Source of the DNA: Thysanoteuthis rhombus | Lineage: Eukaryota > Mollusca > Cephalopoda > Oegopsida > Thysanoteuthidae | Reading direction: 5' to 3' | Assembly (NCBI GenBank): GCA_963457665.1 | Contig: OY735202.1 | Span: 50,208,281 to 50,272,280 of the forward strand | DNA: 64,000 bases | In this document: piece after piece, positions 1 to 64,000 of the stretch | Layout of the letters: each line of letters starts with the position of its first letter | Position numbering within the stretch: position 1 is the stretch's first letter | Notes under the pieces: generated by a model | The model's input: only the letters and a program-made list of their open reading frames with translations | What the model was told of the DNA's origin: nothing | The model's database searches: none | Translations under genes and position numbers: made by a program

Positions 1-419
1 GATGATTGCTGTTGTGCACCTTCTTTTGTCATCTCTCAGTTTCTTTTTTATTGTTTTGTTTATTTTGGCCTCCTCTATTTTTTCCCTTGTTGTTGTTGGT
101 GGTTTGAGGTTTCTGTGCTCTTCAATGAGTTTCTTGGTTTCATCAGAGATTTTACTAAGGGTCTGTGTGCTTCTTGGTTTGAACATAATGGTAGCTTCTA
201 TTAGAGAGATTGTTATTTTGCTTTGGAGTTTGTTGATGTTGCTATCATTCTCATCGGTAAGTATCTTAAATCTGTTCTTCAATTCTAGTTTGAAGGATTG
301 AGTGAGTTCCTTTGGTACAATCAGTGGTTGCTGTTCAGCGTGAAACAATTTTGGAACAATTTTTTATGTTCTTTATTGGTGTTTACCTGCATCTTACATC
401 TTACAATTCTATGGCCACT
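1..419 (-). mobile_element. LINE relic: end of endonuclease and linker to reverse transcriptase
   Basis: On the minus strand, SGHRIVRCKMQVNT starts at about 419. It matches the SDHRLVR-type C-terminal motif of LINE apurinic-type endonucleases. After a frame change, 300-1 reads ELKNRFKILTDEND and later ETKKLIEEHRNL and KKLRDDKRR, the usual linker between endonuclease and reverse transcriptase in RTE-like LINEs. The two parts are in different frames and a stop lies between them, so this is a dead copy. It runs off the left edge of the window. The plus-strand reading frame over the same bases is an antisense shadow. Confidence 0.7.
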
Positions 420-420
420 A

Positions 421-712
421 CCTGGTTTACTTGGTCATTCAATAAACACTGTTAAATGATCAGCATCATCTGGCAGCATGCCATATTGAAGGTGATCAAT
501 TAGAGATTTGGAAAAAGAGGTGATATATGAATAAGTGACTTCTCTCACCATCTGTTGGTTGTGATCTCTAAAAAAGGTTTGAATTTTGAAGAAAACAAGT
601 GTGAATGCTGCTGAACACAAATAGACATCAATTTAGCATGAATCAACCTATTATGATGGGAGAGTTTACAAAAAGCAAAATAGTAAATGTTTAATTTTCA
701 GCCCTTTAAGCA
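421..712 (+). repeat. Dispersed repeat family R1, copy 1 (forward, 3' truncated)
   Basis: Begins with a degraded form of the family's outer end (GGTCTGGTTAGTCACTCAAT) and carries the shared GGCAGCATGCC, ATGAATAAGTGACTTCTC and GTGAATGCTGCTG-like blocks. It stops near the block GCCCTTTAG. Forward here means the TAGTCACTCAATAG end is on the left. Confidence 0.75.
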
Positions 713-782
713 CAGAATATGTCAGCCAAAGTTATTAATACAAATTCCATAATTTAAACTGTTTAAAGAACATTAAAGCATA

Positions 783-1112
783 TTAGAAAATGTCAATCAA
801 AACTGTCACCAAATCTGTGGCATAGATTTTTTCAGTTTTCAAGTTGGTCTGGCTGGCTGTCTGGCTGACTGGCTGGCTGTCTGGCTGACTGGCTGGCTGG
901 CTGATTGGCTGGCTGGCTGATTGGCTGGCTGGCTATATATGTATCACACATACAGGCTGTACCAATGAAGCTAGACAGCTGGAAATTTTGACAAATTTTT
1001 TAAAATTTATCGACAGAAAATTATCCCCCTGAATAGGTTTTTAGTTGGGGAGCACAACTTGCTATCTAAGTTTATGCTAAATTGATCTCTAATGTGTGTC
1101 CAGCAACAGCCT
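783..1112 (-). repeat. R1 copy 2 (reverse, truncated)
   Basis: Starts with TTAGAAAATGTCAATCAAAA, then the CTGG/CTGA tetranucleotide tract at 848-932, then TATATGTATCACACATACAGG and the internal blocks. It ends at CAGCAACAGCCTGTACATGA just before a TA tract, so the outer end is missing. Confidence 0.75.
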
Positions 1113-1117
1113 GTACA

Positions 1118-1118
<1 letters not shown>

Positions 1119-1158
<40 letters not shown>
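1119..1158. repeat. (TA)n microsatellite
   Basis: About 20 uninterrupted TA units directly at the broken end of R1 copy 2. Confidence 0.95.
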
Positions 1159-1159
<1 letters not shown>

Positions 1160-1372
1160 CCAGCCATACTAACTTAAAAAATGTAGAAAAACTATGTTGA
1201 TGCTGGCAGTTCTGGTTGACTGTTCTAACACACTAGGAAACAATGGATTAAGGTAGATATGTAATGTCAAAATCCTTGGCATAATAGAAGACTCATAACT
1301 AAATTTCGACCATAATATATCAGCTGAAGTTAATTAAACAAATTAAAACAGTAAAAAGAACATTTAAGCATA

Positions 1373-1804
1373 TCAGAAACTGTCACCAAATACTGTCAGC
1401 ATAAATATCTTCAGTTTTTTAGTCAGTCTGTCTGTATGTGAGTCTGTCTGGCTAGCTATATATGTATCATGCATACAGGCTGCACCAATGAAGCTAGAAA
1501 GCTTGAAATTTCAACGGTGATTCCTTATAATGTCTAGAAAAATTTGTTTTTAGAAAATTCTACCCCCGAATAGGTTTTTAGTGAGAGGCACTGTCCAAGT
1601 TTATGTTAAATTGATCAATAGTTTGAGTCCAGCAGCATTCTGACTTTTTCAGTGATCACAGCCCAACAAAAGGCTAGTAAAAAGTAACTTATTCATTAAT
1701 CACTCCTTTTTACAGTCTTTTTAATTGATCATTCCCCCAGCACAGCATGCTGCCAAAACACATTGGTCACGTAATGGTTTCTATTGAGTGACTAACTAGA
1801 CCTC
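1373..1804 (-). repeat. R1 copy 3 (reverse, nearly full length)
   Basis: Runs from CAGAAACTGTCACC to TTTCTATTGAGTGACTAACT and AGACC, with the CTGTCTGG tract, CATGCATACAGGC, GATCACAGCCCAACAAAAGG and CAGCATGCTGCCAAAA blocks in the family order. Its left flank (1312-1372) resembles 715-782, so copies 2 and 3 share flanking sequence. Confidence 0.8.
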
Positions 1805-1829
1805 TTGATAATGAAGCATAATAAAGTTA

Positions 1830-2290
1830 CTTTACTGCATTCACGTCTGACCTCTGTTAGAATATGGTGATCAATTCTTGTGTCTATTCGTAGAGAAAGA
1901 CACTGAGCTCATTAAATCAGTACAACGTAATACAACAAAATGTGTCTGCCATGTCAAAACATGCTTGCAAAAAATAAATGATTAAAGAACCTGAAATCAC
2001 CAACATGGTCACATAGAAGAGCCTGAGGAGCAATGTTTGGAGTCTGGAAAATCATTAACAACTATGAAAATAATGTGATAACAAGGCTACCAAAACCTTA
2101 ACAAAGCAAAACTAGAAGATAGAAGACATAATCAGAAATTATACTGTAGGTAAAGTGAGAAAATGCATCCTAAGAAACATCTATTCAACCAGCAAATAAT
2201 AAAACCCTGGAACAATCTTCCAGAAAAAGTAGTAAACAGCCCAACTACCTTCAAAAATTGATTAGACAAACAATGGGAAAATTAAAAAAA
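1830..2290 (+). mobile_element. CR1/jockey-like LINE relic: C-terminal end of reverse-transcriptase ORF
   Basis: Plus-strand reading gives PLLEYGDQFLCLFVEKDTEL followed by IKSVQRNTTK. It continues further on with HLFNQQIIKPWNNLPEKVVN and SPTTFKN. These match the C-terminal region common to CR1 and jockey-type LINEs (RPxLEYxxxxWSP, LIExVQRRATK, WNxLPxxVVxAPSxNxFKxxLD). In-frame stops and frame changes show it is inactive. Confidence 0.75.
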
Positions 2291-2335
2291 CACAAAATGT
2301 AGTTTGGAATCAGATGGGCTAGTTGCGAAAGATGA

Positions 2336-2605
2336 ATCATAACATAAACAGTTTTGACCTTAAGAATATTACATGAAGAATTGGACAAATGACAGCTCAA
2401 TAGTGTCTAAAACTATCAAAAAATGTATCATAACATAAACAGTTTTTAGCTTGAGAATTTGACATGAAGAATTGGACAAATGACAGCTCAATTGTGTCCA
2501 AAATTATTGAAAAGATGTATCATAACTCAAACAATGTTGTCCTAATGAACATTAATAATTGGACGAATTTCAGCTCAGAAGTGTCTCAAACTATTTTAGG
2601 TATCT
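2336..2605. repeat. Three-unit tandem repeat, period 91-92 bp
   Basis: Units begin at 2336, 2427 and 2519 with ATCATAAC. The first two share GAAGAATTGGACAAATGACA and the following AGCTCAAT almost exactly; the third is more diverged. It lies 45 bp after the LINE relic. Confidence 0.85.
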
Positions 2606-3162
2606 TAGGTAGTTAAAACAAATAAGTGAAAAGTTATTTTTGTTATAATAATATTGTTTGATCAGTTCTCCCATTCCTGGCGGCACTCATCTTAGTTTGC
2701 TACAACTTGTTTGTACTTTTTATATAAACAATAATCTATTTATATGAAAAAAACTTGCTCATAAGTATTTGAACAGGCACAAAATCTGTTTTTATCACCT
2801 GATATTGCATGGCCATTAAGAAACATTATTTGGGGTCAAGGAATGGGGGGATTCCAAATTAACTTTCTAGTTTGGCAAGTTTTCCATATAGCAATGTGAT
2901 TTCCTTTTTTCAATCTCCTTGATTGATTGGGAACAAAATCTTGAAAGGATAAAACTTATTTTATTGAACAATTTATTTCTATTAAAAGAAAACATACTCT
3001 AGGAATTTAGCATTCAGAAGCACAAAACATGACTAAACGCGAGCTTTGTTGTATTCAGTGCGAAAAAATTTGGTTTTTCTAGCGAAATGTCCCTGCTTCT
3101 AACTCTTAAAACCAAGCAGTTAGAAGCAAAATGTCTGCTCAAATACTCATGATATGTACTGC

Positions 3163-3168
<6 letters not shown>
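2606..3168. other. No recognisable feature
   Basis: AT-rich sequence with no plausible coding exon or repeat signature that I recognise. Confidence 0.5.

Positions 3169-3226
<58 letters not shown>
3169..3226. repeat. (TA)n microsatellite
   Basis: Almost pure TA for about 58 bp, followed by GTATG and a G8 run near 3248. Reading frames across it are low-complexity artefacts. Confidence 0.95.
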
Positions 3227-3234
<8 letters not shown>

Positions 3235-3449
3235 ATATATACATGTGTGGGGGGGGTGTATGTGTTTTTTTGTTTTTTATTACATTCACACCGTCAAAAT
3301 TTATCTTGAGACTCAGCTTTTACTAAACAGTCATCAAGCACACCTACTGATGATTTTTACAAAATTATTACTACCATGAAACTATATAACTGTTTACCCC
3401 TAGGGACAAACACTTCCTGGATCTAATGGTTACTTACTCTAGTTATATA

Positions 3450-3511
3450 TTTATTTTTATATCTATCTATATCTATATCTATATCTATATCTATATCTAT
3501 ATCTATATATA

Positions 3512-3555
<44 letters not shown>
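3450..3555. repeat. (TATC)(TATATC)(TA) compound microsatellite
   Basis: TATC units pass into hexamer TATATC units and then into TA. Confidence 0.95.
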
Positions 3556-3557
<2 letters not shown>

Positions 3558-4274
3558 TATATATATACATATGTATATATAACACACAATTAAGACACAT
3601 CGTATCCCTCCAGAAATGATATGGGACCATGCCACTTACTTGTATATATGAAGTTTGAGTGAATTAGGAACATTTTATGTAGTACGAGCAAAAGTAATGC
3701 CTGCACAAAGTAGAAAAACTTGAAATGCTTGAAGCAGAATGTAGCTTGAATTTCAAACTGTTTCCAGATTTTCAACTACCTGGATACACTCACACATAAT
3801 AGTTTAGTTGCTCTCCCAGTGGGATTTAGGCCAATTCCTCAGCACTGACATTTATTCGTTATCTATCTAAAACACTTTATATGATATAGTATACAATATT
3901 TTAGCTGTTTTTTGTACATGGAATAATAACTGAAAAAAAATTTTAGAGTTATCACTCGGAGACAAGAGTGACTCACTATTACAGTCAATAATTGAACAAC
4001 TGTAATGTTAATAAATATGATTGGTAAAATCGTAATCTCAACCACACCACACATAGTTGAATCTAGTGCACCAATTTCTGATATGTTACAGAATTTTTTA
4101 GGTTTATGTAAACTTTTTGGAGAACTACGTCAAAAGAGCCTTCTGAAATACCATATCTCATCTTTTGTTGAAAATAATCAACGTGGAGACTTTAGAAAAT
4201 TAACAATGGAGGATCATACGAATTCCATTTGTCATGAATATTACTACTTTAATCTTTTTGCTATTTATTCAGTG
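3556..4274. other. No recognisable feature
   Basis: The longest frames (for example 4005-4325, plus) have no recognisable domain and end inside the adjacent LINE relic. Confidence 0.5.
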
Positions 4275-4665
4275 ATATTAAGAAACCATCAGCAGCAGCC
4301 TTTTAACATTTATTGTTGGACATAGACCTTCCCAGAGATTTGGCAGACCATATTTTCACATATGATCTCTGGGGTTCCACAAAGTGTGATGTGATGTACA
4401 GTGGTTGTCTGACATTCTTGCTAATGGATTCCATGATATCTCTGATACCTGACTTGTGAACTTGTGAACTTATGATCCTTTTTTGGGTACATTGTATGAT
4501 TTTCAGTTTGAGAGCCAATACTTTGGTTAGGTTCCATATTTCAGCTCCATAGGCAACTCTTTGGAGGATGCATTGCTTGTAGAACCTTCTTTCTAATATT
4601 AATCGGATTTTCTTGTTCTTGAAGGTTGACTTTGCTCTGCTGAAATCTTTGCCAACCTAGGGTGA
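4275..4665 (-). mobile_element. LINE 3' end (reverse-transcriptase C-terminus)
   Basis: Minus-strand reading gives FSRAKSTFKNKKIR, RRFYKQCILQRVAYGAEIWN and LKIIQCTQKR. This is the segment AFxxLxxxLxxxxxKxxVYNxCIxPxxxYGAExW of RTE-like LINEs. An internal deletion removes the usual GHVARM segment. The 3' end carries GGACATAGACC and a trinucleotide tail (GCTGCTGCTGATGG on minus). Confidence 0.75.
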
Positions 4666-4874
4666 TTCTTCATTTGATTTAAACCCACAAAAAATGCACC
4701 TGAAGTTGCATTTTTTACCTTTAAATTTCTTTGTAAAATGGATACTCCTGTTGTCTGCAGCCTCCATGAGAAAATGAATAGATAAAAACTTCATACTTCA
4801 AATCTTGATTCCTCTTGTTAAATCAAACAAAACGTAGGGAATGTTAAGCAGAAAAGGTACTGTTTCAAGAAAGA

Positions 4875-5010
4875 GTCATCATCACCATTAGCATTTTAAC
4901 ATCTGTCATTGGACATAGATTGTCCCCATGATCCACTAGACCAGCCACAATTTTGCATATGATCTCTGGGTATTGGCAGTGTGTTGTCCAGCTGTTGTCT
5001 GACATTTTGA
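4875..5010 (-). mobile_element. Short LINE 3'-end fragment
   Basis: Shares the CATTGGACATAGATTGTCCC and CATATGATCTCTGGG blocks and the trinucleotide tail with the LINE copies at 4275 and 29240. Confidence 0.6.
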
Positions 5011-5334
5011 CAACATGACCTGAACATTATCATTTGAGTTTTCTCTATTCTTAGTCTTATTCAAGTCAATTATAGTAAAGTACCCAATAAAGATTGAACT
5101 CACTTGTCTTAATACAAGTTTTCAACACTAGATTTATGATCCATTGTGCTCTAACAGGCATCTTTACTTTAGCACATAGTACTGAGTTAACTGGCTATGT
5201 ACTTGAGAAAGGCATATATTCACATCCTGGCCTCCAACTATGGCTAAAGAAGCAGAGCAGATGGATCCATCAGCTCTGGATAGCAGTCCATCTAATAATG
5301 ACTAAAATAAAACCTACAGCTTGGCAGTTACCTT

Positions 5335-5490
5335 GGCCATCTCGGCCAACTGAGCTATAAGGAAAAACACCAAACCTAAAGAGAGGACCCGATGTGCACA
5401 AGCTGATCTTCAATTCAAACAACCAGAACCAGCGGGAGGAGAGAAATCTTTCCTGTAATAACTTGCAAGTGAGGAATAAACCAAAAAAAC
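5335..5490. repeat. Unclassified repeat R2, copy 1
   Basis: Shares an ordered series of blocks with 10715-10990: GCCAACTGAGCTA, CACCAAACCTAAAGAG, AGCTGATCTTCA, CGGGAGGAGAGA and CTTGCAAGTGAGGAATAA. Upstream sequence from 5170 may belong to it. The family was not identified. Confidence 0.55.
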
Positions 5491-5698
5491 TTTCAAATCT
5501 ACAATGTCCACATTGTACGGAAATTTAGGTGTAAAGCAGTCTCTGAGTACTTGCACGGTTCACTCAGGAGAAAGCCAGTAAGCTATCGGTTAGATGAGCT
5601 AGTCAGTAAATATCTTAAATGCATTAGATGAAGCATAATTTGAATAAAAATGAAGAGAACATCCCTTCTCATGGCTATTCTTTCAAACTCCATAAAAA

Positions 5699-6129
5699 TG
5701 GCTCTGGTTAGTCACTCAATAGAAACTTTTGGCGGCATGCCATGTTAGAGGAGATCAGTTTTAAAAAATTGGAAAAGTGTATAATCAATTAAAAAGTCAC
5801 TTCTCTTGCTCTTGTTGAATCTGAATTTTCAAAAAGAAAGTATGAACACAGCCAGATGCAAGATAAGTGACCAATTTAGCATGAAGTTACATTGCAACTC
5901 GGACCCCCTACTAAAACCCTATTTAGGGGAATTTTCAAAAAATGAAAAATACTCTTCTAGTTATATTAAGGAAAGAATGTTAAAATTTTCTACACTTTCA
6001 TTCCATTGGTATGGCCTGTATTTGTCATAAATACATACATACATACCTACATAAATAGCCGGGCAGACCAACTTTAAAACTGAAGAAACCTAAGCTGACA
6101 GTTTAGGTGACAGTTTTGGTTAATGGTTT
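5699..6129 (+). repeat. R1 copy 4 (forward, nearly full length)
   Basis: Runs from CTCTGGTTAGTCACTCAATA to GACAGTTTTGGTTAATGGTT, with all family blocks, and ACATACAT in place of the CCAG tract next to AGCCGGGCAGACC. Confidence 0.8.
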
Positions 6130-7760
6130 AATTATCACAATTTAATTATCACACTACATGGGTGAGATTATTATTCCTTAAGATTACTAGAATCTTTTTA
6201 TTAAATCCTTAATCTTCACCCAAAGAACTTTCTCCAGACTTATGACTTCTGTCTTGTCACGTGTTGATTCTGACAGTACAGCAGAATTTAAGCATTGGAA
6301 GTATAAAAAGATATGAATATGAGACATATGCTTTCTCCTCCTTTTTTCTCTTATCTTTCCTGATCACATTCAAAGTTTTTATTCTTCTCCCTTTGTCATG
6401 GTTTTCCTATTATTCAAGCCACTCGTAAATTGAGTAGAACGAAGCTTTACAATATGTCTTAGATAATATTCATTACATGATGGCTAGCTATCACATAGCA
6501 AAATGGGAGTGGTCTAAACAACTATTATGATGCAGTGAAATAATAAAGATGTCAGAGGCAGAGGGGATGTATTCATCATACCAGAATGTGACCAGAATGA
6601 CAAATAAAAATGATGAAAAAGAAAAACAGAGAAAATGTAGACAGGTGCAGCCATACAGTCTTTGCTGCTTTTCTGTGGTGTCTCTGCTGCCAAATTGTTT
6701 TTGCATTAACAGTGACATTATCTCGTCTTGAAAAAGTGACACTTTAAGACAGCCTTGCTTAAAGCTTTTAAGGTTCATCAAATGTATATTTAAAGCCAAG
6801 GCATGTTTCAAGAGAATCTCTAGGGACAATGTAATTACTTTAAGCCTTATTATTATTATTAATATTTGACTTCTATTTTCCTTCATCAAAATTTTTTAGT
6901 TGCTTTTCATCAAATTACCCCAAACATATGAAGATGAAGGAAAGTCATCGACAAAAATAATGAAAATAATTTACAAAACTTAACCTAACAAAAATGAATC
7001 AGAGAACATAATGATTGCTTAAGATTCCAAAATTATATTCCATTAACGTAGCGAGATTATCCTCAAAGTATATCAACAGCACTATTTCAAATCCACGTTT
7101 TTTTAAATGAACAATTATTTCTATTTCATTATTCATACAGACAGAATGATAATGATAATGAAAATACATACAGTGCACTACAAAAATCTAAACTCAAGTT
7201 GTAAAGGTTGAATAAATTCATTATTATCTAGTCTAATCCATAAGCGTTTTAGATTTTTAGACTCGGTCATTTAAAAAGCGCTGTCCAGTTGTAAAAAGTT
7301 GAGCCCACGGGTTGAGCAGTTTTAGTGTTGTTGATAAAAACGGTGTCAAATTGACTCAGTATGGGGAGGAGACCTAAGCTGTCCAACCTGGTTAGATTTT
7401 TTGAACTTCAGAATTAGGGACTATCACATGCAATAGCTGGACAAATTCATCCAAGTCAGACTGTCACCAAAGATTATTTGCGTGATCCAGATAAATATGG
7501 AACTAAGAACAATTAACAATGAAAAGGATGATTAACAATAATAACGATTTGTTAGGAAATTTTCATCTGAGTTTTAAGTTTTATGATGCACTGTATTGAA
7601 GCTAGTTTCCTTTCTCAAAATATTCATTTATAGTTATCTGCATATATTGCAGAAAAATATCTTTGAGTTATAAAAGAATAACCAGTCATTTTTTAGAAGA
7701 AAAAGTGAGAAAAGTAAAACAAAAAATTCAAATCTGTTCAGATGATCAATTATCAATATA
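6130..7760. other. No recognisable feature
   Basis: AT-rich unique-looking sequence. The minus frame at 6491-6889 has a hydrophobic stretch but no motif, splice context or homology that I can recognise. Confidence 0.45.
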
Positions 7761-7761
7761 T

Positions 7762-8604
7762 TACTAGGTTGATGAAAAAGTTTCCAGCATTTTTAATACA
7801 ATTTTCTTATTCATATATATTCATAGCATCATTAATCAGTCATCGAAACATTTTCCCGAGTTTCACGCCACTTTTCAGCTAAATTATGTATTCCATCATA
7901 AAAGAATCATTCCAGTTTTGATTTAATAAATTATTTGAGGATTTTTTTCAATATCTTGAACTTGTTAAAACTGCTGACCAGACAATGTGTTTTGTATAGA
8001 GTGAAACGAGTGATAGTCTGTGGGAAGTAGGCCCAGAAGATATACCATTTATTGAAAAACTTCCTATGCCAGTCCAATGATTATTTTCTGAAGGACAGGT
8101 GTTGCCATGAAGCAAAATCGCTAGTCCATTTCTCTACCAATAAAAAGACCTTCTGCAACGTCTCATTCGAATGAGCCAATTTCTCACTGCAGCCTTGTTT
8201 ATTTGGATCCCAGCAATCTGTATTGAAGAATTTTCATTGAATCCTATCAAACACAAAGAACTTTCTCCCAGTATATTCTGTTTAGGTTGAGATGCAGGAG
8301 ACTGTCTAAGATGATTTTCAATGATTTTTTTTTTCCATCATTCGTGACTATCTTCTCAAAATATTACTTTTTCCTATGTCCAGCAAGAGGACAAGAATTC
8401 AAATGCTGAATAATGTTAATTTCTAGAAGTTCATGTGGAACCCATTCTCATAGCTGCAGAAATGTTCTTAGGGCTTGTAAATGACATACTATAGTTGACT
8501 GATTGTACAAACAATAAAGAGATGAGTGAACTTCAAAGAAATTTTCAAGAAATCCCGAACATTGTATAAAAAATGGTACTTGGAACTTTTGCATCAACCT
8601 GATA
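7762..8604 (-). mobile_element. Internally deleted mariner-like transposon with both inverted ends
   Basis: The left end CTAGGTTGATGAAAAAGTTT (7764) is mirrored at the right by GGAACTTTTGCATCAACCT ending about 8600. Minus-strand readings contain VPHELLEINIIQHLNSC, KIVTNDGKK, FLYDGIH-like FMMEYII and a final NAGNFFINL. These are the order of a mariner transposase from the WVPHEL region to the C-terminus, with stops and frameshifts. At about 840 bp it is some 450 bp shorter than a typical mariner; the missing part is the DNA-binding N-terminus. Confidence 0.7.
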
Positions 8605-9235
8605 TCATAAGTGGGGTTAGTAAGCTAATTTCACAGATAATTACTGCCAGAGTGACTTTGATCTTCACTCCATGCCTCAATACATACCTCTGTGTCTCTG
8701 TGTGTCAGTGTGAGTAACAATGTGTAGATTTTTTTTACCTCACTAAAGTTGAATTCACTTGTTTATATCGTAAATGGTTCAGAAAGACAAATTGAATCAA
8801 GGAAATACATATATATATATATATATAATAATTATAACTCATGTATAAGACATTCATTTTATTCTCTTGATGAAAGTAACTTAAGAAAACTCACTTTCAG
8901 GTAATCAGATAATGCTCAGAAAATTATCTGAGAATGTAAATAGACATTGCAGTATTAACAAAATCAATTGCAATACAATGTTAATCAACCAGTACATATT
9001 TTGAGGTGGATTAATAAACCAAGGATATAAATTGCATTTATGATAACTGTAGAAACACAATTATAAGAAGTTTATGAAAATGCTATTCTTGATATAAAAT
9101 GTGGTTCTTGATAATTCAAAAACTATGTGGGTCATGCAGCAATATCAATGTTCTTTTTCTGTGTTGATGTTGACTTCAAATCTTGAAAAATAGTTCAGAA
9201 TTTGTGCTCCTTTGATATTTCAAGCAGAGGATCGA
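8605..9235. other. No recognisable gene; short TA tract at 8809-8826
   Basis: AT-rich sequence with a short TA microsatellite; nothing else recognised. Confidence 0.5.
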
Positions 9236-9420
9236 ATTATGCAGTCCTGTAGAATGATTATCAAGAGTAGAAAGATCATAGAACAATGGTTCTATTTGTT
9301 TTCTAGAGTCATGAGTTCAATCTATGAACGGGGCAGTTTGCTGTAAGATTAGGTTATATGGATACATATAGGTGCACAGTGGGAAAAGATAACTGCAACT
9401 CCTCAAAAGAGGGATCTTTG
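9236..9420 (+). repeat. Possible tRNA-like SINE
   Basis: GAGTTCAATC (9311-9320) resembles a Pol III box B and lies downstream of a loose box A-like stretch. The resemblance is weak and no clean tail was found. Confidence 0.3.
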
Positions 9421-10525
9421 CATATATCAATAAAAGTGAACTTCTAAGCTCAATCAATAGGAAGAGTATTAGCTTTGGCAAGAAACTGGGATATATCCAT
9501 TTTTGTAAAAAAGTATGAGAGGCTTGCAATTCTTTGAAGATTACTGGATATGATACACACTTGATGATGTTTAGATGGTGTACCGCTCAAAATGGAATAA
9601 AGATAACAGAGATAAGGATGTTGATCCAAAGTAATCTTTAGGCTAAGACAATTGATCATCAGCATCATAATAATAATCATTAATCACTATGGTATTTTGT
9701 GGGCCTCTACTTGCACCAAGTATCAGAATAATAGGACCATCTGTTATGTGTTAATTGCCTGTCTCCTCTCTCAAGTTAACATGGAAGACTGCACCAATTG
9801 TTGCTGTTGTTTTTGGTTTCTTGACACTTTTAAACATGAATCATAGTTTTTGCTTTTTATGAAAATGCATCTTTTCTGTACCATGTTACTTTCGTGCTAA
9901 TTAAACCCATTAATTTCCTAACTTGCAATGAAGACAAATAACCCAACTGATTAGTCTATTAGATAAAAGCCCAACAAATTTTCATTACTTTTTTCAGATT
10001 AACATCCTTATCTTTTTGGTTTTGATTTTTCCAAGTGGTATACTACCTAGCTTTCCTTTGATCAAGTGATTATTTTGCAAAGAACAGTTAGCAAATCAAT
10101 TCCTACGGAGGATGTTGGACATGATAAAACAAATGATGAGAATATTATAACTTCTAAGCAAACTTAAAGATCCATTAATTGTTAATAAGACATAGTTGCA
10201 GAGAAGGATGAATGAAAACAATAAAGATGAGGAGATGGATTAGAAAGAAAAAATTATTGAACGATGATACTATATTTGAAAGTTTATTTTATAAAAATAC
10301 AATTTATATTTTTAACCCCAAAAATGACTAAAAAAGTAAACAACTTTCCATGTTAAAAAAAAACTTGGTGATAAATAAGAGGAATTGGGGAAATGTGGGG
10401 TGTTTTTTGCCTAATACTCTCTGCTAAAATAAGGGGGTTCTAATCTGCCTGCAAATTTTTATGTAGACCTTCCCATTTTCAAAAGGCAATGACATTATTG
10501 AAGCAGTATTTTCCTCTCCATGAAA
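9421..10525. other. No recognisable feature
   Basis: AT-rich sequence. The frames at 9450-9846 overlap each other and show no domain. Confidence 0.45.
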
Positions 10526-10529
10526 GTGT

Positions 10530-10700
10530 GCATGGCTAAACTGATAACAACATGGATAATGAAATTGACGAGTTCAAATTCTGCTTGAAGTAGTTTGTAA
10601 TTACTTTGCACCTATGCCTTTGAAGCATGAATTTACTTCTCATCCAGCTACGAGTAAAATCAGGGAGCCTTTCAGTCCTATAAGGTAGTTAATCTAAGAG
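10530..10700 (+). repeat. SINE-like repeat R3, copy on plus strand
   Basis: GAGTTCAAATTCTGCTTGAA followed by TTTGCACCTATGCCTTTGAA matches, in opposite orientation, the copies at 54040, 58085, 58835 and 62205 (box B-like TGAGTTTGAATTT, then TTTGCACTAATGCCCTTGGG). Confidence 0.5.
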
Positions 10701-10714
10701 AAGGCCAGGCCATT

Positions 10715-10990
10715 TCAGCTTGCTGAGCTACTGAAAAAGAGCACCAAGCTTAAAGAGTGGATTGGGTGTGTGATAGCTGATCTCCACTTCAGAAAAAAAA
10801 CCAGCACAGACGGGAGGAGAGAGAACAAGAAAATCTACAAGCCCAGGGTTTCCCTTGTCTGATGTGTAGAATGGTCTGCGCCACATGGATCAAGATCCAC
10901 AATCACCATTGAGCCTATAGAAGTTAAACCATCCTCCCCAGATTCTTGCAAGCAAAGAATAAGCCATCAATAGTTTCCTCTCTAAATGTA
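10715..10990. repeat. Unclassified repeat R2, copy 2
   Basis: Contains the same ordered blocks as 5335-5490, with an extra roughly 100 bp before the final CTTGCAAGCAAAGAATAAGC. Confidence 0.55.
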
Positions 10991-12780
10991 TTTTCCATGT
11001 TATCTTCTACCATAACCTTGTGAATTGTAGATCTACTGGTAAATTCTAGTCACCCAAATTTACTATTTTAGTACCTCAAGAAGCATAAATGCTTTCACAT
11101 CAGGGCCCCTTTACTGCCTCACACTCTCCCATCAGTCAGTTAACAAAGTAACTACTCTATTTACTAGAATATATAACTACTAACATCTGCTGCATGTACT
11201 GGTCATCCACTCTTTACCTAACTCAGTGAGTCTAGAACAGGAGGCACTTGGTACCCAGGGAAGGGATTCTCTGAAGGGAATAATTTCAGCCAGTGCAGTT
11301 ATTGGGGAGGAGTTTCAATCAGGGGAGGGATGTATAATTGAAAGTATGATGGTGAAAAAAATTGCAAGATAATTCAAAATGGAGACGGGATTAAGGAAAC
11401 CTGATATTGCAAGAGGGAAAATGAACTGAGACCCTGAGAACCAGTGATTTAACTGAAGTATTAGACTTCAAGTATAAAAGCTAAAGAATAATTCCAATAC
11501 AAGGATTAAAATGGTTAAGAAGCAGCATGCTTAATTTATGAATTAAAAAGCAACAATAAGTTTACCAAGTGGGAATTTCAAACAACAAAAAAAGTTTTTT
11601 TCGTAGACATAATGAAATGTAAATGTCAAATTTTACATTTTTATTATGCATCTTCAAGTTCACCAATAAGAGCAGGTTTTGCATTAATTGATTTAAACAG
11701 AAGTTTTGATTTTAGTGCCTGTTTCAGTGTTGCCAAGTATGGTTCATTAGTTATAGCAACAAGAGTTCCCTAAACTTGATAAGTAGAAAAATTCCTCCCC
11801 TAAAAACCTTTATTCCTTAAATCTGTAGAATTGCAAACTCGTCAATACTCAATAAAACTCTTCAATAGTTGAAAATCTGTCCAATTCAAAAAAATAATAT
11901 AATCAATAATTTGTTCCAGAGTCTTAGCTATTTATTTTTATAAGTGGACTTTAAACGAGTACATAAAACATTTTAGCAATGCAGTTTGTTGGAAACTTAT
12001 GCCTATTTTAGTCACTTTTTAGCCCTTTTCAGCCATCACAACAAAAAGATGTCATAAAGTGCTCTTTCTGAAAAGCTCTTGTCCCATATTGTTTCCAGCA
12101 CCTTGACTGTACAGCAGAAATGGAACCCAAAAGACAGAATTCTTTTATTAAAAGAAAAACTAATGTGCAAGCATATTTGTTTAGTTAAAACATGAGCTTC
12201 CTATTAGTTAGAATACCTATGACTCCTTACCTCAACTAGAACCTCATTCAATTCTTCACCTTCACATACCTATTCCATAGAATTTTGAGAGAATATACAG
12301 TAAATATATTATTTGGGGAGCAAATGTCACCCTGTGGGATTTTGAATGAAAGGAAGGAATGACAACAGGATATACATTGCTAATATGGTCTGCTATCATA
12401 GACTAATACTGGGTGTTTGGGCTGAATTAGTAACATAATGTCTTTTTTTTCTCTTCTTTATACCAAATACATTACTTCCTATGCAATTTTTAAAAAATAA
12501 ACCTAGTTATTGATGAAAATCTGAATGAGTTTCCATTGCAGCAGCCATCTTGGACTCATGACACCACAGAAACCTTATGCCATGAATTTGGCCAATACAT
12601 CTAGTAGTTTATGATCGCAGATCATATTAGCCGTGCATTCCCAGTTGCCATTTATTCCCTACCTTCAAAATCCCTCAGAGTGATATTTTTTGACATTTTA
12701 TCCTCTATTACATTGACTCTTAACAAAAAAAGGATAGATATTTGGAGGGGGAGAAGATAGGGAAATTTTAAAAAACAGGG
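10991..12780. other. No recognisable feature
   Basis: AT-rich sequence without a frame of credible coding character. Confidence 0.45.
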
Positions 12781-12782
12781 TT

Positions 12783-13060
12783 GAATACTACGGGACACAA
12801 ATTAGAGAGTCAATTTAGCATAAACTTACATTACAAATTGAACACCAACTGAAATCCCATTGAGGGCTGGATTTTAAAAAAATATAACTTTTTTCTAGGT
12901 ATAAGTTGTAAATGTTTATATTTTCATCCCTCTAGCTCCATTGGTGCAGCTTACACATGATTCATATATACGTACATACGGACATAGCCAGCTAGTCATC
13001 CAGCCGGACTTGCTCAAAAACTAAAACTTATATTGACAGTGTTGGTTGACAGTCTCTAAT
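12783..13060 (+). repeat. R1 copy 5 (forward, 5' truncated)
   Basis: Begins near GGGACACAAATTAGAGAGT, passes AGCTCCATTGGTGCAGC and AGCCAGCTAG, and ends GTTGGTTGACAGTCTCTAA. Confidence 0.75.
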
Positions 13061-13720
13061 AACATCAGCAGTGAAAACCAAAATTTCTATTCAGTTTAAT
13101 TTATTTGCTGAGTTGCAACTATTAGCACCTATTTGTGCCTCCATATCAAGTTTGATCTTCAAAATACTGAAATATCCTCTGGCATAGAAAATTACAAAGT
13201 TTAATTCCTCTGACCTTGCCTGAGCCACTGAGCAATATCAGGTACAGGATTTATTAAATAGTGAGTCTCTTAGGCTTCAGCTTAATATTTCAAACACTAA
13301 ACCATTGCCTCTTCAGTTAAGTTTAGTTCTCCTATCTCATCTTTCTTGCAAGACTCTTCTCCAATTTCTGTGTTCAGGGCCTATGATTTCATAAACACAC
13401 TGCAGCTGTCAGCAATAAATACAAGTGCTTTTTTTTACATTTGTGTGCGTGTTTTATGCATATTAATATTCCTGTTAACTGATTGGGCAAAGGCTGCAGA
13501 TTGCAATAAGAATGTCTCTGGTGATAATGGCACAGACCCATAAAACTGATTGTTTAATTATTTTTGTCTGGATGTCATTCTTCAAGACTGACTAGTTTGA
13601 TGAATGTGACAAAGAGGAAGCAATCCAGCATTTATGTCCAGGTGATATCAGTGTTTCTAAGGTTAGACACTCAATGAGTGATTCCTCAGTATGAATTTTT
13701 TAATAAAAATTGATTCCAAT
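13061..13720. other. No recognisable gene
   Basis: The plus frame at 13346-13543 has one hydrophobic stretch but lacks splice or domain support. A SINE-like piece may lie near 13200-13330, but it was not convincing. Confidence 0.4.
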
Positions 13721-13724
13721 TATA

Positions 13725-14150
13725 TTATCATCAGTCATTATGAGTCTACTGCTGGACAAAGGTCTTTCCATTTCCTTTCATGATGACTGTGATTGTGCTA
13801 ATCTTTACCAGGTCTTACTGACAAGCCTTTCTATCTCATCATTCCAGCTTACGTGTGGTCCTTACCTACAGCATTTACTGCCGCAAAGGAAGCAATTAGT
13901 TTGCCTTTTGCTCCATCTGTTTTCATCTCTTCTTGCTAAATGTCCCTCCCATCTCTATTTTGTTGCTTAATTATTTGTATAATATTTTTCACTCTAGACT
14001 TTCCCTTTATCCATGTTGACATTTTTCAATCTCCTAGAATTGCACTTTCCATAGCTCTTTATGCAATTCTAAGTTGGTTTTCAGTTTTTATTAGTTTTCA
14101 TAATCCACATCTGTAAGTCATAGCTTGTATTATGCATTTGTTGTAGAATG
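13725..14150 (-). mobile_element. LINE 3' end, second LINE lineage
   Basis: Minus-strand reading gives HVSWNDEIERL and KWKDLCPAVDS, matching the RWxDDI and KWKxLxxAxxQQW end of LINE reverse-transcriptase ORFs. A trinucleotide tail follows (ATGACTGATGATAAT on minus). Many stops are present. Confidence 0.55.
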
Positions 14151-14643
14151 CTAAAGTCAAAGGGGTTTAAAGATTGACATCAGAGAAAGACTCAATTCAA
14201 ATATTCTTAAAATCTCAGTACTTTAAACTGTTTTAAGACACAGACACTCTCCTGGTGGTTACTGTTGGCAGTTAAGTGTCATTTGATAAACTTGTACACT
14301 GTATGACTGTCACATTCAAATGAATTGGCAAACCAATTTTTCCTATCTCATGCAGGGCTCTCTGGTAAGACATTGCATCATCCAGGTCACCACCCTACTT
14401 ACCTTTGGTTCCCTGTGACTTCTGACCTCTCACAGTTGAGAGGAAGATTTCAGGCAGCTGATAGTGATCCCAAAAGAAGGCTTTGCAAACCCCATTTTTT
14501 TCCTCAACTGTAAACAGCACACAATTCTTTCTGCACCGCTGGGAGTTTCTCTGAAAAAGATGGCTGGCATCCATCGAAATATCCAGTGATAATGAAAATT
14601 TTCAAGATTCAAAATCTACTTTTCTCCCAAGTTTTTCTCTTCA

Positions 14644-14664
14644 CTTTCCGATTGTCACTTTCAT

Positions 14665-14707
<43 letters not shown>

Positions 14708-14812
14708 TATATATAGATATAGATATATATATATAGATAGATATATATATATATATAGATATATATAGATATAGATATATATATATATGCTGATGAAAGT
14801 GACACACATATA
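14644..14812. repeat. TA/TAGA microsatellite bounded by inverted 17 bp arms
   Basis: TGTCACTTTCATCAACATA (14653-14671) is mirrored by TATGCTGATGAAAGTGACA (about 14786-14805) across about 115 bp of TA and TAGA repeats. Confidence 0.85.
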
Positions 14813-14849
14813 TATATATATGGATATGAGTATATATATTTATACATTT

Positions 14850-16100
14850 ATTCATATATATTTATATATGAATATATGAATATATATATGTATACGTAAG
14901 TAGGCCTTTTTGTTTTAAAAAATCAAATATGTTGTATAAAATATCATCCATACACAATACATTGTGAAAATACCCTATATAAAATAACAAACTATTTGCA
15001 TTTTGACACAACCCTAAAAGTAATAAACAAAGCTAAATCATAGCTTGAGGAAATGTGGTGTTTGAGCAACACTGCTGGGGAGTCACATTAACATAACTGT
15101 TTCGTTTTAAATCCCTAAAACTGTTACATGGTAAAGAACCGATGATCCCAACAAAAAGAATTCACACAATATCTAATTCTGTGTAAAACATGAAGAAAAA
15201 AAGCTTACACAAATTGTATTAACAGATATTGGGAGATAATTGACTAAAGTGACATAGATTTTTTTAAAATTCTTTGGTGTTTAAAACCGTAAAGCTTTAT
15301 AGACTATACATATTTATACATACCAAATTTCCTATCAAAAATTGAAGAGAAAAATACTAAAATTGAAGGATTTACTATGAGGGCGCTGATGGGCTACAAT
15401 TTTCACTTACTACCAGTGGAGTTTGGATGATGGAGTTTTTGTCTTGGCCTATCTATAGACAATTTTTCACCAATTGTTGGTGTCTCTGTGAGAGTTAGGG
15501 GATGATTAGTCAAAGAGCTACATGGAAGCTATTTCAGGTTGGATTTTGACTGGTAACATGTGTGTTCATCAAAAAGGTAATGTAAGGTATAAGGTACCAA
15601 GGGCTGGCTGATATTTGATGAAGCATAATTCATGATAATAGTGTTGAAATGCTTCATCATATTCATGTATATGTACCTGTATTGTTCCATAGTAACTTTA
15701 TTCCAACGTGCTGTTCAGCAATGAAATTAAATTATCTCCTGTATCCTGGAAGAGGCCTAAAACTGCAAAATGATAAATAAAGCTGTATTTTTCAAATGAT
15801 AAGAAATCTCTATTAATATAATGTTACATTATTATAATGGATAATAATAATTTTATTGATGAAAGATAAGGGTGATTTTTAGTAGTAGAATATACATTTT
15901 ACCATATGTTATGTTTATATATGATATATCATATATTTACATAGAAGCTATCACCTTAAAATTCAGACCTCTGCATACTGTGCTCATTGACCAAAATAAC
16001 ATTAGCTCCACCTGCACCATCTCTTAGCTTCATTGGTTTGCATGAATGGGTGCAGGGTTTTTGGGTTTTGTTTTCAGTTTTTTCAAATAATAATTTTCAA
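14850..16100. other. No recognisable feature
   Basis: AT-rich sequence; short TA-rich stretches near 14860 and 15920. Confidence 0.45.
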
Positions 16101-16103
16101 TCC

Positions 16104-17357
16104 CTAACATTCAAAGTCACAGATATCAAATTTGACATTTAGTTCTTGCTGATGATCAATGTCGTCAGTGATTGCCTGATCGCTACAGTCGATAAGACTG
16201 TGCACGTCTGTGCATTCTATTCCATTTGCCAAGCAAATACACTTAGGCAACTTACACTTCTTGGAACACTTGCACACAAGTAGAATCAAGGGCAGTCCAA
16301 AGAGCTGGCAGACCCTCCATCTAGTCAAGAGTTAGTTGTTTTTTTTCCATCTTCTTCAATCAATTTCAAACCTCATCCAATTGGAGTTGGTGTGTCTGGG
16401 TCTGTTTCAAGGCTTCTCTTTTGGATAGCAGCTTGATAATTTGCCATTTCAGCATATTTTTCAAAACAGTCGAAACATGGTGGCTGCTGATGGCTCTCAA
16501 TATCTCCTTGTTTTTCACCGAGTAAGTGATAAATTAATTAATTGCTGTTGATTGTTGATGTTTTTTATTGAGTATAAGTAGCATGTAAATTTTTCCAATT
16601 CTACCATTAATGTTTCTGATAAGTTCCAGTCTGACCCCAACCTGGTAAATACATTATACGGTCTGTCAGTAATCATCTTCTTCAACGCAGTAACTTTTCC
16701 TCTACCTGCAAAAGTACTGATTGTGTCAAAACATGTGAATGTATGCAATCCATTAACAGCATTACAAACATCTGGTCCAACATGGGCTACTATTTTCTCA
16801 ATATCAAGAAATTTTGTTTTATTTTTTGATCCACATTTCTGAAATAGTGATGCTTTGATACGTTCCTGAAATGCAAGCCATTAGATAAATACATCAGCAT
16901 CTACTCAAGATAACAATATATCTTGGTATCCATCTTTCGCAGCATGATCAGCATGTTGTAATAAGCAACCATCTGCTTCTTCGCAAGTACTTCTTAATTC
17001 AAGCATGTCCTGGATATTACCATCTGAGATTTTGTTGCACTTTTCTTCACAGGTTAAATGCAATATTTTATTCTTTACCCTCTCTGTGTACTTTGCCATT
17101 TTCCATTCTGTTCCCCAAGAATGAGACGAGTCTTGTTTAGTATGATACTTGTACTAAAAACGTCCTTGTCCGATTATCAGTCTTCCAGTAAAGTTTTCAG
17201 TTTTAACTTTCATTCCAAAATCTGATCCTTCCATTTGCCTTTCACTATTTCTGACTGATAGTTCCTGATATCTGTCAAGTACAATTCTTTGACTTCCAAA
17301 AATCATGGAAAACAAATCCCTGGCAACTTTGTTAGTTGTTTTTTGATCACCTTCCAT
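16104..17357 (-). pseudogene. Broken transposon-associated gene with the GCDT motif and Cys-rich C-terminus
   Basis: A single minus-strand frame carries, in order, an N-terminal segment, EEADGCLLQHADHAAKDGYQ, VDADVFI, KIVAHVGPDVCNAVNGLHTF, TCFDTISTFAGRGKVTALKK and CKCSKKCKLPKCICLANGIE. This is the order of a large uncharacterised family common in marine-invertebrate genomes (EEADTRxxLHxxxA, DTDVxxL, HAFTGCDTTSxFxGKGK, then a Cys-rich CKCKKxC tail). It is probably carried by transposons. All pieces lie in one frame but are split by several stop codons, including a TGA and a TAA around the VDADVFI segment. GCDT has become CFDT. No function is assigned in this family to my knowledge. Confidence 0.75.
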
Positions 17358-18801
17358 CTTTTATCTATAATTGTAGCAGAATACTATGGATGGAATAGAT
17401 TCAGCAGTAGATACATCATTTTGTAGACTGGCCCCTAAAGTAGCTTTTTTATTATTACTCTAGTGAAGTAGCTAAAGGCCATGGTAATGGTCCCAAAGAG
17501 TGAAATAGTGCTTCTTTCAATGTAAGATTGTGGGATTATGATGTTTTAATGATTTTGTCAAATATTGCTCTATTAGCTTTCAATATCACTGTTTTATCTT
17601 TATATCTTATTTCTTATTTCATGCACATTGAAAGGAACATTACTTTTCATCATATAATGCCTTAATCTGTTTAAGCCATGTAAATTTCATAATAAATTGT
17701 TTACTGTAGATATTCGGAATTTCAGGGCAACCTGCATGTGCTTGCATAATGAAAAAACAAAGTAAAGGAAATAGAAATTAAAAATTAAAACAATTTTTTC
17801 AAAAATAGATATTTTGTAATTCACCAAGTGGGTGTAATTTCCTCTCATTTCTCAACTTTATGGATGTAAAAATGAAACCTTATTTGTATGTGACAATCTA
17901 TCAGTCCTCCTCCAGCTCAACCCCCATCCATTAGGGGTAATATTGACCTCATTGAGAATCACTGGTTTAAAGTATTACTGTCTAAACAGAGCCTAATCTT
18001 TTGAACAGATAATGATGCTGGTACTTATTACATTATTGAATAACGATAAAAAAAAAATATCTATTACTTTTCTATCTGTGTATTTTTATTATGAAATTAT
18101 TTGCAACAATACATACAGTGAATGATTCTAATGATGGAGTTGACAAATATTATCTGTGTCTGTGACTTGTGGCCAAAACTAAGCAATTATGAGTATTGGA
18201 TGATGATGAGGAGGAGAAAGATGATAAATATTGTCCATATAGCAGAAAAGAAAAAATGGTGACACATTATTGGTGAATGCAACCAACTGGCTTAAAGAGA
18301 AGATTAAAAACATGTGTTTGAATGAAGCCAATGATTTACTGGGAATAGTGCAAATTAATTGAATTTGACCATATATACTAAGGATAGACACAATACCCTC
18401 TTCAATTCAGAAGATTAGATTGAGTTGTTGTACATGAGAAGAGAAAAATATAGTAATTTTATCTATTCCAGCAGACTTGGCTCAAAAGCTTCAAAAATGT
18501 AGAATGTAAGAGAAGTAAATTCATCTTTCATCATTGAAGCACTTGGACAGTCTCAAAGATCTACACAAAGGAATTGGAAGAGTTAGAACTGCAAAGGAAA
18601 ATTCGAACAGTGTAGTGAATAGTGTGAAGAGTACTGAAAATTTGAAGATGCTTACAGTCACTTAATAGCCAGAATAGTTACCTGATACTTCAGTTGTGAA
18701 AACACAATGATGAAAATAAACACCTTTTTTTAAATGTAATGCCATGATTTTTTTCTTGAAATAAGCACAGGTCTTTTCATCATTTTTTTTCTATTTTACA
18801 G
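17358..18801. other. No exon recognised; contains a partial SINE-like unit at about 18165-18400
   Basis: 18165-18400 (TGTGGCCAAAACTAAGCAAT, GATGATGAGGAGGAGAAAGA, GATTTACTGGGAAT) resembles 27425-27640. The rest is AT-rich and holds no recognisable upstream receptor exon. Confidence 0.5.
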
Positions 18802-19123
18802 GAAGCAGACATCATTGTAGGTTCCCTCTCTGTAACAACTGAAAGGGAAGCAGTGGTTGACTTCACTTTGCCATACTATGACTTTGCAGGGATCCAGATT
18901 TTATTCAAGGATGATGAGAAAGATGATGATCTTTTCTCATTCATGACGGTCTTTCACTGGGATGTTTGGCTATGCCTTGTAGCTGTACTCCTTACAACAA
19001 GCATCTTGCTGCACGTCTTTGATCGTCTCAGTCCATTCTCGGGTAAAGATCAATTGCAAAACCAGAGAGTTTTTAATATGAAGGAAAGCATGTGGTTTGT
19101 TATTGGATCCCTAACCCAATCAG
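18802..19123 (+). CDS. Ir25a-like: Ionotropic receptor (IR25-like), exon with end of S1, M1 and pore loop
   Basis: This internal exon begins after a polypyrimidine tract and AG at 18800-18801 and ends at CAG before GTAAGAT at 19124. It reads in phase 0 from GAA and ends with one base of a split glycine codon. The 107 complete codons cover the end of ligand-binding lobe S1, with SVTTEREAVVDF: Arg at 18844-18846 is the residue that binds the ligand carboxylate in this family. M1 follows at about residues 54-73, then the start of the re-entrant pore loop (MWFVIGSLTQS). The protein is a ligand-gated cation-channel subunit of the plasma membrane. The GSLTQSGGGEPP wording, completed in the next exon, resembles IR25a rather than AMPA or kainate receptors; this comparison is from memory. 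The lineage assignment within the family is less certain than the family itself. Confidence 0.93.
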
Positions 19124-19589
19124 GTAAGATTGCTCGGGTTTTTTATTTTATTTCTGGTACCTAAGTGTGGATTAGTTCTCCTAAGTAGTAGGTTAAGTTT
19201 CTTTTCTTGATTTTGTTGGGAAAAAGAAAAGCAGAAGTTCCCACCTAATGCAGGTGTTGTACAAGTTGGCAAGGTTAGTATAACACGTTTCAGCAAATTA
19301 GACCATATCAAACAATTTGAGATGCTGTAAATCCTCAACGAGATTGATCAGATTAACTTTATTGATTTTTTATGGGTAGCGCTGTGGCCACAACAAAAGA
19401 TCTTAAATTTGGGGATTAGTTTTACAAGTTTTAATTCAATATTAATTATTACGGTTATTTCTTACCAATGGCTTCAAACAGAGAATGCACTCAAAACTTT
19501 CACTTATACAAATTTATATGAGGTATTCATTTACGTTTTAGCTTTGGGATTTTTCAAGTGAAACATTGCTAATTTTAATGAATTTTTGA

Positions 19590-19865
19590 CTAGTATTTCT
19601 ATCATCTTATTTCTGTTGCTTTTTATCATAACCCTCGGACAGTTATTCTGTGGCCAGTAAATGAGCAGTGTAGATCAGAAATAGAGTAAAAGTCTCTGGC
19701 AAGATTTGAAATCATGCCTCTCATCATCAGGAGCTTGTCTAACTGTGATGCATTAGGCTACAAAGGTTTTCAGCTACAGTCTAACCTATAGCTATATTCT
19801 TTATTTTCTTCCAAATGCCCGATACTTGTTATTTTTGCTCACATACACTAGTAGTATTAGTAAAA
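19590..19865 (-). repeat. SINE-like repeat R4, copy 1
   Basis: Shares TTTTTGACTAGTATTTCT, TTGCTTTTTATCATAAC, GGCAAGATTTGAAATCATGC and AGCTATATTCTTTATTTTC with 21650-21960. On minus, GCATGATTTCAAATC resembles a Pol III box B and GCCTAATGCATCACAGTTAG a box A. Confidence 0.55.
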
Positions 19866-19889
19866 AAAATTTGGCCTACACATAAACTT

Positions 19890-20530
19890 CAGTAAAATGA
19901 ATATTGTGTACAACAATCACATTAAGAATAAGGACAACTGTCAAAATTAAAGATGCAAAGCTGGGGAAAGTAGACCACTACATCTACTTTGGATATCATT
20001 TCTCTATGAAACCCACAAAGGAAGAAGAAACCAAGCAAAGAATCAAGCCTTTGGCAGAGCAAGCTCAACCTTCAAAAGCAAGACAATCCCAATAATCTTA
20101 AAAAGAAGAGTATACAACCTATGCATCCTTCCAATAGTCACTTATGGAGCTGAAACATTGAACCTAACCAAGAGACAAACCCATAAACTGAGAAGCATGC
20201 AATGCGCATATGAGAGAATCATGCTCAACCTCACATGGAGAGATCACAAAACAGCACAGTATACCAGGAAGAAAATGGGAGTCTTAGACATCATAGAATC
20301 TGTTAGAAAACTTAAATGGCAATGGGCAGGCCATGTTGCAAGAATGGCAGACAACCGATGAACATCATGACTCTCTCAAGAGATCACATGCAAAACCAAG
20401 GCCGACAGAACACTACATGAAGAGATGAACTAGACAAATCTAGGTAATACGCAACACCCATGATAAAGAAATGTGGCAGATCCTGGGGAAGGTCTACGTC
20501 TAATGATGGATGTTAAAAGACTGATAATGA
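19890..20530 (+). mobile_element. RTE-like LINE 3' end
   Basis: Plus-strand readings across frames give KLGKVDHYIYFGYHFSMKPT, KEEETKQRIKP, LTKRQTHKLRSMQCAYERIM and LKWQWAGHVARMADNR. These are the C-terminal blocks of an RTE-like reverse-transcriptase ORF (YLG, EIxRRI, GHVARM). It ends CCTGGGGAAGGTCTACGTC, then TAATGATGGATGTTAAAAG and the ACTGATAATGATAAG tail. Frameshifts mark it as inactive. This is the best-preserved of at least seven 3' ends of this kind in the window. Confidence 0.8.
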
Positions 20531-20639
20531 TAAGATTTGATGCTTATTTTGGAAAAGATCATTATTCAACTACTATTTTGAAGAGTGAATTTCACTCTAT
20601 TCATTCAAGCTGAACATTTTCTTTTCACTATTCATTCTG

Positions 20640-21629
20640 GTTTATTTGAGGTTATTGATACAAAGATTTAAAAAAAGCAAATTTGAGCAATTTTGTCAAA
20701 TGGGTTCAAAATAGGACTTAAGGCAGAAGAAACTACTCTCAATATCAATCAAGCATTTGGCCAGGGGACCGTTTATGAATCAACATTGGTTCCAAAAATT
20801 TTCAAATAGATACAAGGACCTTGAAGATGAGAAGGGTCATGGATGTCCATCTGTGATCCATAATATCCAATAGAGAGCAAAATAACTCAAGAGGTTGCAG
20901 AGGAACTAAACATTGACCAACCTGAAGTTGTTTGACATTTGTACTTAATTGGAAAACCAAAAAGCCTCGACAAATGGATGCCTGATGAGCTAAAGGGAAA
21001 TCCAAAAATTTGCCATTATGACATCTACTCAGTGCTTCCTTTGTGCAACAGAAACAATCCACATCTTGATCACATCAGGACATATGTCAAAAAATGGACT
21101 CTATACATCAATTGACAGTGTTTCATGCAGTGGCAGGACAGAGGTGCAACACCAGAACATTTCCCCAAACCAAACTTGCTTCAAAAGAAGATTATGGTCA
21201 ATGTTTGATGGTCGTCAAATGTGATTATCCACTAAAATTTCTTGAATCCTAGTGAGACCATCACAGCAAAGAAGTACGGCCAACAAAATGCTTCAAGAAC
21301 TGCAACGTTTACGTCCAGTATTTGTTGATCAAAAATGACCCTGTAGAAATTGAATGAACTACATTACTAAATTTTAACCCACCCAGCTTATTCACGAGAA
21401 CTCTCTCTGACCGACTACCACTTTTTCAAGCATTTCAAATACCAATTCCTGCAACTTCAACAATCAACAGCTCAAGGCGCCTTTGCCAGATTCATTGATT
21501 CATAGATGGTAAAAATGTATAGATTCTGAAGGTTCTTATTTGGGTTCATAACTTTTATTCTAAGCTATAAGATATACTGCTTCAAAGTTGAAGGTGAAAA
21601 AATGCAATTATTTTTGCACCAACCTAATA
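20640..21629 (+). mobile_element. Mariner-like transposon relic with intact 3' inverted terminal repeat
   Basis: Plus-strand frames contain the mariner series: GLKAEETTLNINQAFGQGTV, KKPRQMDA, KMDSIHQLTVFH, FPQTKLASKEDYGQCLMVVK, LFTRTLSDRLPLFQAF and SLFGFITF-like ending. Frames change and stops are frequent, and the catalytic aspartate regions are damaged. The 3' end reads TGCAATTATTTTTGCACCAA then CCTAA followed by TA (21628-21629), the inverse of a TTAGGTTGGTGCAAAAATAA terminal repeat. The 5' repeat was not found, and the left boundary is approximate. The terminus closely resembles those of the Hsmar1/cecropia group (from memory). Confidence 0.75.
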
Positions 21630-21644
21630 TATGATTTAAATGAA

Positions 21645-22110
21645 CTTTGTCAATTGTTATTAATTTCTGACAAATAGTCTTTCTCTTTTATTTCTCTTAC
21701 TTTTTATCACAACTCTCAATTGATTATTCTTGATCATTTTGTAACCATTATGGATCGGAAATGAACAACAAGCCTTAGGCAAGATTAGAGCTCACATTCC
21801 TTATCCTAGGGAGCCTGTCCAATGAAAGCAAGAAGGCTTCAACAGTTGACAGTGCTCAAATAGCCTATTAAGCTATATTCTTTTTTATTCCAATCTCTAC
21901 TATGCCACCGTGATATTATTGTTTTATTTACACTAATAGTATTAAATATAACAGTCTTCAAATTTCCTAGATAAATCATTGTCAATTATTATTTATTTTT
22001 GACTGGTATTTCTCTCATCTTATTCATGTTGCTTTTTATCCCAACTCACCAGCCACTATTCTATGAACATTAAGTAATCAGCATGGATTAAAGAATGGAG
22101 AATAAGACTC
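21645..22110 (-). repeat. SINE-like repeat R4, copies 2 and 3
   Basis: 21650-21960 parallels the copy at 19590-19865 along its length. 21980-22110 repeats the first part (TTTTTGACTGGTATTTCTCT, TTGCTTTTTATCCCAACTC). Confidence 0.55.
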
Positions 22111-22508
22111 CTTCATAATTTATTTCTTCATCTCCAACCCACTCTACTTTAGGGTCATAAAATAATGCCCTGAAAGTAGTGATAGAAAGTAACAGAAGTA
22201 AGACAAGAGAAATATTAGTACAAAATTGGGGGTCAGGTTATATAAATACGGGGCCAGCAGTCATGATATAAGTCCATAACATTTTACAGATCAATTAGAA
22301 CACAAAATATTATAATGGAAATATAGATCCTACAATCAAATGTTAAGCATAGAGCAATATATGAATGTTAGCTTAAACTTACATATTGTTCGATATGTTT
22401 ATGATTACAATCAGTGTCGTTTTCTGATTCTTATCAGAAAACTATAAGTCGCTCATTGAAACTATGTATTTGGGATTTATTGGTAAATGCCTGTTGTAGT
22501 AGTCTGCT

Positions 22509-22575
22509 TGGATAGTGTAATGGTAAGCACATCTACCTTAAATGCAGAAGATCCTGGATTCTGGAGTGTAGAAAA
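22509..22575 (+). repeat. tRNA-derived SINE head
   Basis: TGGATAGTGTAATGGTAAGC (box A-like), CTTAAATGCAGAAGATCC and CTGGATTCTGG (box B-like) follow the layout of a tRNA. The stems are not perfect, so a SINE remnant is more likely than a functional tRNA. Confidence 0.55.
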
Positions 22576-22641
22576 CTCTTTATTTGGACCGATTTCCCTG
22601 TGCTCTCAGCACCAACCAGGACTTTGTCGCCAGAGTTGTTT

Positions 22642-22725
22642 CTTAAAAGATGGAATGCTCTTTCCGTGCCATTATGCATGACACTTAAAAGATGGGATAC
22701 TCTTTCCCTGCCATTATGCATGACA
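22642..22725. repeat. 42 bp tandem duplication
   Basis: CTTAAAAGATGGAATGCTCT and CTTAAAAGATGGGATACTCT open two adjacent 42 bp units that differ at only a few positions. Confidence 0.9.
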
Positions 22726-23028
22726 GATCAAGCTTGCAAAATGCAATATTTATTGAAACTTTTACTTGGTTTTTGTCACTTGCATGAGGGGTCACATTAT
22801 ATTCATGGTTACATGAATCTAGCATTTTATGGTATGTTCTCTTATATGAGCGTAGAGCTTGAAATTTACCAGATCAAATTCCAAGGTAGACGTCTATACT
22901 CTGGTAATGATGATTAATGTAGTTTAGTTGTGGATACCATAAAACAATGAGAAGGCTGGTTGCTGATAATCAACATATGAAATGCAATGTGTGGGGACAG
23001 ATCCAGGGGGTCATCAAGGGTCTTCTAT

Positions 23029-24270
23029 TGTCATAAATCCCTATGAATGGTTTTAAAAAATTGTTAAAAAATATATTTTCATGGGTTTTTTTTTCATGTT
23101 CACTCCTATCTATCTTCACCAGTGATTCCCAAAGTGAATGCTACCTCCCCCTTGGGGTCACTGGAAGACTTCCAGGGTGTTCTGGAAGACCCCCAGCATT
23201 TTCTGAAAAATTTTTATATACACGGTTTCCTGTGCATCCTCCAAGTTTTAAATCTTTTTTCTCAACACATGATAACTTTCTCTTTTTCTTTAGGCAACCA
23301 GAGGCTGATAACAAATGAATTCTACTAATCATTACTTGAGAAAATTTTTTGTAGGGAGGTAATAAAAGTCTAAAAATATCTTATCAGTCAGCTGGTAACC
23401 TAAAACCCTGAGGTCAACTTGAGAGGATTTGCAATTCCACTCAAAGTTTTTAGTAAAAAGGAGTGTTATACCTTTCTGAAATGCTCAGACCACAAGGAAA
23501 TAGCAAAAATATGCTTACAATGATATTTGTGTACGTTACTGTCATAAATCCCTATATAAGGTTTCAAAAAATGGTTAAAAGAATTTTTTTTTCATATTCA
23601 CTCCTATCTGTCTTTACCAGTGATTCCTTAAGTGAGCTCTAACACCCACTTGGGCTCGCTGGAAGACTCAAAAGGGTGCCAGACGGTAATGTTGATGAAA
23701 TATATGCTCTAAAAGGGAGTGGTAATCCAAAAAAGTTTGGAAAATATTGGTCTATCTGATATCTCCAAAATTTCTCAATGAATGTCAATGATGACTTGTG
23801 GAAAGGTAAGCCAAGAGTTAACAAAGAAGTGATTATATTTTAAGGAATTTGTTTTTGATTGAGAGGTATCTCTAGGAGTACTCTATGTATTATAATTGAA
23901 TTTTGTCAAAAGGTGAGCCAGAGAACGAAAAAGAGAAATTATCAAATTTTGGGGCAGATCCTAAAATTTGTTTTTAATATTTTCTTTCTTTTTGCTTTTC
24001 TTTAATACATTTCTGTATTTACTCATGTCTGCCCATGCAATATCTCCAAAGGTTCTTGCAAAATTTAAAGGAAATTATGTGAAAGACTACGCCACATGTT
24101 CAGGAATTTGGTTTTTAATGAGAGATATTTTTTGATTTTTTTCTTGATACATTTCTGTTTTCACTCATGTTGGTCCACACAATACCTCCAAAAGCTCTCT
24201 ATGAATTTCAAACAAATTTTGTGAAAAAGTTGGCCACATGTAGCGATTAAATTTGATGGGGATCCAGGCA
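23029..24270. repeat. Duplicated block with hAT-like end and internal direct repeats
   Basis: 23029-23200 and 23534-23690 are copies (CATAAATCCCTAT, TTCACTCCTATCT, CAGTGATTCC, CTGGAAGAC). CAGTGATTCCCAAAGTG (23120) resembles a hAT terminal repeat. Further on, 23999-24130 and 24139-24270 are direct repeats (TACATTTCTGT, ACTCATGT, AATA(T/C)CTCCAAA, GCCACATGT). 23750-23880 is a weaker third relative. Confidence 0.65.
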
Positions 24271-26207
24271 TTTGTCTGCATAGTCTGTACAGGCGTATGA
24301 AAATTGATGATTTCAGTATCATTTGAAAATAATTTTATCAAAATCTGAAGTATTTAATTATTTTTATTTGTTATAAATATACATATATATATATATAATT
24401 GATGGTCATAATTAGGAGAAATGTTCATTCACAGTCGTCCATGTAAGCAAGAAAGTGAGGGATAGAGTGAAATTTCTGAATGTAAAGTTTCTTGTTTTCA
24501 AATTTTTGCAGTTTTCATTTAAATTTCTTGAGGGTGTTCTTTCTTTCAAACCATGGTGAGGGGCCAAGTTCACCTCCAGGTCATCTTGATGACACAACGC
24601 AATTTACTGCAAGGGTTGCCTGATAGTTGGAGACATTTCAGGCCAAAAACAAGCAAAAATGTCCAAGACAGGCCTAATGCCAAAATATAAGATTGCAATA
24701 CTGCAGTTCAAACCAGAAGTAAGAATTTATCAAAAAGACAATTGCAACAAAGTAGATTTTTCCTTTTATTCAAACAAATGGCAGAAAGTAAATATCAAAT
24801 TTAGCATTACTATACTCCTTGTTATTTCAAATGTTACTATTGCATCATCCCTTGTTCTTCATTTTGTTTTCTTTCATCAATGATGAACTCAAAGAGTTAT
24901 TTGGACAATTAAATCTTTCATGTTGTTTGTGTTATAAACATTGATGTTGGTAGTAAACAGAATATTGAAATGGTAGCTACATTTGAACATGGGATTCAGG
25001 TAATCTCAATCTCTTCCTCTTTCCTTGTTAGGCTCAGATTTCCATCCCTTGTCCAGGTTGAGTTGTGGAAGCCAAATCAGGATGAACTCTGAACTTGTCT
25101 GATAAATACATTCAGTCAACATGCTGTATGATAAAATAAACATAGAAAATTGTTGAATTTCAGTGATCTTCAATTTAGTTTCAAACTAAATTCAAACACA
25201 TTCAATTTAACAATTTGGTATATGAACCTCTAAAGCATGTTTCAAACTGCAGTTTGAACCTGAATTAAAGAACATGTGTGGCAGATGGAAATTCAAAACA
25301 TCCCAGAACATGGGAGTTGCCTGACCACAGAGCATGGAATTAGAGGGGTACAACCTGTATGTCATTTTTCTGATTGTTATCTCATTTTGTAAAAATGAGA
25401 CCCATTTCTTTCTCTCTTTCCGTAGAATATTGTGTCGACTTGAACCAGACAAAAAATGAGTTCTGAACAAACCACATAATGTAAATGACACTTCTCAGAG
25501 TTATAGACAATATCAAAGTGTAGACATAAAAATAATGAGAGCCAGTTGTGATAGAATGTAGATTAACCCATATATGCCAATAAGCCTATATTTGGTCCAA
25601 CTTAATAAATCGTTATAGAAAATATACTTACGGAAGAAACAGATCAACTTACATATGAATAATCAATCTCAAGATGATAAGATACATGCTTTCAGTTTTT
25701 TTTTTACAAATAAATTTGCATTACCTTTTTGATATACTTTCATTTACCCTATATTTCTAATCATACCGAAATCTTTAATTAGTTGAGAATCATCATCATG
25801 TTCATGCTTTGTGGTCAATGATGACAATAGCTTGAGTTCTGAGTGTTACAGCCATTGTGGAGCACTGTTGGGTTTGAAGTCATAACTTCCATCATGCTTA
25901 TCTTGGATTAAAATGAGGTTGGGCTGTACACCATCAGCCACACTATCCAGTCTCTGTCTGCCTGGGTCAAGCAGCAAGACATAGTCAGGATGGCTGAAGA
26001 CTGGCTTGGCTAAAATAGATAATCAGGGAGCTTGGTATGTCATGCCATGGTCCTCACGCTCCACAATTCATAACTGGCCATACCAAGGCCCCACTCCTTG
26101 GTTTGGAATAAGAATTGTCCATCTACAAGCTAACCATGGCTAGATAACCCTGTCTATCATGGTGTTCACCAATTGCTGGGATTTTTTCCAATTGTATTAG
26201 CCTAGTT

Positions 26208-26486
26208 CAGTGGTTCCCAACCTTTTCAAGCTCATTCCCCACTTTTCTCAATAGGATTGTCAACAAGTTTTTTCCCTTCCATTTAGGTAAGTTGCATCAA
26301 TGAATATTTTTTTTGCATATAATTAGACAGCTTCATCGTAAGAATTAGTTAAATTTAATAATTATAGAGCAAAAATAATTAGGAAAAATTGCAACCTTTA
26401 GTTTTACCTAACAGCCTTATTGCCACCTTGGACAATCTAAATTTTGCTCCCTTGGGGGTGAATTCCCCCTGGTTGGGAAACCACTG
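26208..26486. mobile_element. hAT-type MITE, both ends present
   Basis: CAGTGGTTCCCAACCTTTT at 26208 is mirrored by CCTGGTTGGGAAACCACTG ending at 26486. The 279 bp between have no coding capacity. CAGTGGTTCCCAA is a characteristic hAT terminus. I could not confirm an 8 bp target duplication. Confidence 0.8.
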
Positions 26487-26577
26487 GTAGGTTATCCAAT
26501 ATGATATTGTGCGTTTATTTACAATACAGTATGTACACTTCCCTGAAACAATTTGGTGTGTTATTGTTTTCTTACAG

Positions 26578-27142
26578 GAGGAGGAGAACCACCGACTTCT
26601 TTCTCATCCCGTGTGCTTGTTGCAGGCTTTTGGTTCTTCTGTATTATCATGATGTCAACATTCACAGCAAACTTGGCTGCATTTCTCACCGTCAAGAGGA
26701 TCACAAATGAACTGACCTCTTTGGATGACCTTGTAAAATCAAAGATCAGATACTCAGTTATGTCCAACACATCTGTGATGCGCTATTTTGAACGAATGAA
26801 AACGATTGAGGACAAACTTGACACAAGTTGGAAGCAGATGAATTTCCAGGAAGATTCCGATGGAAAACATGAACAAAACCTGGCAGTTTGGCACTACCCC
26901 ATCAGTGAAAAATATGTCACCATATGGAGTAAAATCCAGGAATATGGAATGGTCCAAAACACCACTGAAGCAATTAATAGAGTGAAGGCCGGAAAATTTG
27001 CTTACATAACAGAATCTCCTATCGTACAGTGGTATATGTCGAAGGATTGCAAGTTTACAAGTATTGGAGATCAGTTCAGTTCACGACCTTATGCCTTCGC
27101 CCTGAAACAGAATTCCCCATGGGTTAGTAAATTTTCAAGCAG
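26578..27142 (+). CDS. Ir25a-like: Ionotropic receptor (IR25-like), exon with M3 and S2
   Basis: The exon starts after TTTTCTTACAG and its first two bases complete the glycine codon left open by the previous exon, restoring GGGEPPTSF. It ends at AG before GTAAGTC (27143), leaving two bases of a serine codon. It encodes M3 with the gating motif STFTANLAAFLT, the IR/iGluR equivalent of SYTANLAAF with Phe replacing Tyr. Most of ligand-binding lobe S2 follows, including ERMKTIEDKL and LAVWHYPISEKY, the latter typical of IR25. An NTS near 26766-26774 lies in the region of the family's conserved Ser/Thr contact; exact alignment is uncertain by one or two residues. Glu in ITES at 27012-27014 matches the conserved acidic ligand contact. 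NTS and NTT are potential N-glycosylation sites. A MITE lies 92 bp upstream. Confidence 0.95.
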
Positions 27143-28202
27143 GTAAGTCAATGATTATGTTTGCATATTAATGATTCAACTAGTAGATAGTGGGTGGAGA
27201 AAGGTCACATTGGAGAAGCATTATTTATTTGTTCACAAATTCTTGAGTCAATGAATCGATGAGTAAATTTTTGTATCACTTGAATATTTTAGATTCTGTT
27301 ATTATTCTGAAAGATTATTATGAGAATAGGATGAGGGCTTTACTACGATGTAGCGGTTAACAAGCTGGTTTTTCAGATCATCAACACTGAGTAATGAGTT
27401 CTCTCTAAGTGCTCCATGTTTATGGCATTGTGGCAAAACTAAGCTAAGCTTAGTATATAATCACTATGAGCATTAAATGATGAGGAGGAGAAGGATGATA
27501 TTGCTCAGATGGAGAAAAATATACATTTTATTAGCGAATGTAACATGAAGACAAAGAAATAACATGATTGGATGACTGTAGTGATTTACTGGGAATTTTG
27601 AGAATCACTTGAATTTTACCATGTTAACAAATGTTAAGAGCATAAATCTAAAGCTGTCCTTGAGAACAGGAGAATAAGATACTTAACAAATTTGAAATAT
27701 AGACACAGCATTCTATTCAGTCAGGCACTCCAAAATTGACATATTTTGCTTTGACACTAGATGACATTACTTTGTATGTCTATAGTCTTACAAACACCAA
27801 AAATACAATTTGGTTTTGAAAAATTTATTAAGATAAGATATAATGCAAGGTTGTCATGTATTTTACTTACCATCAATTGTTTTGAAAACTTCAAACATAA
27901 TCCATCGCACCACGTTGATCGAAACATTAATTGGATTTACTTCTTTTATTCAAAGTTTATAAAGTTCCAAAAACACCCAAATGCAATTTGGTTTTTACGA
28001 AGATTCACAGTAAAAGAAAATGCAAAGTAATTACATATTTTACCTTACCGACAACAGTTCTAAAATCATAATTGGATGTTTTAAGAACTTTATGAACAGA
28101 TAATCTATTAATAAAAACTTCTCCATCGCAGACTTCAAATAGTCAAAGATTGAAATTATATTTCATTGATTTTGATTATATTTTCTTGTTTTTGCATTCC
28201 AG
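27143..28202 (+). other. Intron of the receptor gene, with SINE-like unit at 27345-27640
   Basis: The SINE-like unit has a tRNA-like head (GATGTAGCGGTTAACAAGC, then AATGAGTTCTC). Its body shares GATGAGGAGGAGAA and GTGATTTACTGGGAAT with 18165-18400. 27740-28150 contains two similar stretches (CACCAAAAATACAATTTGG and CACCCAAATGCAATTTGG), a diverged local duplication. Confidence 0.6.
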
Positions 28203-28407
28203 TATTTTGGATCTGCAGCAAAAGACTATGCTTGAGAAATACAAGAATGAATGGTGGAAAGAAAGAGAATGTGACTCAAATGTGAATGCCAATAAAGGTC
28301 TGGACATTAAAAGACTTGCAGGAACATTCATTGTCATTGGAATTGGTCTTGGTTGTGGAATACTTTTTCTTGTATTGGAACTCATCTGGAACAAATATTA
28401 CTTCAAG
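28203..28407 (+). CDS. Ir25a-like: Ionotropic receptor (IR25-like), exon with end of S2 and M4
   Basis: The exon starts after TTTGCATTCCAG; its first T completes the split serine codon, giving SILDLQQKTMLEKYKNEWW. This is the family's end-of-S2 helix, whose Lys-x-x-Trp-Trp pattern precedes the M4 linker. It ends at TTCAAG before GTAATAG (28408) in phase 0. A cysteine in the ERECDS stretch is placed like the conserved S2 cysteine of these receptors. M4 occupies roughly the last 30 residues, a hydrophobic span with IVIGIGLGCGILFLVLE. The three introns flanking and separating these exons are 7454, 1060 and 1413 bp. Confidence 0.93.
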
Positions 28408-28506
28408 GTAATAGACCTTTTCCTAAGATTCAAATCAATCTGATAATTGAATTATAAATTGAATTACTTTTGGAGATCTTTTGCAACTGTTAAAAACAAA
28501 CAAATA

Positions 28507-29216
28507 CAGGTCTGGTTAGTCACTCAATAGAAACAGTCATTTAACCAACATCTTCAAAAAATGATCAATTAATGAATTGAAGAAAGGGTGATCAATAGAT
28601 AAATAACTACTCTCGCATTTTGTTGAGTGCTAAACAAAGTCCAAATTTTCAATGAACAAGCATGAATGCTGTCCAACATGAACTAAGGGACCAATTTTGC
28701 AAAAAATTACATTATAATTTGAACCCCCACTGAAAAGCAAATGTTAAATTTTCAGCTGCCTAGCTCTATTTGTGCCTGCATGATTTATAGGTTTCTTCAG
28801 TCTTTAATTTGGTCTTGCTAGCTGATATAAAATATAACATATGTATTTATATGTCATTTGTACTGGCTACAGCAAGGGAACTAAAGAGCTGAAAAATTTG
28901 AACGCTTACTCCTCATTTATGTTGGGGAGAAAAACTTTTTTTTTAAGATAACCCCCAAATATGCTTTTAATGACAGATTTACTAAGCAATGAAAGTTTAT
29001 GCTAAATTTTATCCCTTAGTTAGTGTTGGGATACATTCAGACTTTTTTTTTTCTGAAAATTCAAACTTTTTTTAGTGATCACAACCCAATAAAAGGCAAG
29101 AGAAGTAAATCATTCATTGATCATCCCATTTGTCCAATTTTCCAATTCTTCCCCCAACATGCTGTCAAAAAATGTTGGTCAAGTGACAGTTTCTATTGAA
29201 TGACTAATCATACCTG
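28507..29216. repeat. R1 copies 6 and 7, head-to-head inverted pair within the last intron
   Basis: 28507-28788 is a forward copy starting GGTCTGGTTAGTCACTCAAT. 28789-29216 is a reverse copy ending CTATTGAATGACTAATCATA then CCTG. Together they form an approximately 710 bp inverted repeat between the M4 and tail exons. Confidence 0.8.
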
Positions 29217-29239
29217 TTTATCATTTTTCCAGATCTTCA

Positions 29240-29705
29240 TTATTATCATCATCATCAGTCTATTAATGTCTGTCGTCGGACATAGACCTTCACCAAGATT
29301 CACCAGACCTCTTTATCATTGGCATTGTGGAGCCAGTATTTTCTGAATTTATCTAGCTCGTCACACCATCTTACTTTCTGTCGGCCAAAGCCTCGCACCT
29401 GATCTCTGGGGATCCACGTTGCAAGGTGTTATGTCCTACAGTTGTCTGACATTCTTGCGATATATCCAGCCCATTGCCATTTAAGTTTTCTAATAGTTTC
29501 TATGATGTCTCGTAATCCTGTCTTTTCTCCAATATACTGTACAGTCTTGAGATCTCTCCATGTGGGGTTGAACATGATTCTCTCATTTGCATGTTGTATG
29601 GTTCTCAGTTTGAGGGTCAGTCTCTTGCTTAGGTTTCATGTTTCAGCTCTGTATGTGACTATCAGTAAGATACATTGATTGTATACCCTCCTTTTTAAGA
29701 GTTGA
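29240..29705 (-). mobile_element. RTE-like LINE 3' end in the last receptor intron
   Basis: Minus-strand frames correspond to those at 19890-20530. TTAGAAAACTTAAATGGCAA and the GGGCTGGATATATCGCAAG segment stand where GHVARM lies. The tail is GACTGATGATGATGATAATA on minus. Frames are broken. Confidence 0.7.
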
Positions 29706-29820
29706 GACATACAATTAGACATTATAATTATGGCTTATCAATGAAAATACTTGAGAAATCTTTTATTTTGATGTTATTTTTGTCAGTAAAATTAAATGCT
29801 TAATTTTTTTTTTATTTCAG

Positions 29821-29964
29821 AAAAAGAAGCCCAATCGTGGGGGACTTCCAGATATGAATGTGTCTGTTGTGTTTGGCAAATCAAACACTAACTTCAATAA
29901 CCATCAGAATGATTCAAATCATACCTACTCGAATCCTGCTTTTGATGAACCAAAGTACAAGTGA
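29821..29964 (+). CDS. Ir25a-like: Ionotropic receptor (IR25-like), terminal coding exon: cytoplasmic tail and stop
   Basis: The exon follows a long T tract and TTTCAG at 29820. It opens with KKKP, a basic stop-transfer segment directly after M4, and ends at TGA (29962-29964). The 47-residue tail is rich in Asn and Ser and carries NPAF eight residues from the end, an NPxF-type motif that in other membrane proteins can bind PTB-domain or endocytic adaptors. That role is not shown here. The four exons total 1236 nt, an exact multiple of three (411 codons plus stop), which supports the model. No AATAAA is apparent in the following 600 bp. A TATAAA near 30146 is a possible weak polyadenylation signal. 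Confidence 0.88.
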   Translation, partial: KKKPNRGGLPDMNVSVVFGKSNTNFNNHQNDSNHTYSNPAFDEPKYK

Positions 29965-30330
29965 ATTTTTGGACAAGTGTAAATAATGTATAGAATAGCA
30001 CAACCGGAGTCTGAAATACAGAATAATTTTTTTAAATATATTTGCACTTTATCAGACATTTTGAACACTTGAGATTATGTATCTTTGAAACATAAAACAT
30101 GTAATCCTTTTATATTGAATTGTTATGGTACTATTCATAATTTGTTATAAAAGTATTCAAGTACACTTGGGAAAATGAACATAACAACTCAAGTGTATAT
30201 AAGTTTTCAGGGACCTCATCTACACACACATATACACACACATGGAGAGAGACAAACAGAGACAGAGAGGGAGAAAGACAGACAGGCCAAGACAGAGATA
30301 GAGAAGATGTTCCAAAAGATGGTTGTTTTT
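29965..30330 (+). other. Probable 3' untranslated region of the receptor gene
   Basis: AT-rich sequence follows the stop codon, then a mixed CA and GA/GACA simple-sequence tract at about 30222-30306. The mature 3' end cannot be placed without transcripts, because no canonical polyadenylation signal is visible. Confidence 0.4.
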
Positions 30331-30768
30331 GCATTTCATTTCCTGTTTTTGTAAATTTTGCATCCAACAAATTTCTGAGGTTCAGATGTAAGTTTCTTAT
30401 TATCTTTTTCAAGAACAATTTTCACCTGAAAAAAAAGTGTGTATGCATTTTCTTTCTTTTCTTTTTCCATTTTGAGATATTCACTGTTATACACTGGTTC
30501 AGAGTAATGTTCTTCCCAACTGACCATTAAGTGCAATAATATCATTTTTTAAAATTTCCTAGGTGTGACAATTGCAATGAAAAGTCTGATCCAGAATTTA
30601 GAGTTTGGTGTGGTACATCACCCTCTTTACACACTCCCGCAAGAAGAAGTCACAAAAACAGAACAATATTCATAAAAGTAACATATGATTTCTAATAGGG
30701 AGTTAATTCACACCTACCCTGTATTTTTGCCACTTATTAATTTACCTATTTCAGTCAGATGCAGTAAT

Positions 30769-30825
30769 TTGAAACCATCAACCAAAACTGTCATCAAAAG
30801 TTCCTTCAGTTTTCAATTCAGTCTA

Positions 30826-30856
<31 letters not shown>

Positions 30857-31243
30857 ATGTATGTATGTATGTATGTATCTATGTATGTATCATGCATGTA
30901 GGCCACACCAATAGAGCTAGAGGGATAAAAAAAATTTAACATTTATGTCCAGAAAAAACAAGATTTTTCATTTCCTCCTAATAGGTTTTTAGTAGGGGGT
31001 TCAATTTACAATGTAATTTAATGCTACATTGACCTCCTAGTTCACGTTCAGCAGTATTTACACTTGTTTTTAAAAAAATTGTATATTTTTTTGTGTCCAC
31101 TTCCAAACAGATTATGAGAAAAATGACTTATTCATTGATCACCCCTTTTACCAATTTTTTAATCAATCACACCCAACACGGCATGCTGTCAAAAGACATT
31201 AGTCAGGTAACAGTTTCTATTGAGTGACTAACCAGATCTGTTT
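30769..31243 (-). repeat. R1 copy 8 (reverse, full length)
   Basis: TTGAAACCATCAACCAAAAC to CTATTGAGTGACTAACCAGA, with a (CTGG)n then (GTAT)n tract at 30823-30892. The Gly-Trp-Leu-Ala repeats in the overlapping frame come from the tetranucleotide tract and are not a protein. Confidence 0.85.
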
Positions 31244-31254
31244 ATCTACAAGGG

Positions 31255-31790
31255 TGGATCAAAAAATGTGTGACCAGACATGTGGTTATTAGGTGAATTT
31301 CAACCCAAAACTTTCACTGTATAATGTTTGATCTGTGTTTTTGATATTCATTACTGAATGAAGTTCATTGACAAAGGAGGAGATTATGTTGAAAAACAAA
31401 AATCTATTGTGTAAAATGTGATTTATCTTATCATTAGACTGCAAACTTGGTGATGTGCATATGAGGTGCAATGCTAAAGTTCCAAGAATTTGACTTACCC
31501 TGGCTCGTAGTTCCCACTGTTGCTTTCTAAGTAGACCCAGTGTTTTTTCCATGATTCCATACATCCCTGGAATGATGATGGTTTTGAGCAACTCCCATGA
31601 CTCTTTGTGGATATTCTTAATTGAGTCAAAACAATATCTTCCACTTGGAACTTTAGCATGGGGAACAGGAAGAAGTCTTTGGGGGCAAGGTCAGGTAAAT
31701 AGTGTGGGTGGGAAATGACTATCATGTTATTGGATGACAGGAACTGCCAGACAACTCCGCAGTCTTGGCACAAACTTCCACCCTGTGAGC
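31255..31790 (-). mobile_element. Mariner-like transposase C-terminal relic
   Basis: Minus-strand frames read VWQFLSSNNMIVISHPHYLP, DLAPKDFFLFPMLKF and later CMESWKKHWVYLESNSGNYE. They match the end of mariner transposases (SPDLAPxDFFLFPxLK, CMxxWxxRWxxCIxxxGxYFE). DLAPKD holds the last catalytic aspartate region. It is split between two frames. The N-terminal two-thirds are absent. Confidence 0.75.
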
Positions 31791-32796
31791 AAACACAAAC
31801 ACACTATGTTAGCTTTATATTTTAGTTCTATTTTGGTTTATTTTATATCTATCTTACATTTATGTCAACTCCATTCAATTTAATCTATTTACTAATATCC
31901 AAATTTAATTTATCTCCCTATTAGATTTAATTTAATTTTTTGTTAATCTATTTTGGTCTCCATTTTTATTGTATTTTTATTTCATTTTATTTCATTTTCT
32001 ATTTCTTTTTATTCCTTATATTGAGGTGGATTTGAGGGTGGATTGCTTCTTTGTATGTGACAGTATTTTGCCATTAGTTTGTTATTGAGTTTTACAATTT
32101 CTTAGTTTCTGAAGTTTTTTAGTTTATCCATTTTTAGTTTTTTATTCATATGAATATGTTTTGCTTTTTTTACAAAAGAATCATAAAGTTTACCCTCTAC
32201 TTAATCAGCTATTAAATTGTATTACGTTTATGTTATCTATTTCTTGTAACTTAACCTAATTTTATTTTGTCTTATTTGATTTATTACCCCTATCCTCCAT
32301 ATAACTTACTCAAATCCAAACTTATTTTATTTTAATTGTTCATTTGTTTAAAACTACGACTATGCCAAAAAACTAATTCCTCCTTCATCCACTCAAACAA
32401 AACCTCTCTTCCTCTTCTAGACTTTCCCTAGGAAGAAAGCCTACACTAACACTTTGACACCACTCTCCTATTTAAGTATGGATGATTTAACTAAGATTAC
32501 TACCTTTCATCGTCTAACCTTAACCAAAACTCATTAAACATTCACTGGATCCCCCTATTGCACAGCAATAGAGATTAATTCAAAAGCGAGCATTACCCTG
32601 AAACAATAAGAACATTCTTTTAAAAAAACAACACAGTAGTTGGTTATTTATGATGGGATAGAAGCAGAAATAACCAGTTGCCTGGCAATCACATTGAACT
32701 AATCAGTAGCAACAAAGTTGTAAATATATATCTATTTATGTACTTGGAATAGTGAGCGCTTTTGTCATAAATAAAGCAATCTACCAAAAAGTATAT

Positions 32797-32844
<48 letters not shown>

Positions 32845-33985
32845 ATATTGATATTGATATATATATATATATTGATATATTGATATTTGTTATTGAGAGT
32901 AATGTTATTTATGAGGGAAGAGTGCTCAGTATCAGGGATAGAGCATATGTAAGTATTGACAGCATAAACAAAGAAATCAATGATTCATGATGACTCCAAG
33001 TTTTAACCTGCTGCAGTCTTCAAACCCTGTGCCACTCTTGGTATTGCAATCCCTATATATAGGTTATTGAAAGTCACATGTGAAAGGGAGTTGATGACAT
33101 ACATTAAGTAGGATTTTTCAACAAAATGGGTATTATTTTTGTTTAGTGATTGTTGGATTGTTCACAATTTTTCAATATTTTATCTATCAACATCCATTCT
33201 GGTCATTGTATCTGTTTTATTTTATTTATCTAATTTATGATATGACTCATTTCCAGATCATCACAAAAAAGCTGTTGCAACCAATTAAGACACAACTTGC
33301 ACTTCAGCTAAGTAGTATCAATTTTTGCTCAAACTATAAGTACATGAGTTTTTATATTCCAAATATGATCTTTCCGCCATTGCACTTGTGTTACCAAAAG
33401 TTAATGAATATAAGACATATGCTACTAGATCAGTAATTGAATCAACAAAAGATATTTTACTCAAAAGTCCTTATGAGGGATTTCTGACTTAACTTATCAA
33501 ATTTTACTTCAGTTAATTATTCTTATAGTTGAAAGTGTGGGAGTTTTAAAGCTATTCTTATGATGGATAGCAATTGGCATTTTGATTCATTGTTTTTGTC
33601 TACTTGCCTAACTTCAGTCTCTCTAACTAGCCATCTATTTTCTTTTTGAATATTTACCTATGTAAGAGCTAAAAATAAAGGGAATTGAATTCATTGGAAC
33701 AAAGAAATAGTAGAGATACAGAAGATTAGAATAAATGGCTTTCAGATAAACTCGAATATTTCTTTTTTTTTCTCTCCTTTCCTTTGGAGTTTAGTTGTTG
33801 ATAATTGATCTGAATTGGATGCAAGTTGTTTGTTCAAATAAATTGTCTTAAATGTCTAACATACAAATAATGCACAGATTTTCAGATCAAAATATTTCAA
33901 GTTTCTAGGAGTTGCTGAGAGTCAAAAGATACCATGAAGGCCATCACTTTTTATTTTTAATTTTGTATCTCTGTAAAGACTGCAG
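31791..33985. other. No gene; T-rich and C/T-rich sequence with a TA/TTGATA microsatellite
   Basis: 31810-32340 is strongly T-rich and could be a retroelement 3' region. 32340-32480 is C/T-rich. 32792-32873 is a TA and TTGATA microsatellite. The frame at 33146-33436 has no recognisable domain. Confidence 0.45.
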
Positions 33986-33989
33986 CATA

Positions 33990-35390
33990 CAGTGCCCCCT
34001 ACTCTGTGTGCGGTTTCTTTTTCCACGGTCTCAGTTACCTGAGGTCAACCCCAGAAATAGCAATTCACAGGTTTTCACTTAATAATGGTCCCAAACCACA
34101 AGAGCAGCGATGCTGACAATTTGGATAAACCAAAGAAAAGCTATAAATTTATTCTTTCAATTGAAAAAGTGAAAGTTCTTGACTTAATAAGCTTGACTGT
34201 GCTAAGGTCAAACTCCCTTGCTTCATTAAAATCTAAAAAGTGAGCAAAACAGAATTCATTTCTCTATACAACATTATTCCAAAACTATATGTCTCATTTC
34301 AACTCCTTTATTAATAGTTCCTATAAATGGGGTTTGCTAACTTTAGCAGAAACAAGCCGGAGTGAATTTGTCATCAGTTTTTTAGTATATAACTGTATCA
34401 CTTTTATTTGTGCATGATGTCACTCATTTTTCTTCTGGTCATAGTCATCCATCATTGTTACATACAAAAGTCAAAATTCATTTGCATGAGTTCAACAAAA
34501 GAAAGAAAGAAAGGCTTACACAGCTTAATGGTTAATCTGCCAGTAGTGTTGAAAGCAACAAAGAATGGAAAGGCCTGCTCAGCCTAATGAATAATCTGCC
34601 ACTGACCTCAAAACCAAGAAAAGTTGTTTTGCTCCGAGTTTGAATTGACCCCAAAATCTACCGATGTCTAGCAGAACGCCCCACACTACTGAGCTACAGA
34701 AGCATTACTGAAAATTGAAATTTATTTGTAATTATAAATGACATGGTCCAACAAATACCTCAAAATCACTGATAAATATCTACTGCCTTTTTATAATTTT
34801 CATATTTTTATTTTGTCTAATGGGTCTGATATTATATTAACTGTTTTAATGACATCCTTAGTAGCAAGGTAATTTTCCCTGAAGAGAAAAATGAATATAT
34901 ATACTTGTTATCATATAAGAATAATATTTTTTTTGTACCAGAAATCCAATATTTGCAGAAAAAAGAATTGAGAGAAACGCAAGTTGACATGACATGAAGT
35001 CATGGAATCAATCTTTCTTTTTCCCTCTCTCTCTCTCTCTTATTCATGTCTAAAATTCTGAAATCTCGAATTCTATATCTAACTTATTGTGATGATAAAG
35101 TCAATTCTCTAGAGGTCTGACAATAAGAAATTAAATTGTTGGCTAAGATCTATGGTAAGAATGAATCTTTTATCTGTCACATAACTTTTATTACAGTATA
35201 TTGCTAAAACTGTTCTAGCCTATAATTTGCTGTTGTTAAACTCTTATTGTGCCTTATTTTTAAAAAAGGCTTTATCAATGGTATGTATGTATAAGAAAAA
35301 CATAGTATATGTAGGGTTCGGTACTATCCACAGTTTTGGCATCCATTGGGGTCTTGTAGCATGTCCCTTTCAGATAAAGGGGGTCTACTG
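33990..35390 (+). mobile_element. pogo/Tigger-type transposon, both ends, disrupted transposase
   Basis: The left end is CAGTGCCCCCTACTC (33990), preceded by TA, then GCGGTTTC, TTTTTCCACGGTCTCAGTTA and CCTGAGGTCAACC. The right end is GATAAAGGGGGTCTACTG (35390), followed by TA. An ATG at 34085 opens MVPNHKSSDADNLDKPKKSY, continuing KFILSIEKVKVLDLI, the start of a Tigger transposase with its CENP-B/psq-type helix-turn-helix. 35130-35170 reads EIKLLAKIYGKNESFIC, the next part of the same domain. Between them lie about 930 bp of unrelated sequence including a SINE-like piece, and the catalytic domain is missing. Ends and ORF start closely resemble mammalian Tigger1/MER2 as I remember them. Confidence 0.82.
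34505..34715 (-). repeat. tRNA-like SINE inserted in the Tigger element
   Basis: On minus, TGTAGCTCAGTAGTGTGGGG resembles a tRNA box A region, and GGTCAATTCAAACTCGG a degenerate box B. Downstream are two similar stretches (GGCTTACACAGCTTAATGG and GGCCTGCTCAGCCTAATGA on plus) that form an internal duplication. Confidence 0.55.
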
Positions 35391-35918
35391 TAATTTAAGA
35401 AAAAGAGATTCTGTTAATAACATTAAAAATTAAAATTTCAGACCTATTTTCTTTATTGTCTAACTTGCAGTTTAAACCAAATTCACTCCAATTCTGATCA
35501 CAAGCCAAAATATTTTTCAGGAGCCAGCTTCTTCATGGTACAGAGGAAGCGCTTTCATTATAATCATGGATAATGTGATCAAACAGTCATTGAAATCAAA
35601 ACTAGATATTTTGAAGCATTTTATCTAAAATTGATCAAAAATCCATATTAATTTTTTTACTACGTAAAGTTGTTTATGATAATGAATTTAATAACATAAC
35701 AATGAATGAAAGTTTATAAAAATTAATGACCAACTGACACCTCAAATTTCAGCAAAGCAGTGTAAAGTTTCTAGCAAATTAATGTAATTTGTGCAAAACC
35801 GTATGAAATAGAGGCCTCTGTCCCACCTTAATCAAAGAGCTCCCACATGCCCATATTTTTTAGAGTATATCTCGAATGGTAAAGATTCAAAACAAAAATC
35901 ATTATTTTTTTAAAAATA

Positions 35919-36203
35919 GGTTTAGCTAGTCACTCAATAGACACTATCATGTGACCAATATCATTTTGTTTGGGAAGATCAATGAATCAGTTACTTCTCT
36001 TATTTTTTGTTGGATCACTAAAATGTATTCATGTTTGTATCCTGAAACTTCAGACTATTGCGGTTACTACCCAACAAAAGGTGAGAGAAGTTATATCCAT
36101 TGTGCACACCTTTTTCTAATTTTTTAATTGATCAACCCCAACACAGCGTGCTGCCAAAAGACATCTATTAGTTTCTATTAAGTGACAAACCAGACCTGTT
36201 TAT
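35919..36203. repeat. R1 inverted pair, short form (copy 9)
   Basis: TTTAGCTAGTCACTCAATAG at the left is mirrored by CTATTAAGTGACAAACCAGA at the right. Only the outer 110-150 bp of each arm is present, meeting near 36045. Confidence 0.8.
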
Positions 36204-36911
36204 AAAAATCTTCACTTTTATGAGTTTGATTTTTTCATTCTATTCACAATAGGAAGAAAATTCATAATTATTAGCCAATTTTTAGTGGCAAAATTCTGGA
36301 AGTTCTGAAAGTTCAGCAACTGTTTCAAAATACAATATGCAAGACAAGATTTACTTATTCTATGACAGTATTATAGATACATGACATTATATTTTCACAA
36401 AGTAAAGGCCAGCACTAGTGGAACACTCAACTGTTCACCTTGCTTTAGCTAAATTCATTGCTAATCACGATTACTATAATCTGTTTTTGTCAAAGCATCA
36501 CAATGGTATGTCTTTGCTTCTTACCTGCTCTTTGGAGGGTTTTTATCACCAGCCTTGCCATCTATTACATATGCCATTTGCTGCCATTGTGTGTGTAGTC
36601 TGCAACAGAAGACAGCATTTTTTCCACTACAATAACCAATTGCACAAACTGTAAAAAAAGAAAACCAATTTTCATGCTGAGTTAATGGCTCATTGTCATC
36701 CTTCCTTGATCACTTTTTTTCATTCAAATCTTCATTACTTTATTTCATTTTTCTTGCTGTACAGAAAAAGAATGAACAAACTTCTTGAAAAGAAAGAAAT
36801 GATCTTAATATCCTCTAATTTTCCTTTTTTCTTGTCTGTTTCTTTTTATCCTAATAATATCTAACTTAAATAAAAATCAATAATTCCAAAGTTTTGACTG
36901 AATCATTATTA

Positions 36912-36945
<34 letters not shown>

Positions 36946-37084
36946 CATTAATAATAATAATAATATTGTTGTTGTCATTGTCATTGCTGCTGCCACTATA
37001 TACTTTTGATTTCAGCATCTATCCATTCTTGACCAGGTCACTACCTAGAACCTTAGGCAAGCAAGGATGTAGTGATATATCTAT
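36204..37084. other. No gene; (ATT)n microsatellite at 36904-36962
   Basis: The frame at 36418-36654 shows no motif I recognise. The ATT tract explains the poly-Leu/Ile frame over it. Confidence 0.5.
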
Positions 37085-37770
37085 ATTTATTAAATCTTTT
37101 GAGTGAAAATACATAATTGTTGACGTGAACAAAACTTTTCATATAATATAGGCTGTACTTGTGAATACATTTTTCTGAGTTTTCCTGAAGGCTTGGTTTG
37201 CCAGGAATTTTTTCTTACCAAAGTATCATTCCCTTTTTTGATGATTCCCGATGCTCCAACAATCACAGCTATTGTACTGTTTTTCACCATCCATATTTTT
37301 TTCTATTTCTTTGTACTTGGAGATCTTATCAAATTCCTTTACAGCTACATTTTGATCTGCAGGTAATGCAATACCTATCAGTAAACAGTATCTCAGTCTT
37401 AGATTTCATCACAATGGCAGGCTTATTGTGAAGTGACAAGTCCTGGAAGATTGTTATGTCATTTATTCCAGTCACAGGTTCTGGCTTGTGTTTGAAACAA
37501 TTCTCCCTGGATTTCACCCCAAATAACAGCAGATTTTCCAGTGAATGTATTGACCAACTCTGTCGTGCCTATTTTAGTATTCATTAGGTGCAAGAACAGA
37601 GCAGCCTGCCACAAGGTGATCTATTGTTCCAATTGATTTTTTGCATATTCTGCACTGTTTCTTAGAACATTGGCAATATGCAGGGCTTGAACTAGGTTTG
37701 ATATCTTGATATAGTCTAATTTCTTACATAATACGATCACATTCAACACATGAGGCTTATCTATGATAAT
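37085..37770 (-). mobile_element. LINE relic: C-terminal region after reverse transcriptase
   Basis: Minus-strand frames include KYKEIEK and TIAVIVGASGIIKKGNDTLV. These parallel the K(Y)KDLxxEIxxMW and VPVVVGALGxIKKG blocks near the end of a widespread LINE ORF. Stops interrupt it between the blocks. Confidence 0.65.
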
Positions 37771-38895
37771 ATAGAATTAATTGCTATTAAGTAGGATACA
37801 TTGATATCTTAGTAATGAAAAAATCAACATAAAACATTTTAAAAAACCACACATATTCAGAATATAATCACATATTTCAAGTTCTAATTTGAATGAGTTC
37901 AAGATAAGGTTTACTTATTTTACTTATGTTTCTTAGAACATTTGCTTGGTTGGTACAAAAGAAGATTTTGAATTCGGTGATGATGTTGAAGATGATTGTT
38001 GTTGTTGTTATTTATTTATTATCAAAATTTGTACTACATTCAAATTTTCAGTCTGTTTAAAATCATATTTTATTTACATGAAATAAATTATTGACAAAGC
38101 AGATTCTGTTATCAAACAGTTTATTGTTTCCAAATTAGTCAGTCCCAAACACTTTATTTCAAGTAATTACAATAAGTTCATAATACTATGTAAACAACAT
38201 AAATACATGCTACTCTTGGTTGTACCTATTTTGTATTATATTTTTTTTGATTTTACAAAATGACATTTTACACAATGATAGAATAGAGTGGGTTGAATTT
38301 TCTAAATTCTAAAATGAGGATTGAAAAAAGATTCAAAATAAATTCAAAATCGATGAAAAAAATATCAAATCAAATTATAATCAACAAACCGTATGTAAAA
38401 ATTATTCTCATCATTATTTTTTACCTTTCTTTCATTTTCAAAATACAATTACATATATGTTTTCTATTTCATTTAAAAAATTTTTAGTGGAATAAAAACA
38501 GTATTACCAGTTAAGGTGTTTTTTCGAATTTGTGAGTCCAGTGTCAACAATATTGAGAATGTTTTTTTGGGGGGGGGAGTTCCATGATTTGTAGTCCTGT
38601 GTTGCCAATTTAGATGTTTTTTTTTTCAATTTTTCAATCGAGAGTGACTTCCAATATTTGAAAAATCACATCTCACTGGGTTTTTATAATAATTGTATGG
38701 TTTTTATCCATCAAAAATCATACAAACACTTACAAAAAACATTTGTCCAACTTTCGCGATACAACCTGTTAGTCAGAACGCAACCCAGTTATGAGTTGGG
38801 GAGAACTTGCATATCCTTTGCCTAACACTATCAGCCAGTTATTGTAATCAGAAAGACCCTGTCCGAAAGTGATTATAATTAGTGGCTGCCTCTGT
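37771..38895. other. No recognisable feature; G10 run near 38568
   Basis: AT-rich sequence with a short GTT/ATT tract near 37990. Confidence 0.5.
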
Positions 38896-38897
38896 AT

Positions 38898-39312
38898 TTG
38901 AAACCGTCAACCAGGTTTCTTTAGTTTTCAAGTGAGTCTGGCTGGCTGGCTGGCTGGCTATCTATGTGTTACACCTACTGGCTGCCCTAACTGAACTAAT
39001 GGACTGAAAATTTAAACATTTGCTCATTATGTCTACAAAAAACATTTTGTTTTTATTTTTTAGAAACTCACATCCAAAAAGTTGAGTGTTCTCTTTGAAG
39101 AGTAAGTTCATGCTAAATTGGTCCCTTAGTTTGTGTCAAGCAGCATTCACACTTATTTTTTGAAAATTTAGACTTTTTTTTGATCACTGCCCAACAAAAG
39201 ATGAATAAGAGAAATAACTTATTCATTGATCCTTTTTCCAAATTTTAATTGATTGCTCCTAATATGGCATGCATTGGTCCGGTGATGGTTTCTATTGAAT
39301 GACTAACCAGAC
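38898..39312 (-). repeat. R1 copy 10 (reverse, full length)
   Basis: TTGAAACCGTCAACCAGGTT to CTATTGAATGACTAACCAGA, with a short (CTGG) tract at 38938-38959. Confidence 0.85.
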
Positions 39313-39790
39313 TTTTCTTTTGTTCTTTTTAATGTATATATTGATATACAAACACTGAAGCTATTAAGACAATTAGCTTGCAAATGAGGCTACTAAGCAA
39401 TCATATGGCAGTATACCTAAGCAGTCCAACATATTCAATCCTATGGCCCATAATCAAATATTCCACCATAACTCTGAGTACTTCAGCTGTTCTAGCTTGA
39501 AGCAAAGCATTTATTTCATGAGTAATATGAGACAGAAAATCATATTGGAGAGAGATGCAACTTGCAATTTTAACAAGGTGTGAAACACAAGATAAAAAGA
39601 AGAGAGCAGTAGTAAGTAATTAAACACAAGAGGATTAAGTAATTCCTGTAATGCTGCGATCAGCCAACATTTCAGACAGGTAAGATGATAGGGCATTTTG
39701 CGTTCAGTGCAGCTGGTGTCTCTCAGTAAGTAGTCTGAAAAAATCAAGCATATACACTTGTCTGGACTGCATCTACTCTAGTGGTAGTGT
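39313..39790. other. No recognisable feature
   Basis: AT-rich sequence without credible coding potential. Confidence 0.45.
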
Positions 39791-40005
39791 GCTGACCATG
39801 TTGCAAGAATGTCAGACAACCGCTGGACATCACAAATCGAAATGTAGTTCTTAGAGCTTATATGTAGAATTGCATCCAGCAGAAAATAAGATGGTGTAAT
39901 GATTAAGACTGGTTCAGGAAAGATGCCAAAGATAGAGAGATCTGTCCGATTTTGATCAATGCCCAATGATGGACATTATAAGGCTGCTGCTGCTGATGAT
40001 AATTC
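39791..40005 (+). mobile_element. LINE 3' end, diverged
   Basis: CTGACCATGTTGCAAGAATG and TCAGACAACCGCTGGACATC match the GHVARMADNRWT block. It ends CCCAATGATGGACATTATAA followed by GGCTGCTGCTGCTGATGATA. Confidence 0.7.
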
Positions 40006-40114
40006 ATTGAAGCATATAGTCAACCCTTATTTTATATAATGTTTATAGAATTTTAAAAACTATCTATCAACTTATCTTCAGGCACCTACTATAAAACTAT
40101 AGTTAATAACCTAA

Positions 40115-40260
40115 GCTTACAAACTAATTTACGAATGTAATGAGTTCAATCCTCACTGTGTGTCCCACTGTTCTGGCCTTGTTCCAGACTTAGCTAAGCG
40201 TACTAAACCTATCAATCCATTGATCTCAGTTTGCTAATATCCGTCCCTAAAATGATCAGT
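40115..40260 (+). repeat. Possible tRNA-like SINE
   Basis: AATGAGTTCAATCCTCACTG resembles a box B, and the body shares AGACTTAGCTAAGCG with the 27345 unit. Confidence 0.35.
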
Positions 40261-40449
40261 TCCTCTGTACATATAGATATCTAATAAGATTAACTTTATC
40301 TGGCACCAGGCCAGAATGGTGTACTAGACAAGCTCACTAAGCATTACCCCATGGCGCGTTGCCCTATCTCTCTATAGATATATTTATTTCTCTGTACATC
40401 TTGATTCTTTATATATATCCAGAAAGTATCCAGCCAATAATAATCAGAG

Positions 40450-40900
40450 AAAAAATACCCTACTTAGAGCGATGATGCCTCTATCCCTTTATTTCTCTTG
40501 GGACATTAACCATTCATCTCAGCGTCAATTCCAAACACTCTGCAAAGTCCTCTCTAGCTGTTTCATCGTATTTGTCCTAATCTTGTCCACAGTCTTGAAT
40601 CTCCTTACTTTCAATGGCAATTCTAGTTTTGGGAAAAGCCAGAAGTTGCTGGGAGCCAAATCTGGACTGTGCAGAGGGTCTGACCTGGGTGACACAATGT
40701 TTTGTCAAAAAAAACCTGCACTAGACATGAAGAATGAACATACTTGGCCATTATTAATGTGATGGTTACACATTGCACAAGCTCCCTCAATGGCATCTCA
40801 CTGCTAACTGAACAACGCCACAGGAGAGAGCATGTCCCTCTTACAGCTAGAATTCTGTTTCATCTGTTGGAATCTTAAGAATGGGTGACTTTTCAACCAC
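40450..40900 (-). mobile_element. Mariner-like transposase C-terminal relic
   Basis: Minus-strand readings give SPDLAPSNFWLFPKLELPLK and VRRFKTVDKIRTNTMKQLER, matching SPDLAPxDFxLFPxLK followed by xRRFxSxxxI. The last catalytic aspartate is replaced by asparagine (SN). No inverted end was located. Confidence 0.7.
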
Positions 40901-41270
40901 AACTGTTCTTCTTATGGTTGGGGTACATTTTGTTTGGCTTTATAATGAGTTCGAGAATAAATGATTAATTTGTCTTTCTTACATCACTGGAAAGACAGAA
41001 GAAAAAAATGAATGCGGCTCAGTTTCATTTTCAACTAGTGTTATCTTTTCATATCAATTGTTCTTAAAATCTAAGCTTTCTCTCGTAAATCAAAATCAAA
41101 ATTGATTGGTTTATTGTTTACTTAGATTTTGAATTGTGTCTTATTGTTTAGTTTTTCTATTCTTTTTTATTATAATGTTATGATTATTATTCAGTTTCTG
41201 TTTATTGCTATTCTATGAGTCTTAACGCTTCTTTTTTAATTTTTTACTGTTGATATTTTTAATGTCCTTG

Positions 41271-41277
<7 letters not shown>

Positions 41278-41321
<44 letters not shown>
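41278..41321. repeat. (TA)n microsatellite
   Basis: About 22 TA units within the T-rich region that accompanies the Penelope-like relic. Confidence 0.95.
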
Positions 41322-41324
<3 letters not shown>

Positions 41325-41684
41325 TAGTTTCCTGTTTTATTGTTTTGGTTTTAGACTTATTTTAGTTTCTTTTACCTTGAGTTTTCAGGATAAATTTTAT
41401 TTTTTTATTTTTTCCAATGAGAGGTTGTTATGTTGGGTCTCATGATTTCTTTCTCATTGTTAACATTTTTTGGTTTGTTAGTTCAACTGTTATCATTAAT
41501 AAACTGAGGTTATGTTTCTTTCAAGTTTTTTAGGGTGAATTTCATTTTGTGTCTGCAAGTTATAGCTATTTCTGATTTTTAGTTCAAGAGATTTTCCTTG
41601 CAATTGAATCTTATCAAATAAAATTTCTCTTAAAGGCATTGCAAAATTTTGAAAATAGACTTCAAATTGCTGTCATTTTTTTTT

Positions 41685-41950
41685 TTATTTATTAATATCC
41701 ACCTTACAGTAGATGCCTACCTTCAGAAAAAAATTGGAGACAGAGATGTCATTTTTACAATGTTTACGTGTGAATGATTTTATGCGGTTGACTAGTTTTG
41801 TTTTAAATGGAGTTTGTGATATGCTGAAGTAGAATTTTGATTCATTTGGGTTTTCTAGGGTGGAGATTTTTGCCTTGTAGACTATTCCAGATGATAGGCT
41901 TTTGTTTCCTTTTTCTACGTTCCTGAAGTCTTTTGCATTTTTCATTTTTT
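41685..41950 (-). mobile_element. Penelope-like element relic: GIY-YIG endonuclease segment
   Basis: Minus-strand frame gives GIVYKAKISTLENPNESKFY followed by FSISQTPFKTKLVNRIKSFT. This aligns with NIVYxAxVST, KFYIGLTEGPFKTRxxNH and KSF of Penelope GIY-YIG domains. YIG has become FSI and the catalytic region is degraded. The T-rich stretch at 40940-41680 lies 3' of it and may be its noncoding end. Confidence 0.6.
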
Positions 41951-43055
41951 TTACTTTTGTGTTAGTTTTTTATTTGATTTTAGTCAAAATAATGATACTA
42001 TGAGCTTATATGAATGAAAAGTTTTGCCCCAAAATGCAAGAGACTTTTGTGCCAACTTACTTGAGCAGTAACATCACTACCCACATTTGTATCAGTTTTT
42101 GACAGTTTTGAAAATAAGTACATATCAATCGATGTATCAGAGAATAATACCACAGCAGTAAGTATGATAGCTAACTTATAAAACCAGATGTCTATGTGTG
42201 CATATGTATGTGTATGTGTGTGTGTTTTATTTCTTATGATATATGCAAATAGCTACCAAGATAATCAACAAAATGAATGGAAAAAGTTGGAGAAAGAGGT
42301 GCTTTGTAGCAAGTAATGTTAGATAGATAAATAGATAGAAATGTGCTTTATTTCTTTCTTCATTTTCATTGGAATAAAATTCATAGCAACAATGTTCTTC
42401 TCAAGTAGATATTTGCATCAATCACAAAATCTTTGTCTATAGCCTGCATTTTAAATCATCAGTTTGGTAAAGTAATTTATAGCAAAACATTTGTGCTTCA
42501 AAATAGCAAGGAATGATAGTATAACAAAAACCAATAAAGGTAGTTCATTCAGATAAAATAGAAACTCTGTGGTGGGTATAGTGAACAATATAGATTTAAA
42601 GCTAAACACAGTATTTTTTTTTATAAAGACCCGTAGGATGTAGATTTACAAACCTTTCAAAGTAATCTATGTTGTGGGAAAGCTAACAACTAATCTTTTT
42701 TAATTTAGAGCACTAAAGAATTTGAGAGACAAAAGATGATATCCAGGATTTTCTTTCTTCAGACCACTCTTATTTTGCTCATCTTTTCTCAATATCAGGC
42801 AAGCTGGAGGACTAACATCAAAGGTCCCTACAAAATTCATTCATTCATAAGCTGTTTCACTCAGGCCTGTAAATTGAATATTTATAGATATACTCTCTTT
42901 GAGCCAAAACTTACTACATTTACACAACCAATTTTTCAACACCCTTAACAATATCAGTTTTAGTTAGGTCATACCCCTCCCTTATTTTAAAGTTATCAAT
43001 GTAGTTAGAGTCCACAGAGGTTGCACTTAAATAATGAACATTTGGCATCTATTTG
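41951..43055. other. No recognisable feature
   Basis: AT-rich sequence; a short (TG)n tract near 42200 and no supported gene. Confidence 0.45.
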
Positions 43056-43059
43056 GAGA

Positions 43060-43300
43060 ATCGAGCTTAACATCACATGGAGAGACCGCCACAGCACAGT
43101 ATTTTAAATAAAAAACAGGAGTCCAAGACATCATAGAATCCATTAGGAAACTCAAATGGTAATGGACTGGTCACGTTGCTAGATGAATTGGACATGCTCA
43201 GAAACTAAGCTCCACGATACCCAGGATTGAGAGGTCTGGCAGATCCTAAAGACGGTCTTTGTCCAATGATGGACAATAAAAGACTGATGATAATGAACTG
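43060..43300 (+). mobile_element. RTE-like LINE 3' end
   Basis: TCACATGGAGAGACCGCCAC, GAGTCCAAGACATCATAGAA and CTGGTCACGTTGC parallel 20225-20345. It ends CCAATGATGGACAATAAAAG then ACTGATGATAATGA. A deletion removes the segment after GHVA. Confidence 0.75.
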
Positions 43301-44605
43301 AAAAAAATCCATTTTGCCAGACCAATAGAGTTCAGATAATAATTTCAATAAAAAACCTCTAACCCATAAATTATGTATACCTCATATCTTGAAAGCATCT
43401 GTTTGAAACTTAAATAAAACAAATATTAATCATGAATTAAATAATTAAAGGCAATATAATGATATAAATGACACATTTTAATAGTATAAATCATCCTGAT
43501 ACTGGTATTTTAATTATACACACAGTGCTGAACTTACAAAGAAATTTTAAGCACTACCACTCAGAACATAATCAATTGTATGATTTTCTTTTGTGCTATA
43601 CAGCAAAGCAGAAAGATCTGAAAGAAATATAGGCTTGCATTAACACTTAACACCACTATTGACACCTGTAGTTAGCTTGGAAGCCATTACCAGGGGTAAA
43701 TATAAGCAAATTAGGCAAAGAATTTTACAAAGTCGATGGAGTAGTAACAAAAACTGCAGTATTAAGAGATGACTCTGCACATAACACCAATTGTGGTCAC
43801 TCAGTGAACTAGTGTAAATTCAAGTGTCTGCTTGTAATTTTGTCCAGATTAAAAGAGGTGCAGGACCATCAGTTGCTGGAAAATTGGTGGTTTACATGTA
43901 GTCGAGTAATCATTGAGTCATATTTTTTGTTTTTAACACATTTTAACCAATAAACTAACCAACTTTTTCTAAGTGCAAGTCTCAATCGGTAACCTTCCAG
44001 GAGTTTCAAGTTGGTATTTACTGAACTGAGTTTAATTTGGCACATAATGTTTACTGTGACATGTCCAGTAAGAACTGAACTTGCAATAGTAGTAATGGTC
44101 TGTGAGATTATCCTTTTAAACACAACTCCATAGCAAAGTGACCATGCAGTTTTAGATAGAACAACTTATATAACTCAGGGCATGTATGATCTGGGTAGAT
44201 TTTCTTGCCTATAAATTCTTGCAAAATGTGGTAAAATATAATTTGAAAATAAAATTATGATCAAGTAGTACTTATCTGTGTCATATTGGAGTTTTGGTTG
44301 AAGGAGGAGTGATTTCTCATACAACAATCACAGTTTGAAGTTTTTAGAATTCAACCAAGGAGCCTCACCATGCCTTTCAACCCTACTTGGATGGTCTGAG
44401 GATTATGGGTTTTTTATTTGCTGTCCCTAGATATTTATCTATAGGTCCTTTCTGCTGGGAAGCCGGGATGGGAATATATATTCTGGGTAGATTTTATTAC
44501 CTTTTTTTTTTGTTTTGCTTTGAATTTACAGCTATAAACAATAAAAAAAATTCAAGTTCTAGCCTTACTGATCTGTTTAGGTAGGTAAGAGAGAAGGGCT
44601 GTAAG
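43301..44605. other. No recognisable feature
   Basis: AT-rich sequence; no exon-like frame with splice support. Confidence 0.45.
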
Positions 44606-44609
44606 ACAG

Positions 44610-44860
44610 AGACAGAAAAACAGGGAGAGGCCATGTCACAGGAATGGCAGACAATCAATGGACATTACAACTCACAACATGGATCCCCAGAGATTACATG
44701 CACAACTGAGGCCGACAAAGAACTAGATGGAGAGGCAAGCTAGATAAATTCAGAAAGTACTGGCTCCACGACACACATGACAGAGGAGTATGGCAAATCC
44801 TGGGGAAGGTCCATGTCCAACGACAGACGTAAAGAGACTGATAATGATGATGATATAACT
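44610..44860 (+). mobile_element. RTE-like LINE 3' end
   Basis: GAGAGGCCATGTCACAGGAA and TGGCAGACAATCAATGGACA match GHVARMADN, followed by the CCCCAGAGATTACATGCACA block. The tail is GAGACTGATAATGATGATGA. Confidence 0.75.
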
Positions 44861-44986
44861 CAGAGATGTATCTACATACCATTTTTTGTCATATCTAGCA
44901 CCTCTCTTCAAAATTGAACTTACTCCTCTCCTTCTGCACATTTTATGCAACTAATACTCCAAACAGTGAAATCAAAGTAGCTGTGT

Positions 44987-45345
44987 AGGGGGTGATCAAT
45001 TAAAAAAATTGTGAAAAGGATCATCAATGAATAAGTTACTTCTCTTGCCTTTTCTTGACAACTAAATTTTCTGATTTTTCAAAAAAGAAGCATGAATGCT
45101 GCCAGACACAAACTAAGGGACAAATTTATTATAGAATTACATTGCAAATTGTGCCCCCACTGAAACCTATCTAACGGAGAATTTTATTTTTTAAAAAACT
45201 GTTTTTTCTAGACTTTTTTTACTAGAGTAAATTTTGGGCCCTTTAGCTCCATTGGTATAGCCTATATGTATGATACATAGGGAGCCAGCAAGATGAACTT
45301 AGAAACTTCAGAAACCTATGTTAACAGCTTGGTTGACAGTTTGGA
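44987..45345 (+). repeat. R1 copy 11 (forward, 5' truncated)
   Basis: Starts at GGGGGTGATCAATT, carries GAATAAGTTACTTCTCTTGC and GCATGAATGCTGCCAGACAC and ends GCTTGGTTGACAGTTT. Confidence 0.8.
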
Positions 45346-45679
45346 TTAGCGTTTTCTTATAGAACTGGTCAAAAATATAAACTATTTGAAAAGGTCAGCC
45401 ATCATCAGATAATCCAATGACTTCCATCTTTCATCCCAACTGCAGTGCCCTATGAAAGGTTTTTTCTGAAATTCTCACTAAAACGACTTACTGATAATTT
45501 ATCTAACTTGGCACACCAAAAGCTCGAGTTGAAGTCCACTGTCTTATGATGGCAGATGCTTTCCATTTTTTTCTTGTTCACACACAATGCAATAGGCCTG
45601 TTTAGAGGCTTCTTATCTATTCAATGAGAGGTATCGGTCATAGCTACAACACCAACTAATCAGCAAAGAAACATTCCTC

Positions 45680-45934
45680 AACTCATTCAGGCCTGGGTTT
45701 TTTAAGGATTATAAAGTAAGGACATTGTGGATGGATTCAAGTTAAATTTTTATCTAAGAAAACCTGACAAGTTATGTATCATTCTGAAATTTATAAGATA
45801 TGGATTTCATTTATGGCAAAATATTACAAACGTCATAGTCATGTGACCTCATTATGTATTCAAAATGGCCACCATCTTCGAAATGGTCATAAAATTTAGA
45901 GTGCAACTACCTGCGCTCCTGGCCTGAGTGGGTT
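45680..45934. mobile_element. Candidate 255 bp MITE with 14-17 bp inverted ends
   Basis: AACTCATTCAGGCCTGGG (45680) is mirrored by CCTGGCCTGAGTGGGTT ending at 45934. It has no coding capacity. A terminus starting in AACYCAYTCAGGCC was not assigned to a superfamily. Confidence 0.65.
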
Positions 45935-47135
45935 AGAAAAAAGAATGACTATGATGGTATTAGTTTGCGACTGATCAATCTCCCATAAATATGCTAAATA
46001 GTTAGATAGCAACAACCTTGAAGAGCTGTCAACAACTAGAACATGGACTAGTTCTTACCATTTTCCTGCAGATAAGAACTTCATGTTTAGCTAAATGTGT
46101 AACAGAGGATAAAATGGGGGATGAGATTGAAGGTTGGGAAGAGTAGATATCTGGGTGCAATCGAGCAATTTGCCTGTATCAGATGAAGATAGAGAGGAAG
46201 AAAATTTGCCACCAAGTGGGAGGGGGATGTACATTTTTCATCAATCAACTGATAGTGAACTCCTCTAAAATTACTTCCCCATCTAAATATGTGGAAGGGA
46301 ATCAGTAAGTAGGATAAATACAAAACAAGATATTTAGAATAAGGAAGAAGAGAAGAGTACCATCAAAAACACAAAGATGGAGCCAGAATACAGACTGATT
46401 TATTAAAAGACAGCCAGTTGAGTGAAAGTTTAGCTCCTCTGTCTTGTAAAAAGCAGTGGGCAAGATTTAGCACTTGTTAGCCTCTTGCATATTGAAGGGT
46501 TGGAATTTGAAGACTTGGGTATTGGAAAAAATTCAGTTTTTTTTTTAAATTTGAAAATAGATATATAACAATTTTTTAATATTCTATAACTTTATAGTAG
46601 TTCAAAACACTTGAGCAATGATCATTCCAAAGGTGTATATTTTGAAGGGACCATACTTCATGGTGTGTAGAGCAGCCTGCCATAATAGTTGTGTAAAAAT
46701 AATTTTCCCCTATTATACGAAACTACAGCTTCAGAGTATTTTGGTTGCTCCCATTCAGTGTTCACTATTTAGATATTTTATACCTGAATTTAGATCTATT
46801 GCCAACTTAGATATTTCATATCTGAATTCAGATCTAGAATTTTAGATAAAATCTATAATCTGTATTTTTTTTTTATCTTTATTAGATTTACCAAGAACAG
46901 CTGATCCAAAAAACTTCAAATTCAAAATCGCTGTGCCTTGTGTGCTGACTAATATACCTGGCAAATGTCAACGTTGTACAATGGCCACTCGTAGAGAAAT
47001 AATGGTTCATAACCACTCACACACACATACATGCACTGAGACCGTTATTTCTTGAATTGCTGTTAGATAACACAATAAAGAAGATAAAATCGTGGATACT
47101 AAAATGATAATCTCCTTAAAAACTTGCATGGCACT
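45935..47135. other. No recognisable feature
   Basis: AT-rich sequence. 46735-46840 contains a short local duplication (TTTAGATATTTTATACCTGA and CTTAGATATTTCATATCTGA). Confidence 0.5.
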
Positions 47136-47593
47136 ATTAGAAAACTTCAATCAAAACTGTCATCAAATTTGTTGGTCTCGTCAGTTTTTAAGTCGGTCTT
47201 GGTGGCTGGTTTGCTGGCTGGTTGGCTGGCTTGCTGGCTGGCTAAGTATATATATCTATATATGCATCATATGTAGTCAGAGGGCTGAAAATTTTGAACA
47301 TCAACTTCTTATTATGTCCAGGGTTTGGGTTTTTTTTTTTAATTCCGAATAGATTTTTAGAATGTGTGTGTGGGGAGTGCAATGTAAATTTACACTGAAT
47401 TGATCCCTACTTTGTGTCCAGCAGCATTCACGCTTGTTTTTTAAATTCAAATGATCAATGCCTAAGAAAAAACAAGAGTATTAACATATTCGTTGACCAC
47501 ATTTTTTTTCCCCAAGTTTTAAATTGATTACCTCTGGCACAGCAAAAGATATTGATCATGTGATGGTTTTTAATGAATGACTAACCAGACCTG
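47136..47593 (-). repeat. R1 copy 12 (reverse, full length)
   Basis: TTAGAAAACTTCAATCAAAA to TTTTTAATGAATGACTAACC then AGACCTG, with a (CTGG/TTGG) tract at 47200-47244. Confidence 0.85.
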
Positions 47594-48369
47594 TTGCAAA
47601 TTTTGTCCGAACAAAATTTGGACTATCAATGACTCTTTCCAAAGTTTTGTTAGAATGTAGGATTTCAGGATCTGGTCAACTGTGCTTTTAATAAATACGA
47701 AGATTGAAATAACCTTAGGAATCTCTCTTTAATAAATAAAGTTTAGATCAAATAAACATGTTATATGTAATCATAATCAAATCATCTAATTAACACTTAT
47801 TGAGAAATTAACATAAAACATTGGAATAGATATGAATATGTACTCATGCTTTGTCCCATGATTCATTCATGTACAGTCCCTGAAGCAATGTCCTCGTTTT
47901 GGGGGGTTTTTTCATAGTATAGGTTAGTTTTGTGTTTTTCCTATTGCTGTAAAGTATTATAAATTGGCTAAAGTTTAGTTATTTTTTCTTGTATTAAGAA
48001 TAAACAGTTAAATCTTAGTGAATTTGATTTTAGCATGACAGACTCTATTTTTAATATTTTCTAGGAATCATTCCGTTTTGCTAAGATGTGGTCTTGGTAA
48101 TTTGCTTACAAGTCATAGTAAAAATTCAACACAAGCTGACAAATAAATTTGGAGAAGCTGCATCATGTCAACTGCAATGGAAGACTAAGGCTTTCACCAT
48201 TTGGCAATGTTGCTTGTGTAAAATAAGCTTTTGTAAATACAGAAGATATTTGTTAGCAAAAAATCATATTCATGAAGCCTCAGAATGGAACAAACTCAAG
48301 GTCAAGTCCACTTACCATTTAGCAAGGCTATACAGAGATGTGACATACCATATTATGCAAAATCAAGAT

Positions 48370-48500
48370 TCATGCAACATGCACAAGGAAGGTTCATACT
48401 TAATATCACATAGTGAGGCCACAAGACAGCATAGTACATTAGAGAAAAAAAGGGAGTCAGAAGATATCATAGTATACAGAAACCACTTAATTTTGTATAT
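48370..48500 (+). mobile_element. Strongly diverged LINE fragment
   Basis: ATATCACATAGTGAGGCCAC, ACAGCATAGTACATTAGAGA and GAGTCAGAAGATATCATAGT follow the same order as 20225-20310. The 139-residue frame (48088-48507) over it is accidental. Confidence 0.5.
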
Positions 48501-49545
48501 CTGGTAACAGATGAAATACTCGGAGAATATACATGCAACAAAAGATAGACCAAATAAAACATCATATTTTCCTATAAATTGTCTGTTCAATCCTTTGACA
48601 ACATGACATCTCAAAGAATCAGGCAGTCATAATGAAAATTTTGTAGAACTTCCAACTGAATGTCTATCATGCTTCCTACATAAAAAATTTTCTTCAAGAT
48701 TCTGAAATTATTTACAAACTCATTGTCTGTTCATCTGTTGACAGCATCCTTAGCTATATTGGGCTGTTAATTGATTTGTCCAATGACTTCTGGGTTACAT
48801 TAAAGATGACATTCAAGTTAATCAATTCGGGTAAAAGTTGAAATACATAAAATGAATGAGCATTTCTTTTTTCGCATAAAGAGATTTCACTGCACGATAA
48901 ATATTTCAACCACTTGGTTCAATCATGATACTAGTTTCATTCTCCATACATAAGTTCAGTTTCAGTCTGCCTCTGGACATTTGACTCAATGACTTGACAG
49001 AATTTAAAAACAACAGATATTTACTTACAACTCCTTTTCAGCTGGCATGTGTATGAATTTGTCCACCCCATTTAACAATAATGGTGCTCATTGACTCAGA
49101 ACATGAACAAAGTCTGCCCTACCTGAAGTCCATTGGCATCCTGAGTCTCGAGGCAAATAACTCAATACCCGAAATCAGATCACTTGATATCATTGTTGCT
49201 GCAAGGTGTTATTCTTGGAGTTCAAATATTCACTTTGTTCATAGTTCCTGTGAACAATAATTGACTACTTACCTTCTTTACCCACTTACATAATTAGGCT
49301 CAATAAGAGCTCCCAAAAAGTATTTAGTGATTCTCTTGGCTAAGTCAATCTCCTGACATAACTACTATCAAATATGGATGGATCATCATTTTTCATTTTT
49401 AACTAGAAAGACATGCTCCCAAAGATAAAAGGGATGTAAGTCCAAATCTCATGTGAAGCTTATTCCTTATTTCCTATCTTTACCATTTGCTTAATGTTTG
49501 TAGAATAGTGGCCTGGGATTTGGAAAAGAAAGCAACAGAAATATG
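48501..49545. other. No recognisable feature
   Basis: AT-rich sequence; no coding or repeat signature recognised. Confidence 0.4.
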
Positions 49546-49681
<136 letters not shown>

Positions 49682-49746
49682 TGGAATGGAGCACTCTGGT
49701 GGATGGGGAATCTATACGTTAATAAATATATCACTTAAATTCAACC

Positions 49747-49909
49747 TTACTACCCGTCCAGTTCCATGGTTCAGAGGGAAGATACCAGCCTCTGGATCTG
49801 AAAGCTAAGGTTTCGATCCTGCCTTGTGGTACTGGACGAGATAATTGACAGTCTATAGCCACACTGAAGAGTTGTAATACAATGAAACAGCTGTCTATGG
49901 ATGACACAG

Positions 49910-49944
<35 letters not shown>

Positions 49945-49948
49945 CATA
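49747..49948 (+). repeat. tRNA-like SINE ending in a TA microsatellite
   Basis: GGTTCAGAGGGAAGATACCA (box A-like), then GGTTTCGATCCTGCC (box B-like), then a non-tRNA body with GTTGTAATACAATGAAACAG and a (TA)n tail at 49915-49940. The tRNA-like spacing is good, and this is the cleanest SINE candidate in the window. Confidence 0.6.
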
Positions 49949-50955
49949 TATAAATTGGCAACACTGAAGTTAATCTAAAAAGGTAACTTTTAAATGTTAC
50001 CCATATAATATGTACATTTGCGTTGTCCCAAAATTATCATAATAGCATATTACAGTTGCTTCAAAAGTTTTCAAACCTTATAAATCCAAGTCATGAAGTC
50101 AGATGAAAATGCCCTGAAACTAAAAATTATACGCAGTTGAATTACTGTTCATAAATGAAAATTCTTCAGGCAAGACATAAAGTTTTATATGGTTTAACAC
50201 CATCAACTACATACCCCAAGCAATGTTCAGCTAGTTTACCAAATATTTTCTGTCAGATTCCCCCTCTGGAGCATTTGATACAACTGCCTTACTTGCTGAG
50301 TGCTTTGAAGCCAGGGTTCATCCTTGAACATGTATTTCATGAAGTAGTGAATAACAGTCTCACACTGAAACTCAATCATGTTTGTTTGAATAGTTTGTTT
50401 CAATCTTCACAGCATGAGAATAAAGATTTTCAAAGTAGAGAAAACTGACAGATTTTTGCTTGTTAGGTAATCATCAGCAAAACATTATCACTGTAAAAAA
50501 ATTAGATGAAATGGTCAAGATTCAAATAAGGGAGCACAAAAATTTTTTAATACGATTTTTGGCTTTAACTACTTATCTGAATCTTATCCCCCCAAAAAAA
50601 ACTTACAGAAAAAATTCATCTAAATCATTGTCATAAAAGTGAGTGAGGGTGTTAAAGTTCACAATTTTCATTTGGGACCACTTTCCCTACATTGTTCCAA
50701 AAGTGCTTTTACTGTCTGTTGCTTTTTACAGACACTGAAATATTTTTGCCCTTTTGAGCATCCATAGTCAATTTCCCTAATGGTTCAAAGTTATAAGGAC
50801 AAAAAACAAAAGTTATGAAGTTGAATTTGAAAAATTCTTTCAAAAATAGAATTGAAGTAGAAAATTATGGACCCCAACTTCCACAATATAACTGGTTTAC
50901 AGCGTATTTGCTCAATATATTCTACCCATGATATCAAGAGAATAGGTGATAAGTA
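49949..50955. other. No recognisable feature
   Basis: The plus frame 50155-50448 has no identifiable domain and no splice context. Confidence 0.4.
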
Positions 50956-50956
50956 A

Positions 50957-51368
50957 ACAGTCTTGGTTAGTCATTGGTTGGTCAGTATGTTGCATTGGGG
51001 GTGATCAATTAAAAATTTGAAAAAGGGGTGATTAATCAATAAGATCCATCTCTCACCTTTTGTTGGGCAGTGATCACTCGAAAATTCAAGTGAAAATGCT
51101 GCCTGACACAAAGTAAGGGAGCAATTTAGCATAGACTTACTATGCAAATTAACCCTTCCCCCTACTATTTAGGTGGGGGGTTGAGAAGTAAAGAACAAGA
51201 AGAAGTCTCTCTAAACATAATTAAGAGTAAATATTTAAATTTTCAGCCCTTTAGCACCATTGGTGTAGCCTATGCTCATGATACAGCCAAACATACATAA
51301 GTAGCCAGCCAGACCAATTTAAAAACTGAAGAAACCTACGCTGAAAGTTTTGTTTGACAGTTTCTAAA
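50957..51368 (+). repeat. R1 copy 13 (forward, nearly full length)
   Basis: CAGTCTTGGTTAGTCATTGG to GTTTGACAGTTTCTAA, with GGGGGTGATCAATTAAAAAT and ATGCTGCCTGACACAAAGTA. Confidence 0.85.
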
Positions 51369-51859
51369 ATTGGAAAAATGAATATTACCGCCTCTTAAAT
51401 CAACATCGTTTGACTTGGTTCATACCGTTTGATGATTATTCCCAGTACTTGGGATATTCTCACACTTTTTGCCTTCAGTAAAAGTACAACAAAGAAAACA
51501 AAAAATGCAATCGAGTTTCATCCAACAGATTTGTTAAAAAATGTTTTAAGAAGTATTCTCTTGTGATGCTACTTGATTCAGCAAAAAGTTGTGACATTCT
51601 GCTTGTTGAAAAACAAAACACTCACTATCTCACACCATTACAACGGTAGGTGGGACTGGGATCAAAAGAGAGAGATAATGCCTCTTAAAGAGCTGACCAC
51701 CTATGAAGATGAATATGTTGCTAAAAAAGCCAAAGATTGAAAGCTGGGGAAGGCGTCAATAATTGACAAGAATAAATTATTTCCGGTGCTTAAGAATTAT
51801 TTATTGTGCTTAAAAAAATCTTGAAATGCATTCCAGTAAGCAAGAATACATCTATATAT

Positions 51860-52700
51860 ATATATAAAAATATGGAGGAAGACGACACCTTCACAAGGCC
51901 CTCCCTGTCGACAACAGCATAGTTTGGAAGCTGATGTTGTCAAGGATTGCAAGCTGACAACTGCATATAGAGGTACCCCGCTAGCTTTCTTCAACCAAGA
52001 CACTGTGTTAGTCACGCCCCGGCACCACCATCTTCCAATGAGATTGCAGTTGCAACCTGGAATGTTCAAGGTATAACATCAGCATTAAAAAGGCAGACAC
52101 CAAGAGTAGACAGTGAATACTATAACACTGACACCATGAGTACCCAAGAGACCAGGGTAGCTGCCCAATCAGAGCAGCTCCTCCTCTCGGGCCAAAAGTT
52201 GGTGTTCATGCAGCAGAAACAGATTAGTCACCATAGTTTAGGCTTTGTAATAGGACCTAGGTTACTGGACCATGTCCTCAGTTATGGATATGTCAGTGAT
52301 CATATTATGACCATCGACTTATGTCATCACTGAGCATGCCCCTGAAGATGGAATATAAAGATGTTGATTTATTGGATGCGGACACGAAGCCACAGAAAAG
52401 ACTTTCTCCCTATAACCACTGGAAGGCTGAAATACACAAACCTATCCATGAATCGGACACAACAGAGTTCACCCACGTATATCTATTTGGCATGCAAAAA
52501 ACAGATAAAAATGAGATATGCTTTCGTGAAAATGAAGACTGGAAGAAGAGCAAGGTTTTTAGATCAATGCGGTGGACCATGCTTGGTTGTACTACAGATG
52601 CCAGAAGTAACATATGCACAAAAAGCCTTAGAATTTTCACTAGTAGGGTCCAACAACTGCAAGGCTCAAAAAAGGCCATTACTGTATGAACTTGCTTAGT
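51860..52700 (+). mobile_element. LINE relic: endonuclease domain
   Basis: Plus-strand readings give SSNEIAVATWNVQGITSALK, TMSTQETRVAAQSE and ISHHSLGFVIGPRLLDHVLS. These follow the VATWNVRG, ALQETR and HxxGFVI order of apurinic-type LINE endonucleases. The glutamate of QET, a catalytic metal ligand, is retained. The second half (52320-52690) is in another frame and unrecognisable. Its GC content is higher than that of the surroundings. Confidence 0.65.
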
Positions 52701-53230
52701 AAACTATGACCAGACCACAAAGATGCAAAACTGGAAACATTAAGACCTGGCAAAAAACTGACGGAGCTAAAGATGCTCACCAAGGAAAAGTTGTAGTGGC
52801 TTCAAATAAAGTGGGACTGGATGCCACTTCCATTTTCAATGTTTGAATCAATAAACAAAAATATACCAATTTTATCATTTTTAAAAAGCCACCAACATAA
52901 GCTAACAACAAGAACAGAGTTAACTTATTGGCCAACCTAATAATTCATAGGCACTGATATAACAGCTGTCACATTACACTTAAAAGTGATCTCTTTGAAT
53001 AGAGTTATGTGAAACAAAAAGCTGCTAATGCCATTTAATGACAAAAAGAGAATGAAGCACTAAAAACTTGTATTCTGGTGCTTCTCAGTCTTGGTGCAAA
53101 TATTGTTAATTAATATTACAATTGACAACAGAAATAATAAATAAATAGCCACAGTGGAAATAAATCATTTCAGGGAATTCTGTTCCTATAAGAAGTTGAG
53201 ATAATAATTTTTGAAACAGAAAAAAAGAAG
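52701..53230. other. No recognisable feature
   Basis: AT-rich sequence with no supported gene. Confidence 0.45.
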
Positions 53231-53233
53231 ACA

Positions 53234-53652
53234 AGTTTGGTTAGTCACAAAATAGAAACCAACCTCTTTTTGCAGTATGCCATGTTGGCAAAAATCAATA
53301 AGAAAATTGGAAAAAGAGGGGATTAATGAATGAGTAACACCTTTTGCCTTTTGTTGGGCCATGAACACTGAAAAAAGTCTGAATTTTCAAAAAACAAGTG
53401 CTGCCAGACACTAACTGAGGTCCCAATTTAGAATAAACTGGCCTTGTCAAGATTTTTTTTTTTAATTTTTTCAGGACTAAATTAGAGAGTAAATGTTGAA
53501 GTTTTTAGCCCTCTAGCTCTATTGATGCAGCGTATACACACAATACATAAATACATACATACATACATACATACATACATACATAGCCAGCCAGCCAAAC
53601 CAGCTTGGAAACTGAAGAATCTAAAATTGGTACTTTCAGTGACAGTTTTTAA
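53234..53652 (+). repeat. R1 copy 14 (forward, nearly full length)
   Basis: GTTTGGTTAGTCACAAAATA to TTCAGTGACAGTTTTTAA, with an (ACAT)n tract at 53546-53586 followed by CCAGCCAGCC. Confidence 0.85.
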
Positions 53653-54039
53653 CATATATATTTGCTAAGAATAGAAATTATATGACACACTATTTGAAAA
53701 TATGATTTTGTTCGTTGGTTGATCATCCTTCCAAAGATATTTTTGGCTGTGTGGAAATTTGTATCTGAATGAATGTTTTTAAAGTGGGAAGGTCTTTACA
53801 GAGGAGTGATCCAATTCTCTCAGCCTCCAAGGTTGTTTTCCTAGAGTAAAATGAGACCTCACAACTGGCACCTTTTTGGGCTACAGTAAGAAGTTGCTAG
53901 AAAGGCAATTGAATTTACTACCAGTCTGCTGTAAGAGGCTCCACTCCTGGTTTGTTTTTCTGTCAGAGTAACTTTTTTCATAGTCAGAATGCATTACAGG
54001 GCTTTAGGGTCCCAACTGCCCAGCAATTAACCCACGGAT

Positions 54040-54240
54040 GTTGGTAGAAGTTGATTCATGCTTTCCCTAAGGGAATTAGTCTGGAGTGAACATAAGCAGT
54101 CCCAGCCAAAACTTGAACTCGGTTTGATGATATGCTACCCAACATCTCCCAGAAATGAGCTTTTAAGAGTTTGGAAACAGCAAAAGCTTCACATAATTCT
54201 GTAAAGATGCAGATGCAGAATATATCTAGTTGTTTAATCA
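54040..54240 (-). repeat. SINE-like repeat R3
   Basis: TGATTCATGCTTTCCCTAAG, GGGAATTAGTCTGGAGTGAA, then AAAACTTGAACTCGGTTTGA (box B-like on minus). It shares this order with the copies at 58085, 58835 and 62205. Confidence 0.6.
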
Positions 54241-54707
54241 GCATAATTAAAACATAAGTTTAGATGATTGATATAAGACCGAGAATCTACATTTCTAGCC
54301 TAATATGACCATTATATAGATATCAGTATGCCATAATATAACTCATTCATTCTAGCAATAGATCACTGTTGGTACAAATGAACTTGAATGTTTGATAACG
54401 GAATAATGTACCCATGTGTTACACTTCTTTCTAGTTATTAATGAAAGACTTAATTGCAGTAACTTAGCCTCTCTTATGATAACAACAAAGCCAGTGGGGG
54501 GGGGGTAGAATTTGTGTCTTGTTTTCTTTAACAGAGGTCTTATAATTTGTCAAACAAGCAACTCTAAAGAGATTGTATTTCAACAACATCATAAACCTTT
54601 GATGATTAAAAGCAGACAAACATATACAGTCATTGAAAACAAGACCCTTCCGTGTTTTTCAGAGATTACAAGAAGAAGAGTCTATAATGATAGGATATCA
54701 TTCACAC

Positions 54708-54708
<1 letters not shown>

Positions 54709-54739
<31 letters not shown>

Positions 54740-55067
54740 TTGCGCATTAAGAAATTGATGTATGGGGTCCAACAGAATGATTATGAATTGCATTATATCA
54801 TATAGAAACTTATTTGAGATGATCTCCTGTCATTACACGGTTAATATATCACTCACCCCAGACAATATAGATATGATAAACAATTAAAGAAAATGCAGTT
54901 ACCCTATCAGTGGCAGATTTGATTTCTGAAGCAGCCTCATTTTCTTTAATTGGTTATTCTATTTACGTTGTCTAAATGACAGGAGATCGTCTCAAATAAG
55001 TTTCTATATAATCTAATGCAATTCATAATCATTCTCTTGGACTACATATGTCCATTTCTTAATACAT

Positions 55068-55068
<1 letters not shown>
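54709..55068. mobile_element. Hairpin element H1 (about 360 bp imperfect palindrome)
   Basis: 54742-54834 is nearly the reverse complement of 54974-55068 (AATGACAGGAGATC, TCAAATAAGTTTCTATAT, GCAATTCATAATCATTCT). The inner segments 54859-54898 and 54934-54973 also pair (AATTAAAGAAAATG with CATTTTCTTTAATT), leaving a loop of about 35 nt. About 25 bp is extra in the left arm. (TG)n lies at the left end and (CA)n at the right. Confidence 0.88.
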
Positions 55069-55159
<91 letters not shown>

Positions 55160-55169
55160 ATAAATATAT

Positions 55170-55200
<31 letters not shown>
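55069..55200. repeat. (CA)n/(TA)n/(TG)n compound microsatellite
   Basis: CA, then about 64 bp of TA, then TG, then TATAAATA and TA units. Confidence 0.95.
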
Positions 55201-56120
55201 GGGTGAACAGGTTTCCTTTAATCTGAAAGTCTGTTAATTGTGTGTTAACTGAGAAATTAAAATATTTTAAAGCAAATGTAACTTACAATGTAGAATATTA
55301 ATTTATTGAATTTATTAAATTATAATTCAGAACAAGTCAGAAAAGTTTTCAAGAAGAAAGTGTCCAACTTTAGTTGTTTGCTACTCTGATATTGTTTCCT
55401 ATGATAGTTTTGAATAGTCAAAAATGTTCTTACTTGAGGACAATTTTTCAGTTGACTTTAATTTCCATTTCACTCATTGTCTTTTAATTTTTGTATCAGT
55501 CAATACCACATTGAGTTGTAAGGATTGAAAAAACACACTGTCACTAATGCATAAAAAATGAGATTTTTACATCCAAAATCGAGGCAAAAAAAATTCTAAA
55601 ATAATCTGGTTGTTCCAGAAAATTATCAAAAAATAATCCAAAACTGAGGTAAAAATATCTAGATGTGCCAGGGAATTATCTAAAATTATATAAAAGTATA
55701 CTACATATTATTAAGCCTTCATTCGCTGCTTACTACATCAAAATATAAAGAAATAACACCAGAAATTCAAGGACTTCAAAGTGAAAATATGAGTTTTTTT
55801 TTTAATTTTGATGTATTGAATGAAAATACACTTCATTTTCAAGGGTAGTATTTTCATTTTTGAGAAACATCAAGTTTTAAATTTATGCCTAGATATGGAT
55901 CATTTTTTTAAACTAGAGATAATTCAGGTAAAGAAGGTCCTCCATAAAATGGCAGAAAGAGCCCAGTTTAGTCTCGTAGTTATTTTGAATAGAACCAGTC
56001 TCATACAACCTACAAAAAAACTTTTTTTCTAAATTCCAACAGAATGTCCTGGGGTGTAAAATTAAAAAAAGATTCTCCTAGGAGAACTGTGAAATTCAAA
56101 TCGATAAATTTGAGTTTTAA
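55201..56120. other. No gene; small local duplications
   Basis: 55570-55690 contains two similar stretches (CCAAAATCGAGGCAAAAA and CCAAAACTGAGGTAAAAA, each followed by a CCAG and AATTATC piece). AATATCTA motifs recur here and at 56860-57010. Confidence 0.5.
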
Positions 56121-56121
56121 G

Positions 56122-56457
56122 AGCAAGACTTGTTAAATTTCAATTGCGAAATATGTTAAATTCCAAAAGCAAAATTTGTTAAATTCAAATATCATAATAT
56201 GTTTTCATTTAAATAGAAAAATTTACAAAATTTCAATAGCTAAATTTGTTGGATTCTAAAAGGAAAATTTGTTTCTACTTAAATAGAAAATTTTGTTAAA
56301 TCTAAATAGCAAAATTTATTTTAATCCAAATATCAAAATTTGTTAAATTTTAACACCAAAAATTGTTGGATTCAAATTGCAAAATTTGTTCTAAATTAAA
56401 TTGCAAAATCTGTTTAATTTTAATAGCAAAATTCATTAAATCTAAATCGCAAAATGC
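56122..56457. repeat. Diverged minisatellite, 23-24 bp unit, about 14 copies
   Basis: Successive units read like GCAAAATTTGTTAAATTC followed by AAATA; for example GCAAAATTTGTTAAATTC, GCTAAATTTGTTGGATTC and GCAAAATTTATTTTAATCC. The period is held at 23-24 bp despite heavy substitution. Confidence 0.85.
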
Positions 56458-57143
56458 TGAGGAAGCATTTTGCTATCAAATGAATATGCCTGCCATCACC
56501 ATGGATTCAAATAAGATGAACCCAATTTTTGAGTTTAGATAAAACAATCATTTTGAAAAACTAGTTTCTTATGTCAGCATTATAACGTAATCAAGAAATG
56601 GATGCTTTATCATCTTACTTTATCTTAACAGCCAATACATCCATGTGCTTCTAAAATCAAAAATATCCACAGTATATATCTAGCTAGCTAGCTAGCAAGC
56701 AATTGCAAAGATTATTGACAGTCCTACTCTTTGTTTTTGTTTTACTTGTGAGTTGTTGAAAGTTCAGAAATAAATGGCAGAACAGCAAATGAGTGCCACA
56801 TTTCCCACTCTAAGTGAAGGGTAAGAAAGGTAAATTTTGGCCTAAATTTCACCAAATCTAAAAATATCCAACATTTAGCCAGGAAATCAAAATATTTTAA
56901 TGTTTTGGAAAGAATATCTAAAAATATCTAAGCCACATGAAAAAATATCTAAACTAATACCCAATGCCTCAAAATAATTTCTTACATCTAAATGCAACAA
57001 AAATATCTAAATTTAGTTATAAAGTATCTACATTGGGGCAATACTGATAGCAAGTCTATTACACGCATGCATGCATGCATGCATTTGCGGCTATCATGTC
57101 TGCTAAATCCAGAAACTGTTACATCAGGAAACTTTAAACCAAA

Positions 57144-57148
<5 letters not shown>

Positions 57149-57234
<86 letters not shown>
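57149..57234. repeat. Long pure (TA)n microsatellite
   Basis: About 43 uninterrupted TA units. A (GCAT)n tract lies upstream at 57062-57085. Confidence 0.97.
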
Positions 57235-57236
<2 letters not shown>

Positions 57237-58080
57237 TTCAAATAACCCCAAATCCTTTTGAGTTATCTGCAAGATAAGTTAAGCTGAGCAGAATGCTACT
57301 GAGTTGATGTTGCAGGGTTATCCTCTAGACACATGTACGATTCTCAGCATCTCGGACAATATGGTGTCCCTGTTTGTGAGTCAATATGGTGTCTCTGTTT
57401 GTGGAGCCAAATTCTCAAAAACACAGGAAAAAAATGAATATATATTGCTATATAGCTAATAGTTCTTGCTGCAATTATTACAAGATATAAGATTGGATGG
57501 AATGATAATACTGAATACTTTGAGCCCTCTGATGAGTGTGTGGCCAAACTGAGACTGACATAAATATGAGGAAATATTATTTATTTGGCCAGACCAGCCC
57601 AGGAAGGACAGAAAAGGAGAAACAATTCCTGCTTAGAGGATCATAGCCACTTTATTGCAGGGGCTAAGCGTGATCCATGCATCTTCTCACTATTCATCCC
57701 AATATCAGTTCATGTTTTGGAAATAAGAGGACTCTCTCAGTTGATACAAAGGAGAGACAAGAGATCTTTTTGTACGCATCATGTTTGCCTTGTTGTTCCA
57801 TTGGGAGTATAAGACGGGCTATACTGTTCCAGAGTTTGTATCATACTTCATGGCACATTTTTCTTGACTGATGCTGTACCTCTAGAAGTTGCCTTCTGAG
57901 GACTCAATAATCACTGTTCAACACCACTAAAAATGACATTATTCGATTCAACTCACAACATTAGTTCAATCCGAGGAATACAGCATTATTGTCCATGCAA
58001 GTAAAGTAGTTATGGGGGGAGTGGTCTACCCAAGTGTTCATTTGTATGTCTGCGGAAAGACATTTTGACAAGACAAAGCA
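57235..58080. other. No recognisable feature
   Basis: 57350-57400 holds a short duplication (AATATGGTGTCCCTGTTTGT and AATATGGTGTCTCTGTTTGT). The frames at 57585-57871 have no recognisable domain. Confidence 0.45.
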
Positions 58081-58084
58081 CAGT

Positions 58085-58215
58085 TAGAAATTGATTCATA
58101 CCTTTCTCAAGGGCAGTAGTGCTAATGAATATACACTGCCCCAGCTAAAATTCAAACTCAGATTATCTATTCTGTTTTATTAATTGTTTTAGTAGTTAGG
58201 TGTTCAAGACAATGG
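58085..58215 (-). repeat. SINE-like repeat R3
   Basis: TTGATTCATACCTTTCTCAA, GGGCAGTAGTGCTAATGAAT and AAATTCAAACTCAGATTATC follow the R3 order. Confidence 0.55.
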
Positions 58216-58834
58216 ATAACGGAAAGAGTATGAAAGAAAGAGAAGTTGGTAAGGGAGTGAAGGACTAAAAGTGTTTGGCATAGAAGAGAGAATGAGAAGA
58301 AGAAAGTTTGCAGGATAGAATTTTAAAAAAAGAACAGTGTAAGAAAGTGAGAGACATACTGAGGGAGAGTAAGGAATTTCTGAAGACAGGGTCTTGTCCG
58401 TGACATTGTATTCTTTATCTATCTCTTCCTCTTTCTCCTTCTCTCTTCTTTACAAAGTCTTACAAAAACATATCTCTTTTCACCAGCTGTCCACTGATTT
58501 AAGCATTCACGGAGTTATTCATGCAGAATTTAGTTAGGAGATTTTTAGCTTGTGGAGACCAGAGAAATTCTATTCTGAAGATCCAAACCCAACGTAAAAA
58601 AATGATTCTAGTAGCTAAGGATTTTATGTTGTTTTTTTTTGTTTTTGTTTTTTCGTTTTAGACTGTAGACTCCTTGTGGAGCATAGGGCAAAAACTACTT
58701 TGCTGTGCTTTTAGTAGCAAATAGTACATTTTATAGGTGGAGTTGATCCCTCTCAACCTAGATCGACTGCCTTACAGGGCTAAATGATATCAACCACCCT
58801 GCTATTTACCAATGGCAGGGGGGAGAAGTGATGT

Positions 58835-58965
58835 CAAGCCTTTCCCAAAGGCATCAGTGCGAAATGAACATAAACAGCCTCCAGTGAAATTCAAACTCGA
58901 TCTTCGGATTCCATTTTCCTCGCTGATAACTGCTAGGCCTCTCAGCACTTTCAATGTTGTTCTTC
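58835..58965 (-). repeat. SINE-like repeat R3
   Basis: CCTTTCCCAAAGGCATCAGT, GCGAAATGAACATAAACAGC and AAATTCAAACTCGATCTTCG. On minus, GAGGCCTAGCAGTTATCAGC and GATCGAGTTTGAATTTC sit like boxes A and B. Confidence 0.6.
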
Positions 58966-59454
58966 ATCTTGAAAATTCCCGCCTTATAGAAAGAAAATTT
59001 CATCTTGATCAGATTTGATATATGCAGAAATCATTCTAGTAGACCTAAAAACTGCAGAAAAAAAAGGTCTTTTTGTGGAATCAATACTCATAATGATAAT
59101 TACACACTGATTGCCAAATTTTCAAAAATAGTTGTAGTGGCTCCTACAGGAAGGAATGTAATGTATGTTTCCAGGTACACTAAATGGAAGGTGAAACAAT
59201 CAGACATTTTGAACAATAAGATGAAGACTTATGCACTTATTTATTTGAACTATTATTCTCATCTTGGTTCTTATGGTAACAACGCTTTGGTCTATTGTTA
59301 CCAAATATGATAGGCATCTGAGGAAAGTCAGAGAGTGCAATGGCCAGGTTGTGACTAACAAATGAGAACATCAGTTTGAATAAATCTGTGTATAATAAAG
59401 AAATTAAAAAGAATATAAAGAAATGGATGTATAATCTAACATAATAATTTTAAA

Positions 59455-59630
59455 TACATTATTTTTATTTGAAACTCTATTTGAACTGACATCCTTTTCT
59501 TACACAACGAATATGTCAGCAGCCCATTTTTTTAATTGTTTATTCTATTTACACTGTCTAAGCCAACTGGCATATTTACCATGTAGAAATGGGATGTCGG
59601 TTCAAATAGAGTTATAAATAAAAATAACTC
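59455..59630. mobile_element. Hairpin element H2, relative of H1
   Basis: 59459-59494 (GAAACTCTATTTGAACTGAC, then ATCC) pairs with 59592-59627 (GGATGTCGGTTCAAATAGAG, then TT). The centre 59530-59561 (TTAATTGTTTATTCTATTTA then CACTGTCTAA) matches H1 at 54944-54975. Confidence 0.75.
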
Positions 59631-59648
59631 ATTCATAATCATATAATA

Positions 59649-59651
<3 letters not shown>

Positions 59652-59682
<31 letters not shown>

Positions 59683-60605
59683 ATCATTTCTCTCTATAAC
59701 AACAAAGTACGAATCAGTAATACAATACTATGCAATATCCAATGTGTGATGGGTTTATTTCATAGAGCATTTGATACATTCAACATTAAATATGAAGTTG
59801 TGTTAGTGTAGAGCTTAAATATGTTGATTGGCTACACAAACATATTTATGTTTCAGCCCTGTTCGGACTTCTTCAGGCAAATAATTTAATTTATTTGGAT
59901 CCTTATTTAGGATGTTATTGGCGGTGGGGGGGGGGAGTATCTTTTTTCCGGGAGGAGAATTTCTTTAATTCTATTCATACATCTTTTCTTTTTTCTTTTC
60001 CTTATTTAGTTGTTGGTTACTTGTTTTGTTTTACATAGTAGAGTTATGTTGCTGTCTGGCTGTTATGAATTAACAGGGGATGCTGTAGACACTATCTTAA
60101 TCAGTGTGTTGTTAATCTATCTGCTCTTTGTGGTATGTTTCCTCGCAAGAAGTATTCTATTCTCATTTTTATTTGCTCCGTAGTGTTGGGGTTCACTTTT
60201 ACATGACTTTAGTGGTTTAAGTTTAATTCTTTTTATATTCTAGGGTTGGTTTTGTTTCTTTATATCTTAGATAATTATGAATAAGTGGTGGGGTTGTTCT
60301 AAAAATGGCTGGGGGTATAAAAATGATAAATTATGTTAATAGTAATACTGCTACTATTATTATTAATAATAACAAGAAAAATAAAATAGCTATAGTCGTT
60401 AATTTTTGTGTACCTGCATGTGGGGTATTAAATTATGTTTTTTAATAGAAATTTTGAGCAGTGCCAGCATTTTAATGCCACTTTATTTTTTCTATTTAAT
60501 AGTTCTGTTTTTGCTTTTTTGTTTCATTGGTAAGGGAAATGTTTTCAAATTTCTCATTCGGGCAGAGGTAACATGGGGCTTCAATGTTCTGGCATGGGTG
60601 TGTTA
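59652..60605. other. T-rich 3' region of Penelope-like element (inferred), with TA tract at 59652-59680
   Basis: 59858-59880 (AGCCCTGTTCGGACTTCTTC, then AGG) reads on minus as a CCTGAAGAAGTCCGAACAGG stem, similar to ends of mollusc retroelements as I remember them. 59960-60400 is T-rich. It lies directly 3' of the GIY-YIG segment on minus. A G9 run occurs near 59925. Confidence 0.4.
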
Positions 60606-60609
60606 ATTT

Positions 60610-60832
60610 TCATATTTTCCATTCTACCGTGGGTGTGAGGTTGCTGTCTGTTAGTTTCCAGTAATGTGTTGACAGTGATGTATTGTTTTTGTACTTGTCA
60701 TTTGTAAAGGATGATGTATGGTTGGCTAATCTTAGTTCAAAGGGTGTTTTAGATATTCCTATGTAGTATTTCACTTCTAAGAGTTTCTCTTGGGTTGACA
60801 TTTCAGCTTGATATACAATATTGATTTGAAAA
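60610..60832 (-). mobile_element. Penelope-like element: GIY-YIG endonuclease segment
   Basis: The minus frame reads NIVYQAEMSTQEKLLEVKYY, then IGISKTPFELRLANHTSSFT and STHYWKL. This is a well-kept Penelope GIY-YIG domain: VYQA..ST, KYYIG, TPFELRLANH and SxYxWKL. The frame remains open across the domain. The reverse-transcriptase part upstream is absent because the sequence turns round at 60832-60872. Confidence 0.75.
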
Positions 60833-60867
60833 TATGAATAAACCAGATTGCAAACCTTTGCAAAACA

Positions 60868-60945
60868 AATGTCTCAAATCAGTACTGTACATCAAGCTGA
60901 AATATCAACCTAAGAGAAACCCTTAGGAGTGAAATATTTGACATG
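60868..60945 (+). mobile_element. Inverted partial copy of the Penelope-like GIY-YIG start
   Basis: Plus-strand reading gives QISTVHQAEIST, a stop, then EKPLGVKYLT. It is the reverse complement of about 60769-60832 with few differences and breaks off before the YIG motif. Confidence 0.7.
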
Positions 60946-60989
60946 GACTGGATCATAACCAACACCACTGCAGATGAACCCAGTAGGAA

Positions 60990-61770
60990 GATCTTGACTT
61001 GATCTTGGAAGATCTTGACTTGTCTAACGATTTTGCTCTCATTCCAACCAACTACTCAAATATATAGGCAAAAACTGACAGGCTCAACAACCTTGCGAGA
61101 CTTATCAGAGTCGGCATCAACACTTGCAGAACGCAAGTGATGTATGCAAACTCCATTCTCACAACTCTCATTTAAGTGAATGGGGAACCACCAGTTTGTG
61201 GAAGAATTCATGTACCTAGCATTAGTAAGGACAGTGGAACCCCAAAGGACATCAAAGCAAGGCTAGGAAAGGCTCAGGGTGCCTTTTACCAACTCTGTTT
61301 GGTTTGGGGGTCAAAGCAATACAGCTTTAAAATGAAGATGCTTCTGCATAACTGCAATGTCAAGTCTGTTCTGCTGAATGATTCAGAAAGTTGGCTTATG
61401 GTCAAAACAGACATGAGGAGAGCGGGAGTTCTTCATCACAGATACCTTAGACAGATCTTTTGGCCAAATAAGATCTCAGGTAGCCAGAGCATCACCAAAG
61501 AAATTACACAGATATTCAAGATGGCAGAATGAAATAAAAAAGACAGGAAGTGAAAAAGTGAGAGACACTGACCAGATCTCAAAATTTGCCTTTAGATGGG
61601 CAACATCAGGTAGAAGAAAACCCCGAGAGGCCCAAGGCCACTTGGTGCAGAACCGTAGCATGGAAGTTGAACTTGTCACGGGGAGAGGCACAACATGCTG
61701 CCAGGGATCAAATGCAATGAAGAGAATGCATCGTAGCGTCATGTCCCATATAGGATGAAGAAGAATGACA
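60990..61770 (+). mobile_element. LINE relic: reverse-transcriptase palm to C-terminus
   Basis: LDLSNDFALIPTNYSN stands where LxDLxYADDxALL lies, so the catalytic YADD is lost. It is followed by KTDRLNNLARLIRVGINTCR, TQVMYANS, DIKARLGKAQGAFYQL, MKMLLHNCNVKSVLLNDSES and LRQIFWPNKIS. These match the order of a LINE reverse transcriptase (KTxxM, KDIKxRLGKAxxxF, YGSExW, FWPxKIS). An open frame of 118 codons (61176-61532) is the best-kept part. It is another lineage than the copy at 19890. Confidence 0.8.
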
Positions 61771-62200
61771 TGATGAAAACAATAAAAATGAACAGATTAT
61801 GCTGTTTCTTTAATGAAAGTAATGTCAAATGTTTGGCATACACATACTGTTTTCAAATATCATCAATGTGATACCCGTGTCTGGTGAGATGCAGCAAATG
61901 CAGACACATTGGATTTACATAATGTGTGATATCAGGGTGCTGCTTGGTAAATTAATGATGAAAAATGTTCCTCTTGACTCATTTTTTATCATCATTCACT
62001 GACCTTAATACTCAAAATTCTATACCACCCACTAGAATTTTAAAATGCCCATCATTTTGTGTACGCTTATTCATTGCCCACCCAAGAGTTTAAATCGTCT
62101 ACTGGTGAGTGATATGAACCAGGTTGGAAAATCCAGTTTAAGATGAACTTTCTTACCAGAGAAAAGGGTTTAAACTGTCCGGGTATTTATCCATAGCTGC
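61771..62200. other. No recognisable feature
   Basis: AT-rich sequence with no supported gene. Confidence 0.45.
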
Positions 62201-62204
62201 AGAG

Positions 62205-62340
62205 AAAAGTGAATTCATGCATTTCCCAAGGGCATTAGTGCAAAATGAATGTATGCAGCTTCAGACAAAACACAAACTCAGTTTGCTGATACTATTTTCT
62301 CTGCTAGTAACAGTTACACCACTCAACATGTCCAATAATC
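62205..62340 (-). repeat. SINE-like repeat R3
   Basis: ATTCATGCATTTCCCAAGGG, CATTAGTGCAAAATGAATGT and ACACAAACTCAGTTTGCTGA. On minus, GTGGTGTAACTGTTACTAGC is box A-like. Confidence 0.6.
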
Positions 62341-62756
62341 ATACATATAAATTCTTTATTCTATTTGTAATGCTTGCATTGGTTCATGACCTTTGATAAT
62401 TCTTTTTTTCTGAATTTCGATATACAACACACAGATTGAGTACCAAAACTTGTTATAACAAATATGTCAAAAAATGCAGACTTCAGTGTTTAATCATGAA
62501 TTTTTCTCCTTGACAACAAAGACATTTAGTTTATTCATGCTTATAATGACTGAAGCTAAATGAAGAAATGCTAAGTATAAATAATAAATATGCTATGATG
62601 AGCCAAAACCTTGTTTATGTTTGTGGGGTTCAAATGTAGTCAATATTAAAATATACTTTGAATAGTTTTTGATTTTTTTATCTTGAACCAGAATTTGTTG
62701 TGTAACTATATATGTAATCATTAGAATGACTGAAAGTTTTGACAGATCAATTGCTT

Positions 62757-63229
62757 TTAGAAACCATCAACAAAAACTGCCAATATAGGCTCCTTCAGTT
62801 TTCAAGTGAGGCTGGCTGGCTACCTCACTGGCTGGCTGGCTGGCTGGTTGGTTGGCTGGCAATTCATATATATATCACACATACAGGCCACACCAATGAA
62901 ACCAGGCAGCAGAAAAATTACTCTTGACTACATATAAAAAAAACTTCTTTTTTAATCCCCCAAAATAAGTTTTTAGCAGGGATTCAATCTGCAATATAGG
63001 TTTATGCTAAATTGGTTTTTTAGTTTGTGTTCAGCAAAATTCTCACTTATTTTTTCTTCAAATCAGACTCTTTCTAGTAATCACTGTCCAACAAAATGCG
63101 AGAAAAGTAACATATTCATTGATCTGCCCTTTTTCCAATTTTTTTTCAATTGATCATCCCCAACACAGCATGCTGCCAAAAGATGTTGGTCACAGGACGG
63201 TTTCTATTGAGTGAATAAACCGAACTGTC
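62757..63229 (-). repeat. R1 copy 15 (reverse, full length)
   Basis: TTAGAAACCATCAACAAAAA to GGACGGTTTCTATTGAGTGA then ATAAACCGA, with a (CTGG/TTGG) tract at 62811-62860. This copy shows the family's short inverted ends best: TAGAAACCATCA against GGACGGTTTCTA. Confidence 0.88.
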
Positions 63230-63304
63230 TCATTTTTTTTAATCTAGAGCTTGACTTTGACTTGTCACTATACATTCAATCATTAGAATGAACGAAAGTT
63301 TTCA

Positions 63305-64000
63305 CATGTTTGTTTAACAAATCCTAAATAGCATTTTTTTCTTTCTTTTTTGAATTAACCTAATTCTTCAGATAAGTTTTGAAAGGAAAAAGTTTTCACT
63401 CATAGAAATTTCCAAAATTTCCCTACACTGAATCCCAAAAATGTTTGCTGTATATCTTCACAACCGTCTTCTTAAAAAAAAAAAAAGAGATCAACTTGGA
63501 AAGTGGCAACTTGAAGACTTGGTGCAAATTAACCATTATCAACAATCCAGTTATCATTGCCATCAACATCAACCTCACTCCCATCTTTGGCAAAACGTCC
63601 ACCAACTCCTCCCAATACCTACATCCTTCTCACACCCTACCCTTCAAAAAAGGAACTGGCTTACCAAAATACCTACTAGTGATCAGATAAGTTAGTCCTG
63701 TCGGTGTGCTCTTTGCTCGAGAGTAGGTTTGAGTGCTTTGCATTTGGGGCAGGTGGTACAATTGATTGAGTGCGTCACATCATATTGGTTAACTGAGGAA
63801 AAGGACGGGACATTCATGTGTAAAAAGTGTAATAGTTGATTTGTTTGCTTCAGTTGATGCCCCAAATATAGCCAGAGGGAGTGAGTAGCTGTATCTTTTA
63901 TTTTCCTTCTGTCAGGGAGAATCAGAAAAACAGTTCCAGGGATCCTGAGACAAAATGCTAGTAAGTTTATTTGAAAAGTTTTCATTTTCTTTTAAACATT
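63305..64000. other. No supported gene at the right edge
   Basis: A plus reading near 63700-63820 (CRCALCSRVGLSALHLGQ, then MCKKCN) hints at a Cys-rich protein fragment, possibly from a mobile element. It is interrupted and could not be classified. The minus frame over it (63692-63985) also shows no known domain. Confidence 0.35.

What the first reader, a model, noticed from the sequence alone, without database searches (positions are those of the whole stretch)
33990..35390. A Tigger/pogo element closely resembling mammalian Tigger1/MER2 in apparently invertebrate DNA
Both ends (CAGTGCCCCCTACTC and GGGGGTCTACTG) are flanked by TA. The subterminal words (TTTCCACGGTCTCAGTTACC, AGGGTTCGGTACTATCC, CATAGTATATGTAGGG) and the ORF start (SSDADNLDKPKKSY, EKVKVLDLI, AKIYGKNES) recall mammalian Tigger1/MER2 at nucleotide as well as protein level. 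The comparison is from memory. If it holds, vertical descent is hard to reconcile with such similarity and horizontal transfer becomes plausible. This copy is also interrupted by about 930 bp between the two halves of the DNA-binding domain.
Basis: partly seen in the sequence, partly recalled or inferred. Interest (0 to 1): 0.72.

Follow-up and report, generated by a model that had tools for sequence, protein, structure and literature searches.

The report
Squid transposon nearly matching mammalian Tigger
A squid-like genome carries many decayed copies of a small jumping gene whose ancestral sequence looks almost identical to one remembered from mammals, which points to transfer between very distant animals rather than common descent.

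Summary
The feature is real. Window 33990-35390 is a TA-flanked, internally deleted Tigger/pogo element, split by a 936-bp nested host repeat. The host is a mollusc (52 haemocyanin-domain matches), very probably a squid or cuttlefish (reflectin cluster). The element is one copy of a dispersed non-autonomous family of about 480 bp: 40 candidates scored per arm, of 403 and 356 loose ones. No mammalian repeat library was available; the comparison rests on sequence recalled and typed, before any other copy was seen. The consensus of 46 rows, with CpG sites inferred from the copies, equals the recalled mammalian MER2-type sequence at 444 of 455 sites; 6 of 407 non-CpG sites differ. Of 21 CpGs inferred from the copies, 20 are recalled ones, 17 of them not visible in the window copy. 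The host's three nearest intact Tiggers are more distant: 86-87% in the ORF start, 78-80% at the 3' end. Vertical descent cannot plausibly keep non-coding transposon DNA this alike. I favour horizontal transfer, direct or through third hosts, direction unknown. A Dfam/Repbase search and a survey of other genomes remain essential.

The parts
33988..33989 (.). TA target-site copy, left
   Evidence: read directly
33990..34191 (+). left arm of the Tigger-derived element: 5' terminal inverted repeat (CAGTGCCCCC...), subterminal words, short leader, start of the transposase frame
   Evidence: 81.8% identical to positions 1-201 of the CpG-aware family consensus; 40 further rows in the genome for 33990-34190
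34085..34189 (+). first 35 codons of the transposase frame (MVPNHKSSDADNLDKPKKSYKFILSIEKVKVLDLI), start of the CENP-B-like DNA-binding domain
   Evidence: tblastn 62.9% over 35 aa to the recalled mammalian transposase; the homologous region scores CENP-B_N in related intact proteins of the host; no Pfam hit for the short piece itself
34192..35127 (.). nested separate host repeat of about 936 bp; AATAAG at 34186-34191 and 35122-35127 may be a target-site copy
   Evidence: 6925 loose candidates, 40 scored, main rows 70-76% identity
35128..35390 (+). right arm: rest of the retained coding stretch (AKIYGKNES...), deletion junction, 3' non-coding end, 3' terminal inverted repeat (...GGGGGTCTACTG)
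   Evidence: 35142-35390 is 83.1% identical to positions 228-481 of the CpG-aware family consensus; 39 further places for 35122-35392
35391..35392 (.). TA target-site copy, right
   Evidence: read directly

Best explanation
The feature is a dead copy of a non-autonomous (MITE-like) Tigger/pogo family of about 480 bp. Shown: both Tigger ends, up to about 59 codons of the transposase start, loss of everything from there to the 3' non-coding end, TA flanks, and spread through the genome of a mollusc, very probably a squid or cuttlefish. Inferred: it moved by cut-and-paste, using transposase made by an autonomous relative that bound the shared ends and inserted the element at TA. The copies then decayed, and this one was split by a later host repeat. 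The family's ancestral sequence is, by a partly blind comparison with a recalled sequence, nearly identical to a mammalian MER2-type Tigger, including non-coding DNA. The two lineages therefore shared an ancestor shortly before they spread, which requires horizontal transfer between the squid and mammalian lineages, directly or through other hosts. Direction, date and route are unknown.
For: Ends, TA flanks and coordinates. Family: 40 matches, 40 scored of 403 candidates, for the right arm; 41 rows, 40 scored of 356, for the left. Same internal deletion: the recalled transposase matches 24 of the 29 right-arm loci, nowhere beyond residue 60, and 18 of 19 left-arm loci only up to residue 59, the exception being the autonomous L065 (= L054 locus). 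TA on both sides in 12 of 29 copies, one side in 11, neither in 6. Majority consensus versus recalled pieces: ORF 173/181, 3' end 196/205, 5' end 57/69; 29 differences in 455 sites, 28 of them transitions, 19 at CpGs of the recalled sequence. With CpGs inferred from the copies: 444/455 (5' 65/69, ORF 178/181, 3' 201/205), 6 non-CpG differences of 407, 20 of 21 inferred CpGs among the 23 recalled, and 17 of the 18 that the window copy does not show as CG. At 85 sites where the window copy departs from the consensus, the recalled letters agree with the consensus at 70, the window at 12, neither at 3. Host Tiggers L051, L053, L054 differ more: ORF start 85.6-87.2%, 3' end 78.2-80.0%. Host identity.
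Against: The mammalian sequence is recalled; no tool here supplied it, and its letters were not found in held papers (0 papers). It was typed with the window copy in view, although most tested sites could not be read from that copy. At the 5' end the raw consensus is nearer to the host's L054 (69/79, 87.3%) than to the recalled piece (57/69, 82.6%); only after CpG inference does the recalled piece reach 94.2%, and L054 was not recomputed that way. No autonomous copy of the same sub-lineage was found: the best transposases are 74, 70 and 69% identical to the recalled core, the next near-full-length one 49%, with fragments of 72-74 residues at 62 and 65% (114 scored of 1224 candidates). Other molluscs, fish and mammals could not be searched, so a wide patchy spread with several transfers is not excluded. 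The consensus rows are those most like the window arms, and two of them (L076, L083) overlap.
Confidence: 0.8

Rival explanations
1. The recalled reference is real but mislabelled: the nearly identical element belongs to some other animal (fish, arthropod, another mollusc), so transfer to or from mammals is not shown; the squid family may have inherited it within molluscs or received it from elsewhere.
For: No call returned a mammalian sequence. Tigger was reported from 325 species, including 8 molluscs, with 2 mollusc species in the mammal-rich cluster B (PMC9219625, first part of the results section).
Against: The recalled letters predicted sites in the copies that the window does not show, so the recalled sequence itself is genuine.
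Confidence: 0.12
2. Vertical descent from the bilaterian ancestor with slow change.
For: Tigger is widespread in animals (PMC9219625, PMC7386202). The host keeps several open DDE_1 transposase frames. PMC8967140 reads cephalopod repeat bursts as mainly vertical (passage).
Against: The stretch includes about 200 bp of 3' non-coding DNA, 196/205 identical to the recalled reference, while the host's own related elements differ there by 20-22% where they align. Copies of the family have themselves drifted (K2P 0.17-0.44; non-CpG 0.10-0.23), so nothing protects the sequence in place.
Confidence: 0.04
3. Contamination or mis-assembly of mammalian DNA into the squid contig.
For: None found; the likeness to a mammalian repeat alone would raise it.
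Against: The copy is split by a repeat with 6925 loose candidates in the genome, relatives lie on many contigs, and the family shares its leader structure with the host's autonomous element L054.
Confidence: 0.01

Closest known systems
Mammalian MER2-type Tigger (human MER2/Tigger group; sequence and label recalled)
   Same: Terminal repeats, subterminal words, transposase start and 3' non-coding end; 444 of 455 compared sites equal in the CpG-aware squid consensus.
   Different: From memory, the mammalian element has a longer 5' leader; the squid family and the squid element L054 have a short one. This family lacks the catalytic domain and lives in a mollusc.
Autonomous Tigger L054 (same genome, contig C12)
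   Same: TA-flanked, same ends and short leader; CENP-B_N (two stretches), HTH_Tnp_Tc5 and DDE_1.
   Different: 87.3% (5' end), 87.2% (ORF start) and 80.0% (3' end) identical to the family majority consensus, so probably not its direct parent.
Tigger transfers between Eutheria and arthropods (Diaby et al. 2022, PMC9219625; abstract, first part of the results, figure and table section, and passages seen)
   Same: Cross-phylum horizontal transfer of Tigger involving mammals.
   Different: The paper gives Eutheria-arthropod as the only transfer it detected between phyla; molluscs are listed as hosts.
TcMar-Tigger repeats of cephalopods (PMC8967140, passages seen)
   Same: Tigger-class repeats in cephalopods; Tigger is among the three families with most Dfam hits, and Architeuthis dux the species with most matches overall.
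   Different: The passages seen do not single out this family or a mammalian match; hits named there were mostly to aquatic vertebrates, and the authors favour vertical transmission while leaving occasional transfer open.

Membership tests
Tigger (pogo superfamily), non-autonomous derivative | terminal inverted repeats beginning CAGT and TA target-site duplication | tested here: met
   for the window; TA both sides in 12 of 29 copies, one side in 11, neither in 6
Tigger (pogo superfamily), non-autonomous derivative | shares both ends with an autonomous Tigger and lacks its middle | tested here: met
   L054 aligns to consensus 1-263 and 265-481 with a transposase between; transposase matches in the family stop by residue 60
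Tigger (pogo superfamily), non-autonomous derivative | transposase start homologous to a CENP-B-like DNA-binding domain | tested here: met
   tblastn; the homologous region of L053 and L054 passes CENP-B_N, L051 is below the cut-off (19.2 against 21.2 bits); the short window piece and the 39-aa consensus piece gave no Pfam hit
Autonomous Tigger | DDE_1 catalytic domain in an open frame | tested here: not met
   no transposase match beyond residue 35 in the window nor beyond residue 60 in the family loci that matched; this is a non-autonomous element
Mammalian MER2-type Tigger | at least about 80% identity to the family consensus over most of its length (convention recalled) | tested here: inconclusive
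   met against recalled pieces (444/455); no database consensus was available and the full mammalian element was not compared
Mammalian Tigger1 sensu stricto | identity to the Tigger1 consensus | not testable with these tools
   no repeat library; from memory Tigger1 proper has other terminal repeats

The most novel reading that the evidence does not exclude
A marine invertebrate lineage close to squids was the direct or near-direct source of the MER2-type Tigger wave now fossilised in mammalian genomes. The short 5' leader shared by the squid family and the squid autonomous element would then be ancestral, and the longer mammalian leader (recalled) derived.
Probability: 0.12. Interest if true: 0.85.

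Novelty: new member of a known kind. Interest (0 to 1): 0.62.

Why it matters
Part of the human genome consists of Tigger fossils whose outside source, as far as I recall, is not known. A near-identical family in a cephalopod would link a mammalian transposon wave to a marine invertebrate lineage, add a phylum pair beyond the Eutheria-arthropod transfers of PMC9219625, and make origin, date and route testable with existing genomes. A 2018 review counted fewer than 20 documented transfers in mammals in the last 160 million years (PMC5857283, section 9).

Tried and rejected
Vertical descent and contamination were considered and given low odds (see rivals). The idea that the 930-bp interruption belongs to the Tigger was rejected: it is a separate repeat. 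Searches for a copy outside this genome led nowhere: terminal and subterminal letters in papers (0 papers); 17-, 21- and 20-base patterns in viral contigs (0); the 20-mer in genome contigs (0); a degenerate KIYGKNES pattern in viral contigs (2 contigs; the frames near the match in L009 and along L010 show, by eye, no Tigger); the L053 protein in genome contigs and viral contigs (99 and 16 stretches, none a relative by tblastn) and in plasmids and phages (no match); the right arm in plasmids (33 records, short weak matches, best E 0.8); copy L018 in E. coli genomes (no match). These collections are prokaryotic or viral, so the misses say nothing about animals. Rfam gave nothing for the window; for 17 loci it gave 31 matches, all below the gathering scores and mostly to mir-297 and similar families on what look like microsatellites. 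No tRNA was found. Elsewhere in the window no second copy of the family or of the insert was found; only five weak short matches to the consensus (E 0.025-0.087). An age in years was not attempted: no substitution rate for the host was measured. An earlier count said that all 30 loci are the same deleted element; that is too strong, since 5 of the 29 (L016, L023, L032, L037, L040) gave no transposase match there.

Full report
What is there. The element spans window 33990-35390 as reported. TA stands at 33988-33989 and 35391-35392, and the ends read CAGTGCCCCCTACTC and GGGGGTCTACTG. A transposase frame starts at 34085, runs to about 34189 and resumes beyond the interruption with AKIYGKNES. The rest of the transposase, including the catalytic domain, is missing. 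The interruption is 936 bp between two AATAAG words, and it is a separate host repeat: a search of the window's own genome with the whole stretch gave 48 matches (40 scored of 6925 loose candidates); apart from the window itself they all lie within query positions 206-1159, the main rows at 70-76% identity (ends seen).

Host. The window lies in a 2.73-Gb assembly of 514 contigs. Mollusc haemocyanin (PF14830) gives 52 matches. So the host is a mollusc and, taking reflectin as a coleoid cephalopod protein (recalled knowledge), very probably a squid or cuttlefish. The window holds ionotropic glutamate receptor exons (18760-19164, 26547-27146).

Family. The right arm (35122-35392) has 403 loose candidates; 40 were scored and 40 match, the window included. 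The left arm (33990-34190) has 356 candidates, 40 scored and 41 rows, the window included. Of the 29 further right-arm loci cut out, 24 also show a left-arm match at E up to 0.01; L022, L023, L028, L029 and L032 do not. In 17 of the 24 the left match reaches query position 197 or beyond, and in 15 of these the right arm follows after 23-39 bp (the others: L017 directly, L024 after 372 bp). The recalled transposase matches 24 of the 29 right-arm loci, nowhere beyond residue 60; L016, L023, L032, L037 and L040 gave no match. Among the 19 left-arm loci other than the window, 18 match only up to residue 59; the exception, L065, is the same place as the autonomous L054. This is therefore a non-autonomous family, 481 bp by majority consensus. 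TA is seen on both sides in 12 of 29 copies, on one side in 11, on neither in 6.

Comparison with mammals, and how far it can be trusted. No repeat library is among the tools. The raw window arms matched them at 81.5% (65 columns), 82.4% (119), 86.8% (53) and 83.8% (198), each with a score above the best of 200 shuffles. A majority consensus of 29 copies, without the window, matched the recalled ORF piece at 173/181, the 3' piece at 196/205 and the 5' piece at 57/69. Over 455 sites 29 differ: 28 transitions, 19 at CpGs of the recalled sequence. This works as a partly blind test: at 85 sites where the window copy departs from the consensus, the recalled letters agree with the consensus at 70, with the window at 12, with neither at 3; at 357 sites where window and consensus agree, the recalled letters agree at 343.

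CpG test. With 46 rows (29 right-arm and 17 left-arm loci; L077 dropped as the same place as L018, L065 as autonomous, L011 and L064 as the window itself; L076 and L083 overlap and may count one copy twice) I inferred ancestral CpGs from TG/CA mixtures by fixed thresholds. The new majority consensus agrees with the first at 470 of 481 positions. Of 21 inferred CpGs, 20 coincide with the 23 CpGs of the recalled sequence. Identity rises to 444/455 (97.6%), and non-CpG differences are 6 of 407. Only 3 of the 21 sites read CG in the window copy; of the other 18, 17 are in the recalled sequence. So the recalled sequence is a genuine near-twin of this family.

Not simply an old resident. The host has many DDE_1 matches (150, all scored of 604 candidates that were scored up to that number). 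The three nearest to this family, L051, L053 and L054, carry DDE_1 and HTH_Tnp_Tc5, with CENP-B_N over the cut-off in two. They are 85.6-87.2% identical to the majority consensus in the ORF start and 78.2-80.0% at the 3' end, against 95.6% and 95.6% for the recalled pieces; L051 and L053 aligned over only part of the 3' end. The 5' end goes the other way before CpG inference: 87.3% to L054 against 82.6% to the recalled piece; after it the recalled piece stands at 94.2%, and L054 was not recomputed. In a genome-wide search with the recalled transposase core these three stand at 74, 70 and 69%, the next near-full-length match at 49%, and two fragments of 72-74 residues at 65 and 62% (114 scored of 1224 candidates). 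No autonomous parent of this sub-lineage was seen. The squid family and L054 share a short leader, while the mammalian element, as I recall it, has a longer one. That fits a mollusc-side ancestor with a mammalian gain, or a loss on the mollusc side, and cannot be decided here.

Mechanism. Shown: ends, TA flanks, shared deletion, dispersal, decay. K2P to the consensus is 0.17-0.44 for 29 copies in the full-length alignment and, at non-CpG sites in local matches only, 0.10-0.23 with median 0.165 for 46 rows; the second is biased low, and both sets were picked for likeness to the window. Inferred from what is known of pogo elements: transposase made elsewhere bound the ends, excised the element and inserted it at TA. 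The window copy is now a relic, differing from the CpG-aware consensus at 72 of 449 aligned sites and split by a later repeat.

Why transfer. Non-coding transposon DNA is not conserved in place: the copies themselves have drifted. Two ancestral sequences 1.5% apart at non-CpG sites, in hosts separated since the protostome-deuterostome split, need a recent shared ancestor of the elements. Transfer may have been direct or through third hosts. Literature: Diaby et al. 2022 (PMC9219625; abstract, first part of the results, figure and table section and passages seen) list 8 mollusc species with Tigger and give Eutheria-arthropod as the only transfer detected between phyla. PMC8967140 (passages) reports TcMar-Tigger in cephalopods and Dfam hits to it, and favours vertical transmission. 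Searches for Tigger with octopus, cephalopod, mollus, squid or pogo, and for cephalopod with horizontal transfer and DNA transposon (listings), showed no paper whose title or shown abstract start claims a cephalopod-mammal Tigger transfer. Supplements were not readable and most subscription papers are not held.

Limits. Memory supplies the mammalian side; other animal genomes could not be searched; direction and date are open. The verdict is a non-autonomous Tigger family in a squid-like genome, with horizontal transfer as the best explanation of its likeness to a remembered mammalian element.

Noticed in passing
window 34192-35127: Nested repeat of about 936 bp with 6925 loose candidates in the genome (40 scored, main rows 70-76%); it holds an imperfect 54-bp direct repeat at 59-bp spacing and, by eye, a tRNA-like stretch. 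Its class was not determined.
   Followed up: partly
L054 (G000, contig C12), 375-2910: TA-flanked autonomous Tigger whose 699-aa frame holds two CENP-B_N stretches before HTH_Tnp_Tc5 and DDE_1.
   Followed up: partly
L051 (contig C32) and L053 (contig C6): Two further open Tigger transposase frames (594 and 573 aa). Apart from them and L054, the next near-full-length match to the recalled core is 49%; low-copy active elements or domesticated genes are both possible.
   Followed up: no
G000:C25:56607734-56625492: Nine haemocyanin-domain matches with identical scores and open-frame lengths, spaced about 2.18 kb apart: a recent tandem expansion or an assembly effect.
   Followed up: no
G000:C10:22793897-22794496: Three weak reflectin-like matches inside a 1080-aa open frame, away from the main reflectin cluster on C45.
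   Followed up: no
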